A DNA stretch of 64,000 nt. It comes from Dioscorea cayenensis subsp. rotundata (lineage: Eukaryota > Streptophyta > Magnoliopsida > Dioscoreales > Dioscoreaceae). The position numbers were made by a program, and so were the translations under genes. A model generated the notes under the pieces. That model had not been told where the DNA came from and made no database searches. It saw only the letters and a list, made by a program, of their open reading frames with translations. Shown in pieces: positions 1 through 64,000 of this stretch. The stretch lies in NCBI RefSeq assembly GCF_009730915.1, contig NC_052475.1:27651016-27715015 (forward strand), read 5' to 3'. Each line of letters opens with the position of its first letter. The first letter of the stretch is position 1.

Positions 1-163
1 TACAAAGGTTGCATCTCTATTCACTTGCGAGTTGTAGAATTGTCGCAAATATTTTTATGACATCTCTAAACAGAAAAATCTCAAGTGATGATTTATTTAT
101 CAAGACTCTTACTAATGAAAATTCCTCTGGTTGTGTATGTGTGTGTGTGTGTGTGTGTTTCAG

Positions 164-342
164 GGCACATTCTTTCCCAACACTCTTATGAGGATTTTAA
201 AATCTCAGTTGCTGAAAGCCAGAATTATGCCTTGTCTGCCCCTGGTATCCTCACCTTCAGGCTTCTTGTCCGCTGCTCTCAAGACTACTCACAAAAAGGA
301 GCCCCCGGTCCAATCTTGTTACTCAAAGCTGATGATGTGTGA
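164..342 (+). CDS. Last coding exon of an unidentified gene (partial)
   Basis: A pyrimidine/TG-rich tract ending in TTTCAG at 163 looks like a 3' splice site. It is followed by an open frame (entering with two bases of a split codon) that reads HILSQHSYEDFKISVAES near its start and ILLLKADDV at its end, with the stop at 340-342. The composition is protein-like, with balanced hydrophobic and charged residues, unlike the surrounding DNA. The rest of the gene would lie left of the window. I do not recognise the family and assign no function. The 58-residue tail shows no membrane segment or known motif. The (GT)n run before the acceptor could be only a microsatellite, so exon status is moderate. 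Confidence 0.45.
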
Positions 343-1942
343 TACCAGAGACCAATTCCTTGGGGCGCATTTCTGTTTTATGGGTGTTTCTTTTTGTTTG
401 GCAATTTTCAACTGATACACATACACAATGCCCAGTTTAATATATATTGTTCATGCATTTGTTTGCTTGCTGCTGGTTTATAGCTATTTGTTGTTCTTGA
501 TTATCTCTTTGATAGGTTCTGACCCCCAACTTGTATTTTGATGTGGTCATCTCTACTACTAGCTCAGTAATTCTTGCAAGAATCTTGTTTCAGTTCCTGG
601 ATTTGCTAATCTTATTTTGCTGAAATTTTTGGGTACCAGTTCAGTCTGTTCCCATGTCCATTTTTATTTCAAACAATTTATGAAGAGGATATGACAATTG
701 GATCTCAAATCCCAAATTCAGTATTTTAGCTAACAAGTTCTCAACTGTAACTTTATAATAATAAGAACTCAGAGATGAGTCTGAACTGCTTTGGAATGGA
801 GACCATGACCTTAACTGTTACTTTAAAATAAGGAAATATAAGTCTATGTAAATTGGAAAATAGGAATCAGGTGAACAATGGAGCCAGGTTTTTCTCATTT
901 CTTTAAATGATAAATCATATTTACGCCAAAATTTAAGTACATTATTATGTCACTTTCTAATTTTCATTTTCAAGAAAATTATTGAAAACTCCACCACCTT
1001 ATAAATATATATATATATATATATATTTTTTTTTCTCTAATACATATATAGATCACCTAGGTATGAAATTCACAAGCCACTTGGCTCCACATCGAATCCT
1101 TGACCAGGCCTGCAACACACACCTTCTCACGTGCACCGTGCGTGAGTTCTGAAAAAAAAAGCTACAGATGAACTACCTCACAGCGTGGTTGCTTTTGTTC
1201 CCATCCTTAACCCACACAACCAACTTCCATTAATCCTAATTATAAGACAATTAAGCAAGACAAGCTCCGTGATTAAGAGAAGCTAATAAAGTTAGCTTTG
1301 GAGCAAGTAGGCCAGGCCTCTAACTCCTTCCCATTTTAAAATATCCACCTCCCTTTTGTCTCTTCCAATGGTTCTCTCCATTGGAACCCTCTTCTTGTTC
1401 TCAATGTTTGTCTTTCTCCTTCTTGTTCTCATTACCATTTCATCTTTACTCCTCTTTTCTTTAATCTCTCTAAATCATCATTACTATTTGGTAATTAAAA
1501 GCGACATCTATATTATATATATAAACATTTAAGAATATAACCAAACAAGCTTTAAAGTTTGAAGTACACTGGTTATTATTAGATATATAAATATGTATAT
1601 ATATATACACACACATATAATTAAGCCTGCTCTTATTGAGACCAGAAAGAGACAAGAAGTTGAAGCTGGAGTAATATTGTTTGACATATTCTTTAGCAAG
1701 AGTGTGATGCAATGAAATTGCAATGAAAAAATTAAAAAAAAATAAAAAATAAAAAAAATGAAATACATGCAGGGACTGCAGTGTTTGAACTAAATTGGAC
1801 TGGAAGAGCTTCTTCTTGGTGTCATGTTCTCAAATCCTCTTCTTTCCTTTGTTATATATCATCACTTTCCATCCTTCCAATACCTCACTAGCTTTTTCCT
1901 TCTAAAATCCAACAGTATCCCTCCTTCCAATTTCTTTCAAGT
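343..1942. other. Intergenic spacer and IDD upstream region
   Basis: This spacer has no convincing gene. It holds the probable 3' UTR of the gene ending at 342, a (TA)n run near 1006-1026, a pyrimidine-rich stretch near 1370-1470, and a second TA-rich patch near 1585-1620. The last few hundred bases should include the promoter and leader of the zinc-finger gene starting at 1943. No single TATA box stands out from the TA-rich background. Confidence 0.6.
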
Positions 1943-3590
1943 ATGTCCAACACATCTGAAGATGAATCTCAGCAGCCATTTTTGCCTTCTGTCACCGCTA
2001 AACCAGACACCTCCTCTATTAATCCTCCATCCAAGAAGCGACGAAGCCTTCCTGGCAATCCGGGTACATTGTTTCTCTTAATTATACTCCATATATATAT
2101 ATATATATGTTTTTCTCCTTCACTTCATTCATTTATTGTGTGTATATATATATATATATATATAGATCCAGATGCAGAGGTTGTAGCTTTATCTCCAAGA
2201 ACACTATTGGCAACAAATAGATACATATGTGAAGTCTGTCACAAAGGTTTTCAGAGGGACCAGAATCTTCAACTTCATAGGAGAGGACACAACCTGCCAT
2301 GGAAACTCAAGCAGAGAACAAGCACTGAAGTGAAGAAGAAGGTCTATGTCTGTCCTGAAGTCACTTGTGTTCACCATAATCCTAGTCGGGCTTTGGGAGA
2401 TCTAACAGGCATAAAGAAACACTTCTCAAGGAAACACGGTGAGAAGAAATGGAAGTGTGATAAGTGCTCTAAGAAGTATGCTGTTCAATCTGATTGGAAA
2501 GCTCATGCGAAGATTTGCGGCACCAAAGAGTATCGATGTGATTGTGGCACCATCTTCTCTAGGTATTATTATTATTCTTAATTATTAGTGTTCCCATATA
2601 TATATATATGCATGCATTGGAGATTTTGATGAAGATTTGTTGCTATATATATGTTCATGCAGGAAAGATAGCTTTGTGACACATAGAGCTTTTTGTGATG
2701 CATTGGCTGAAGAGAATTATAGAACAAATCATGGACTTGCATCCATGGTTGGGAGTTTGCAAAGCCAAACACAAGACTTGTGTTCTCATTCCATGCCAAG
2801 CTTGCATTCATCAAGCATTGATACCATGATGAACTCAACCAGTTCTGATCACAATTCAAATAATCCTCACTCACTCTCACTTAATAATCCACTCATGGCT
2901 AACACTTCTGACATGATTTTCAATCCAAGTGCGATGAGGAACTCAGGCCTGCAACTTGGAGGAATGAACACGAACATGATGAGCTCTGGTGGATCAAGTA
3001 GTAGCCTTCGAATGTCGATCGGGTCTAGCTACATGTCGGCCACTGCTTTGCTTCAGAAGGCGGCGGAGATGGGCGCAAAGGTCAGCGATAATTCTATATC
3101 TCCGATACTCCTTCGAGGCTTCACCGGATACTCAAGCAGTTCCAAATCATTGGTTTCTATGCAAGAACCTGTGAATCCTTTCTCAACAGCAGTAGCTGAT
3201 ACTAATGCATATGTTGGAAATAATCCAAGTACTACTACTGATCATCATCATCATCATCATGCTTATAATTCAGTGAATGCTGAAAATCACACATCCATGG
3301 TTGGTTTAGAAGCACAATTAATAAGGAGGAACACTAGTAATACTACTACTAGTAGTCATGAAGAGATGGGAGAGAGAAGAGATGGGAGAATGACCCAAGA
3401 TTTCTTAGGATTGGGACCTGCTGGAAATGCAAGAATTAATAGTGATCATGGATATGTTGAGAACTCTGTGGGACTTAGGTATTCAAATGAACATCAACAA
3501 AACCAAGAGGAGATGATGTACACTGGTTACCACCATAGCATGTCACAAGGCCAACAACCCACGTTGGCAAAGCCTATGTGGGATTTTTAA
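1943..3590 (+). CDS. INDETERMINATE-domain (IDD/BIRD) C2H2 zinc-finger transcription factor
   Basis: Three exons, 1943-2063, 2166-2562 and 2663-3590, give 481 residues with the frame kept at both junctions. The N-terminus has the basic nuclear signal KKRRSLPG, followed after splicing by PDAEVVALSP, the classic entry to the ID domain. Four zinc fingers follow: C2H2 finger 1 (CEVCHKGFQRDQNLQLH), a longer C2H2 finger 2 starting CPEVTCVHH, a CCHC finger 3 (CDKCSKKYAVQSDWKAH) and a CCHC finger 4 (CDCGTIF, split by intron 2, then KDSFVTHRAFC). The C-terminal half carries both family motifs, MSATALLQKAAEMG and MTQDFLGLG. It also has a His run encoded by a CAT microsatellite near 3243-3261. IDD proteins are plant nuclear DNA-binding regulators that often act with GRAS proteins in patterning, metabolism and flowering. 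Which IDD subgroup this is cannot be fixed from sequence alone. Confidence 0.95.
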
Positions 3591-4490
3591 AGCATGCATG
3601 TAATTAGCTTCATATCTGAAGTTTTAAGTCTAAATTTAATGTTTATCTTTAATATATAAAAAAAAGCATATATCCCAACAAGTTGAAATGCTCTCTTTCA
3701 AATCTGTGGTTTATCCACATAATGTGGACCACATTATTCAAGAAAAAAAATGCTCTGTTTCTTTTTGATAATTCTAGTAGCAATTAATGCAATGACTTGG
3801 AAGAGCAAGAGTCAACTGCATGATATATATATATATATTGTACAAAAGTGATATATATATATTATCTTTGATCAATATCTATATTCTCATAAAATTTCAA
3901 CTCCACTAAAACAATCACTTTTAAGTACCACACTGATCTAAAATTATGCTTTAATCAACAACTCTTTGGAACAAATTAAGTGGAATTAAGCATCTTGGTA
4001 AACAATTAACCTTACTATAAAGGCCTCTATATATATTCCTGTGAGAATTGATGCTCTATCCCACTATAAAAAACCATACATATATACATTTGATCATCTG
4101 ATTAATTAATAAGCATCAATCTAATGAACATAGATATTATTTTGAAGAAGAAATAATTAATGCATGAATTAGTCCTTCTTTTTCTCCATCACTTTCACAT
4201 CTTGTTGTATGTCTTTGCGGTGTTCAAAAGCCGAGGGCCAATACGATGGAAGCATCGCCATTGGACTGCAATCATCTCCAAGTTTGGAGTCTTGAGATCC
4301 ATAGGCCTATCCGAAACCCCACCTTGTTTTGGCTTCATCTCCATTAACTTCTTCATTTGTGGACTTTGCTAACATAAACCCACAAATTTTAGATGGTTTT
4401 CCCATCCCTAAGCCATCCTTCTCTCCCAGCTTGTCCTTTTCCTTTATCACTATGCTTTGCACTCTTCTTCACAAGTACTCTAGCTTCTTC
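3591..4490. other. Spacer downstream of the IDD gene
   Basis: No gene is supported here. The first part is the IDD 3' UTR, with AATATATAAAAAAAA near 3650 as a possible polyadenylation region. The rest is AT-rich spacer with short TA runs. A 70-codon ORF at 4160-4372 has no recognisable content. A small perfect-stemmed hairpin lies at 4238-4264. Confidence 0.5.
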
Positions 4491-4494
4491 TTCT

Positions 4495-4507
4495 TATATA
4501 TATAAAT
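4495..4507 (+). promoter_or_regulatory. TATA box for the miR477-like transcript
   Basis: TATATATATAAAT lies about 65 bases before the hairpin at 4563. A start site some 30 bases downstream would place the stem close to the 5' end of the transcript, a usual arrangement for plant Pol II microRNA genes. The local background is TA-rich, so the match alone is weak; its position is what supports it. Confidence 0.45.
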
Positions 4508-4562
4508 CTCTCTGTGTATATGTACATATAAACATGCAAGTTCACAGAGTGAGAAATTAAGG

Positions 4563-4689
4563 AGCATGGCTTTTCTTGGGTCTCTCTCTCAAAGGTTTCC
4601 TACAAGGAGGTGCATGGTTTACTTAGTTGTTTGTAGCTAGTGGCCATTGGAGAAGACCTTTGAGTGAGAGATCCTAGACATGCAATGCT
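4563..4689 (+). ncRNA. Candidate pri-miRNA hairpin, miR477-like
   Basis: Positions 4563-4607 pair with 4645-4689 in one register: each pair of coordinates sums to 9252. No bulge is needed. Of 45 positions, 35 are Watson-Crick, 2 are G-U and 8 are mismatches, around a 37-base loop. The 21-mer at 4582-4602 on the 5' arm (begins CTCTCTCTCAAAGG) matches the miR477-5p consensus as I remember it (C/ATCTCCCTCAAAGGCTTCC...) at about 17-18 of 21 positions. With 2-base 3' overhangs the star strand would be 4652-4672, and the duplex has 3 mismatches, within plant miRNA criteria. A TATA box lies just upstream. The fold is seen directly. The family call is from memory and inference. An inverted repeat from a transposon is the main alternative, but the single register and length fit a miRNA precursor better. 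Confidence 0.65.
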
Positions 4690-4699
4690 ATATATTATT

Positions 4700-6820
4700 C
4701 ATGTGTTGTTACACTACTGCACTGAGAAGATAGGTGAGTATTTAGTTCTTGCATTAATGCATGACAAGATGACATGTTTGTCACGTATGCATGGCAACGA
4801 TTCAAGTTGAACTTTTTTTTTTTTGTTTCACTTTCTTTTGGGTCTTGTTAATCTCTGTGTAGCATTGGAATTCCAGAGGTCACTTAGCCTTTTTGTATTC
4901 TTTATTATTTGTTTTATTAGTTGGAATTAATTATAATATGGTGTTTCTTTGAAAATAAGGTAATTACTAATTAGAACACATTAAATCTAGTATTTTCATA
5001 CATGTATATTACTCTAGAAAAGTATTTAAAAATCAAATAGTCTGACTTTCTATTATGTATAAAATAAAATGAGCTAAATTTTTGACTATCTTCCATGTTC
5101 TGATTATTTATTTATTTATTTTTTTTGTTGTTGTTGATTATTTCCAACTCCATGAAAATAATCAATAGCAGTATTTGTCAAATCCAGAAATTCTTTCATT
5201 TGCAAGCAATGAGCATTTAAAAGAAGGAATATTTGTGGAAAAATTAGAACACTTTTATTTGGAAACTATTTTCTCCAAAAACTCATTATTTATTGTAATT
5301 ATTATAAAAATATTTTCTATATTTATTTTATGTTTTTTAAAGCATATATTTAAAATTGTACTTATATTCAATTATAACTTATGAAAATATACTTTGAATC
5401 TATTTAAACATAAATTTAATCTATAGATAGATTAATAATCATTTTTTTACAAAAATAGGCAAAGATCTTAATAGACATAGAATTTTAAACTATAAATTTA
5501 ATTATGTTATAAGCTGTAAAAATAAAGATCTATTAAGCATTATATATATATATATATATCTTTAGATATTTCACATTAAGCATATTGCTTAAACTTCAAT
5601 TTTGATTTGTCCAAGTCTTTTTTTTAAGAAAAAGTCAGACAGATTCCATTCTAGAAAAACAGGAAAAAGATAAAGGATACCAATTTTTTTGGTTTTAAAT
5701 AAAAAACTAAGTTCCCTTAATATACAAACGTATCTTTCATCCAAGGCACAAGGAAAGAGCCATGTATTCAAGAATTAATTAACATTTGATTGTTTAACAA
5801 ATGACAAAGTACACATTGTTTGAGTGGCAAGATTGAAATAATATATTCCTCTTGTGGTCAAAATGGGCTCATAAACTAGGCCACCGACACATTCAACAGA
5901 CACGCACCCAACATGCTGATGAACCAGATGGAGCCATAAATTTCTCTGTCCAAACAACAATAATTATAAACACACCATCATAACTCTGCTCTCCTTTTGT
6001 TTTTCCCCCTTTTTTTTTTCATGGAGGAATAAAAAAGTAATTGTTCAATTCAGTCTGCTTTATCTAATTATTCGAATTTTTTTTTTCCATTCAACCGATA
6101 TATATATAAGTAATTATGTCTTAAAAATATTCTTAAAGATAGAAAAAATAAATAGTTTACTCACAATTATATAAATAACATAAAGAAACGAAAATTTGTA
6201 TTATTGTATAAACTATATTCATATGCAAGTATGTATAATATTTATATATATGTATACTTGGGCAAAGTATTAGAAGACCAGATCAACATTTTAAATTTTT
6301 TTTATATATAAAATTTAAACTCAAAATTATTTATTTATGAAGTTACTTTTATCACTCGAATCAAGTCTATTAATATATATATATATATATATATGAACCC
6401 ATTTAAAAGAAAAAAAATGCATAGATTTTTATTTTAGGTACATTTGCGAGAACTGTTGGATCAGCACCCAACCGGTCCCTTCTTCCACCAACCCTCTTCC
6501 CATTTAGGCCCCACCCAATTTTTTTTTCCTCTCTCATTTTAATTTCTTATTTTTTACTTTTTATAATTCGTAGATGATGTTCCCTATATATATATATAAT
6601 TTGTAATTATATATAATAATGTTGTATGGGAGGTGTTAATGACTAAGTTTTCTTTAAAAAATAAGCAAAATAAATAGTTAATTCGTAATTATTAATATAT
6701 ATATATATATAAATTATAATAAGATGGGGATAAGAGAAGGTTGAAAAAAATGGTAGAAGGGGGGAAACGGGTTGGAATTGTACGTAATATTCGGGAGGTG
6801 GAGTACGGCGGGGAGGTCTC
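4700..6820. other. AT-rich intergenic spacer
   Basis: About 2.1 kb with several (TA)n microsatellites (near 5541-5560, 6371-6394 and 6695-6710) and no coding stretch that resembles a protein. The last 400 bases should hold the promoter of the NIPA-type gene. I see no structured element in the remainder. Confidence 0.6.
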
Positions 6821-6831
6821 CCAACGCATCT

Positions 6832-6856
6832 TTCTCTCTCTCTCTCTCTCTCTCTA
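6832..6856 (+). repeat. (CT)n microsatellite at the NIPA gene leader
   Basis: A run of CT dinucleotides sits at the start of the inferred 5' UTR of the NIPA-type gene, where pyrimidine-rich patches are common in plants. The leader then continues through 6900-7027, with an intron from about 7028 (GAG/GTTAGATC) to 7654 (TTTTGCAG). Confidence 0.7.
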
Positions 6857-7666
6857 TTCCTCCTTCAATCCTTTGTCAATCCCAACCACCTTTTCTCTCT
6901 TTCTCCCTTGAGATCGAAGCGAAGCTTAGCAAATAGAGGGGGATTAGCGCTTGGCTCACGTCGTCTTTCCCTGCTTTTCGATTGATTGGAGCTTGGGAAA
7001 GTGGATTTGTTTCTATTTCTCTTTGAGGTTAGATCTCTGCCGCGCTTTGTTTTCTGGGTTTGATTTGCGTTTGATTTTTTTTTATTTTTTTATATATATT
7101 CTTTTTTGTTTGTGATTGGGGTTGTTCTTCGTTAGTTTCTTGCTGTTAATGTGCCAAAAAAAAAAGGATTTCTTGCGTTTAACAAGATCTGTTTCTGGGG
7201 TTGGATCGCAAGATTTGAGGATGAACTTGTTGGTGTTTGCCTCTTTGAAAGAAATGTATAGCTTGAGGTTTTGATGCTTGGACTATCATGCCGGAATGTT
7301 GGAAGGAATGAGAGATGCCATTTTGAGGTTAAATGGTTGAGCTTTGTTTGTTGATTGATTGTTCACGGTGGTGGAAAGGATGCGTCTTCTGAATAGACTT
7401 GCAAAAAAAAAAAAAGCTTGATGCTTTGTATCATAGGGAGGTGGTATTGGAACCAGTTGCTATAGGCATCAAGAGCAAGGGTACAGTGAGATGCAACTGA
7501 AGGACTTATTTAAATGAAATCTCTTTTAATGCACTAAATGAAGAACATAGAAAATTTCTGCATTTTGTCATCACACAATTATAGAGGACTTTTCAAAATT
7601 GTCTCTACTTATTATGAGAACTTCTAACCTAGTTTATCTGATATGATTTTGCAGGTAGAAGAGATC

Positions 7667-7806
7667 ATGGTTGAATTCCAGCAGCAAAATGCGAGGGTTT
7701 CTAGATAGCTTGAGGAGATCTGTTTTAGCTAGTTTTTTATGAATGGTTGGTCCGTCATGGGCCAAACTTTATGAGAAGTTTAACAGCTTCTTGGGCTCAT
7801 CTCTGA
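7667..7806 (+). promoter_or_regulatory. Chain of four overlapping uORFs in the NIPA leader
   Basis: The second leader exon carries four short upstream ORFs before the main ATG at 7848: 7667-7708 (13 aa), 7689-7742 (17 aa), 7739-7774 (11 aa) and 7771-7806 (11 aa). The second and third, and the third and fourth, are joined by ATGA stop-start overlaps at 7739-7742 and 7771-7774. The last stop lies 41 bases before the main start. The first leader exon has no ATG. Such a chain would be expected to lower translation or make it depend on reinitiation. Whether the leader is spliced as inferred is not proven. Confidence 0.6.
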
Positions 7807-7847
7807 CTTCTGATATTTGCTTTGGAGCTTAAAAAACTCATTGATCC

Positions 7848-10800
7848 ATGGGCGAGTGGGTTATTGGAGCATTCATCAATATAGTCGGAAGTATTGCTAT
7901 TAATTTTGGGACAAATCTTTTAAAATTGGGCCATGATGAGGTACTTATTCATTAACTTCTTTTCTATTATTAATCTTTTCTTCTAATATGCATGTTTGGT
8001 TTATAATTTCATTGTGTCATCATCATGATTTATTTCGGTTAATTCCCCATTTTAAACTGAATGAGAGTATGAGCTTGTCTGCTCTTTCTTAAACTTTAAA
8101 CTGAGAAAAAAATATGTAAAAATAAATGTAGTTGAAATATGGGTGTACACATTTGCAATAGGGAAGAGCTTATCATATGATTTAATTTGATTTGGTGCAG
8201 AGAGAGAGACATTTAATGCTAAGCAGTGATGGGGACAATGGAAAGATTATACCAAAACCAATCATATATTTCCATACATGGAGAGTTGGTAACATTCTTG
8301 CTGGCTATCTGTGTCTTATGTTTGTTTTATGCTGTTAAATCTGTGACTGTATGTAAACTGTTGACTCTTTATTACAGGCATTGTCTTCTTCTCTCTGGGG
8401 AACTGTCTTAATTTCGTTTCCTTTGCATATGCTGCACAGGTCTATTCCCTAGACACTCTTATGTTTTTTTTTGTACTGCATGATTTCAACTGAATTGTGC
8501 CAGAACTGGTTTCTCAAGTATTTTTTTTTGCACTAATTGAAATGTAACAGTCATATACTATCGTTAGATAAAAAATTATAGTAAAATGAAAATATGCTAT
8601 TTGACAAAAGGACGTAACATCTTTAGCATGCAACAACGTCGATGTCCTGCACATGAATCAGAAAGAACCATCTTGAGCTCAATTCATGCCTGCTCTTGGA
8701 GAATTAGCTATAACATTTGTGATTAGTCATAATGTTATCAAATATCATACTACATGCTTTTCAAATTGATTGTTCTGAAGTTTTGACCCCATTTGTGGCT
8801 GACAGTATCATTTGCTATTTTATGAGATATAAAGATGAGTTACTGTGTTTGATTTTGAAGTTTGCTTGCTAAGATGACAATATACAATTTTGTTATAATT
8901 ACCTTGTAGTGCATATCCTCTGTTTTACCTCACTGGCTGTTTTGTTACTTTTGTTCAGTCACTTCTTGCAGCTTTGGGGTCTATTCAATTTGTATCCAAC
9001 ATTGCATTTGCGTACTTTGTCTTGAGCAAGAAAGTATCAATCAAGTATGTCTTTTCGGGAGCAAGCTTTTTGATGGCCTTAAACATAAAATTATTCTCTA
9101 ATAATGATCCTATGCAATGGCTTATTTCAGGGTCATGGTAGCTACAGCTTTTATTGTTTCTGGCAATATCTTTCTTGTTTCATTTGGCAATCATCAATCA
9201 CCTGGTACAAGTTCAAAATTACACTGATTTTGTAAATTCAGTTTAACACATATCTAAGTAGAGAATGAGTTAACTGATAGCTTGATTGTTATCTTGTCAG
9301 TTTTTACTCCAGAGCAGTTGAAGGAGAAGTACATTAATTTGGTATTTCTTCTTTATTGCCTGACATTGGTTCTGGTTGTTGCTGTAAATCAATATATCTA
9401 TAGGTGAGATGATAATTAAATGGCAAATTTCCAATGCGTTGCTGTTTACTTTTACAATAAAAGGCGATTGCCCTGCTCATTGAATTGTTTACTGGAGATT
9501 CTTGTCTGCTTAATTTCTGGCCCCATAGTACCTGTTGGCCTTCTAACAAGAGTAATTGAAACTAACAGGAAAGGAGTAGCTTTTCTCTCACTTCATGGGC
9601 ACGATATCAGCCCCTATTGGCGCATGGTGCTCCCATTTTCCTATGCCACTGTTTCTGGAGCCGTGGGTTCCTGCTCAGTTTTGTTTGCAAAATCATTGTG
9701 AGTTATTTGGTTTAGAAGGATCTTGGTTCCATAGGATCCACCTATTCTTTATATATTGCGGGCATTTTACTATAACCATTGTTGGATATAGCTATTCTTT
9801 GTATATTGTAGGCTGTTGATTATAATCATTATTTTTGTTTGTGCAAATCTAATTCATCTGGCATGATTAAATTTTAACATGTATCCGCTGGCACCTTTTG
9901 CTTTTATTTGTCAGGTCGAACATGCTAAGGCTCACCATGAACAGCAGTTATCAACTGCATAGCTGGTTTACCTACTCTGTGCTTCTATTATTCTTCAGCA
10001 CAGCTGGATTTTGGGTATTGATTTATGAAAGAAACTGAGTTAATTTGTAACAGAAATCTCTTCAAATTTTTTAAATTTTTGGATGTTTTTCTTTGATTCA
10101 GATGGCAAGATTGAATGAAGGATTGTCTCTATTTGATGCAATCCTCATTGTCCCTATGTTTCAGATTGCATGGACATTCTTCTCTATGTGTACAGGATTT
10201 GTATACTTTCTGGAATATCAAGTAAGTGTATAGACACATGTATATATACAAGGAGCAATGTTTTAAGCTTTTTGTCAGATGTGAAAACTGTAAATGCTTT
10301 AACAGGTATTTGACACGCTAAGGATAACTATGTTCCTGTTGGGTATGACATTTGTGTTCATAGGCATTTCTTTGTTAGCTCCTGATGATTCTAAGGGTAT
10401 GCCAATGATCTCTCCTTGTAAATCACCTCCACTTAATATTATCCTGTAGACATAAGCTCTGAGCTGATACAATGAAAAACTTGTAGGTGGTGATTCGAAG
10501 GATATTCCTCCTTTGTCTAGTTCCACATCCCAAGGTCTTCCAACTGATATAAACAGGTACAAAGCATTTAGTCTATTTTGCTAATGTGTACAATCTGAAA
10601 TTACTGTATCATTTTTTCTTCGAGTTTTTAAATGGGAATGATGTGAACACTTGTCTTAACACTGCAGGCTTGCCAAACTACAAGCGGAAGATACTGAAGT
10701 AAATGATGTTGGTTCATTCATGAACAGACTACTGCAAAAGAGCAAATTCTTTGTGGCCAAGGCAAAGGTAATGGCTTCAAGAAATCCAAATACTATGTAA

Positions 10801-11068
10801 TTGCTTAAACGTATCAATTCTGGCATTGCATAACCTGGTTCTATTGCAGGCCGCTTGCTCAGTCTCATTGGGATTAGGTGAGGAGTCGATCAATGCATCA
10901 TCGGTGCTGGTTATGCCTATGGTGTCTTCAAAGACAACAGGTTTCCGAGGAAACATATTTGAAAGAGCAAAGTTCATACCCCTAAGAACATCTGGATGGA
11001 ACAATTATTCAATAATGGATGAAGACGACGATGATGAATCAAGAGACACAAGATCTTTACTTTCTTAG
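7848..11068 (+). CDS. NIPA-family (DUF803) magnesium transporter, NIPA8/9-like
   Basis: Thirteen coding exons: 7848-7940, 8201-8288, 8378-8439, 8959-9044, 9131-9204, 9301-9403, 9569-9697, 9915-10014, 10102-10221, 10306-10396, 10487-10556, 10668-10767 and 10850-11068. All have GT-AG junctions and keep frame, giving 444 residues. The N-terminus MGEWVIGAFINIVGSIAINF and the segment GNCLNFVSFAYAAQSLLAAL are typical of plant NIPA proteins, which are multi-pass membrane carriers for Mg2+. About nine hydrophobic segments are visible. A hydrophilic acidic tail (MDEDDDDESRD) follows the last one. The length fits the long plant members (NIPA8-like) better than the roughly 340-residue ones. Several uORFs precede the start. 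The gene is convergent with HYD1, 386 bases away. Magnesium transport is inferred from the family. Confidence 0.92.
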
Positions 11069-11454
11069 GAGTCCACACATACAGGCAATGTTGTATTTTT
11101 CTTTAATTTTTTTCCCCTAATCATCAGTGTATAGGCGTATAATTCCCCTTTATAATGTAAAGTTGTAATTCTTTAAAGATGTTATGACCACATTGTATTT
11201 CTTCAAAGTTTTTACCACTCATTTTTATAAATAATACATCAAGCAGCTTAGAATTAGTTCTTTTCTCATAGAAAGATGAGGACTAAAACAGATATAGTGA
11301 TACATAAAACCAAACAGTTTCAAAAGTTCTTGTAACAAATTGAAGCCACAAACAGCTAAGGGCAGTAATCCTCTCAATACTCAGATTGCAGATACCAGGG
11401 ATGCAACATTATCTTTGCCTAGTTTCTGATAATAACTGGGGCAGCTGGCTGACC

Positions 11455-12963
11455 TCAATTGGCCTTGGTCTTCTTCGTCCTCCCCTGAAATGCAGCGTTT
11501 ATCTTCTTCCAGCTCCTAATGGCAATGAGTGATGGAATAAGAACCCACCAGCCATTTGCTCCAATGTAGTAAGTCCAGTAATAAAATGGGCTTGCTGAGA
11601 AATTGTCTCCCTCCAAAAATGCGGTTATGAAGTATATCAAACACCCATAGAGCTGCCCGAGGCAAATTGCCAGCTGAAGTGTGTGGCTGTATGCTTTCTT
11701 TGATGCTATAGCATATCTGCAATATGTTAATTCACTCATTTATCAAAATTTTAACAAGAAAAGAACCTAACAGAGTTCATATGTTAGCCAGTCAGGGTAG
11801 GTAAAAAACTTTAACTGAACTGGTACAGGCACATCGAACATCATGAACAAACAAAATTTTCAGAGACCTTGAGTTCTGAACTAAAGGTTCAACTAACAGA
11901 TCCTATCAGTGAATAGAATAAATTAGAAACCAAATTCCATGAATACGGTCAGAGCCATTTCATCTTCAGGTCTATAATAAGATCAGATTTACTATAAGGA
12001 TTAGCAATGAAATTGGATTAAGAACTGGATATCCATTTATAACTCATATCAGGAAGAACACCATCTAGAAACAACTCTACTGAGCATGTTCATAGATAAA
12101 GAAAACTAACATATTAAATGTGAAAAACCATCTTCCAGTTGGTGCCCCATTTCATTGTATGTGATAATAAAGGATAAAGCAGGGCACAATGGTACCAGAA
12201 CATCAGAAATGAACATGAAGATGTTATTCACAGGTAAGTTCCCATTCTCTCACAGGATAAAAACAATTGCTACTTCATGTCTCACAGTAATTCAAATCAA
12301 GCATGAAGAGCAATTCATCCACATCACATGGCATGGAAATTTTGAAACTCAATCAAGCTATAGAACTGGAAAAAAATTGTTAAAAAGCTCACATTGCAAG
12401 AAGGCAAGCAGGGCCTTCAATAACAGCAGTGACTGCCTCCACAGTGACAATCGCCGAGTCCCTCCCAGCATACCTGGAATCACCTTTACTATACTCCTTC
12501 CCTATAAATCAATAAAAAAAACAAGCATTACCATTGCTTATCCAATTTCAAAATCTCAAAAAGACTCAAACTTTGATCATCTTCAAGGAAGACTACAACG
12601 TACACACTTCCGCCAAGAAAAATGGAGTCTTTTCCTTGTAGAAATCTGGGGAGAAAGCGAAATAACCCTCAAGGATGATGTGCGTGAGGCCCGTGAACGC
12701 CCACCAGCACATAAGCAGCCGATCAATCAGTAAAATCTTGGAGGCACGCCCTGTGAGGAATTTCATCAAACAGTTAATGGGCGTTCAGCAGGAGAGAATC
12801 AAAGAGAGAAAATGGGTAAACCTGAGAGGATCCAAACGAGGGCGACGACGACGACGGAGACTACGAGGTAGGGGGCAACGATCTCGGACTGAGAGAGGAA
12901 GCAAGGCACGTAGTCATGGAGTTCTAAGTCTTTGGGAACATAGGGATGCTCGAAGCTCGCCAT
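11455..12963 (-). CDS. HYD1: 3-beta-hydroxysteroid delta8-delta7 isomerase (EBP family)
   Basis: Four exons on the minus strand, 12963-12822, 12750-12604, 12501-12393 and 11716-11455, give 219 residues in frame, close to the roughly 220 of plant HYDRA1. The start MASFEHPYVPKDLELHDYVP is the conserved N-terminus. The EBP signature follows: LLMCWWAFTGLTHIILEGYF with the catalytic-type His and Glu, WKEYSKGDSRYAGRD, then TVEAVTAVIEGP with the second acidic residue and Thr. Near the C-terminus are LYGCLIYFITAFLEGDNF and YIGANGWWVLIPS. Four to five membrane segments are visible, with a basic KKTKAN tail suited to ER residence. The enzyme shifts the sterol delta8 double bond to delta7 in phytosterol synthesis in the ER. 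The ATG at 12963 is the first in frame with this conserved N-terminus. Confidence 0.96.
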
Positions 12964-12969
12964 TGCTGG

Positions 12970-13450
12970 TTCTCTGATCTCGCGATCGCCCAAATTTTTG
13001 ACTATAGAGTATAGACGACTAGAATGGTCACACTCTTTTATTTCAGATCCCTTTTTCATTTGTTTATTACTATTTATTATTTTATTATTTTTTAAATTTT
13101 ATATTCTGGGATATCGTTTTCAAATTTCAATTTATGATTCTCAGATACTAGATTTTAATGATCGGATTTTTATTTTAATTAGATGATTAAATCTACCAAG
13201 GAAAAAAAAATAGTATTCTATTAAAAAAATATATTATCTTAAAAACCTTATATTTTGAACTTTAACTTTACCTAATTAAATGATATACTTGGCTGTGTTG
13301 ATTATGCATACGTTAAAATGTTTTATTTTTTATTCATAAAATTCATTACTTGATGTATAAATATATATAGTTGAATTATTTGTTGTATTGACGGAGCATT
13401 GGCAGAGGTTGAGTTTGGAGTATGTAACTTCACACGACTTTCGAGATTAA
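12970..13450. other. HYD1 upstream region and AT-rich spacer
   Basis: Besides the HYD1 promoter (just right of 12963, on the minus strand), this stretch is AT-rich and has no coding or structural signal that I can support. A 60-codon plus-strand ORF at 12998-13186 is low-complexity. Confidence 0.5.
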
Positions 13451-13770
13451 GATTTTGTTTGGATTGGCTTATTAAAAAAATATTTTTTTTTAATTTAGTA
13501 TAAATGCTTCTGAAAAAAAGTACTTCTAGCATTTTTTTTGTATTTTCTGTTTGGATTAGCTTTTATGTAAAAGTATAAGCTGTAAAAATAAGCTAAAAAA
13601 ACAACTTTTTTTTTCATAAGCCAGCTTTTTTAAAAAAGTCGTTTTTCAGTTTTTTTTACGACTTCTGTTTTTTCAGAAAAGCCAATATAAACAATATTTT
13701 TGGAACCCAGAAGTGTTTAACTTATAAAAAATCATTTCTGGGTTTTTCAAAAGCCAATCCAAACAAGGCC
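13451..13770. mobile_element. Tourist-like (PIF/Harbinger) MITE
   Basis: A 320-bp element flanked by TAA on both sides (13448-13450 and 13771-13773), the 3-bp duplication typical of PIF/Harbinger. The terminal inverted repeats share TTGTTTGGATTGGCTT: the left end reads GATTTTGTTTGGATTGG and the right end, reverse-complemented, GGCCTTGTTTGGATTGG. The interior is AT-rich and self-complementary and encodes nothing. It lies in the spacer between HYD1 and the C2-domain gene. Confidence 0.75.
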
Positions 13771-13773
13771 TAA

Positions 13774-14209
13774 AAAGAAAAACTTTATTTTCTTAATTGG
13801 TTATAACCATTAGTATTTTTTTAATTTAATTTTTTTGGCAAACAATTCTCTTTTATTGAGCTATACATAAAATCTTTGTTCTATGAAATATCAAATAATA
13901 AATTTTAAACATTTATATAAAAACATTTCATTTATTTATTTATCTAGAGGTGTTATGCGGATGAAATAATTTTTTTTAGAAAATACATTCAAACAAAATC
14001 ACTAATTTTATGGGAGTTGAAATTTTAGTACTTCTCGATTGAAGCACTCTAGACTCTATAGACGCATGGTGGAGATATTTTTAAAAAATATAAATTGAAT
14101 CATGAATAAAAAAATTAGGTAAATATACAAAATAAAAAATTAGCACATATTAGAACGCATGATCTTTATGATAATTTATTTAAAAAAACAAAATTATATA
14201 TATATAAAC
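13774..14209. other. AT-rich spacer
   Basis: This 430-bp stretch is AT-rich with no ORF or repeat structure worth naming. It separates the MITE from the more GC-rich promoter of the C2-domain gene. Confidence 0.5.
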
Positions 14210-14236
14210 CGAACCCGAGTCCTCTACACAAGAAGT
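14210..14236 (+). repeat. 27-bp direct repeat, copy 1
   Basis: A 27-bp sequence starting CGAACCCGAGTCCTC is repeated exactly at 14313-14339, 103 bp downstream. Both copies lie upstream of the C2-domain gene, between 120 and 250 bp before its ATG. Confidence 0.85.
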
Positions 14237-14312
14237 CTACTTTCCTTCACTCGACTTGGAACTATTTTCTTGATTGGAGTCAACCCGGTTCGAGCGTGAC
14301 GTGGGTCACACA

Positions 14313-14339
14313 CGAACCCGAGTCCTCTACACAAGAAGT
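14313..14339 (+). repeat. 27-bp direct repeat, copy 2
   Basis: Second exact copy of the repeat at 14210-14236. It lies just upstream of the ABRE/G-box at 14358-14367, inside the proximal promoter of the C2-domain gene. Confidence 0.85.
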
Positions 14340-14357
14340 TGACCCGCAAGTTCGTAT

Positions 14358-14367
14358 GACACGTGGC
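14358..14367 (+). promoter_or_regulatory. ABRE/G-box in the C2-gene promoter
   Basis: GACACGTGGC contains the CACGTGGC core bound by ABF/AREB-type bZIP factors. A second ACGT element (GTGACGTGGG) lies at about 14296-14305. A TATA-like CATAAATATC sits near 14412-14421, roughly 40 bases before the ATG at 14461. Two ACGT cores close together fit ABA or stress control, which suits an SRC2-type gene. Confidence 0.6.
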
Positions 14368-14460
14368 CCAATAAGAAACGCCAGCCTGTCATGCTTTACG
14401 CTTAAGCAAGCCCATAAATATCAAGAGAGGAACGATCTCAAGCTTTGCTCTCCTTCTCCG

Positions 14461-15216
14461 ATGGCTTCCCGACGAACTCTCAAGCTCAAGTCCATCTCCT
14501 GCAAAGGCCTCAAGTTCTTCAATCTCTTCCAGAAACCCTCGATCTGCGCCACCGTCTCCCTTGCCAATCCCCGTGATCGCAAACCGATTCAACGCCACGA
14601 GACGCCGGTGGACCGTGACGGTGGCGAGAATCCCGAGTGGGATCTCCCGATCCGGTTCACCCTTGAGCCTGATCGTCAGTTGGATCTCATCCTCCGCTTT
14701 GATCTTATCCATAAAGGTGGTCTTCTCCTCGGAGATAGGATCGTCGGAGAGGTCACCGTCCTCGTTGCCGATCTCGAGGCAGAGGCCATCCCCGGCGTCG
14801 TTCGCCACGTCAGCTACCAGGTGAAGTCCCCGGAGGGTAAGCCCAACGGAGTTCTTACCCTTGCTTATAAGATCCGTGACCCCAAGGCCGTGATTTCGGT
14901 TTCGGCGCCGATGTCTTTTGGATATCATTACCCTTCCCCTTCGGAGCCGCCGCCGCCGCCGCCGCCGCCGTTGATGTCTTCCGGGAATTATTACCCTTCT
15001 CTGGAGGTGCCAGCGCTAGCGCCACTACTGCCGATGGCTTCCAGTTCTTATTACCCTCCCCCGGCAGCGGTGGATCCTGGCTATATCCACTGGCCGGATC
15101 CAGCAGTGTACTACCCGCCGTACCCACCGGAACACGTGGGCTATTATCCGCCACCGGTACAGGGTGGTCACCGGACGGAGTTCTCTTGGGGACGGGGTTT
15201 GACTGGGTATAATTGA
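14461..15216 (+). CDS. SRC2-like C2-domain protein
   Basis: A single exon of 251 residues. The frame stays open upstream to 14296, but I chose the ATG at 14461 because MASRRTLKLKSISCKGLK is the usual start of an SRC2-type C2 domain and a TATA-like box lies about 40 bases before it. The C2 domain covers about residues 1-140 (SICATVSLANP, NPEWDLPIRF, LILRFDL, LLLGDRIVGEVTV, VSYQVKSPEGKPNGVLTLAYK). The rest is Pro/Tyr-rich, with a Pro8 run from a CCG microsatellite and repeated YYPP motifs, as in SRC2 (soybean gene regulated by cold) and related plant proteins. These are thought to bind membranes or phospholipids in stress responses. The promoter has ACGT elements and a 27-bp duplication. The exact orthologue is uncertain. 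Confidence 0.88.
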   Translation: MASRRTLKLKSISCKGLKFFNLFQKPSICATVSLANPRDRKPIQRHETPVDRDGGENPEWDLPIRFTLEPDRQLDLILRFDLIHKGGLLLGDRIVGEVTVLVADLEAEAIPGVVRHVSYQVKSPEGKPNGVLTLAYKIRDPKAVISVSAPMSFGYHYPSPSEPPPPPPPPLMSSGNYYPSLEVPALAPLLPMASSSYYPPPAAVDPGYIHWPDPAVYYPPYPPEHVGYYPPPVQGGHRTEFSWGRGLTGYN

Positions 15217-15770
15217 AAAAGAGTTTGTTTGGGGTGTTAATTGTGTAAATTCAAAGTTTGCTTGATTTTTTGGTTGGAGATGGTGGTAGTGGTGAAGGTG
15301 TTATTTAGACCCCAAATAAAAGCTTTGTGTATTGCGTGATAATTTTGATGTCTTGCTTGTGATTTGCGTTTGCATTGAGAATTTGAGAGTGTGAAGGAAC
15401 AATTTTGAAGCTCACACGTTCAAAAAGACTCCTTGTTTTATTCAAATGTTTGTGGATGTAAAATAAAATAGTTATGAAAGGTGACATTTGTGAAGTATGC
15501 AAACGGCATATGGTCCAACGCCTTTTTATAATGGTGCTAATGTTAGTATTAAGTATGAACTTTAGCTTATAACAATGTTTTCAAATCTCATAAAAATATT
15601 AATTTTTTAATATTATAAAAAAAATATATGATACTTAAATCTATAATTTAAATTTTTAAAGTTAAAATGGATAAATTAATTAGTACCCTTAAACAGAATT
15701 TTTATTGATAAATCTTGTTAGGGAAACTTTTTTTAAGTTTATCAGCTAAAAAATTTGAAAATAGAAAACT
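15217..15770. other. 3' UTR and spacer
   Basis: Downstream of the C2 gene. AT-rich DNA with no gene that I can support before the tRNA. Confidence 0.5.
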
Positions 15771-15842
15771 TGAACCCGACGTGAATCGAACACGCAACCT
15801 TCTGATCTGGAGTCAGACGCGCTACCATTGCGCCACGGATCC
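15771..15842 (-). tRNA. tRNA-Trp (CCA anticodon)
   Basis: The minus strand folds into a full cloverleaf. The acceptor stem GGATCCG pairs with CGGGTTC (one G-U). The D arm contains GCGCAATGGTAGCGC. The anticodon arm TCTGA-CTCCAGA-TCAGA has CCA in the loop. The T arm reads GCGTG-TTCGATT-CACGT. Box B (GTTCGATTC) is intact and the discriminator base is A. There is no intron and no encoded CCA end. This is a nuclear Pol III gene that stands alone here. Confidence 0.95.
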
Positions 15843-16534
15843 ATTTATAACTAGACATATAATAATATAATAATATTATATTTTATTATTTTTCCGAAAC
15901 TTTCATTCCCACTATAAAAAAACTTTAAATCCACTCAATTGGTGTTTGTTCATTCAAGCGATAGGCAAGTGATGAAATCTAAACATATTCTCAGTTGGTA
16001 TTAATCACGCTACAAAATCTCAATCCCACTCCAAATAAATAAATAAATTGTTCACATCTCAATCCCACACTAAACAAATGCAAATTAAAAAAAAAAAAAG
16101 AAAAAAGAAAAATTGCAGCCTGATGAAATCTTCTCTTACAAAAGCAGCCCCATAATGAATTTGAGGTCGAACAATAGCCAAAACTGACTCACTCAATAAA
16201 GGCGTCATTATTTACATCCAAAACATCTCATGTGATCATACTATTCCCCTGTCATCTACTGCGTCGACATCACAAACAAGAACCAATTCACCAGAGATAT
16301 TAGTTGCATTCACGGTAAAACTCCTGAGAAGCATGCATGAATTTCTAAAGCAATTCTTCTTATTGTCTTTTCCAAAGCAACTCAAATGATGCTTCAATGC
16401 AAGGTTCATTTCACTATTTTCAGACAAAACAGCTTCCTCAATTTCTAGTTATCAACAAACTCAACACAATAAGAGCACCATCACAACTTAGGAAAGGATG
16501 CACACAATTTAAAGAACTTCACATGTCGAAGATT
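15843..16534. other. Spacer between tRNA-Trp and the coiled-coil gene
   Basis: AT-rich DNA that should include the 3' UTR of the minus-strand gene ending at 16535. I see no other feature. Confidence 0.5.
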
Positions 16535-18870
16535 CTAAGACTTAAAAGAGTTACTGCATTCATCTCTTATTGATTTCACCAACTCAAAGTGCATTGACCC
16601 TTTGGCACCAACTTCATCATCCATATCTTGCAAATCCTGTGGTTTGCTCCATTGCCATTTTGGACTCTCCATATTGACATTCAGCTCTAGACTCTTCTTC
16701 CTGCATTGCCTTCCTTGATGCAATTGACAACCCAAGTTAAGATACCATCTTTCTGGCATCACTCCATCTGGAGAAAAGCTTCTCCTTGATGTTTTTTCCA
16801 AGTTACCAACTAAACCTTTTTTCGAAGCATCATTGGCAGTGTCAGTAGCATGACTCCATCTATAACTCTTGTTAACGCTGTCCATATTGAGTTCGATTGA
16901 ATGAAAATCACCGTCTGTTGAGTTTATATCATTCTTCTCATCTTCATCATGCTCTTGTCGGTATTGAAGTTTCCCAGCCACTCTTTCATCAGTCTTTAAA
17001 TCAGTAGCCATGCGATCTTTGGTCATTTTATCATGCAAAAATGCTTCCAACTCATTCCTCAGTTGATCAACAGCTGCATTTTTTTCTTCAAATTGAAACT
17101 TGGCTTCTGAAAGTTTCATTTGAATTCTTTCTTCACGCCACCCATCAGCAAGCTGAAGCATCTCCCTCTCCTTCTCTAGTTCTTCTAGTAACTTGGCAGA
17201 CTCCAGCTTCATCTCCTCTACCTCAGCCTTGTCCTGACCAATTCCCCTGACTAAATCACTGCAGAATTGTTCAATCAACTCTCTTGTTCTTCTTTCATTA
17301 TCTAGTTCTTTGATTGCTTTCAATAATGTTGATTTTGTTTTTGCTAGTTCCATACCAAGCTTGTTATTAAGCTTCTCCGATTTTCTCCTTTGTCTCTTTT
17401 CAGACTCGAATTTCTCAGTTATCGAGTTGAGAACAGCACGGATCATTTCCTGCTCCTTGCTCTTCCAAGCTGACTTCTCAGCCATGTAGGACTTCTTAAG
17501 GTGCGCGATTTCATCACAGCTCAGCTTCTGTTCTTCAATTAGTTGATCAACCAGTATCTGCACCCGATCAAGTTCATGTCGAAGAGCTGAAACCAAAGGA
17601 ATGCTTGATGAATGCTGCTCTTCACGCGTGCATATGTGGTTCAGTGTTCTCAAGAGTTCTTTGCATGAAGTGAAACCACTGGTAAGATCCTTCAAAAGTT
17701 TCTTGTTTCTTCCAATTCTACTCCTTAAAGTGAAGCCTTGAGTACATGTTTTAATCTGCAATTGATGAGGAAATATGGATATCACGAAAACATAATAACA
17801 ATAATAATAATCAGGGAAGTATCCCAGGAGAAAAGTCTGACATGCTTGAGAACAATGAGCTTATGTACATTGATTTGAATGAAAAAGCAGAGAGGGGATG
17901 ATACAATAAACATGGGAAATAGTAGTTCAAGAGAAGTTGCCAGAAATCAGATTCTAGGAGAAATAGAAACTTTGATCGTTGTTTTGCTACACAAGCAGTT
18001 GATCTAAGTGCAAAGATATGAAAGCTAATGGTGAAAATTGGTGTGCTTTCAGCTGCAAATTGGTGAAATTAGTGGATTTTTCTTCCCTTCCAACTATAAA
18101 TCAAGATTTTCAGCAATGATAAACTTTCATGAGGATTTGTCTACTTAAAACCAGGTGCACAATGACCACAAGAATAACTTCTAGAACAACAGAAGAGAAG
18201 ACTACATATAGTTCATGCTTGCCCACCTCCTTTTCAGCAACATCAGTTACAAAATCTGAAGCTCTTGAATTGCGATGATTATGTTGAGAACTCCATGGAA
18301 CTACCAGCATCATTTTCCTAAGACTACGGGATCTTGATCGACCTGAAATCTACAATATCACCAACAAAATGAAAATGACAAAGCCAACATAGACATTGAT
18401 ACATTAATGAAATTCATATTGAATATGCATCCAATACTCACAACAGAGACAGGGCTATGTGATGGATCAGATAAATGAGGTGGGAGATAATCCGGCAGGA
18501 CAGACTTCACTATCCTACCTCTCCCTTTGATCTCCTTCTTACTTATCTTTCCCGGTATATCAACAATCCTATGTGATGAAGGGATCTTGTTTGTCTCCCA
18601 CAAAGCGCTGGCAAGCTTCCGAGCAGACACTGAGCCTTGTTGCGCTCCTATACCAACAATGTTCAATGGTTGGTTTGGAGATGACTCAAAGAAGCTCGCC
18701 TTTTTTGAAGAAGGTGGTGATCCTACATTCCTCCTGGGGATCAATATTGCCTTCTTAAATTTATAGTTTTGCAACACTGAAGACGCTGAAGATGATGAAG
18801 AGCATCCCCTCTTACGGATCTTGCAAGCTCCATCAATGAATACGTCAGAGCTTTTGTTGTGCCTTGGCAT
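16535..18870 (-). CDS. Coiled-coil protein, USO1-like / BRANCHLESS TRICHOME-related
   Basis: Three exons, 18870-18442, 18349-18227 and 17755-16535, give 590 residues with both junctions in frame. The start is the ATG of MPRHNKSSDVF; an upstream in-frame codon at 18882 is GTG and is not used. The N-terminal third is basic and Ser-rich, with the family-typical ILIPRRNVGSPP, SARKLASALWE and LSDPSHSPVS. A basic GRSRSRSLRK stretch lies in exon 2. A long coiled coil runs from roughly residue 220 to 430 (for example ALRHELDRVQILVDQLIEE and KLLEELEKEREMLQ). The C-terminus is disordered. Plant members are linked to the cytoskeleton or trichome branching and are often annotated as intracellular transport USO1-like, but their biochemical role is poorly defined. 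The family call rests on motif memory. Confidence 0.82.
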
Positions 18871-19559
18871 TGTGATTTCCACTTTGTGAACACTCTAGCA
18901 AGAAGAAAAGACAAGATTTTTGGTAAATTGATAGATTTCTAAAGTTCATGATCTCTAAATAGAACTAGAATTAACAAGGAGGAAGCACTAGCAAGATGAT
19001 GCATTCTTTAATGGAAAAACAAAAAGGGAAAAAAGAAACTCTAGCTCTGAGACATAGTAGAGGAATCCAAGGAAGAAAAAGCACAAACCAGCCGATAGGG
19101 TTGCTCCAAGAGACCCAAAGATGGAAACTTTTCGTGAAATTCCTCTCCCAAATACTCAAATGATTGTGAGTCCAATCATCTGATTCAGGAAAACAAACTC
19201 TAAACCTCAAAAATTCAACTTTTCACAGGATTCCAGCATAGCAGGGAAAAATATAGAAAAGAAAAACAGAAGATGATCAAAGGATGCTCATAAGAGACCA
19301 ACAAAGAGAACACCACCAGGGGGTCCAACCATCTCTGAATAGCAAAAAGCTTGGAATAAGAACCGAAACCCCGGAAACTCAGCAGAAGACATTGAAGATA
19401 AAAACAATACGAAGACGTATAAAAATCAAAACTTTAAGAAAAGGAGTTCCTGGTTTCCATTGAAAAGACATCAAAAACTCGGATACCAAGGTCCATCTCG
19501 GGACACCATCAATCAAAAAAAGGAGTAGGAAACCAAGCCTTCATCCGAGATCGCCATTA

Positions 19560-20655
19560 GCTCGTCCATCACTATATATATATATATAATCTTGGGGAAT
19601 CTCGCGGGCATGAAAGCGGAGAGCGAGCGAGAGGGATGATGGCGAGCATGTCTCTCTCTTTTGAATTCTGGCAGTGGGACCCGGCCTAGACCGAATGAGT
19701 GGCTCAATTGAACCGGTTCTCAAGCCCCGTTTTGGTCTAGGCCTTATATTAGTTTTTTATTATTTGTTATTTATAAGTGAAGTTAAACAGTAAACTATAT
19801 AGCTTTGTTTTATTTTAAATCTATTTCTCCATTGTAAATATTTAATAATTGGATTGATTCAAGGTTCATATTCAATGCACCAAAGAAAAGATATCTCCAT
19901 GACCAATACCCATCAGGACTGAAAGAGGAATCTGGCGCATGCACAAGTCCAGCAAGATCAATTTGGACAAGCATGGAAGGATCTGTTCTTTTCATATGTT
20001 AATTGAAAATTAAATAGGAAAAATCACACCTACCAAATAAAACACAATTCGTCAGAAAGAAATTGCTGCTTGAACAAGGCCAAAATATCAATTATAGGTT
20101 CTTATTTGGTTTATTGAAGAGGGAGAGAGTATCCAGTATTATGGAGCTTAATTAAGAAAAAAGAGCCTGGAAATCAAACAGAAATGGGAAACAAGATCGG
20201 GCAATATATCAAAAATGTGATATGTTTCCTGTTTAAAACGGGCCATGCGCTAATTATTGGCTGGATAATGTGGGTGTGATACACTGTTTGTATAGCCGTA
20301 ATTAATTCATAAGAAAACAAATAAAAACCGGACAGATCAAGACTGAGTCACAGCCTCTCTTTATATGGCTATAAATAAAGAGACAAGCATAACATCAATT
20401 GGTCACAAACAATAAATTACTGAAATCACAACTCCAGTTGCTAGCACGCGTGAAAGTGGCCTTGTTAAGTTCAATATTAAGGCAGGACAAAAACAATTTC
20501 TATTTTCAGGCTGCTAAAATGTCAACAGATAAAAAGATATGATGAAAAAGGTTTCTGGAGATGGATGGTTCACGGCCAGGCAAAATAAAAAACTCTCAAA
20601 ATCCTTGGAAATAAGAATACAGACCAGACTCAAAAACTATCAACCCTTGTCTACA
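19560..20655. other. Upstream region of the coiled-coil gene and calnexin 3' flank
   Basis: Around 19571-19590 there is a (TA)n run, and at 19610-19640 a GA/CT-rich stretch that probably belongs to the leader of the minus-strand coiled-coil gene. Between 19700 and 20655 I find no gene; the right end should be the calnexin 3' UTR. Confidence 0.45.
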
Positions 20656-23600
20656 CTATGTCTCACGCCGGGGCCTCCGGGGGCGTGCTGCCGCTCCATC
20701 TTCCTTCTCTTCTTTCTCGGTTTCTTCCTTTCCTTCACTGCTCTCTGGAGCATCTACCGTCTTGGTTTCAGAAGGCGGGTTAGCAGGTGCCTGCAGGTAA
20801 AGTTACACACCAAGCTGTAAAATACAATTGCTTTCGAGCTGAATGACTACGTGAGATCTGGGCATAGCATTGTACAACTCACCACTGCCCGTTTCCCCCC
20901 GAAGAGAATCTTGAAGATGATTGTCAAGAACACCACCACAATGGATACCAGGATTCCGATGGTCAGGTTTGGCTGTTTTTCTCCTTTCTCAAGGACATCC
21001 TGTGAAATGCAGGGTTGAGAAGTGAGGATGGAAAGAAAGGGCAATTTTTTAAAAGGGTTGCTTCTAGTGAAAGATGTAAATTATGAACAAATAATTCTTG
21101 CCGTTCCTTAGAAAAGAAGAAAAATTTAGCAGGCTTGAAAGCACAAGGAAAGTTCTATTAAGGGAACAAGGATGCAGCTATATAAGCAGGCATGTTTGAA
21201 CTAATACTCACAATGATCTTGATCTTGTATGCTTCCAAGAAAGGAATGTTGGCAACTTTGTAAAGAACATCAAATACCTTCTTCTGCAATCAACAATACA
21301 ATGTTAAGGTCAAGATTTCCACTATTTGCAAGTAGATATAGTTAGCTAGCTTTAACGGATAAAATAATTACAAGAAGGCATTACCTGAAAGCTTGAAAGT
21401 CCATCTGAACCAGAAGCTGCATCATCAGCCTTCTGCTTTTCCTTTTCACTGGTGTATTTTGGCTTCCACTTTTCATCCCTGTAAGACTCAGCCTTCTTCT
21501 CATCACTAGCTATCAAAATATTGTCAAACAAAATGCCATCCTGCATGGTCCAGATCTCAATGCCAATAGCAGCGATAGGCTCAAAATCAGGTTTGTCAAG
21601 TTCAAAATAGTCAGGGTTAGGTATCTGCTGTGGTTTCCAGATGCCTTTGTAGCTTGGGTTGTCAATCATAGGTGCATACCACTTCCCCTTGTAGGCCGGA
21701 TTCCTCTTTGTTGGCCTCTTCCACTCACCACAGCCAGGTGCTTCCTCACACTTAGGGTTGTCAATTTTAGGAGCCTCCCATTCCCCATCCTCGTCATCAT
21801 CCCAATCTTCCGGTTTTGTGGCTTCAGGATCATCAATATCCTCAGGCTCATCATCCAACCATCCCTCAGGTTTGACAGCATCCTCATCTTCAATTTCCAT
21901 GGGAGCATCTTCATCCCAATCCTCAGGCTTCACTGCATCAGGGTCAGGAATTTTAGCTCTCTCATCCCAATCCTCAGGCTTCTTATCATCTGGATCAGGA
22001 ATGGTTTCCGGTGGGATAAGTGCTGGCTCAAAGTCATCAGCTGACAAGAAGTTTGCTTTCTTCTTCTCCTCCCCATCAATCAAAATTTGCAACTCATTGT
22101 TAGGTTTCAAAATAGCTGTGTAGACATGAGTCAGCTTGTCAGATGGGACAGATGGTGGATACTTAAGATGATGCTCAACAAATTTCCCAGTCTTTGGATT
22201 CTTGTGATTGAGGATGAAATGAACCTTGTTCGTGGACCCACATTTATCAGGACCAAACATGATCGAGTAGGGGGACTCATTATCAAACTCCTTAGGTACC
22301 CATCCAGCATCCTGAGGTCGGAGATACTTAATGTATGCCCCTCCACATTCAAGACCATTCTGGAGTCGTGTTTCAAACTGTAGAACAATGGTTCCATCCT
22401 TAAGCTTTACTGGCTCATCTAATTCTTTTACAATAGCGTACTTCCTGGCCTTATCACTCACAAGAAGGCCATAATCTTCATGCCCCTCGCTCTTAGAGTG
22501 CTTCCAGATACCTAAACAAAATGGTCAGGCAGTATTTGTGTCAAAAATAGATAACAGAGATTATCAGCCTAAGCAATAATTATGCACATAGAAACACACA
22601 CACACAAACACACAAAGACACAATTAGCTGACGCCTTAATCAACCTCAGAGCATGTTTGCAAGAATCCTGAAATGAGACTGGTAGAGAATTTTGACAATT
22701 TCACTGGGTTTTTTTTTGGAAAAAAAAAATCAAAATGTAGCAGTGTCCCTTTTAGATATAGGAATAGCAGTTTGGTTCTTCACATCATGAAAATGGAAAC
22801 TACAATTGTAATTTAAAAAATATATATACAGCATCTTCACATGATGTAAACCAAAGGAAGGAGACGAGTCAAGAATCCAATTCGGTGCTCCAATACAAAC
22901 TTAAGGAAATCAACCAGGGACAAGTTTGTGTTCATCCTATCTTTTCATATGAAATCCAATGTAACCAAACTAATAGAATTTCATGTCTGATTTTTGTTTT
23001 CTAAATTAGAAAAGGGCCCATGCAACCAAATAACTTGCATTTAAAACTTTGATGGAAACAATCACATGGTGGAAGGTAAATGCATAATTTGTCAAAAAAA
23101 ATTGTAAAAAAAAAGCAAGAAAGTGAGATGAAAATATGATTTAAGATATAGTTTCAGTACCCAACTGGGTATACGCTGTTCCATGATGTAATGAAATCCA
23201 TCTAATTTCAACAGTGAATGAGTACTCAATCCTATAATAAATCCTTTGGGAACCATAATCGACACAATGATGCATAGAAAGATTTCTTAGCACCAACCAA
23301 AAAACTTTGTTCCAAACCAGTAGAGCAAAAAATCATCAAACAATCTGTATAGTAACAACACTGATAAATGGAACAGTTATTAAGAGAAAGCATAGTCTGC
23401 AAGTGCATGCACGTTACAAAAATCACTAAAATTCAGACATGTAACTTCATCTTTCTAATAATATTCAAGATATGGGAGAACCAAACAGGCCGAATTATCA
23501 TTTCTATGGAACTTCAGATTATTTCATGGACGAACATTACTTTGCATTCAAAAATAACTTCAAGCAAATCAAACAATATGACCACCAGAACAACAACAAA

Positions 23601-24115
23601 CGTTTCTTATTGCACAACTACCGCTAACACACTCCGCACTTGCTTATTTGTCATCTCATTACTAATTTCGAAGACCAATCACTCAAATAGTAAAGCACAC
23701 AAGCAATTTTTAAACAAATCATCAGATTCCAGATCAAGCAACAAACTTGATTTATAGCAATGACCACTATGATCTGAACAGAAGATTCTCATACAAAAAC
23801 AAGAAATTCCCATTTTTCAACTTCAAATCAAGAGTCTAACGAGTTCGTCTATGAGATCTGGAAGCAATACCTTGGTAATCATCCTTGTTAGACACGATCC
23901 ACCGCCCTTCGAAAGACTCATCAAACGACTCATAAAACAACTGAAAAAACACCAAAGAAAACTAAACTCAGTACAATCATGGTGAAAAATCAAAACAAAG
24001 ATCAAACCCACGGAAAGAGAAAGAGAACTACCGGATCCGAAGCGTGTAGTTGAAATGCGAGGCAAGCGATCAGTACCAGAGCAAGTAGCGGGGCAATCCG
24101 CCTGCCTCCCATCAT
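20656..24115 (-). CDS. CNX1: Calnexin, ER lectin chaperone
   Basis: Six exons, 24115-24032, 23940-23871, 22511-21385, 21283-21212, 20999-20883 and 20790-20656, all GT-AG and in frame, give 534 residues, the usual plant calnexin length. A signal peptide (MMGGRRIAPLLALVLIACLA) leads into the lectin domain (LFYESFDESFEGRWIVS, GGAYIKYLRPQ). The P-domain hairpin has four type-1 repeats (DPDDKKPEDWDE, DPDAVKPEDWDE, DEDAVKPEGWLD, DPEATKPEDWDD) and then type-2 repeats (GEWEAPKIDNP, GKWYAPMIDNP, GIWKPQQIPNP). One membrane segment (LTIGILVSIVVVFLTIIF) precedes a short acidic cytosolic tail ending RPRRPRRET. It retains monoglucosylated glycoproteins in the ER for folding. An ER-stress element lies about 240 bp upstream. 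A membrane anchor and no HDEL end separate it from calreticulin. Confidence 0.97.
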
Positions 24116-24352
24116 CGCGAGACAAAAACCCTAACCCTAGCTCGAGATCTGAGAGAACCCGAGACGTAGTGAAAGAACAAAGCGAGAGAGAGAAAAAGAA
24201 GAGAAAGACGCAGTAAAACAGAGAAATGAACGGCTGAGATCGAAAGATGAGGAACAATGGCACCCTTTCCGAAGAAATACAGGGCCGATGGTAATATAAA
24301 GGCCATTCGCGCGTCATTCTGGCCAATAATATCATAGTCCACGTTGAACGAA

Positions 24353-24374
24353 CCAATGAAAAACTGCCACGTCA
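24353..24374 (-). promoter_or_regulatory. ER-stress response element (ERSE-I) overlapping a UPRE-like core
   Basis: On the plus strand CCAAT at 24353 and CCACG at 24367 are spaced by exactly nine bases, the ERSE-I consensus CCAAT-N9-CCACG. On the minus strand the right part (24365-24374) reads TGACGTGGCA, containing the TGACGTGG core bound by ER-stress bZIP factors. A second CCAAT/CCACG pair near 24323-24343 has 11-base spacing and is off-consensus. The element lies about 240 bp upstream of the calnexin start, where unfolded-protein-response control would be expected. Confidence 0.7.
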
Positions 24375-24903
24375 TACCAAGCGAAACGGTCCCTCCTAAG
24401 TTTGCTGACTAGGATAGAAGGACTGATCCGGTGCAACGTGCATTGTATAAAATCACATTCAAAGACCATTGGCTGAGTGGCAGCTGGCAAAATAATGAGC
24501 CAGAGGGATATTATTGGACACGTGTTTTCTATTGGTGTGTTTTGCAAAAGCTTTTAATAATAATATCTAAATATTAATAACTTTATCTTTTTAATCTTGT
24601 ACTAATTAGAATTTATTAATTAATATGACTCAATTAACATAGTAAAAAGATTAAAAAAATATATTATTTAAAATAGAGAAAATTTAAAAAGTAAATTAAA
24701 AAATAAAAGTAGAGAAACTGAACACAAAATTATACTTTAATAAAATTGATAAATGGAGCGTACATAACTAAGACAATCACTCAAACACACATTGCAACCA
24801 GAGAATTTGATAAAGAATAATACACATCTGTTGATGAAGACAAAAGAACAACATATATGGTTCATAAAAAGCAATGAGATAGTTAATTGCCATTTAATTA
24901 AAA

Positions 24904-27080
24904 TTAGCTATGGCCGTTGCTCTCTGGATCCTTTTCATTGTGGCCAATTCCTTCATCTTTTTCTTGTTCCTCTAACAATGGCTTCTCTTCCTTGCTCTTT
25001 CCCCAGAGGACACAGTAGAGACCCACAACAAGGAGAACAGCTCCAATAACACTACAACAGTATAACAACACAAGCAAAGTTCATCTAATTAAACAAAAAC
25101 AAAAAATAAAATAAATAAATAAATAAATACTATTTCTGGTTGATGTAATTAATCTATAATATTCAATGTTACTTTTGATAATATATAATAGCATTGGCAT
25201 GCGAATTACCTTCCCCAGTGAAGTGTCTCCTTCCAAACAATGGCGGAAAAGATAGCTGTGGCAAGTAGTGCCATTGGAGTGAAGGCTGATGTGAAAACAG
25301 GACCCTTCTTATCCACACACCAAGTGATCAGCCAGAAGGATATGCCAGTGGCCAATCCCTGTTTTTCATTTGAGCATCATCATATACCCATGCATCACTA
25401 TACCTATATTATATATATATATATATATGATTTTGTGAATGTAAAGAACTTACACAATAGACAGCAGCAAGAAGAGGGATATTCAATTTGAGTTTCCATG
25501 AAGATGGACTTCTCTCAAAGATGACAGCAATTACAGCGGTCTGCATGGCGCTGCACAAGCATTGAACGAAAGTGAGACGAAGCTCAGCCGGGTAGCTTTT
25601 AACTAGAGGACCCTGAAAAAGCAACATGAGTTTACATGCTATATATGTTAGAAAGTGTTTCACAAGATATTGAAACATTTTAAGGTTTATTAATATTATT
25701 AATTAATTGATTGACCTGTAAGATGAGCCATGTAGACCAACAAGTATGAGCTACTAGCATGATGAGGCAACCTTTCACCCAGTTAGCTTTGGAGATGCTA
25801 TTCTGTAGAGATGATGATGCTTCTTGTGCTAGTTGGTGTTCATTTATGAACTTCACTGCAGGACCTTTATAGAGAGAAAATATGAATGCACCTGCAAGGG
25901 AGACAGAAGATCCTGCCAACTTTGCTGCTCCATAGAGTTTTTTCTTTTTTGAAAGCTTTTCAACCCTAAGACCATGCATGTTTAATTTAATTTTCTGATC
26001 ATGATCAAGAGGATTAATGAATATATATATATATATATATTTTGTATCTAATTAGTGATCACCTTGAGAGAAGAGCTAGTACAAGAGTGATGGAGGGAAT
26101 GGCATTTGTGCTAGCTGATGCAAAGGTTGCAGATGTGTATCTGAGTGAAATGGTGTACAAGAAGGAACTCAAGGTGTCCCTGCATGCAGAGAACATGTAT
26201 TTCATTCAATCATTCATTAACTTTGTAAAAGCAACCTGAAAAGCATATTAGATTTCTTTTATTTTATTTACTTTTTCATTGATTGCTTCTTAGATATATA
26301 GCAAATGCTAACCGAGCTGTTCAGCAACAAGTGGACGTGGAAAGATGCATGACAAGCCACCAAACCTTGCACTTATAATTAATCACGTAACTAATAAGAT
26401 CATGATATATGGCAAGAAAGAGGGATCCTATAAGTCCTCCATTATATGTACAAGTTCAGCAGTCTGATGCATCTGCTTTTATAGACAAGCAAACCTCTAA
26501 TTCTAATTGCAATGGTATAATCAATAGGAATAATAAAGCAACAAGTGCTCCACTTCTACAATATGATAGAATAAACTTGCTAGTGGTAACAAGCATCAAG
26601 AGAACATGCATGTTATTTTTTCCCCAACACCGGCAACCATGAAAACAACCAAAAGTGTTGCAAGAATTCTCATAAAAGAAATAATAATTAATTAATGCAA
26701 ACATGAATATAATTAACTCTATGAAAAAACAGTGAAGAAAGGGATTTGCAAGAACTTGCCCACAGAAAGCAGTGAAGAAGATCCTCATCATAGGCAAACG
26801 AGGAAGGCCTTTGTTCCTAGAAAATAAAGAGGCGTTTTAATGATTTAATATAAAGGAGGAGAAAGGCATGCATGAAGAGGAGTGAAGAAATTAAGTACCT
26901 TTCAAAGAAAAGGATGAAGGGAGCCAGGAAAAGAGTAGCAAAAACTTCACGGTAGAACACAAAGATATAAGGATTCATGCCTCCACCAACAGCTGCTTTT
27001 GTGAACAAGGCCATGCCTGCAAATATTAACTGCGTTAGCACCATGGCTAGGTATGGCATGCATGTCCTTTGGCTATCCAT
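24904..27080 (-). CDS. WAT1-related (nodulin MtN21-like, EamA) transporter
   Basis: Seven exons, 27080-26899, 26816-26760, 26179-26063, 25965-25716, 25612-25454, 25358-25210 and 25051-24904, give 353 residues. Two EamA (drug/metabolite transporter) repeats are visible with about ten membrane segments. Family motifs are YLAMVLTQLIFAGMALFTKA at the start, NPYIFVFYREVFATLFLAP, RYTSATFAS, and late WCVDKKGPVFTSAFTPMALL. The tail after LLVVGLYCVLWGKSKEEKPLL is charged and cytosolic. Relatives include Arabidopsis WAT1 (vacuolar auxin export) and UMAMIT amino-acid exporters; the substrate here is unknown. Intron 2 must use a GC donor (GG/GCAAGT) to keep the frame. The start at 27080 is the only ATG before the first membrane segment. 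A (GA)n tract on the plus strand marks the leader. Confidence 0.92.
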
Positions 27081-27158
27081 GACAAAGGAGCGACCTTCGC
27101 TGCCTAATTATTGAAAGACTGAATTGAGACTCATATATATATATATATATATATGTAT

Positions 27159-27164
<6 letters not shown>

Positions 27165-27200
<36 letters not shown>
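27165..27200. repeat. (GA)n microsatellite at the WAT1-gene leader
   Basis: A GA run of about 18 units, next to a (TA)n run at about 27132-27154. On the minus strand this is a (TC)n tract about 85 bases before the WAT1-related ATG, so it probably lies in its leader or core promoter. Confidence 0.85.
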
Positions 27201-27204
<4 letters not shown>

Positions 27205-27589
27205 CGAGAGAGACACGAAAGCTTTATAGTTGTGCTATTCCAAAAAAGAAAAACACTTCTCCCTAGCTAAAAAAGTTTAACCATTGTCAAGAGAAATGTA
27301 GAAGCAAACACTACAAAAATCAGCTGAATTAGAAAAGGTTAAAAAACGAATTTGAAATTTGTTTTTGAAATATAAATGGAACCCACATTTGTTCTTAATT
27401 TACAAACACAATTTTCATTCCTTCTTCGTATGTTTCTATTTTAAAAATTAATTCCAAATCAGTTTGCAAATAGAAAACGGATTTGTATAATCCTTTTATA
27501 AATTAATATTTTATTACAAAAATATTTTATTTTAAAATGATTTAGAAAAAAAATAAGTAACAATGGAGGATGCATTATTAATCAAGTTG

Positions 27590-28670
27590 TTCGGGATGGG
27601 CAACTGCTCTATTCTGAGCGGATCATTGGTTCAATAGTCACTGGCCCATGTATATCTGCCTAGATGTTTTCAATGCTTCCCAACAACCTTGAGGTGCAGC
27701 AAGAGAGCTAGCACATCTACTAACCATGCACCTTTTGATGTTGGATCCATATGCCAATGAATACTACTCAAAGCTCCTTATGCATATTGTTGAAGATAGA
27801 TATTTGAAGTGGTGGTGGCTCATTTCGAATGTCAAGTTCATTGTTAAATCCTTTTATCATTTTTTGAACGGCAAGGGTCTCCGGTGCTAGATGACACGTC
27901 ACATCTAAAAGTTAATTTGCCCAAAAAAGATCAACTTTTTTAATTAGCTAACTTGAAAAATTAAAATTTTTACTCTCGAAACTTTGGCCAAGAGAAGGTG
28001 TAACATTTTGTCAATTACAACATGTATCATGTGTCACTTGGAGGGAGAAACTATACACCATCTATTTCTTTATTGTGATTTTGCAAAACATCTAGGACTA
28101 TTTTGGGCGCCTTCTTCAGTTTCAAACTGTTCCTTCTTTTTTTCAAGAAGTGTGATCTTCATGCAGATTTGCTCTGCGACCTTCTGTGCGGGAATTCGGG
28201 GATTCGCACATTCGAGCAATCACTTGGAATATTTGGTGAGACCCAAATGCACATATCTTTAATGATAAATTTCTACATCTGTCTTCAATTGTCTTAAAAA
28301 TTATTCATATGATTCTTTTGTGATTCTCCGCAGCATCAAAAGGAAAAAAGGTAAAGCAAGAGGATTAAATTGTGATGTCCAACTTAGTATGGACTTTATA
28401 GGGTCCTGTTCAATGTCTGTCGGAGTAAGTGACACTGACGATGAGGTCTCCACCCAAGACACATGCTAGTGTTTCTCTCAAAGTTTGTTTTGTCACTTGG
28501 TTTTCCAAAGGTTTCTTTTCTTGTCATTATTGTAAGTTGGTTCACCCCTACTGTATTCTTGATCCACTCTATTTTCCTATAGTATTTTATCGCTTTTTTT
28601 GTCTTATTTTCTCTTTTGTTATCATGTACTCTCTATTTCTGTGTTATGTTGTTTAGCTATGTTTAGGGCA
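27590..28670 (+). mobile_element. L1-type LINE fragment (3' end of ORF2)
   Basis: Broken coding frames on the plus strand match the end of plant L1 ORF2. They run in order: a VKFIVKSFYHFLNG stretch; the zinc-binding domain (CHLEGETIHHLFLYCDF, with the Cys/His pattern of the RT zinc-binding family); then ITWNIW and IFNDKF, echoing the usual W-x-I-W-x-ERN-x-RIF motif. Stops and frameshifts interrupt these frames repeatedly and only about the last fifth of ORF2 remains, so it is an old 5'-truncated copy. The following T-rich stretch is probably its 3' UTR. A (TC)n run starts at 28675. Confidence 0.65.
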
Positions 28671-28673
28671 TAC

Positions 28674-28674
<1 letters not shown>

Positions 28675-28742
<68 letters not shown>
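28675..28742. repeat. (TC)n-(TA)n compound microsatellite
   Basis: About 23 TC units (to 28720) run directly into about 11 TA units. It lies at the end of the LINE fragment inside the AT-rich block. Confidence 0.9.
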
Positions 28743-29040
28743 CAAAAAATATTTAAAAAATACAGTATATACATACATATTTAAAAAATTCAAATAACTT
28801 TTTAAAAATATATACAATACATATTTCAATATGTATAGAAATATTTTAAAAAAACATATATTTTCAAAATAAATAACTATATACAATACATATTTAAAAA
28901 ATATATTATATAGATACTTCTTTATAGGATTAGGATTTAATGAATATTAGATCAATATTTTCAAAACTTGATTATAATTTTTTTAAGAAAAAAATTATAT
29001 CTTGGAATAAATTTAAGTAATTATAAATTTTCATAATTAT

Positions 29041-29720
29041 AGTTTATTTAGAAAATTTATTAAAAACCTTAAATCTTTAAACAATAATAATAACAACAAC
29101 AACAGTTTACATATTATAGGTATATGTTATGATTTTATTAATCCGTTCTTTTTACATTAAAATTATTTGTAAATTTTATAAATAACTTAAATATATAAAC
29201 ATGTATAATAAGTATATAAATTTTGTACATATATTAACTCTTTTTAGATAGAATGAATTTAAAAAAAAAATAATTTAAAACATGTATAACTCAAAATTAA
29301 GTAGAAATGAATGTAAGCCCTTTCTTTATATTTTAAAGTATATATATATATAATAAAATTGGAAATGGATTTCAAATCCTTTTCTAAAATTAAAAACAAA
29401 ATTCAAATCAGTTGCTAAAATTAGAAACGGATTTGAATTTTGTTTCAAATTTTCTATAAAATATTTGATTTTTAAAATTATTTAGAAAATTCAATAAAAA
29501 CCTTAAATCTTTAAATTTTTACATTAAAACTATTTGTAAATTTTATAAGTAACTTAAAAATATAACAGGTATAATAAGTTTTTTTTAAAATTAAATATAT
29601 AAATTTTATAAATATATTAACTTTTTTAAATAGAATGAATTTTTAAAAAAAATCAAATAATTATAATTCAAAATTAAATAGAATTGAATTTTAAACCAAA
29701 TCCTTATATTTTTAAGTATT
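29041..29720. repeat. Degenerate tandem duplication, unit about 420 bp
   Basis: The segment at about 29041-29340 is repeated, diverged, at about 29465-29720. Both copies contain TTAAATCTTTAAA, then ATTTGTAAATTTTATAA, then AATAGAATGAATTT-like stretches in the same order. Between them lies an AACGGATTTGAATTTTG unit that recurs elsewhere in the proposed CACTA-type element. Confidence 0.55.
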
Positions 29721-30144
29721 ATATTTTAAATGAAAATTTATGTAGTTACACGTAAACACACAATGTTAAATAAAAAATATACTTAATAGACAGGAAGTAA
29801 ATTTCATAAGCGGCACAAAATTGGATTTAAAAAAAAATAAACTGATGCAGAGATTAAAAAATAAGTAAAATGAAAAAAGAGAGACTGCAGAGAAAATTGA
29901 AATATCAGGACTGCATAAGATATTTGAAAATTGTAAGGACTAATAAATAATTTGTGTTTAATGAGATTATATTATTGAGTTCTTGAAAATAAATTATTAT
30001 TTTATTATTTTTATTATGCATGGGAAATTAAAAATAGATTAGAAATAAATTAATCTGGTTTAAAATGAATTGGAAACTGATCTATTGATTTTTTAATAGA
30101 AAAAAACATATTCAAAAAAAAAAAATTCCATTCTACTTGATTTC

Positions 30145-30268
30145 TAATTTCTAAAATTCTACTATGATTTTTGTCTGTTTCCATTTTTAGAATTTAGCAA
30201 CTAATTTATAATTTCTAAAATTCTAATATGATTTTTGTTTGTCTCAATTTTGAGAATTTAGCAACGAA
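30145..30268. repeat. Two-copy tandem repeat of about 62 bp
   Basis: Two adjacent imperfect copies, each running from TTTCTAAAATTCTA through ATGATTTTTGT to AGAATTTAGCAAC. They lie in the right subterminal part of the proposed CACTA-type element, where tandem motifs are typical. Confidence 0.6.
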
Positions 30269-30649
30269 CTCAATTATGTTACTACTTCGTTTCCAATTTT
30301 AAAAACATATCATCACTTTATTTCTAATCAATTACATATTAAAAACAAAAAAAAAATGTTTTTAAATTATAGTTTTCATGTAGCGAAAGAGGAGCATTCA
30401 CTGTATATCACTTCACAGTTCACTTACATAGGTTAAAAGAAAATCTTCACTTAGGTTATTAATTGTTTAAATTAACAGATAAATATTTCTTTTGTCTGAG
30501 AATTAATGAGGACAAACCATTTTGAATGTGGGAAGCAAGACTTAAAGAAATTTTCATAAACAATCTAGGGAGTACCTTGAAAAAAACTTTTTTATGATAG
30601 TATTTATTTTAAATTTATTACTGATATATATTAACAATTTTTATTCAAT

Positions 30650-31231
30650 TTTAGATCCAATAGAATCAATATGGGCTAGTCAGCCTTGGTGTCAAGGGGA
30701 ACCTATGCCCCTAATCTTTGGAGAAGCTACTTGTCCGTGATATATCTCTTGGGGCATTTGAACTGAGCGCAACAATCGTGTTTTTAACTATATAACTTTA
30801 GATTTTTCTACCCTAATATGTAAAAAAAATTAATCATATATTTCTCTTTTGGATTTATGCAGCTTCGGATTTGATCAAACTCTTCGTTGAAAAGGACAAC
30901 TCCAAAATTAAAAAGAGTCTCACCGACACAAGATTCTTACCTCCTAGCCTTGGTGCCCAACCTCCTTCGGCTAGCGATCACAACAACTCTCTCATTTAAA
31001 GGCATTTCGATGTGACATCCCCCCTAGGACCAGGATAGACCTCCCCTTATTTTTTGTCTTTTTTTGTTGTTGTCTTCTATCTTTTAGGCCGGTCCACCGC
31101 TGGTGACTTGCCTTTGCTTCCCCTCTGTCTTTTTTCTCCTATATTTTATTTTTTTTATCCGCTTCTATCTACCTTTATACGTCCCCTTATTTGCAATGAA
31201 ACGTGATTTATCTACTTTATAAAAAAAAAAA
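30650..31231 (+). mobile_element. L1-type LINE 3' end with poly-A tail
   Basis: The plus strand shows the C-terminal L1 ORF2 remnant: an ISWGI stretch and TERNNRVFN separated by one stop, then a downstream hydrophobic segment (HIFLFWIYAA) and an acidic/basic tail. A T-rich 3' UTR follows, and a terminal A run near 31220-31231 marks the 3' end. It has the same orientation as the fragment at 27590-28670 but overlaps it in content (both include the W-x-I-W-ERN region), so they are two separate insertions. No full ORF remains. Confidence 0.65.
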
Positions 31232-32940
31232 TCCAATAACTCTCATTTTTGTGAATTGGAGCCTGCCTTTTCAAAGCTCTATGATTTACTTTTAATATTT
31301 TCTGCTTGTGTTATGATTGTCTGTCATTCAACTTAGTTTGAATGATTGTTTATTTACCCATTTTAATTATTAAAATAAATACATAAATAAACATTAAATG
31401 TTAAAACAACAAAGTATTTCATTTATTCATTCATTGATTATAATCTCTTTTGAATGATTATAATGGAAGCTGACAAGGAAAATTTTCCCTGTGCGAGTTT
31501 CTCACCTTTACTGTCCTTCACCTTTCTCATAAATACAAAAAAAAAAAAAGATAGATAGATAGATCACAATTTATTTTGAAATGAGCAAAATAGTACAAAA
31601 GATCCTTGAAAAGTTAATGGAGTGAAATGTTGATAAAAAAAATAATAATAAAATAAGAATGCATTCTTATTATATAATTGAATATTATCGTTTTCTAAAG
31701 ATGTGAGATATATATAGTCCATAAGATACCTTCTAGAGTGATATCACTCTTGCACTTGGAAGTCACCAAAGGTTATTTTTTAGAACAATTTCAAATTAAA
31801 CTAATTTCAGTTACACTAACGATGAACGATAAGCCTACAACTTGGTCTTTAAGGATGATATGTGTATATATATATATACAACCATTTCACGCTTACAAAA
31901 AAATATATATTTAATATGGAGGACCCATCATCTAAAAATATTTTTAGAATATTTCAAATCAATGGACATCCACAGTACCTTTTGAATCATCATCTAATGG
32001 CTAAAATCTATTTATAAACAATATTAAAACAATACCAAACAATGTTATATAATAATCATAAATAATAAATTTATACATTATCTATATAAATAATAGTCAT
32101 TGAATAATCATCCAATGGCTATAAACAAAATAGTTATCTACCCACTCTTCTTACACAGATGACTTTATACAACCACTTTTGGGGCTACATGCAACAAGGA
32201 AAACAACCCAAACAGTGACAACATTCTTACTCTTGATAGAACATACACATAAGAAAGATTACAAAGAAAATCAATTTGAGTGAAACATGAGGCCCATCTG
32301 ACTAAGTACTGGGCTTTAAAGGCCCAATAATCCAAAAGGACATGGGCCTTATGTAAGTACGAAAGAAAAGGGCCATTCAAAGATGTGGGGGCCAGCGACT
32401 AAAAGAAAGACTGCAAAGCAGGGCCCACCGGAACCAGGCCCGGCAATTGAGGCATGTGGCGTCCTTGGTCCCTTTCAAATCAAAGTGGGTGTTCAACTCA
32501 ACGCGATTTGACCTCTATTTTGTCCTTTTCCAAACAAGTCCCCACATTATTATTAACATGCGTTGCTTTGCACTGCTCGCTCGTGTATACCATCCCATCC
32601 CATCTCATCTCATCCACCAATGTACCTAATTTATATATATATATAAACCTTATAAATATTATAAATAATCTTCACTCCTTTACATTATGAGCTGGAAGCT
32701 GACACCATTGCCTAGCCAAACACAACCAAGCATTGACCACAGTCAAACCAATGAAAAAAAAATACAGATATCATAACTCATTCAAACAGACCATTAAATT
32801 AAAACAGAAGAAAAGAAACCATGTCCTTTTAGATAAGTCTCAATCTTTTATACCACTGTAAATGATCTCTCTCTTATATTACAACCTTTTTAACTCAAAA
32901 CTAAAAAAAAAAAAAAACTAAGGTCTGAATCCATTAATGA
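31232..32940. other. Intergenic spacer
   Basis: AT-rich spacer with a short (GATA)-like run near 31551-31563 and a TA tract near 31864-31876. A phrase around CATCTAATGGCTA-AAATCTAT near 31990 recurs, diverged, near 32108 (CATCCAATGGCTATAAAC). The right end is the 3' UTR side of the minus-strand PADRE gene. No gene is supported. Confidence 0.5.
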
Positions 32941-32950
32941 AGTTCTTTTT

Positions 32951-33646
32951 CTACAACTGATCAGAAGAAGAAGAAGTAATTATAGTGTTGTCTTTGGACT
33001 TGATGGTCTTCTTCTTCCTTCTCTTGATACCACCAAAGGCTTTGAGAGCTCTGACACCTCTCTTCCTATCAGACTCTCTAATGGTCTCAAGCTTTGGTCT
33101 CCACTGTCTGGATTTACATCTCACAAGCTGCTTATAATCCTTCTCAAGCTCTTGAGTAGTACAAACTCTCCTAAGTCTTCTCTCCTCCTCCTCCTCCTCC
33201 GCCACCTTCTCCAAGAACTCATCAGAAACCCGGACTTGCAACGTACCCGAATCCGTTTTCTTAATATCAAAAGGCCTTATCGGAGCCTTACGGTTCGGGT
33301 TTGAACCCGCTAAAGAAGAAGCAAGAGTGACGAAGGAGAGAACGGAGTGGAAGAAGGAAGCAGGAAGGAGAAGGTAGCTGTGGCCAGGCTGGAGACGGTC
33401 GCCGGCGGCGAGGGCAGGGACCCGTTGGCCGATGAAGAAGGTATCGGATCTGCAGACTAAGTGGAGTGGGTGCTCCCGCATTAGCTCCGCTGCACAAACG
33501 GATCTGTCGTAGATCCGAACCCGACCGTCGGATCCGATAAGACGGACGATGCGGGTCGGACCGGGTGTTGGTCCGTCCCGGCATGCTGCGCCGGCCACGT
33601 GGAAGCACCAGGGGATCATTTGGAGCGTTAGTGATTTAATACCCAT
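32951..33646 (-). CDS. PADRE/DUF4228 domain protein
   Basis: One intronless frame of 231 residues. The N-terminal half fits the plant-specific DUF4228 (PADRE) domain: IVRLIGSDGRVRIYD, then AAELMREHPLHLVC, FFIGQRVPALAAGDRLQPG and HSYLLLPASFF. The C-terminal half is charged and probably disordered, with an acidic EEEEEERR run and a basic IKRRKKKTIK stretch that could serve as a nuclear signal. PADRE proteins are small plant proteins often induced by pathogens and abiotic stress; their biochemistry is unknown. The first ATG (33646) is used here, but a second Met nine codons later (MIPWCFHVAG) is equally plausible. The GC-rich coding sequence stands out from its AT-rich surroundings. Confidence 0.88.
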   Translation of the reverse strand: MGIKSLTLQMIPWCFHVAGAACRDGPTPGPTRIVRLIGSDGRVRIYDRSVCAAELMREHPLHLVCRSDTFFIGQRVPALAAGDRLQPGHSYLLLPASFFHSVLSFVTLASSLAGSNPNRKAPIRPFDIKKTDSGTLQVRVSDEFLEKVAEEEEEERRLRRVCTTQELEKDYKQLVRCKSRQWRPKLETIRESDRKRGVRALKAFGGIKRRKKKTIKSKDNTIITSSSSDQL

Positions 33647-33779
33647 TTATATATATTTTTTTTCATATATATATATATATATATATAAAGAAGAGAAAGG
33701 AAGAAGGAGTGGAAGAGAGAAAAGAGAGAAAGAGAGCGTGTGGTTGGTGGAGAAATGAGATTAGAGTGGGAGAAAGGGC

Positions 33780-36700
33780 GTGTGGGTGGTGTATTTATAC
33801 TCAATCAAGGTTGGGTGGGGTTTGAAAAGAGGAACATGGCTTTGTTTACATTTTAGTATTTCATTTTATTTTGTTTTAAAATATGGATGGATTTCTTTTT
33901 GTGGGGGATGTATTTTTTTAAAATGAATTTTTAAATATTGACTGATATTTATAGAGGAATGGTTGAAAAAAATTATTGGAAAAAATAAAATAATAATTAT
34001 CAAAACTCTATATTTATATCACATAAACAACCTTTTTTTTGTGTGTATATGTTTAATTTCATGGTGGTTTCTCCACGTATATTATATTATATTATATTAA
34101 ATCACTACTTTATATTTTAACAGAAAAAATCGATTTTTTATAGCATAAACTTATTTGTATTTAAATTTATGAATAATATTAACAACCACAGCCGACCATA
34201 AGATATTCAAGCAGGTTGTATAAAGATTTAGCATATTAAAAAATTATATCATCTGTATTATTAAAAATTAGAAAATTATAACTCCATGCATGATTGACAG
34301 CAAACTTATTTCCATGACAACAACTAGGAAATAGCAACTATAATAATTCAAATATACTTTTCGTTTCAAGAGAATTATTAAAGCACTATATATATACTTA
34401 AAAAACCAAATAAACAAAACAAAATAAAGACAATTTACATTAATTATATTGAAGTAAACAGCAAGCATAAAATTCAAACAAGTAGAAGCATGCGCCAGAC
34501 TTTCTCCTCTTTTGAATATATATATATATATACAAAAATATTAAGAGAAAAAAGAAGGTAGAAAACAAGGTTTGAATTAGAATTGGTATTGGAATTGGAA
34601 TGTTGACACTTTGACTGAAAAAGAACTTTTTCAAAGAATTAGTATTTTAATGAAAAATGCTAACTAATATTTACTTTTAAAAGGTCATTGATGAGATGAA
34701 TAAGATCCTAATGTTATTAGAGAGTTAGATGAGACATTGGTGTACCTTTTGGTTGGTTGGTTGGTTGGCTGGTCTTCACACGCTCTAATTCTTTTTTTTT
34801 TTTTTCTCTTTATTTATTACTGTTTTTGCACGTGCAATAGCTCTTTTCTCAATGCAAATAAGGGTTTGCATTCAAATCAATGGCTTTATTTATTAACTTT
34901 GTGGACAGTATTTGTTTGGGAAATTAAATTTTACAAGTATTCATGCACCGTATCATTCAAATTATTTATTATACAACTGTTCATCATTAATGTTTAAATC
35001 AAAATTGATCAAGATGCATGGTTCAACAATTTGAGTATTTTGTGATATTGTAAATTTTCTTTAGGTTTGGTTGTATTAATTTGTTAACTGAGAGTCATTT
35101 AGTATAGTTGTAAATTCTTTTTTTTAATTTTATATTTTGGAAACAAAATTAAGAAAACATATTTGACATATTATTTTTATTTTCAAAAATTTTAACAGCA
35201 ATTCTTATGTTTAAAAAAAAAAAACAGAAAACAAGATTTTTATGTTTTCAAATTTTTTAAAACGTTTTCAAAACCCTTTCTCCCACCGTAAAACTCTTCC
35301 TCCTCTATTCTTTCTCTCTCTCTCTTCCTCTTTAATTTTTAATTCCTTTTATTTTATTATTTATATTTTTTCATATCAATTTTTTTTACAAATCACTACT
35401 AATAATTTAAAAAATATATTTTGAGAAAAATATTTATAAAAATTTATTATTTGGACTTGATATTTTACCAATTAATTTATATAGTATAAAAAAATATATT
35501 TTATAATGTATTAATGAAAATTATTGTTATACCCTTGATTTTTAAAAACTAGGATAAAACATATAATATATATACTTTTATTTTTTTAAAAAATCTGAAA
35601 ATCAAATGGACCCAATTTTAATATATATATATATATATACATATTAAATTTTTTAAGACAAACTCCAAAATATTTTTTAGTTTCACATGGTATAATTTTT
35701 ATGAGATATTTTTTACCCATAAAATACACGCTATGTTATTAATTTTATTTAATAGTACAATCAAATAAAATAATATTAAAAATAAAGTTTTATAAAAAAA
35801 ATTAAAAAATATAAATTTGAAAAGATGATAAAAAAGCATATAATTATATAATATTTTTGTGCTAACCAAACTATTTGTGTTTTTATTTTTTAAAATACAC
35901 AACAGTTAGTATAACCAAATATTTTTTTGTGTTTTAAAAAATTGAAAAAACAAAAAAAAACAAAAGCGAAACAAAAACAAAAAACGAAAAAATTGAAACA
36001 ATCCCAAAGGACCCCTAAAATTAATAATTTTGGTTGAACTTTATATGAGAAAGAGATGGCCAATTAATGAGAGTAGCACAAAATGATTTTTTTCATAAAC
36101 CAAAAAAAAAAAACTCATTATAATTTTTTTAATAAAATAAATTAATAATAATTTGTTTAAATAAATAATTGATCTGATGGAGAGTGTTGATAATGGATGT
36201 TATTATATATCAAGTGAATACACAATATAACCCAGGAGAGTGTTGATAATGGATGGTTTTTATAAATAGAATTGTAAAGACACCAAAATTTAAAATAAGA
36301 ATAATAAAAACTCTAAACAATTAAATTTTAACATGCTCACTTGTGTTGAAATAAACATATGAATATGCAAGAATATATATATATATATATACATTATATA
36401 TTTGTTAGTTTGATTTTAGTTAGCAAATAAAACTCAACCTCTGTCTCTCTTGTTGTATACTCTCAACCTTTGACTGGTTGAGAAATTAAAAATGAAAATT
36501 AAAAGAAAAAAAAAGAAAAAAGAAAAGATGTGTGACAGATGCATATCTTGGAGTTGGCAAAGTAAGAATAACATAAGTAAGACCCAGATGACCAACTTTA
36601 TCCACCTGAACCGATGCACGAGGGTCTCCAACATCAAACCCTAAACCCACCTACCTTTCCAATTCTACCAATATTTTTTATTTATATTATATTATATTAT

Positions 36701-38476
36701 ATAATATATCTCTATATATATGTATATCATATTCCATTCCAAGCAATTAAGACCAAGTCCAACTTCTCCAGCCCCAAACTCATTGGACATGGTGTGCTTC
36801 TTCTTTCAAAGCCAAGACCAATATATTATCTTTTTCAAATCTCTTCTGTCTCTCTCTAGATATAATTATATAATTATATCTAGATTATATAATTATATAA
36901 TTATATCTAGATTATATATAGAAAAGATAGGAACTAAGTCCAATGTGCATACAAAGGAATATCTCTTTTAACTCTTCTTCTCAAATACCAGAGTAATGGT
37001 CCCATAAGACGGTGACAACCATGACAAGTCTCAAGGTTTCATCTTCATCCATGCATTCATAATATATAAACAATGAGTGTTTATATGAACTATGAAGAAG
37101 GGAACTTGCTTCTATATATATATATATATATATATTTACATATAGTTCATAGAGATTTTAAATACCAAGGCAAGAATGCATTCCTTTGACCTGTATAAGT
37201 ACAAAAGCATGCACACGAGAACTTGTCTTTTTTGGATATATACCATGTATGCCATTATGAGTCATAAACATAATTTAATGTACTTACCAACCCAAGATCT
37301 TCAAATTTTATGAGTTGAGATTTTTTTTTTTTTTTAATTTCACACTTCATGAAAATATAGCGATTTTTTTTAAAATTTTAAAGCAAAATATTCTATAAAC
37401 GATATCATTAGATACTAAATATAAAACTGATTTTATTGAACAAACCATTCATTTTTTAATTAAAAAAAGTCAAAGAATATATACTTAAATTTAATACAAA
37501 AATAAGAATTATATATATATATATATATTAACCCAGTCAAATCAAGGAGAATGGTAAAAATTTCTAATATTTTTCATGGGGGCCGGCATGGACATACATT
37601 TACATTATATATATATATATATATATGGACTAAAGGCCACATCAATCTTTTCAAACACTTGTCCAAGTTGTACAGCAAGTAAACAAAAGGAGTGGGACTC
37701 TCTGCTGACTCTTCTCCACGAGCCCTTTTTCTTTTGTCTCCTTTTACTTTATTATTATTATTATTATTATTGTTTTTAATTTTTATTTTCTGTTTTCCAT
37801 GTTCTTGTAGATTGAATGGGAAGGTATGTGTGTGGGGGGTCACCAATGCAAAAATGCCATGAATCATGATGATGCCTTAACTTTGAATCACTGGAGTCTG
37901 TGGGGGATACGGGATACCCTTTGACCACAAAAGAGCATCAATGAGAGGCTATCTCTCTCGGTCTCAGGCTTATTTCATGGCTCAAATGAAGAGAAAGAAA
38001 CTTCTATTTTGGAAGGTGGCAACTTGGAAACATTGTAGGGAATACTTACCTAATTATGAAAACTTTAATATAAGCTTTTTTCTTTTAAAAATAAAGATGC
38101 CTCTCTCCCTTATTCAATCATGATCATCCTGTTAAAGATTAAGTATCTTGTTATACATCCATATGAAGACACAGAGAGATGGCTTACTGAAAAGGATGGA
38201 TGACATGTTAATATGAACAGAATAACATATAATCTTTAAAATATCAAAGAAAAACTAATGACAAATCTTGTTTTATTGCTAGAAATACAAATCTAGTTTA
38301 TTGTTGTTGAGGCTGAAACCTGCTATTTTGAATCCTTTCAAGTTACAGTTAAAAAATAAAGATATATCAACTCTGAGTGCAGTCTCTGTAGAGGCAAAGG
38401 TGACAGTAATTCAGGTCTGTAAAAAATTCTCTTTCAAGCTAGTAAGTGAAAGAGAGTATCAGTTTATCTGAATCAA
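33780..38476. other. Long AT-rich spacer with microsatellites
   Basis: About 4.7 kb with no supported gene. It holds many (TA)n runs (for example 35622-35638, 36375-36390, 37114-37134, 37511-37527 and 37606-37626), a GGTT tetranucleotide run at 34749-34768, an AAAAC-rich patch near 35940-36000, a TAT/ATT triplet run near 37751-37771, and the AT palindrome at 36855-36884. The ORFs here are low-complexity. Confidence 0.6.
36855..36884. repeat. 30-bp perfect AT palindrome with a partial second copy
   Basis: The 30 bases are their own reverse complement: the left half TCTAGATATAATTAT is mirrored exactly by ATAATTATATCTAGA. A partial second copy of the same unit follows to about 36920, giving three TCTAGAT-type boundaries about 25-30 bp apart. 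It could extrude as a cruciform. Confidence 0.9.
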
Positions 38477-38892
38477 TTACCCACGGCCTCCAGCCTTCCT
38501 CGCCGTAAATGCAGGCTCTTCATCATCAGATAGAATATTGCCGTATTGCCAGATATTCAGCCTGTTTTTCTTTGCAGTGTCCTGCATGCAACTCCTGCAG
38601 GCTATGAAGAACTGCCCTTCTTTCCTCGGTGTCCTTGCCAGTCCTACCTGCATATTAAGAATAAAACCGAGAATCTAATCATATCAGAGAATGGATAATC
38701 ATTTGTATAAAGCAAACAGCTTAATCAAATTTAGTGATGAGAATGAATATCATATTGAACAAACCGTTAGAAAGGCAGCATTTATTTTAGTTTCAGCTTC
38801 AATGTGAACCAATGACACAATTAGAATTGGTCCGGTTCATTGTCCTCTAACCTTTCCCCCAGATGTATCCCTATCCTCAACAATAGCCTTAA

Positions 38893-39637
38893 GGGTCCGT
38901 TTGGTTAGAGGAAATGGAAATATGGGGATGGGGATGGAGAAGGGGAAGGGGAAGGGGATGGGAATATAAATAGGAAAAGGGGATTGGGGATGGGAACAAA
39001 AGTAATGTTTGGTTGGAGGGGATGGGAATAGGAATAAGATAGAGAATAGGAGAAAATTTTAGTAAAATTACTTTTTTACACTTTAATATTTTAATTAAAT
39101 AATATATCTTGTAAAAGAAACAATTATTATTAAATAGCTCCAATTTCTATAAAAAAATAAATGAGTTATTCATTTTCTAAATAAAATTTTAAATTTATAC
39201 ATTTTAATTGATGAATACGATTTAATTATTTTTATTTAAAAATAAATAAATGTTCAAATTTAATTATTTTTTTAAATCACTAAAAATATAAATAATTTTA
39301 ATATTTTTAAAAAAATAAATACAATGTATAATATGTCATTTCTTAATTTTCATCCAATACGATGTAAATACAATATAAATATAATGTATAAATACAATGT
39401 AAATCATTAACATTTAAATAAATATAACATTATAAAGGGTAAAAAGGTAATTACATCATCAAGGCATGCTCAATCCCCCCAAAAATGAGGGGGATGAGCA
39501 TGAAGGGGTTGAGGGGCATACAATCCCCCCTCAATCCCTTCCCATATCCCTAGGTGCATGCCCAAACATGGGCATGCACATGCCACAAGGATTGATCCCC
39601 AATCCTTGGGGATCAATCCTTGAATCCAAACATGCCC
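38893..39637. mobile_element. Tourist-like (PIF/Harbinger) non-autonomous element, 745 bp
   Basis: TAA lies on both sides (38890-38892 and 39638-39640). The left end GGGTCCGTTTGGTTAGAGG resembles the reverse complement of the right end, GGGCATGTTTGGATTCAAG. The ends carry GGGGATGGG-type purine/pyrimidine repeats (left, and mirrored near 39475-39620); the middle is AT-rich with no transposase. It lies between the last two relic exons of the Tudor-SN pseudogene. Confidence 0.7.
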
Positions 39638-40141
39638 TAAATTCTTTTGAACTGGTTAGAGTACATTCACTCAAATATTCTATATGCAAGGCTGCACAGC
39701 TGGGCCAACCCAGATGCTGATGAGACTGATGGATCAAGAGGCTGTAAGCTGCTGCTATATGGAACCTCTTTATGGTTACAATAGTCGAAATAGAAGACCT
39801 TGAGCTTGTCCTTTGATGAATCTACACTTCCTCCTAGTGCATTGACGATCTACAATCATATTAATAAAATTTTTAACATCATGGCTAAAACATGGCACGA
39901 TTATTGAACAAACATTACAAATGTCAGATAATGAGAATGAGTAATATACCATGGCTCTGTTCCATGAATTATCTAGACTGAATTGTGCCAGGACAATATA
40001 AGGAAACATACACAAACTATTTCAATGGTTTAGAGAGCACCTTGAGCACTTCCTTCGGTTTTTCTTCCGTTGCCAAACCATTAGGGACTTCATGTTCATC
40101 CACCTGATTCTCCCATATTTAACAATGAGAAGACATAGAGA

Positions 40142-40452
40142 TGTTGTGGAAAAACAAATAGAAATATGCAAAAATAAAATGAAAATGCACAAGAACACAG
40201 GAATTTAACGTGGTTCGGCTTTCAATCAAGCCTACATCCACGGAGCAGCAAGAAAACCCTCTTAATTTTCAATGACGAGCAATACATACATACAAAGGGG
40301 GAAAAACAAGGAAAAGTTTCATATAACCCCCTAAGTTATTCCAAAATTGGCCAATGGGTTCACAAATAAGTAAAATGATAAATCAACCCATATAAAATAG
40401 TACAGGGTTGAAAATGCAAAACGAGTCATCCAACTTAAGCCCCAAATCAACA
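40142..40452 (-). repeat. Copia LTR, left copy (3' LTR by coding strand)
   Basis: A 311-bp direct repeat of 44640-44950, differing at about six positions, with TG...CA ends. Confidence 0.95.
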
Positions 40453-43400
40453 ATCTCCACCTTGGCGAGATTTGCAAGCCACATCACAAATCATCTCATC
40501 ATCGACATCCACCTTAGTATGAAATCTCACACCAATCTCACAAGTTCCTTGCTGCATCTCCAACAATTCAAACAATCACAATGTTGACCAAGTTCAAGCA
40601 ATGATTGAACTTGGCACCACCAATGACCTTAGTCATCATATCAGCAGGATTATCCCTTGTATGAATTTTCTGAAGCAAAATAACCCCACCATTCACAATA
40701 TCACGAACAAAATGAAAACGAACATCTATATGTTTAGTCCGAGCATGGTGAACCTGGTTCTTTGCTAAGTGAATAGCACTCTGGCTATCACTAAATACCT
40801 CCACCTGGTTTTGGTTAAACCCCAAGTCTGCAATCAGTCCATGTATCCAAATGGCCTCCTTCAAAGCTTATGTTGTTGCCATATACTCTGCTTCTGTAGT
40901 AGATAATGCTACAGTAGACTGCAATGTAGACTTCCAACTGATAGGCCCACTAGCCAAAGTAAACAAATACCCTGCAGTAGACCTCCTATTGTCCAGATCA
41001 CCAGCAAAATCTGAATCCACATAGCCAATGAGAAATCTGTCATCATTCTCATGATTTCTCTCAAATTTTAGACCAACCTCCATAGTGTCTTTAATGTATC
41101 TCAATACCCACTTTGCAGCTTCCCAGTGTTTTTTTCCTGGATCATGCATATATCTACACACCATACTAACAGCCTGGGAAATATCAGGTCTTGTACATAC
41201 CATAGCATACATAAGACATCCAATTAAACTAGCATAAGGTACCTTCTTCATATAATCTCTTTCGACATCAGATTTTGGGGATTGATCAGCACTCAATTTA
41301 AAATGAGGAGCAAGAAGGGTACTAACTGGTTTAGTGTGTTCATCCATGCCAAACCGCTGTACTATCTTCTTCAAGTTTTGGTTTTGACTCAGATGCACTG
41401 TGCCCTTTACTCTATCTCTACTAATCTCTATGCCCAATATCTTCTTGGCCTCTCCTAATTCCTTCATTTCAAATTCTGAGTTCAACTGGTTCTTCAACTT
41501 ATCAACCTCAGCAATATTTCTTGCAGCAATTAACATGTCATCCACATATAACAATAAGTAAATGAAAGTCCCATCCAACAACTTCTTAAAGTAAACACAA
41601 GGATCATAAAGACTTCTTGTGAATTTCTGAACTTTCATAAATTGATCAAACCTCTTGTACCATTGCCTTGGAGACTGTTTCAAACCATATAATGACCTGT
41701 TCAACCTGCAAACCAAGTCTTCCTTGCCAACTGCCTTAAAACCTTCTGGTTGTGACATGTAAATCTCCTCTTCCAAGTCCCCATGCAGAAATGCAGTCTT
41801 CACATCAAATTGTACCAAATTCAAGTCAAACTGAGCAACCAAAGCCAAAAGAATCCGAATAGATGAATGCTTTACTACTGGAGAAAAAACTTCATTGTAG
41901 TCAAGTCCTTCTCTCTGTGCATAACCTTTGGCCACCAATCTTGCCTTGAACCTCACACTATCTTTTCCCTGAGTACCTTCCTTTTTTGCATACACCCATT
42001 TGCAACCAATCTCTTTTCTTCCCTTTGTAAGCTTCACAAGCTCCCAAGTGTTATTCTTCTGAAAAGATTGCATTTCTTCATCCATAGCCTTATTCCAATC
42101 CATTTTTTCTGAACTTCTAATGGCTTCTTTATAGGTGGTTGGAATGTCATCTTCTAAAACAGGCAACGCATAAGCAACCATGTCAGCAAATCGGGGTGGC
42201 TTTCTGATTTCTCTCCTTGTCCTAGTTGCAGCTATACTATTATCATGCTGCTGTTTAGGTTCATGCTGAGAACCTCCATCAATATTATCTGTAAAATCAT
42301 TTGTAGGTGTAGGGCTTGCATTCATCTGAGAACTAGCTGCATTATGCTCAAACTCCACCTGTTGCACATTCCTGCTTTGCACAATTTTCTTACTAGGTTG
42401 TATTTCACTTTTGAGAAATCTGCCTTCATCAAATGTAACATCTCTGCTTAATATCAACTTCTTCAACTTTGGGCACCATAACTTGTATCCTTTGACACCA
42501 CTGCAAAGACCCAAAAATACACCTTTCTTTGCTCTCGGATCAAGTTTACTTTCTGTGACATGAAAGTAAGCAGTACAACCAAAAATATGCAAAGAATCAT
42601 AATCAGTAGCAGGTTTTCCAGTCCACACCTCATAAGGTGTTTTACCTTCAAGTGCAGCTGATGGTAATCTATTGATGAGGTGGCATGCATATGCAACTGC
42701 CTCTGCCCAAAACATCTTGCCCAAAGCAGCGTTGGATAACATACACCTCACCTTTTCCAACAAGGTCCTGTTCATCCTCTCTGCTACCCCATTTTGTTGT
42801 GGATTTCCCCTCACTGTGAAATGCCTCATAATACCTTCATCTTCACAAAATTTCTGGAAAGAATTAGACTTGTACTCACCTCCGTTGTCAGACCTCAAGC
42901 ACTTTATTTTCCTTCCAGTCTGATTCTCAACCATTTTCTTCCAAACCAAAAAAGTGTTGAAAACCTCATCTTTAGTCTTCATTGTGTAGACCCAAACTCT
43001 TCTGGAAACGTCATCTACAAATGTAACAAACCAAAACTTTCCTCCTAAAGATGCAACCTGTGTTGGCCCCCAAACATCTGTATGCACATAATCAAGAATT
43101 CCTTCAGTCTGATGTACTGAGGTTCCAAATTTCACCTTGGTATGTTTTCCCAATTCACAATGCTCACAAAAATCAATCTTGCATGTCTTTGCACCCTTTA
43201 ACAAGCCTTGCTTGACCAGCCCTTGTAGTGCCTTCTCACCAGCATGTCCAAGCCTCATATGCCACAACCTAGAAGCATCAGAAACACCTTCACTCTGCTT
43301 GGCAACAATCGTAGCAGCTCCACCTACAATTGTTTTTCCTTGTAGAAAATACAAATTCTTCTGTCTGGCTCCTCTCATCACAACCATAGCACCCTTGGAC

Positions 43401-44639
43401 ACTTTCAGCTTACCTACTTCCATTGTGACTTTGAAACCTCTAGATTCCAAAGCACCCAAAGATATCAGATTTTTCTCCAGATCTGGTACATACCAAACAT
43501 TTGTCAACTCCCTGATAGTTCCATCATGAAGTTTCAAACAGATTGTGCCTACTCCTTTCTTTTCACATGCATAATCATTTCCCATGAGGACTGTCCCATT
43601 ATCAGATAACTCCAAACTAGTAAAATGATCCTTATTCGGACACATATGGTATGAGCAACCAGAATCCATGATCCAACTATTTGAAATACCATCAGAAGTG
43701 GATACCAAAGCAAACTCAGAGTCATCATCCCCCTGGGCCACATTAGCATTCTCAGTTTTCTTCTCTTTTCCCTTCTCCTTTTGCTTCAATTTTGGACAGT
43801 CTTTCTTCCAATGACCTTTATTATGGCAGAATGAACACTCATCTTTTGCTGGAATTTTTCTACCATCTGCTGAAGTTCCTCTCAAAACTCCTCTAGACTT
43901 GGACCGAAACTTGTTCTTCTTATCTGATTGTCGTTGCTCTATTCGTCCCCTTACTGCTAATGCTTTTGAATTCTCAAACTGGGCCTGCTTATCTCTCCTA
44001 CGAAACTCATTATTCATCAAAGCATCAGAAACATCCTTAAATGTTATTGAATCTTTACCATAAATTAATGTGGTGGCAAAATGATCAAACGAATTAGGTA
44101 ATGAACTCAATAACAATAAGGCTTTATCTTCATCTTCAACTTCTTCATCCAGATTTAACAAATCAACAATCAATATATTGAAAGAGTGAATATGCTCCAT
44201 CATTGGCGTACCTTCTTTGTATGAAAAACGGAAAACTTTCCTTTTCAAATACAAACGATTTTGAATGCTCTTCATCATGTATTTATCTTCTAGTGTCTGC
44301 CACAAATCTTTTGCCATAGTCTCTTTCATCACGAAATACTTCACCTCCTTTGCAAGACAGAGACGAATGGTGCCACACGCCAATCTATTCATCTTCACCC
44401 ACTCATTCTGTTCCATATCATCCGGTTTATCTTCTAGGGTTACATCTAACCCTTGTTGCACAAGAACACCCACCACTTCACACTGCCACATTCCAAAATT
44501 CGTGTTCCCATCGAATTTTTCAATTTCAAATTTTGCATTTGAAACAGCCATCTGTGCTGTGCGAGATCCAATTGCTACCTGTATTCCAGATCCAGATCCG
44601 GGCATTCTCTCACAGGATCGAATCTCTCTCATACCACTT

Positions 44640-44950
44640 TGTTGTGGAAAAACAAATAGAAATATGCAAAAATAAAATGAAAATGCACAAGAACACAGGA
44701 ATTTAACGTGGTTCGGCTTTCAATCAAGCCTACATCCACGGAGCAGCAAGAAAACCCTCTTAATTTTCAATGACGAGCAATACACACATACAAAGGGGAA
44801 AAAACAAGGAAAAGTTTCATATAACCCCCTAAGTTATTCCAAAATTGGCCAATGGGTTCACGAATAAGTAAAATGACAAATCAACCCATATAAAATAGTA
44901 TAGGGTTGAAAATGCAAAACGAGTCATCCAACTTAAGCCCCAAATCAACA
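44640..44950 (-). repeat. Copia LTR, right copy (5' LTR by coding strand)
   Basis: Partner of 40142-40452. Being on the right of a minus-strand element, it is the 5' LTR, next to the primer-binding site. Confidence 0.95.
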
Positions 44951-46573
44951 AGAGGTTCAATGCCAATTTGTGAGATGTTTTCAAGTATAATTGAATTCAC
45001 AGCTGCAGCCTACTTTCAGTCTCTGTTGTTTTGTCGTTCCCTCAGCTTTAGCAAGGAGATGACAATCTGCAATCTTGTCAGAACCAAATGAGTTTTGAAG
45101 TTAATGTCGTAGCCACAGAAATACAAAAGCTCATTAGTAAAACTTTAGTTTCGCTATGAAGTTTTGTCCATGGATAGCTTTAGAATTGGTTGGTGCAGGT
45201 GCCGGTGCAGGTGCAAAATTTGACCACATTTTGACATGATTTTTCTTGGCTTGAAGTTCAGCATCCTTCAATTGTTTTATGACAGAACTATTCATCATAT
45301 TTGCATTGCACTCCACTCCACATACTTTGCTAAACCATAGAGAGTACAGGGGAATCCATTACAACAAAAGAAAGAAAGCAAGATTTGTTTTTCATACTAC
45401 CTTTGCCCATCCCTCTGAAACAACTAGCATTGCAACAATTTATCTACGAGAAATATTGAACCAAACTCACGGCCAGTGGATCAAACAGTATGATCTATAT
45501 ATGTTGAAGATCACCTCCTTTAAAATTGACAAGCAGAAATGAAGTTAGTAGGATTCTCAGATTAAAGAGCTATACACGAGTATTGCAATAATATGTGTAG
45601 GTGTCTGCCATTCAAAGTACAACCTTTCCTACGCCAAGCTTCCTAAAAAATTCTCTGCTTTCCCAGGCAAAGTGTTCATCAGGCACAACTCCAAAATCAA
45701 TATACACATGCAAACACAAAAGCAAAACTAGTAATTTGTAAATGATTTAGGATCAGCCGCTCAGAGTAGACATTCACTATATTATTGCACTAGAACAGAG
45801 AGGTATGCCAAAAAAGAGTTAATAACAGCCAGAAGTCTCAAAGTCCTATAAGTCACATAAAAAAAATAAAAGATAAATTAAACAAATAACACAACGCATA
45901 TGTCTCTGCTGCAGAAGAAACCCACAAACACAACATCTATTGATTTTGTTTCTTCTTTGAGGTTGAGAACTTCACCCGTGCATGCAAAGAGATTTTCTCC
46001 CTGCCATCAAATTCCGTTACCACTATAAGCCTTACTAGCCATCATGATGTGTAATGTATGAAAGTAAAATTCAATGAAGATACCTCACTTTGATTGATAC
46101 ATAGTGCAAGTCACAATGATGCCAGTTATAATTCATTGCAAATAAATGCAAACAGATCTTCTGAACGACTGCTTCTTCAAAGATAAATTTACCAGTCTAG
46201 GAGCAACTAAATAAGATACAGTTAGTGTTTTTTTCAGGCAGGAACTCTGATTTTGACACCCTCATTATCACTAAGTTATCCCCTGAAGGAACGGCTTTCA
46301 CCTTCCCTTTCAGCCATCTTGGCGCCACTGGGACAGATGCCATGTTTGGCTGCTGCTGCAACCTGCCAACAATAAAACATCTTCCAGTCTTAGTAACATG
46401 ACTCCAAACTTCCTACATTGGAAGACATTCTCTTTCGCTCAAATGCTGAAATAAGAAGTTGATTCAGCTATATAGGATCACAGCAAAGAACAACTAAACT
46501 CACTAAAGCAGTAACTATATAAATTCCAACCAACTGCAAGCAAGCAATCAAGTTAACTCAGCAACACAAAAAC

Positions 46574-46954
46574 TCAAACATTAACTTCTGTGTCTTTTGA
46601 TCGGCGAAGAAAAACACCCTTATTGTAGTGAAAAAGGAACACTACTTCAATACCAATGGAAGCAATAATTCCCAAAATCACCAAGCAAATCAATTTCCAA
46701 TTACCCTCACTAAAAATCCAACTTATACGTGTTGGAATAACAACAGTCCAGGAAGAGAAAACTAAGCGGACGTGAATTTCTTCACGGCGTTTATGCGGCG
46801 CGAAACCAAAGAAGTCGTCAGCTCCAATAGGCTCACGACGGAGAAACTGTGAACAGTCACAGCTTCTTGTAGATTTGTTGGCCCACTGGATTCGCAACAG
46901 GGCCCACCAAACCAAACCCACAACTAAAAGTAACAATGACAGGCTGATTACCAT
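46574..46954 (-). CDS. Unrecognised small two-segment membrane ORF
   Basis: An intact 126-codon frame with a hydrophobic N-terminus (MVISLSLLLLVVGLVWWALL), a charged middle (EPIGADDFFGFAPHKRREE), a second hydrophobic segment (WKLICLVILGIIASIGIEVV) and a basic C-terminus (FLRRSKDTEVNV). Two membrane segments with a soluble loop would make a plausible small membrane protein, and the composition is unlike the AT-rich chance ORFs nearby. I do not recognise it. It lies about 230 bp upstream of the Tudor-SN relic, on the same strand, so it might instead be a chance ORF or an exon of something decayed. Confidence 0.4.
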   Translation of the reverse strand: MVISLSLLLLVVGLVWWALLRIQWANKSTRSCDCSQFLRREPIGADDFFGFAPHKRREEIHVRLVFSSWTVVIPTRISWIFSEGNWKLICLVILGIIASIGIEVVFLFHYNKGVFLRRSKDTEVNV

Positions 46955-47159
46955 GATTTAGCTGGAGAAGATCCTTGTCATCTTCTGGCAATCTTTGACT
47001 TCATCAGCTGTCATATTAGATTTTAGAGGGAGCATTGCCCGGGTACCTCATCTTTATTGATTGAGATTCTCCCTCCATTTCACCCTTGCATATTCGTCTT
47101 CAGTATTCATTTCTTCGCACATTAGATCACCACACCTTTCCATTTATCATTAGACTAGA

Positions 47160-47310
47160 AAGCAGAGAAAGAAGTTAGTACTAGTAGCCCTGTTCTCTGT
47201 AGATTCGACTACCCGACTCACCGGGTATTTTATTACTTCGACACCCGTGCACTTGCGGTTTACACGCATATTCGGACGTGTCAAGTTTTTGGCGCCGTTA
47301 CCGGGGATTA
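47160..47310 (+). mobile_element. Fragment of a Ty3/gypsy LTR and primer-binding region (Tat/Ogre-like)
   Basis: The stretch CACCCGTGCACTTGCGG followed by an ACGTGTCA end and then TTTTTGGCGCCGTTACCGGG closely resembles the LTR end and primer-binding region of Tat-lineage plant gypsy elements. No internal coding region follows, so only a small relic remains. It is broken and its left limit is not clear. Confidence 0.5.
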
Positions 47311-47331
47311 GGGTTTAGGGTTTAGGGTTTT
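47309..47331 (+). repeat. Short telomere-type repeat (TTTAGGG)3
   Basis: Three consecutive TTAGGGT/TTTAGGG units directly after the gypsy primer-binding-like sequence. Too short for a true interstitial telomere, but it contains plant telo-box motifs. Confidence 0.7.
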
Positions 47332-47334
47332 TCT

Positions 47335-47995
47335 GTTTTCAAGTTTTTGATGTTTTATTACACTGGTAATGACTGCCTAACTTGTTTGGCTATTACTTTC
47401 TCTTTTATTTGTTGCTTTCAACCATCGGTTGTTTTTGTACTCGTTTCTTTTGTTTTTTTTGTTCAATAAAGTTGTGGTTTATTCACTTTTATTCAGTTTT
47501 TTTGAGGTGAATAATACCTTTATATCTTTATTAAAAATGTATTTATATACCCAACAAAAACATCCATATTTATATACATAATCAAGAGTTAAGCATATCT
47601 TTTTCATAATAATGTTCACTGTGTCACTCTAATCTATTCTCTTTGAAAATATGACATACTTTCGACATCAATATCAAACAACTATTGGTATTTTAAGGAG
47701 ATTTATACCCAAATATACAGTCTTATACTATATATATCTACACGATAGTGAGAAAGAAGCCCTATATATATACATAATGTAATTTTAACAACTATCATTA
47801 ATAACAACAAATACAAGCTGATGAAATTAAACTGGACACTTATTTTTGAAGTGTAACTTTTATAAGTCTTACATTCTCAGGCAAAATTCTTGAGAAGATG
47901 AACACCAGTGAACACAAAGACTTATAAACGAATAAGACAATGTATACCTGGAATCCACAATCCAGCACTGAATCTTGTCTGTAAAGAAGAGAGTT
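47335..47995. other. AT-rich spacer and amidase 3' flank
   Basis: No gene is supported. TTCAATAAAG near 47463 resembles a polyadenylation signal, perhaps of the old retroelement. The right end should be the amidase 3' UTR. Confidence 0.5.
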
Positions 47996-50900
47996 TTAAG
48001 TAGTTTTGCTGGGAATTGAAACCTTATCATTTGGTCCAAGATCATCTATAGGTGGACGCTGCCTGTGATGATTGGTCACAGATTGGTATGTCATTGCCAA
48101 CGCTAAAGCCTGGATTACATTTCCAAAAAATATTCAGGTTATGCTGCCAAACATGTCTCTATGACTTGTTCCAAGTTCTAGTAAAAGAGCATAGATCCAA
48201 ATATTAAAGATTTTACAAGAAAAGGAAATATTCAGAAAGACTTACAATGTGGTCATGGTCCGGAGGCGCATATATGCCAGTTGTGACAGTGGTTCTTCTT
48301 CGAGTACCACCCTTCGGTGGGTCTTCAATGCTTTTGAAGCCTGTTGGAACAACTACAATGGGCATGCCAACAAGATTTCCAAGGCAAACCAATTCCCAGT
48401 CAGTTGCATTGCCAATAAATGCATCCACTGTGAAGCTCTCACGGATTTCTCGGATTAATTTTCCTCGTGCCCTTTGTGCCTGTGCATGCAACATTCTTCT
48501 AATTCTAAGTCACTAGGGGTGAAAATTCTAAAACAAAGAAGTGAGAGTGTCCACCACACTGGATTCGGTTCTTTAAAATGTAGAAATAGAGACCAATTTC
48601 AACTATGAATGTATTTAAGAAAAACTATACTTTTTGTGGCAGTGGCCATAATATCATGAACCATCAACATGATAATTACAAGTGTGGTAATCATTCTAGA
48701 ATCAGTTTGTTGGATTGTGAAATTCATTGCTATATAATAAATTTGGTATGGAAGCATAATATTAATGTGCATGAATACATATATTTTAGCCATGTCAGAT
48801 AGGTACAAGTCGAAAGAAAATGTCTTCTTCTCTTGAGAAACATTTATTCCCTTATTAGGTAATACTATATACTTCTCAGAAAACCTATATCATATTTTCT
48901 ATTTCCAACGATTCACCTATTAGGTTGAATTAGCACCTAAGGTTTGCATACAACACTTAACAGAAGAACAAGAATGCAATATGTGGTTTGAAGTACCTGT
49001 AAATAGTCTACTGCTGGTATCAGTCTGGCACGACGGAGTTCCTCTGGCCACTGATCTTGAGCTTCATACTGCCTGTCTTCTCCAGATCGTTGCCAATGGT
49101 CAAAGTGAGCTAGCATATCGACGTCCATAGTAAAATTGAGGATAGCCTGAACTGATTCTACTGTGTAATTCAGCTTGAAAGGAACAACTTTAACACCCTT
49201 GGATTTAAGAACATCAACAACCTGGTAACACAATGATAAGTATACTCGTACCTACTACATGGTGACAATTGATAAATTAACAATATCATGGGGAAAAAAA
49301 ATACTGTAACAGGACCACCTCCATTTCCGCATCTTCGAGGTACCCAACAGTAAGTTTGCTGACATCAATTGAAAATGGGTCCTTGATAAAGATGACTCTG
49401 GACGAGAGATCATCTGGGTCCTTACCCCTTACAGCATCAATAACAATTGCGCAGTCCACAGCACTTCTACAGAAAGGGCCAAGCTTATCCTGTTAAAAGT
49501 AACATATTAATTGCTGATAAGACCATGGCATAATGGCAAACTCTTCATTGAAGAATCTCTTACCAGACTCTCAGATATACTCATGACACCACTCCGGCCA
49601 ACAGTCCCAAAAGTAGGACGCAAGCAAGTTATGCCGCAACGAGCAGCAGGGTAAGTCATGGAACCAGCTGTTTCTGAGCCAATTGCAAATGGAACTAGAC
49701 CTATGAAAATAACAAGATTTAATATAACTGACACACTAATGAAAGCTGACATTGATTTATTTAAGAAAACCTGCAGAGGTACTGGCAGCAGGTCCCGCTG
49801 ATGAACCAGTAGAAAATTCCTTAATGTTCCAAGGGTTTCTAGTCCTTCCTCCAAACCAAATATCATCATAGGCCAGTGATCCTGAGACAAGCTTAGCTAG
49901 TAGAACAGCTCCCGAAGACTTTAGCCTGTCAATAATTTTAATTAAACCTTGTATAGATATGGTTCCAGTTAAGATTACTAATCTCAATCACCTTTTATAA
50001 ACCCAGGCTTCAATGTTGAGATATTGATCTTTGAATGTCTTTGAACCCCAAGTAGTCTTATAATGTGGCACCGCAATAATATCTTTCAGTCCGTAAGGAA
50101 TTCCATGAAGAGGGCCTGCGCCATTTCATTAAATTATATTGTTTAGGTAATTGAAACACAATTTTCCTGGAAAATAAAACAAATTTGACCAGAGACATAG
50201 AGGCATGAGAGCAATACCTAAATATACTCCTTTTTTAATCAACTCATCAGCTTCCTTTGCCTGACTATAAGCCAAATCTTCGGTAAAAGTGATCACAGCT
50301 TCAAGGATATCATTGTACCTACATAATTCATTACATATAAGTTTTGGTGTTCAACATATAGCAAGAGCATAAACAAAAAACTGATTGCAGGTTGACAGAG
50401 AAAGAGTTCCATCAACTGAAAATTACTTCTTCAATCTTCTAAGAAAAATATCCATAAGCTCAAGAGACGTGATTTGCTTTGTCTTAATCAATGCTGCCAG
50501 TTCAAGTACCTGTCAAACATTCAAATGGATATATCAACCAAGAAAAGAAACATAGGGAAGAACAATCAATTGGAAACATACAGTCATGTAGGCTATATCA
50601 TCTTCTTTTATTGGCCTCTTTACATCTTGAAGAGAAGGATACTTAAATTTCTCATTTTCATGAGACTTCTCAAAGTTGCTCCATGATGAATTGAATACTA
50701 AAACTGATGGATTACTCAACCCCCCATCAGCCGATGCGACAAGCCTACGGTTCACCCTAAACATAGGCACATTAAACTTTTTTGCTCCCTCTGCCATATC
50801 CAGCATCTACAGAAAAGCAGAAACTTAACTTAAACACACTTCAACAGCAAAACGAATATAAAAGCTTTCATTACCTCGGTTTTATTGAAAAAATGAGCAT

Positions 50901-51556
50901 CTAAGCACAATAATTCAACATTGAGTACTGAATCCTCACTCGCATTCTCTTCAGATTTGATTCTCTTCCTTGATAAATCCTCTGTTTTATCCTGAACATC
51001 ATACAATTGGCAGAAAAATGTACAAGTGAAAAACTAAGTAAATGAATTAACAAGCATCTCAAGTTCTTCCTGCTTTCGAAAATTTGTAGCGTTGGACACA
51101 AGTGCATGGGAATAACCATGAACGTTCTGCGACCAGAATTTCAACATTTTTTTCTTTGCCTGGACTCGCTTGTTATACAGAATTCAAGCATGGTAATACA
51201 TTTCAACATTTTTTTTTTCAGTAAAACACAAATTATTGCTAACCATGTAAATTACACTAACAAAGCACCCATATTTACAGTAAAGGAAGCGACTTTCTCA
51301 CTCTCCATTGGAAAAAAAAATTTAATATTATCAATTAATAATCCGAAAAATAGAATTAGAAGCACAATTAGGAAGTTATTCCTAGTTTCATTCATCTAAA
51401 CACTGTAAAATTACAAGAAGAAGAAGGAGGCAAAAGAGTTACCATTTGGGAGTGGATTTCATCAACGAGAGATCTGCGAGGAGGGAGAAAACTCGTGGAA
51501 GCGGCCAAGAACATCAAGGCCGAGAACAAGCAACGTGTCAGAGCATGAAGGCGCAT
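47996..51556 (-). CDS. Amidase-signature family protein with signal-like N-terminus
   Basis: Twelve exons, 51556-51443, 50991-50875, 50806-50582, 50509-50427, 50318-50218, 50115-49992, 49925-49771, 49700-49564, 49489-49319, 49221-48997, 48479-48246 and 48109-47996, all GT-AG and in frame, give 599 residues. The amidase catalytic triad is recognisable: Lys in PLHGIPYGLKDI, Ser in the loop FSTGSSAGPAAS, and the Ser nucleophile region IGSETAGSMTYPAARCG. The N-terminus (MRLHALTRCLFSALMFLAAS) is hydrophobic and looks like a signal peptide or anchor, so the protein probably enters the secretory pathway. The family includes GatA, fatty-acid amide hydrolase and several plant amidases of unknown substrate. 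The length and extended N-terminus resemble the uncharacterised plant group that includes Arabidopsis At5g07360 (from memory). Neither indole-acetamide nor fatty-acid amide specificity is shown by the sequence. Confidence 0.93.
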
Positions 51557-51829
51557 GGCGTGGGTGCTCGTCGACGTTTTGGCGTGTTGCCGAGAGCTGG
51601 GTGGTGGGATTTGTGAATCTGTCTGTATTGAGAATGAACTGGAGCGTTGGATAAACACAAAATGTCCACCTTTTTCCATATAGAGCCAAATTTTCAACGC
51701 TCACGGCTTTAAAGATGTGGCTCATTTATTCATTTTGTTGTTGTTTTTCTCATTTATTTTTAATTGCCCAACTAATTATCATTAGTACCTTTACTAGCGG
51801 AGAGTGTTAAATTATTTCCCTGTCAAGGG

Positions 51830-52076
51830 GAAATGAGGCATAGTTCAGCGGTGAGTTTAGCATTAAAACTGAGGCTCTCTAGTTTGAGCCCCTCAACTTA
51901 TAATACACAGAATTTTTTTACAGGAGGAGTATTTTTTTCTTTCTAGCTTTACATGATATGAGAGATTTACTTTTAAAAAAAATCTTTTGTGTCTATAAAC
52001 TTGACATCTCTATGCCTGTATGTCTCTTAACCAACATCACTTGTCATTTTATCACAACAACAACAAAAAAAAAAAA
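51830..52076 (+). mobile_element. tRNA-derived SINE
   Basis: TAGTTCAGCGGTGAG near 51841 and AGTTTGAGCCCC near 51881 match the A and B boxes of a Pol III promoter about 40 bases apart. A non-tRNA body follows and ends in an AACAACAAC-A(n) tail at 52076. Length and layout fit a plant SINE. The flanking duplications are not certain. Confidence 0.55.
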
Positions 52077-53415
52077 TCCCTCCTAAGTGGAAGGTAAAAA
52101 GACTCGTCTAATCAATGTGTTTGTCAAAAGTTTTTTTTTTTTTTTTGAAAAATTGTCAAAAGGTTTAATGCCCGACTTGCCAAGGGTTGAAAAAAAATTC
52201 ATTTATTAAGCTAAGTAATTAATTCTAAATCATTGAAACTCATTCACAAAAATCATTAAAATATTTATTTATAATATCATAACAAACTTATTTATAATAT
52301 TATTTATAAACTTGTTCATAGAACCATTAATAAGAATGCGGTTCAAGAAGATTACATGTTTTTTAAAAATATATATTAATTTATGATTTTTATCATACCA
52401 AAGGTTTAATATTATTTTTTATTTAATATTTTTTAATAATATTGGTATATATTATTTATAAAAAAAATATATTTATCAGGATTCTAAAAAGAAATGATAT
52501 GCTAAGAAAAATTATGATCAAAATCTATTACATTTTTTTTTATTTTGCCATAGAAATAAAATATTTAAGATTAAATTTTATTTATATAATATGATTTTAT
52601 TAATAAATGTTTTATAAACAAATTTTAAATTAAAAATATAACCCCGTCTATCTCGCTTCCTATAGGTGGAAATCATGGAATGCCCTTTTTTTATTGCATT
52701 CTAAATTTTATTTTTTTCCCTTATTTATATATTTATTTTTAATTCATTTGTTTTTATATTTTGTTTCGCTTTTTATTTTTAAGAAAATGTCAAAGTTTAA
52801 CTGATAATTGAATTAAAAAATAAATTAGGATTGCCTTTTTTTCCCTGAAATTTTTTTCTACGGGTCTTTTTCCAGCTAAATAGGGTGTTTGTTTGCCAAA
52901 ATTTTTAGTAAAAATTTTTCCAAAAATTCTATCACTTGACATTTTTTCTCTCAAATCAATAATAAAATTTTCCTGCCTCCACCCTGGAAAAAATTTTTCA
53001 GGGAAAACGTAAAGGGTTATGTGAAAAAATAATGTGCGATTGAAATATTTAAAATAACGAAAAGTTTTTCTTTTTCTTTTAATTTTTTTAAAAAAATATA
53101 AATTATGTAACTTGATAATATTTTAAATAAATTTATCCAGATTAGTGAACAGATTTTGCGGCGTTTTTACGGTATGATTCAATTCCAGCGTTGTTTATAA
53201 TTTTAAAATAACTTTTCTTTTAATTTTTTTTTTAAAGTTTCCCCTTTTTTTTAAAAACAAAAAACAAAAGAAAAGTTCCCTTTTCCCTTTTTTTTTTTGA
53301 GTATTTTTTTAATATAGTATTGATATATATTAAAGCATTGATATTTATAAATATATGTAATAAATAATATTGCTATATATACATATTACAAGGTGGACAA
53401 AATACATCAAGGTCA
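52077..53415. other. AT-rich spacer
   Basis: A T15-16 homopolymer lies near 52132-52147. Beyond that the DNA is AT-rich with no gene. GGGTGTTTGTTTGCC at about 52883 looks like a MITE end, but I find no matching partner. Confidence 0.5.
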
Positions 53416-53423
53416 TACACAAC

Positions 53424-54218
53424 TAGAGCTGTCAATTCGGACTTGGCCCGCCGGGCCAACCCGCCCCGCCAATAAAAATGGGCGGGTCGGGTTGGTCTTT
53501 ATAAAGCCTGCCCTGAGGCGGGCTAAATGGTCAACCCAGCGCTGGGCATGGGTTGGGGTGGGTCGACCATGACCCGCCTCTAATTTATATATAATATATT
53601 TTTATATAATATATATATATATAATGATATTGAAATATTATTAAGGATTTAAATTAAAAAAATAAATAAATAATTTTTAATGAAGTTTAATATGCATTTA
53701 ATTATGTTTTTAAAAAGAAATATGGAGATAACAAAAACATTTTTAATGACTATTGATTTTTGATGAATATTATGATTAGTAATGGATGCTTTTTATTTTT
53801 GTCTTTTATTAATTTTTGCTAAATTTTTGTTGATTAGTAATGAATAGATGTTATAATTAGTAATAGATGTTTTTATCTCGTGGTTTGTTGTTGTTTTTTT
53901 TTAATTTTGTTGATTGTAAATTTATAATAGTGTTTTTATTTAGAGATTTTGTAATTATTGTTGATTTTGTTAGGTTTTGAATATAATAATGGATGTTTTC
54001 ATTTTGTTAATTATTGCATGTTTTAATTTTTAATTTAGTTTTTTTATGAATTTATAATGAATGTTTCAATGTTTCATATATTACAACATTTATAAAAATA
54101 AAATAAATTATTATTTTTTATTTTTTGGTGGGCCGACCCGCCCAACCCACAACCCAAACGGGTCAAGTTGGGTTGGCATTTTGCCGGCCCGCCCCGTCAG
54201 CCCGTTTTGACTGCTCTA
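53424..54218. mobile_element. hAT-type non-autonomous transposon with 8-bp target duplication
   Basis: The element is 795 bp, flanked by TACACAAC on both sides (53416-53423 and 54219-54226), an exact 8-bp duplication as made by hAT transposases. Its ends are TAGAGCTGTCA and, reverse-complemented on the right, TAGAGCAGTCA. The subterminal 100 bp on each side are GC-rich with repeated GGCCCGCC/CAACCCGCC motifs (right end GGCGGGCC-type in inverse orientation); the middle is AT-rich and non-coding. It has no transposase. Confidence 0.85.
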
Positions 54219-54226
54219 TACACAAC

Positions 54227-55920
54227 TCATAGGCGATCTAGAAAGGGGCAAGGGGGTGCTTGAGCACACCCTTGCCCAGTTGCCCATGAATATGAATATA
54301 TTTATATATATAATTAAAATTTTATATATAATTAAAATATTAATAATTATAATTTATATGAAAAGTGAAATATTTATTTATTTTTTTTCAAAATTCTACC
54401 CACAATATTTAAAATAAATTAAATAAAAACAATAAAATTATTATATTAGGTCTTCAAATATTTTTGTTTTTAAATTTTATATTTAGATTTTTTTTTTTGA
54501 ACTTATCAGTATTTATTATTAATTTTTAGGATATTAATGCAAAAAATTGTAATAATAAATAAAAATGAGAATAAAAACTTACAAAATGCAATTGCTATCT
54601 CAAAATCTCTAATAAAAGCAATTATTGCAGGTTGTGAGTTTTCTCTTTTTGCTCAATCTCTTTTGAATTTATATTTTATCTTTATTATAGGGACTAAGTA
54701 TGTATTTCTTTTTTCCATTTGTTTTATATCTAATTTAATTTGTTTAATTGTTAGATATTTGTTAAATATTTGTTTGATTATTTGTTGTAAAAATTGTTGT
54801 GAAAAATGTTAAATATTTGTTGTGATTAATTGTTATGAAAAAATTGATTATCGGTAGATTATTTGTTAAATAATTGTTGCATGAATAAATTTATATTGTG
54901 AATTTGTGGTAAGTTTTTTAATTACATTATTTGTTAATTTATTGGTTAACATTTAGTTGAGCTATTTGCTAATTATGTAGATATGATAGGCTTTTTTACA
55001 TCTAAATCAAATTTTTTAGATAGATATATATTTTATATTTTTAAAATATTGATTATTATCATTTCAAGTTTAATTATTATTTAATATTTATAAAATTTAT
55101 AAACTTGAATTCAATACCCTTAAATATTGTTTCTAGTTTCGCCTCTGTAGTAACATAACCATGGAGTTAAAATTTCAACAAGCTTATACCCTCCAATGTA
55201 ATTTGGTGCCAATAGATTAATAGATAGTTGGCTATAATTATAAAATATAAAGAGAATTTAAACTAAAACTTTGGGAAGTTTTTATTTGAAGAAAAAGATA
55301 TTTCTTATCAAAAAATTTTTTTGAAATAATTTTAATTTTGTATAAATTTAATTTACTATTAAATATAAATTTTAAAAGTGGGCTAAAAGAAATTTTCTCT
55401 CCCGCCGCTGCCTCTTCTCCATCAATTTCTCTCATTAGCCATACTATAATTTTCCACTTTTGGCATCATGTGGAATAGCTATGATTTTCCACTTTTTCTC
55501 AAATTTTGAGAAGAGCGCATCAATTCTCACCAAATATATATATATATATATATATTGAAAAGATGAATATACCACAATTATATATATAAAACTCGGAAAT
55601 CAATACAGCAGTCCACTAGACGTGGAGCTACACACACAAAACCCAACAAAACGGGAGGAACAACGGGTTTTTTCTTGACCGATAAAGAGAAACAACGGGT
55701 CTCCACCAAATAATTTAAAATATGTATATTTTTTGTAATTAAACAAAAAAAATTGCATTATTAGGGGCTTCTTCGAGCCTAATAGGCTAATACTCACCCG
55801 ATCAATTGTGCCCGAATCCGCACCCGCTAAAACATCAAGCACGCAAGCTCCGTGCCCGTTGGCTTTATACTGCCCTACCTGGCGCTCTTTCGAAAGAAAA
55901 AAGCGAACGAGGGAAAGGAA
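54227..55920. other. Spacer with a GC-rich hairpin and INTS7 upstream region
   Basis: A strong hairpin lies at 54246-54277. The rest to about 55150 is AT-rich and may be an old transposon body; TAGTTTCGCCTCTG near 55132 resembles the end of such a repeat. From 55780 on the DNA is more GC-rich and should hold the INTS7 promoter and leader. The 91-codon ORF at 54537 is low-complexity. Confidence 0.45.
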
Positions 55921-55924
55921 AGGG

Positions 55925-58900
55925 ATGGAGAGAATCCCGGCAGCTCGCGCCATGGAATGGAGCATCGAACTCGAGAAAGCTCTCCGTTCCAATCTTTCAG
56001 GTATCTCGTCACCATCCCACGAATCTTCTCCTTCCCAACTTCAGCCATCTTCGCTTGTTTGATTCCTTTTTTTTTATTAAGCTTGAATTCATTCATCTCT
56101 CTTTGTTTTGATATTAAATCGTTGGATTCGGAAAAGCGAACATTTTTTTCCCATTTTCAGCACTTTTTTGTATAGTTTAACAATAAAGTACTGATTTTGG
56201 AGAAGAATTTTGTGATGTAAACTATTAATGAGCGTTGTATTAATGGCGTGAGAGAAACATCTGTTTAATGGATGAACAAGTGAATGAGTAGTTGTAAACA
56301 ACCATGTTGAAGAAGTCTGCCAGAAAGATGTTTACTAAATCTTAGCATCATTAATAATCACGAGCAACCAATCTTTGTGCTAATTATACACATGAATTTT
56401 GTTGCGGGAAATAACTGGTGATGTAGCGGCATTCTTCAGTGGAGGTGTGGTTGTTATTTTAATGTTCTTATTTTGATAGTTGATATAAACCCAATTCAGA
56501 AGATCACTATTGACTGGGTTTAAATGGTTTGTTAATTGCTAATAGCTCGAGTCTTCAATGATTTCATATTAGCTTTATCAAGTGAGTTATTCTTCTTGCT
56601 CAGTGTGTTTGCATGTTAATAGTTCTTTGTATGTTTTGGATTTATTGGAACTTTTTGTTACATACAGGTCGGCAAATTGAGGCAATTGAACAGATTGGTT
56701 GGAATCTTAAAGAATGGAGCAAGGAACCAGAGATTACATTGGCAGTTGCAAATATGTATGGTTTGGTACCTGGTGAGGACAGAACATTTGCAAACACAAT
56801 TCTTCTTCGGCTTGCAGATGCGTTTAGGACAGGGGACAATAATATTAGAAAATCTATTTTAAAGATCTTTATGCTAGAGTTGAAGCACCTTATGAATAAG
56901 GGCAAATGCTATAATGGAATTTTGGCAAAGTGTAGAGTTCCTAATCATGCAGAACTGCTTAAAAGAGTAAAGGTAGTTTTTGACACAGGTGATTCTGTGG
57001 CCAAATCTTTGGCTTTACGCTTATTTGGTTGTTGGGCTGATCTAGCAAAGGATAGCTCTCATACTCGGTATATGATACTTCTGAGCTTGCAGTCCTCCCA
57101 TGTTACTGAGGTGAGGTCAGTGGTCTTCGCTATTTGTTAATACTTAATTGTAAATTAGTTGAAAATTTTAATATTTCACTTGCTAATCATCTCCTATTAG
57201 AATATTTAATCTGACTGGGAAACGTCTTCTCTCTACCCTTGTTTTTTTTTTTTCTTAAAAAGAGAAAAAAACTATTGTTACTATCCTTAAGCAGATATTG
57301 CTCTATCTTAATGTGAAATGTTACACTTGCACATCATTCCTCTTCCTCTAGGAGTCATGGTGAGGCTCTCCAATGTAGTCTGATATTGAACCTTCGCCTT
57401 GTTTATAAATATTTTTATTTTATTTATACAGGTAAAGGCATCACTCTTCGCTGCTGGTTGCTTATGCCGATTGTCTGAAGATTTTGCATTCGTTGTGGTG
57501 GAAGTGCTTAGTAATATGATTTTATCAGAATCACCTTTTGATGTGAAGTTGGCAGCTATTCGTGCTTTTGCTAGATTGTGTTGTTCATTATCCGTCACAA
57601 CCAGAGCTTATAAGGTACTTCTCTAATTATTGACATTTGAACTGATAAGAAATGTCTTTGGAGTGGTACCATGTGTATTTGTGGAATTAACTGTGTTTCA
57701 ACTTTAGTATAGCTGACAAAATAGAAATAAAATGTTATGCATTTGTGCATTTTATGTTTCCACGCGTTGTATCCTTTGTTGGAATCGGTAGAATGTAATA
57801 TATTTCTAAACCTTATATAAAGATAATACCGCCTGTGATGATTTGGACATTCTACTAATTATTTATTGCTGGTTAGTGTAGGCTGGTAAAAAACTACTGG
57901 CAGGCCTGATACAGGATGGGCTTATTGCTGAGATGCTGTCATCCCTGTCGAACTTAGTTTCCAACTCATCTTCCCTGATCCATGAACAGGTATCCTTCAC
58001 CCATAGATGCTTTCTGAATCTGCTGAGCAAGTCAAGACCTTGAGGAATTTGGCATCTGGATCATGACCTGATGCTTATCTGCTTTAAATTTCTAGAATAT
58101 CTAGCATGATATCAGTTCCATGAGTGTTTAAGCAGAATAATTGGGTATAATTTGATGTACAGAAAGTCAATAACTATCAAATTGATTTTTGTGGGTGCAG
58201 GTAGACTTACTCGTTTCTATGCTAGACAAAGAGTCTTCTCCTTTTATCAAAGCTAGGGTACTAAAATGCTTATCTTTCCTGATAGTTCAAGGTGCTTCCT
58301 TTCCAGTTTCTAGTAAATTACTAGATTCATTGCTTCTTGTCATCGAGGACAGTAATTTTCAAGCTGAAGCTTTACAAATTCTGCAGAAGGTGAACCATCT
58401 GAATGCATTTACTCTATCCTATTTTATTCGAGTTAAAATGCTTCTGAATATTAACGTGGGAAATTTCCAGATTTTCTGCAGGATGTTTTCTGGTCTCTCG
58501 GATATAGATGTTCCTGAAATCTTAAAAGTGGTGAATGCTATGGAGAATGTGGCATGTTCTTCTATTGAGGCAAACAGCTGCCTAGCACTTGGTGTTCTCA
58601 TGGAAATGTTGTGCAGCTTTAAAAAGGTTAGGAGAGGACATAAGTGGCACTCTTCCGAGAAGTCGCATGTAGCGTTCTTTCAATTGCAAGAAAGTGTGCA
58701 GGCTCTATCTTGTACTTCTGGGGGAGATGGTATCAGATTCCTTCTTTGGCACGTTATTTCATTAGTTATGGATCACCTCAAATCTCTTTTGGAAAGAGTG
58801 TATCCTGAGGTAGGTGGTGAGTTTTCTAAATTAAGTAGGGTGAAAAATGAGTGTCAAAACTTGTTTGCTCTTCTTATGCATCTTGCTGAAGAGTATCCTA

Positions 58901-61699
58901 CATCAGTTGCAGTGTTACTAGAAAAGGCAAGATGTCTAGTAGGAATATTAGTTGGTGCACTGGAAAGGCTTCACGCAAAAACCATCAATTCATGTGGAGA
59001 AACAAATACTAATTTTCCATTGACAGAGTCTGATCACAACATGCGGATCTCTTTTATTTTGGAACTGATAATGTGCATTGTTAGGCTTGTCAATGCTTGC
59101 TTCACAATCCTTGATGAAAGTGGTTCAGTTAGCAATGAAGCCTGCAGCATGGTTATGAATATAATTGATTCCATTCAGCAGAGTGGATATGATGTTTGCA
59201 ATATGCATGACATATTCCTACATTGCTTGCATCTGTCCACAACATGCCACTCCCATACCCTAAGCACAGGAAGTACACACCCTGATGAGGTATCAATAGG
59301 TGTTAATGTAGGATTTCCACATAATGTCTGTTTTTTCAGTCAGGAAAAGCAGACACTTGATATCATAAAAAAAATCATAAAACATGGGAATTATTGGGCA
59401 GCTTACAAAGCTGGAAAACGTGCTTGTTCTGAAGGTTTCTGGTTAGCAGCTGCTTTTACTTTTAGAAAGTTGATAGAATGTGTACGATCAAATTCTTATC
59501 GCTGCTGGATCAGATCTTTTATCTTATTTTCAGGCTCTGAAAGTGAGATCAAACTTCTTCTCTTTCCAAAGGCAGGAGCAGAATTGATAAATGAATTACA
59601 CAAAAATAGTGATTGTGAGAGGCCTTTAAGTTGTGTTGAAGCTGAGTTGAAGCAAAATGTTGAAGAAAATTATGATTTGCATGATTTTGACAAGAAGCTT
59701 CCCAGGGTTTATAGCAGGCTTTATTCGTCGGTGCAAAGCTTAGCAGCAGCTGGACACTCAGATGGTATATACTGCTTCCAGATGTGGTTCCTAAGTCTCA
59801 GAGCTAAGATTTTAGAAATTGTGGCGGAAATGCTTGGACTCCTTAATTCGCATATGATTACCATGGAAAACCTTGCAAAAGAGGTTAAAAGAAATGCACA
59901 CATGAGTGGAGCTGTTATGCCAAATATTAGTGATTTGGTAGATAAGTTTGCTAATATTTCTTCCCGGCTGAATAATCTAGCAAAAGCGTATGACACACTT
60001 GCAACATCTTTCTTAGATATTGATTTCTCTAGTGTCGGGAATATGTTGAGGTTTGCTCTTAATTGTTCACTGCTGGCATTTTCTGCTACCTTTGCTTTCA
60101 ACTTCTTCAGCTTGCCTTCTTTTGAGAGCATAATCTCTTATAGTTCACAGAAGTTGGAAAACCATCCACCTACTGTTCTTTTACAGGATCTTGTTGACCG
60201 ACTTTGGGGTATTGATGACAATATTGTTCTGCCACTTCAGCAATTTATGGTTGGTTCTGGGGAATTAATGTGCTATCCTCAGTCCAGGACACAAATAAAC
60301 AAATCTGACCACAAAAATCAGTGTTCGTTGTCGATTAGTAGTTTTGCTGTATCTAATATTCTTAAAATTCATGAAGATGCAAAAAAAGTGAAAGATGATG
60401 AAGATCTGTATGTGCTTTTCAAGAGAGCTATGCAGCTTCTCTCTGACATTGTAAGAAAATGGATGGAGTTGCCTTTTCAGCTTCCCAAGTATTTCTTCAG
60501 AGTAAGGTATGCATTTAAAAGACCACTTAAAAATTCTAATTATTTAAATATTACTTCACCGATCAAATTTAAATGTCAATTATAGAACACTGATACGCTC
60601 ACATTTTTATTTAAAAAAAAACTGGGAATCATTATTTTGATTTTCATATAAGTATATCAACTCTAAATTCATGAACGAATTGTGGACTTATATTGAGATT
60701 TGAGTGAATTATGAAGGCTGAATTGTTTATAACTTCATATATTTCTGCATTTTGGTCCAGTTGGTTTGGTAGGCTGGATTATATTGATCAAACTTGAGTC
60801 AGATTTGCTTTTTTGGTCCTGTTGGCTGAGTATGCTGTTCAATGTTTACTGATGACTGATTGACACCTTCATGCCCACCTCCTCAATTAGCTATGATTAT
60901 TTATTATTGCAGATGATTATTAGCTGGCCAAACCCTCTAGATAGCATTTAAGTTACTAGATTTTTTAATTTAAAAAAAAAAAAAATCAAAGGCATACATA
61001 CTGCATCTCCCTGGATTTTGCTCAAATAGTTTGATGTACACATAACCAGAGAAGTTTTTGCTAAAAGGGAATAGGGGTTACTCGCCAGCCCTTTTGGTTC
61101 TTATATTGGTTAAGCTTGCATAGATCCTGTAGATAACCATGTTGAAAGTTTCTGCTTTCAGGCCTTGCACTGGTGCCGAACTTTTCGTATTCAATGCAGA
61201 TTCCAGACCAGAAGGGGAACTCTCCATCTTCCCTGGCTTCCAGCTATCTCTAAATATTTGCATCCAATTAAAGAATGCTGGATCAAATGTTCAGGTTTGT
61301 GAGATGCATTGTGTTATCACTACAAGCTTATCCCATCGAGTGACCACCGGAGCTGAAGGGAGAGACAGACAAGCAAACATCACATTTGAAACTGAAAAGA
61401 TTGAAGAAATGGTTAAATTGAATGAGATGTTACTGCTGCATTTGAGATTCGACAGCAAAGATACTCATAGAAAACATTCAGCAGTGTTTGATAGTAGTGA
61501 TACTGCGACAACATTTATATCTTTCAAACCCAATGAAAGAGGTCAGGGATTCTCAACTTGCCTGCTGGATGTTTCTGCATTCCCTGAAGGTGCATATCAA
61601 ATTAAGTGGCAAAGTTGTTGTATTGATAAGAATGGTTCTTATTGGAGTTTACTGCCATTGAACACTGGTTCTATCTTCACAATAAAAAATAAACCTTGA
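55925..61699 (+). CDS. INTS7: Integrator complex subunit 7
   Basis: Seven exons, 55925-56000, 56668-57110, 57432-57614, 57882-57989, 58201-58389, 58471-60506 and 61162-61699, give 1190 residues with all junctions in frame. The N-terminal part is an alpha-solenoid with INTS7 features: MEWSIELEKALRSNLSG, GRQIEAIEQIGWNLKEWS, ALRLFGCWADLAKDS, KASLFAAGCLCRLSEDFA and CLSFLIVQG. The C-terminal exon begins RPCTGAELFVFN, the conserved start of the beta-rich terminal domain (LSIFPGFQLSLNICIQL). INTS7 is a scaffold subunit of Integrator, which cleaves snRNA precursors and attenuates Pol II transcripts; plants need it for snRNA 3'-end processing. Met 10 (MEWSIEL) is an alternative start that lies closer to the conserved region. 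Exon 6 is unusually long, over 2 kb. Confidence 0.95.
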
Positions 61700-62570
61700 C
61701 GCACTCTTATCAGGTATTCACAATTCTTCTAGATTTTTTTTTGTGACAGGCACTCAAATTTATCTTTAAACACATTAGTATTGTGAATTTTCCACTTCTC
61801 ATTGATGATTTTCTTCCATTTGTTCAACTACTTGTGTGCAATCTTTTTGGACATTTCCAGTAAAACCGCCAATTTTGGTTTCATAGACTTTCCTCCGTTT
61901 TGTGTTCCTTTTTTTCCTTTGTCTTAATTTTTTTTTTTATCATTTGTAAAATTTTTTATTGGCAATAAAATTTGGCATAGATCGCTAGATGGAAAAAAAT
62001 TGACTTTTCCTGGTTTGGTCCTTTAGATTTTTCCCTAAATTTACATTTTTCCCTTTAGTTTTTTATGATATAAATATTTTCTCCATTAGTGATTAAATGA
62101 CTTTTTATATAATCAATAAATTATATATATATATATATATATATTAATAAGGTGGATAAATCACTATGAATAAAAAAGGGCTTGGTATCAACATGGTGGA
62201 ATTAGTTTTCTGTTCTTTTTTTTCTATCTGTTCTGTGCTTGTACGTTATGTTTCATTTTCAATAAATCTGTGGTTTATCTATTTTTATTTTAAAAAAAAA
62301 ACATGTTAGAATTAGTTACCTCAATGCTTGCTAGGGCGCATTAGTGGCACACTTATTAGTTAATCTAATCCAAAGGTTGTGCGTGCAAAGATGCTAAGTT
62401 AATCCCTCTCTATGTTTCAACTTAATTAATTTTGTAAATTTATTGAGAAATACCACAGGGACTGAAACAAAAACGTCTGTATTTTCAGGGACTTGTATAA
62501 AATTTTACACGATGATTAATAACTTTCGGCGTGAAAACGGAGGATCGTGGGATAGCGGAGAACGGAGGAG
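61700..62570. other. Spacer between INTS7 and the VTT-domain gene
   Basis: Holds the INTS7 3' UTR, a (TA)n run near 62125-62145 and the proximal promoter of the next gene. No other gene is supported. Confidence 0.55.
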
Positions 62571-62878
62571 ATGGCGAATGGTGTGGTGCGCTTGGGAGCG
62601 GCGGCCGCGGTGGTCGTTGCGCTTGCGATCGGAGCGAGCCGGAGGTATGGATGGGACGGGGAGGCGGCGCTGGCCGCTTTCCGGGGGATCAAGGACCGGC
62701 TTGGCTTCTGGGCCATTCCCATCTATGTGGGCGCTCACACCCTCACCCTCGCACTCTGTCTCCCATCTGCCGTCTTCTTCGAGGCCGGCGCTTCCCTCCT
62801 CTTTGGTTTCCTCCCTGCTATCCTTTGCGTCTTCGCTGCTAAAGTCCTTGGCGCTTCTCTCTCCTTCTGGATTGGACG
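62571..62878 (+). CDS. TVP38/TMEM64 (VTT/SNARE-associated Golgi) protein, first exon
   Basis: The first coding exon gives 102 full codons before a CG/GTCAGT donor at 62879. A signal-anchor-like hydrophobic start (VVRLGAAAAVVVALAIG) is followed by GFWAIPIYVGAHTLTLALCL, then PSAVFFEAGASLLFGFLPA and AAKVLGASLSFWIGR. This is the start of the VTT domain (the F/Y-x-x-G-x-x-x-F-G half). TVP38/TMEM64-type proteins are multi-pass Golgi or endomembrane proteins; related VTT proteins act as lipid scramblases. The remaining exons lie beyond the window, since I find none in the 1.1 kb that follows. The AUG at 62571 is the first in this frame. Confidence 0.85.
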
Positions 62879-64000
62879 GTCAGTGGCTTCCTCTTTGTCT
62901 CTGACCTTCGCGTATTATGCTATGAGATCCATATGCTTGTTATACTGTACACGAATTTGGGGTGTTTATGAAAATTTTTTGAAATGGGAACAGGAAACTA
63001 GTGTTTTTTTTATTTATTTATTTATTTTTCAAATAAATGTTTGATGAAATAAGAAGCTTATGGGATGTGTAGATGACGGATGGCTTTACTGAAGGCGGAT
63101 AATGTTGGATATGATGGGAATACAGGATCCAAGGATTATTGAAGAGGTTTGGGTTGGAATAAACTTTGAAAGGCTTAATCTTTAGATTATGAGTTGGGCC
63201 TGAAGAATCATGAACTTTGGAATTTCTTTGAGATTGAAAGCTAACTTAGAGAGGAATTTTTGGAGATTCAATTGATATTGAACACCTTACCAACGTCTAG
63301 ATCTTGCTTGGGTCGTCTGGGCGCTCTTTCTGTTTTGGGAAGAGATAATGGGACTTTTATTTCACCACAGAGGAGCTCTGGTCAGTGTGATTAGTGACAT
63401 TTACTTTTGTGAGTTGATATTGAAATTTGACTGCATTAAAATTTTTTGCAATTGTAGGATACTGTGTTACTCGCTGATTGTTCACTTTGTTAGGCTTTAA
63501 GAAGGAATAGGTCTGTGATCAGATAGTGTCGCTCTTTTAGTTAATATATTAATATATCTTGTCTAAATCGACAGATATATATATATATATATATATTTAT
63601 TGGATAGAGGGTATTCCTGTTTGGGTTGTTTTTGCTAGATCTAATGCCTATAAAATGTAAACCAGTGAAAGATACTTATGAAAATGGCAAATACTGTTTA
63701 CTTCTTGACTCATGTTAATAACTTGTGGTTTATATAGGAGGAATCATTATTGTTTGTATGAAGATTCCATGCTTACATCACAGGGTGAGTTTAGCTAGAA
63801 TAAAGTGGGACTTTTAAGTTATTAAGTGGTTGAAATAGTGTTGAGTTCGAAAAGGGTATAATTTTAGGAGGTGCGGCATCCATACTTTTCCCTCCAATAT
63901 CACATGTTGAAACTGTGGGTGGATTGCGCTTGCACCATTCGTGAGATATGTGTGTATTTAAATCCACTTGTCTTATTACATAAGAGGTACATGTGGTGTC
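62879..64000 (+). other. Intron 1 of the VTT-domain gene (incomplete)
   Basis: AT-rich intron-like sequence with a (TA)n run near 63577-63595 and no further coding exon that matches the family. The gene continues past the right edge. Confidence 0.55.

Follow-up and report, generated by a model that had tools for sequence, protein, structure and literature searches.

In plants, DCL1 cuts out a small RNA duplex from a folded transcript and AGO1 takes up one of its strands. RAD1-like genes belong to a class that is known to aid roots in accommodating beneficial fungi. A described system joins the two: in Poncirus trifoliata, miR477a reportedly controls RAD1 (PtGRAS18), its target, and mycorrhizal symbiosis (PMC11900033), and a review states that arbuscule abundance falls under miR477 overexpression (PMC12873713). 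Elsewhere the targets reported for this family vary, since a degradome table from peanut lists other, non-GRAS ones (PMC5335773); in Eucommia, miR477a is listed with a GRAS target named DELLA RGL1 (PMC5099690). A listing within one survey gives miR477 for gymnosperms and eudicots, with monocots absent from that listing (PMC9100975). Bread wheat miR477 expression is cited in a mulberry paper (PMC5325578), and a wheat microRNA paper also refers to miR477 (PMC6038988). A literature search for Dioscorea together with miR477 returned two papers, both on other plants, and one for monocots with miR477 yielded nothing of use.

The locus described here lies in a 64,000-nucleotide stretch of Dioscorea DNA (hereafter the window; contig C5, 27.65-27.72 Mb). 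Its sequence makes it probable, and in our judgement well so, that it is a diverged MIR477-like microRNA gene which, beside a second and more canonical hairpin termed L005, silences RAD1-like mRNAs. Judged from the published description of the Poncirus module, the likeness to it is that a GRAS gene of RAD1 type is paired with a small RNA of miR477 type. The two differ in that the pairing here is a prediction, and in that this genome contains two MIR477-like hairpins as well as two RAD1-like genes. The features of the hairpin are as follows.

4563..4689, + strand: predicted MIR477-like precursor hairpin, based on its folding energy, shuffles, 37/45 pairing and one genome copy.
4580..4602, + strand: predicted 5p mature zone (21-mers starting at 4580, 4581 or 4582), based on miR473-1/miR477 likeness and target pairing.
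4652..4674, + strand: predicted star zone (4652-4672 for a start at 4582, 4654-4674 for a start at 4580), based on 2-nt overhangs.

The hairpin is confirmed, and chance does not account for it. Its best ungapped register sets 4561-4605 against 4647-4691 with 37 of 45 positions paired (34 Watson-Crick and three G:U pairs) and no bulge, enclosing a loop of 41 nt; this is the count that the preliminary description had given for a single, bulge-free register. Folding of 4563-4689 reaches a minimum energy of -52.8 kcal/mol (z = -4.62), and none of 200 shuffles was equally low. Three hairpins of 37/45 were found on the + strand of the window, with an arm GC of 0.44 for 4563-4689 and 0.24 and 0.22 for the others. 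Forty dinucleotide-shuffled windows gave two hairpins of such pairing in total, none with an arm GC of 0.40 or more. Ranked by raw folding energy over 140-nt segments, the hairpin does not fall within the window's 25 lowest, which sit in GC-richer stretches. Many genomic copies had been named beforehand as the mark of a MITE; a search of the 584-Mb genome (2249 contigs), which skips very common words, found one copy, and a MITE or repeat origin was rejected on that ground.

Structural criteria for plant MIRNA genes ask for a single foldback with at most five duplex mismatches, 2-nt 3' overhangs and no large bulge. The predicted duplex 4582-4602/4652-4672 agrees with these, showing exact 2-nt 3' overhangs and two mismatches (4587 and 4599) in the first 19 positions, and the internal loops of the fold are all symmetric as far as 4605. 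The mature 5' end may lie at 4580 or 4581 instead of 4582, because pairing with the site in one of the GRAS genes (L004, below) is best for 4580-4600 and a start at 4581 provides a 5' U.

Family resemblance was judged against mature sequences as printed in papers. The 5' arm agrees with ppt-miR473-1 and with ppt-miR477 at 17/21 positions each, in both cases the best match in the window on either strand. This bears out the earlier estimate that the 21-mer 4582-4602 matches miR477-5p at about 17-18 of 21 positions, where the range of four mismatches named is a loose criterion for family likeness. The agreement with mes-miR477f/g is 16/20, tied for first place with an unrelated site at 14494, and mes-miR477j and one form of mes-miR477k have their best window match elsewhere than at the hairpin. 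Among 109,192 shuffled hairpins, 14 were as similar to any of the 11 reference sequences. The strings of the hairpin arms were not found in the main texts of the PMC papers searched.

A whole-window Rfam scan (E <= 5) returned 14 matches, and MIR1446, MIR477 and MIR473, which we take to be the only known plant microRNA families among them (the other microRNA matches being presumably animal), all weakly match the hairpin. It falls short of the gathering scores of both MIR477 (RF00780, 24.5 against 65 bits) and MIR473 (RF00778, 24.0 against 52 bits), and hence is classed as MIR477-like, without formal Rfam membership. Falling below these thresholds does not disqualify a divergent member, since the predicted and more canonical L005 also misses them (MIR473, 34.1 against 52 bits). 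A search of the plant's own genome with the Rfam MIR477 model gave no match at E <= 10 among the 51 of 55,408 candidates that were scored, a share small enough to make the result uninformative. MIR1446 (RF00954) gives the hairpin its highest raw score, 28.2 bits, with an overlapping CUCUC-CUCA core, but the arm is only 15/21 identical to UUCUGAACUCUCUCCCUCAAC and the mature position is shifted towards the 5' side. Membership was rejected on that identity and on the gathering score of 70. With MIR477 and MIR473 the hairpin shares a predicted mature product on the 5' arm and a predicted complementarity of that arm to a RAD1-type GRAS gene, the latter as in Poncirus; it departs from them in two internal C-to-U changes of the arm and in Rfam scores far below gathering.

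A genome-wide pattern search for miR477 with one mismatch allowed found 40 places against 35 for a backward control, so most of the 40 are chance. Thirty of them became loci, of which three besides the window were informative: L005, L004 and L006. L005:1375-1540 (- strand; contig C17 near 6648914) is a strong predicted hairpin of 166 nt with a canonical-looking miR477 5' arm, and a folding energy of -62.4 kcal/mol (z = -5.81). Local alignment of the two finds an 18-nt stretch of the arm (15/18), with loop and flanks at the level of shuffled sequence; the precursors are unlike outside the arm, and homology between precursors or flanks was rejected. L004 and L006 were also rejected as further miR477 loci, both being GRAS genes on the opposite strand. 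With the criteria applied, L006 shows no foldback and L004 a poor one (15/20 arm positions, -0.256 kcal per nt, against -0.41 for the window hairpin and L005). L022, L023 and L027 passed a loose pairing filter and have weak energies of -0.222, -0.137 and -0.252 kcal per nt.

The two GRAS genes are as follows.

C10:2305813-2307273, - strand: RAD1-like GRAS gene L004, carrying a miR477-complementary site.
C32:68880-70265, + strand: RAD1-like GRAS gene L006 (also L038), carrying a miR477-complementary site.

Both products are GRAS proteins (Pfam 3.2e-108 for L004 and 9.1e-112 for L006), and the miR477-type match in each is the antisense of codons for LEAFEGE. Arm 4580-4600 is predicted to pair with the L004 site at 21/21 positions (two G:U, penalty 1.5); for the L006 site the figures are 20/21, two G:U and a penalty of 2.5. 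L005 pairs with both sites at a penalty of 2.5. None of 347,697 composition-matched shuffled hairpins reached 2.5, the lowest penalty being 4.0. The genome holds 49 GRAS-like matches, and among the 30 loci fetched and scored only L004 and L006 qualify, with the next penalty at 7.0. These target tests and the likeness to miR477 do not count as independent evidence, since the GRAS site is the complement of miR477.

A wobble-allowed 20-mer pattern run over the genome found five places: the hairpin locus, both GRAS genes, and one place each at C5:24024459 and on contig C1407. Its reversed control found eight, so the count by itself means nothing. What is notable is that, with the hairpin locus set aside, GRAS genes make up two of the four. 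The remaining two match with penalties (2.0 and 2.5) similar to those of the GRAS sites. No open reading frame of at least 90 aa covers the site at C5:24024459, and the C1407 place sits inside a 123-aa frame of unknown kind. Inside the window, and setting the hairpin's own arms aside, the best non-self penalty of the 5' arm is 8.0. The 3' arm reaches 7.0 in the adjoining IDD gene, and both values were taken as chance.

The N-termini of both GRAS proteins carry LRFRDHI-type stretches that resemble the published motif of RAD1-1, whose orthogroup has an N-terminal motif printed as including LHFRDHIWTYKQRYLAAEA (PMC5332381). By eye the likeness is clear for LRFRDHIGTYKQRFWATEA in L006 and weaker for LRFRDHIRNFKKKF in L004, and by this motif both genes are putatively RAD1-like. 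Over 477 aligned codons they show 64.7% nucleotide identity, with 51.8% at third positions of conserved amino acids; as sequences, the two are old duplicates. The longest identical run in their alignment is 25 nt and spans the site, the next being 21 and 19 nt. Selection on a microRNA site would leave such a run, although a single gene pair is no proof of it, and part of the conservation comes from constraint on the amino acids LEAFEGE. The GRAS site stands out in three tests: the 347,697 shuffles, the 25-nt run and the 30 GRAS loci. Together with the single copy and the miR477-like arm, these support the initial proposal of an independent microRNA locus, as far as sequence can.

In the surroundings of the hairpin, two putative promoter elements were read directly from the sequence.

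4495-4507, + strand: TATA-box-like TATATATATAAAT, about 60 bases upstream of the hairpin.
4527-4532, + strand: second TATAAA.

A TATA box had been placed about 65 bases upstream, in good agreement with the first of these. Upstream, the nearest gene encodes an IDD zinc-finger protein; its frame ends at 3590 and leaves 972 bases to the hairpin. Downstream, no coding exon was recognised before about 7845. This is in line with the initial view that protein genes are missing for about 1 kb upstream and 3 kb downstream. Frames from about 7845 onwards presumably belong to a NIPA-type transporter; two short pieces of them gave no Pfam match. Between the IDD gene and the hairpin, a 57-aa open frame at 4195-4368 (- strand) has protein-like composition and no Pfam match. 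Further along the window, a GC-rich block at 39441-39640 holds several strong foldbacks and some of the window's lowest folding energies on both strands, and is possibly a mobile-element remnant. A second GC-rich stretch at 53421-53600 combines long inverted repeats with a very low folding energy, likewise on both strands. A 1283-aa open frame at 40868-44719 (- strand) is one that we take to be a Copia-type retrotransposon polyprotein.

Three other explanations of the locus were weighed. The most serious, though we regard it as unlikely, is that the hairpin is a MIR477 paralogue which has decayed and lost its processing, and that L005 does the work. The L005 hairpin is indeed longer and stronger and pairs with both GRAS sites, and the window arm departs from the exact site complement at two positions. 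Both differences, however, are C-to-U changes that leave a G:U pair in place, and the long stem is still well paired, which is unexpected under neutral decay. It is less probable still that the hairpin is a young, target-derived microRNA, arisen from a recent inverted copy of a GRAS gene and not from an old MIR477 member. In favour of such an origin, the 5' arm agrees with the complement of the L004 site at 19/21 positions, against 17/21 for known miR477. A recent inverted copy should nevertheless extend further than the site, and by eye, over an 80-base comparison, the likeness to both GRAS genes stops there.

We give the least credit, and very little of it, to the idea that the CT-rich foldback has no function and arose by chance or from a transposon. 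A short CT repeat at the start of the arm would fit this, and three hairpins in the window against two in 40 shuffled windows imply that the window does contain some foldbacks of other origin. Against it stand the one genome copy found, the lack of a GC-matched counterpart in the 40 shuffles and a target pairing unmatched in the 347,697 composition-matched shuffles. As to origin, an old and diverged family member fits better than a recent copy of either L005 or a target gene, since the likeness to L005 is limited to the arm and that to the GRAS genes ends, by eye, at the site.

We therefore retain the diverged MIR477-like gene as our working model, in which the steps beyond the hairpin are ones that we infer for this locus. 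The locus would be transcribed by RNA polymerase II as its own RNA, from which DCL1 would excise the duplex. The 5' arm would then enter AGO1, and the loaded complex would cut or repress the two RAD1-like mRNAs inside the coding sequence of the GRAS domain. Arbuscular mycorrhiza may in this way be tuned through RAD1-like mRNAs, in the manner described for the miR477a-RAD1 pair of Poncirus.

A wider reading, which we put forward tentatively and with some doubt, is that a miR477-RAD1 module exists in a monocot and that two unrelated-looking hairpins converge on one nucleotide-conserved site in old RAD1-like duplicates. The novelty of a monocot miR477 is lessened by its mention for wheat (PMC5325578, PMC6038988). 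If true, such a module would point to a microRNA control of arbuscule development older than the split of monocots and eudicots. Should our working model itself hold, a single plant genome would have two or more loci of MIR477-like type, with products that match one site common to two RAD1-like regulators of symbiosis; the longest DNA run conserved between these genes lies at that site. Divergent MIR477 members that lie below Rfam thresholds would become recognisable through their target, and the breadth of conserved microRNA control over mycorrhizal GRAS factors would become testable.
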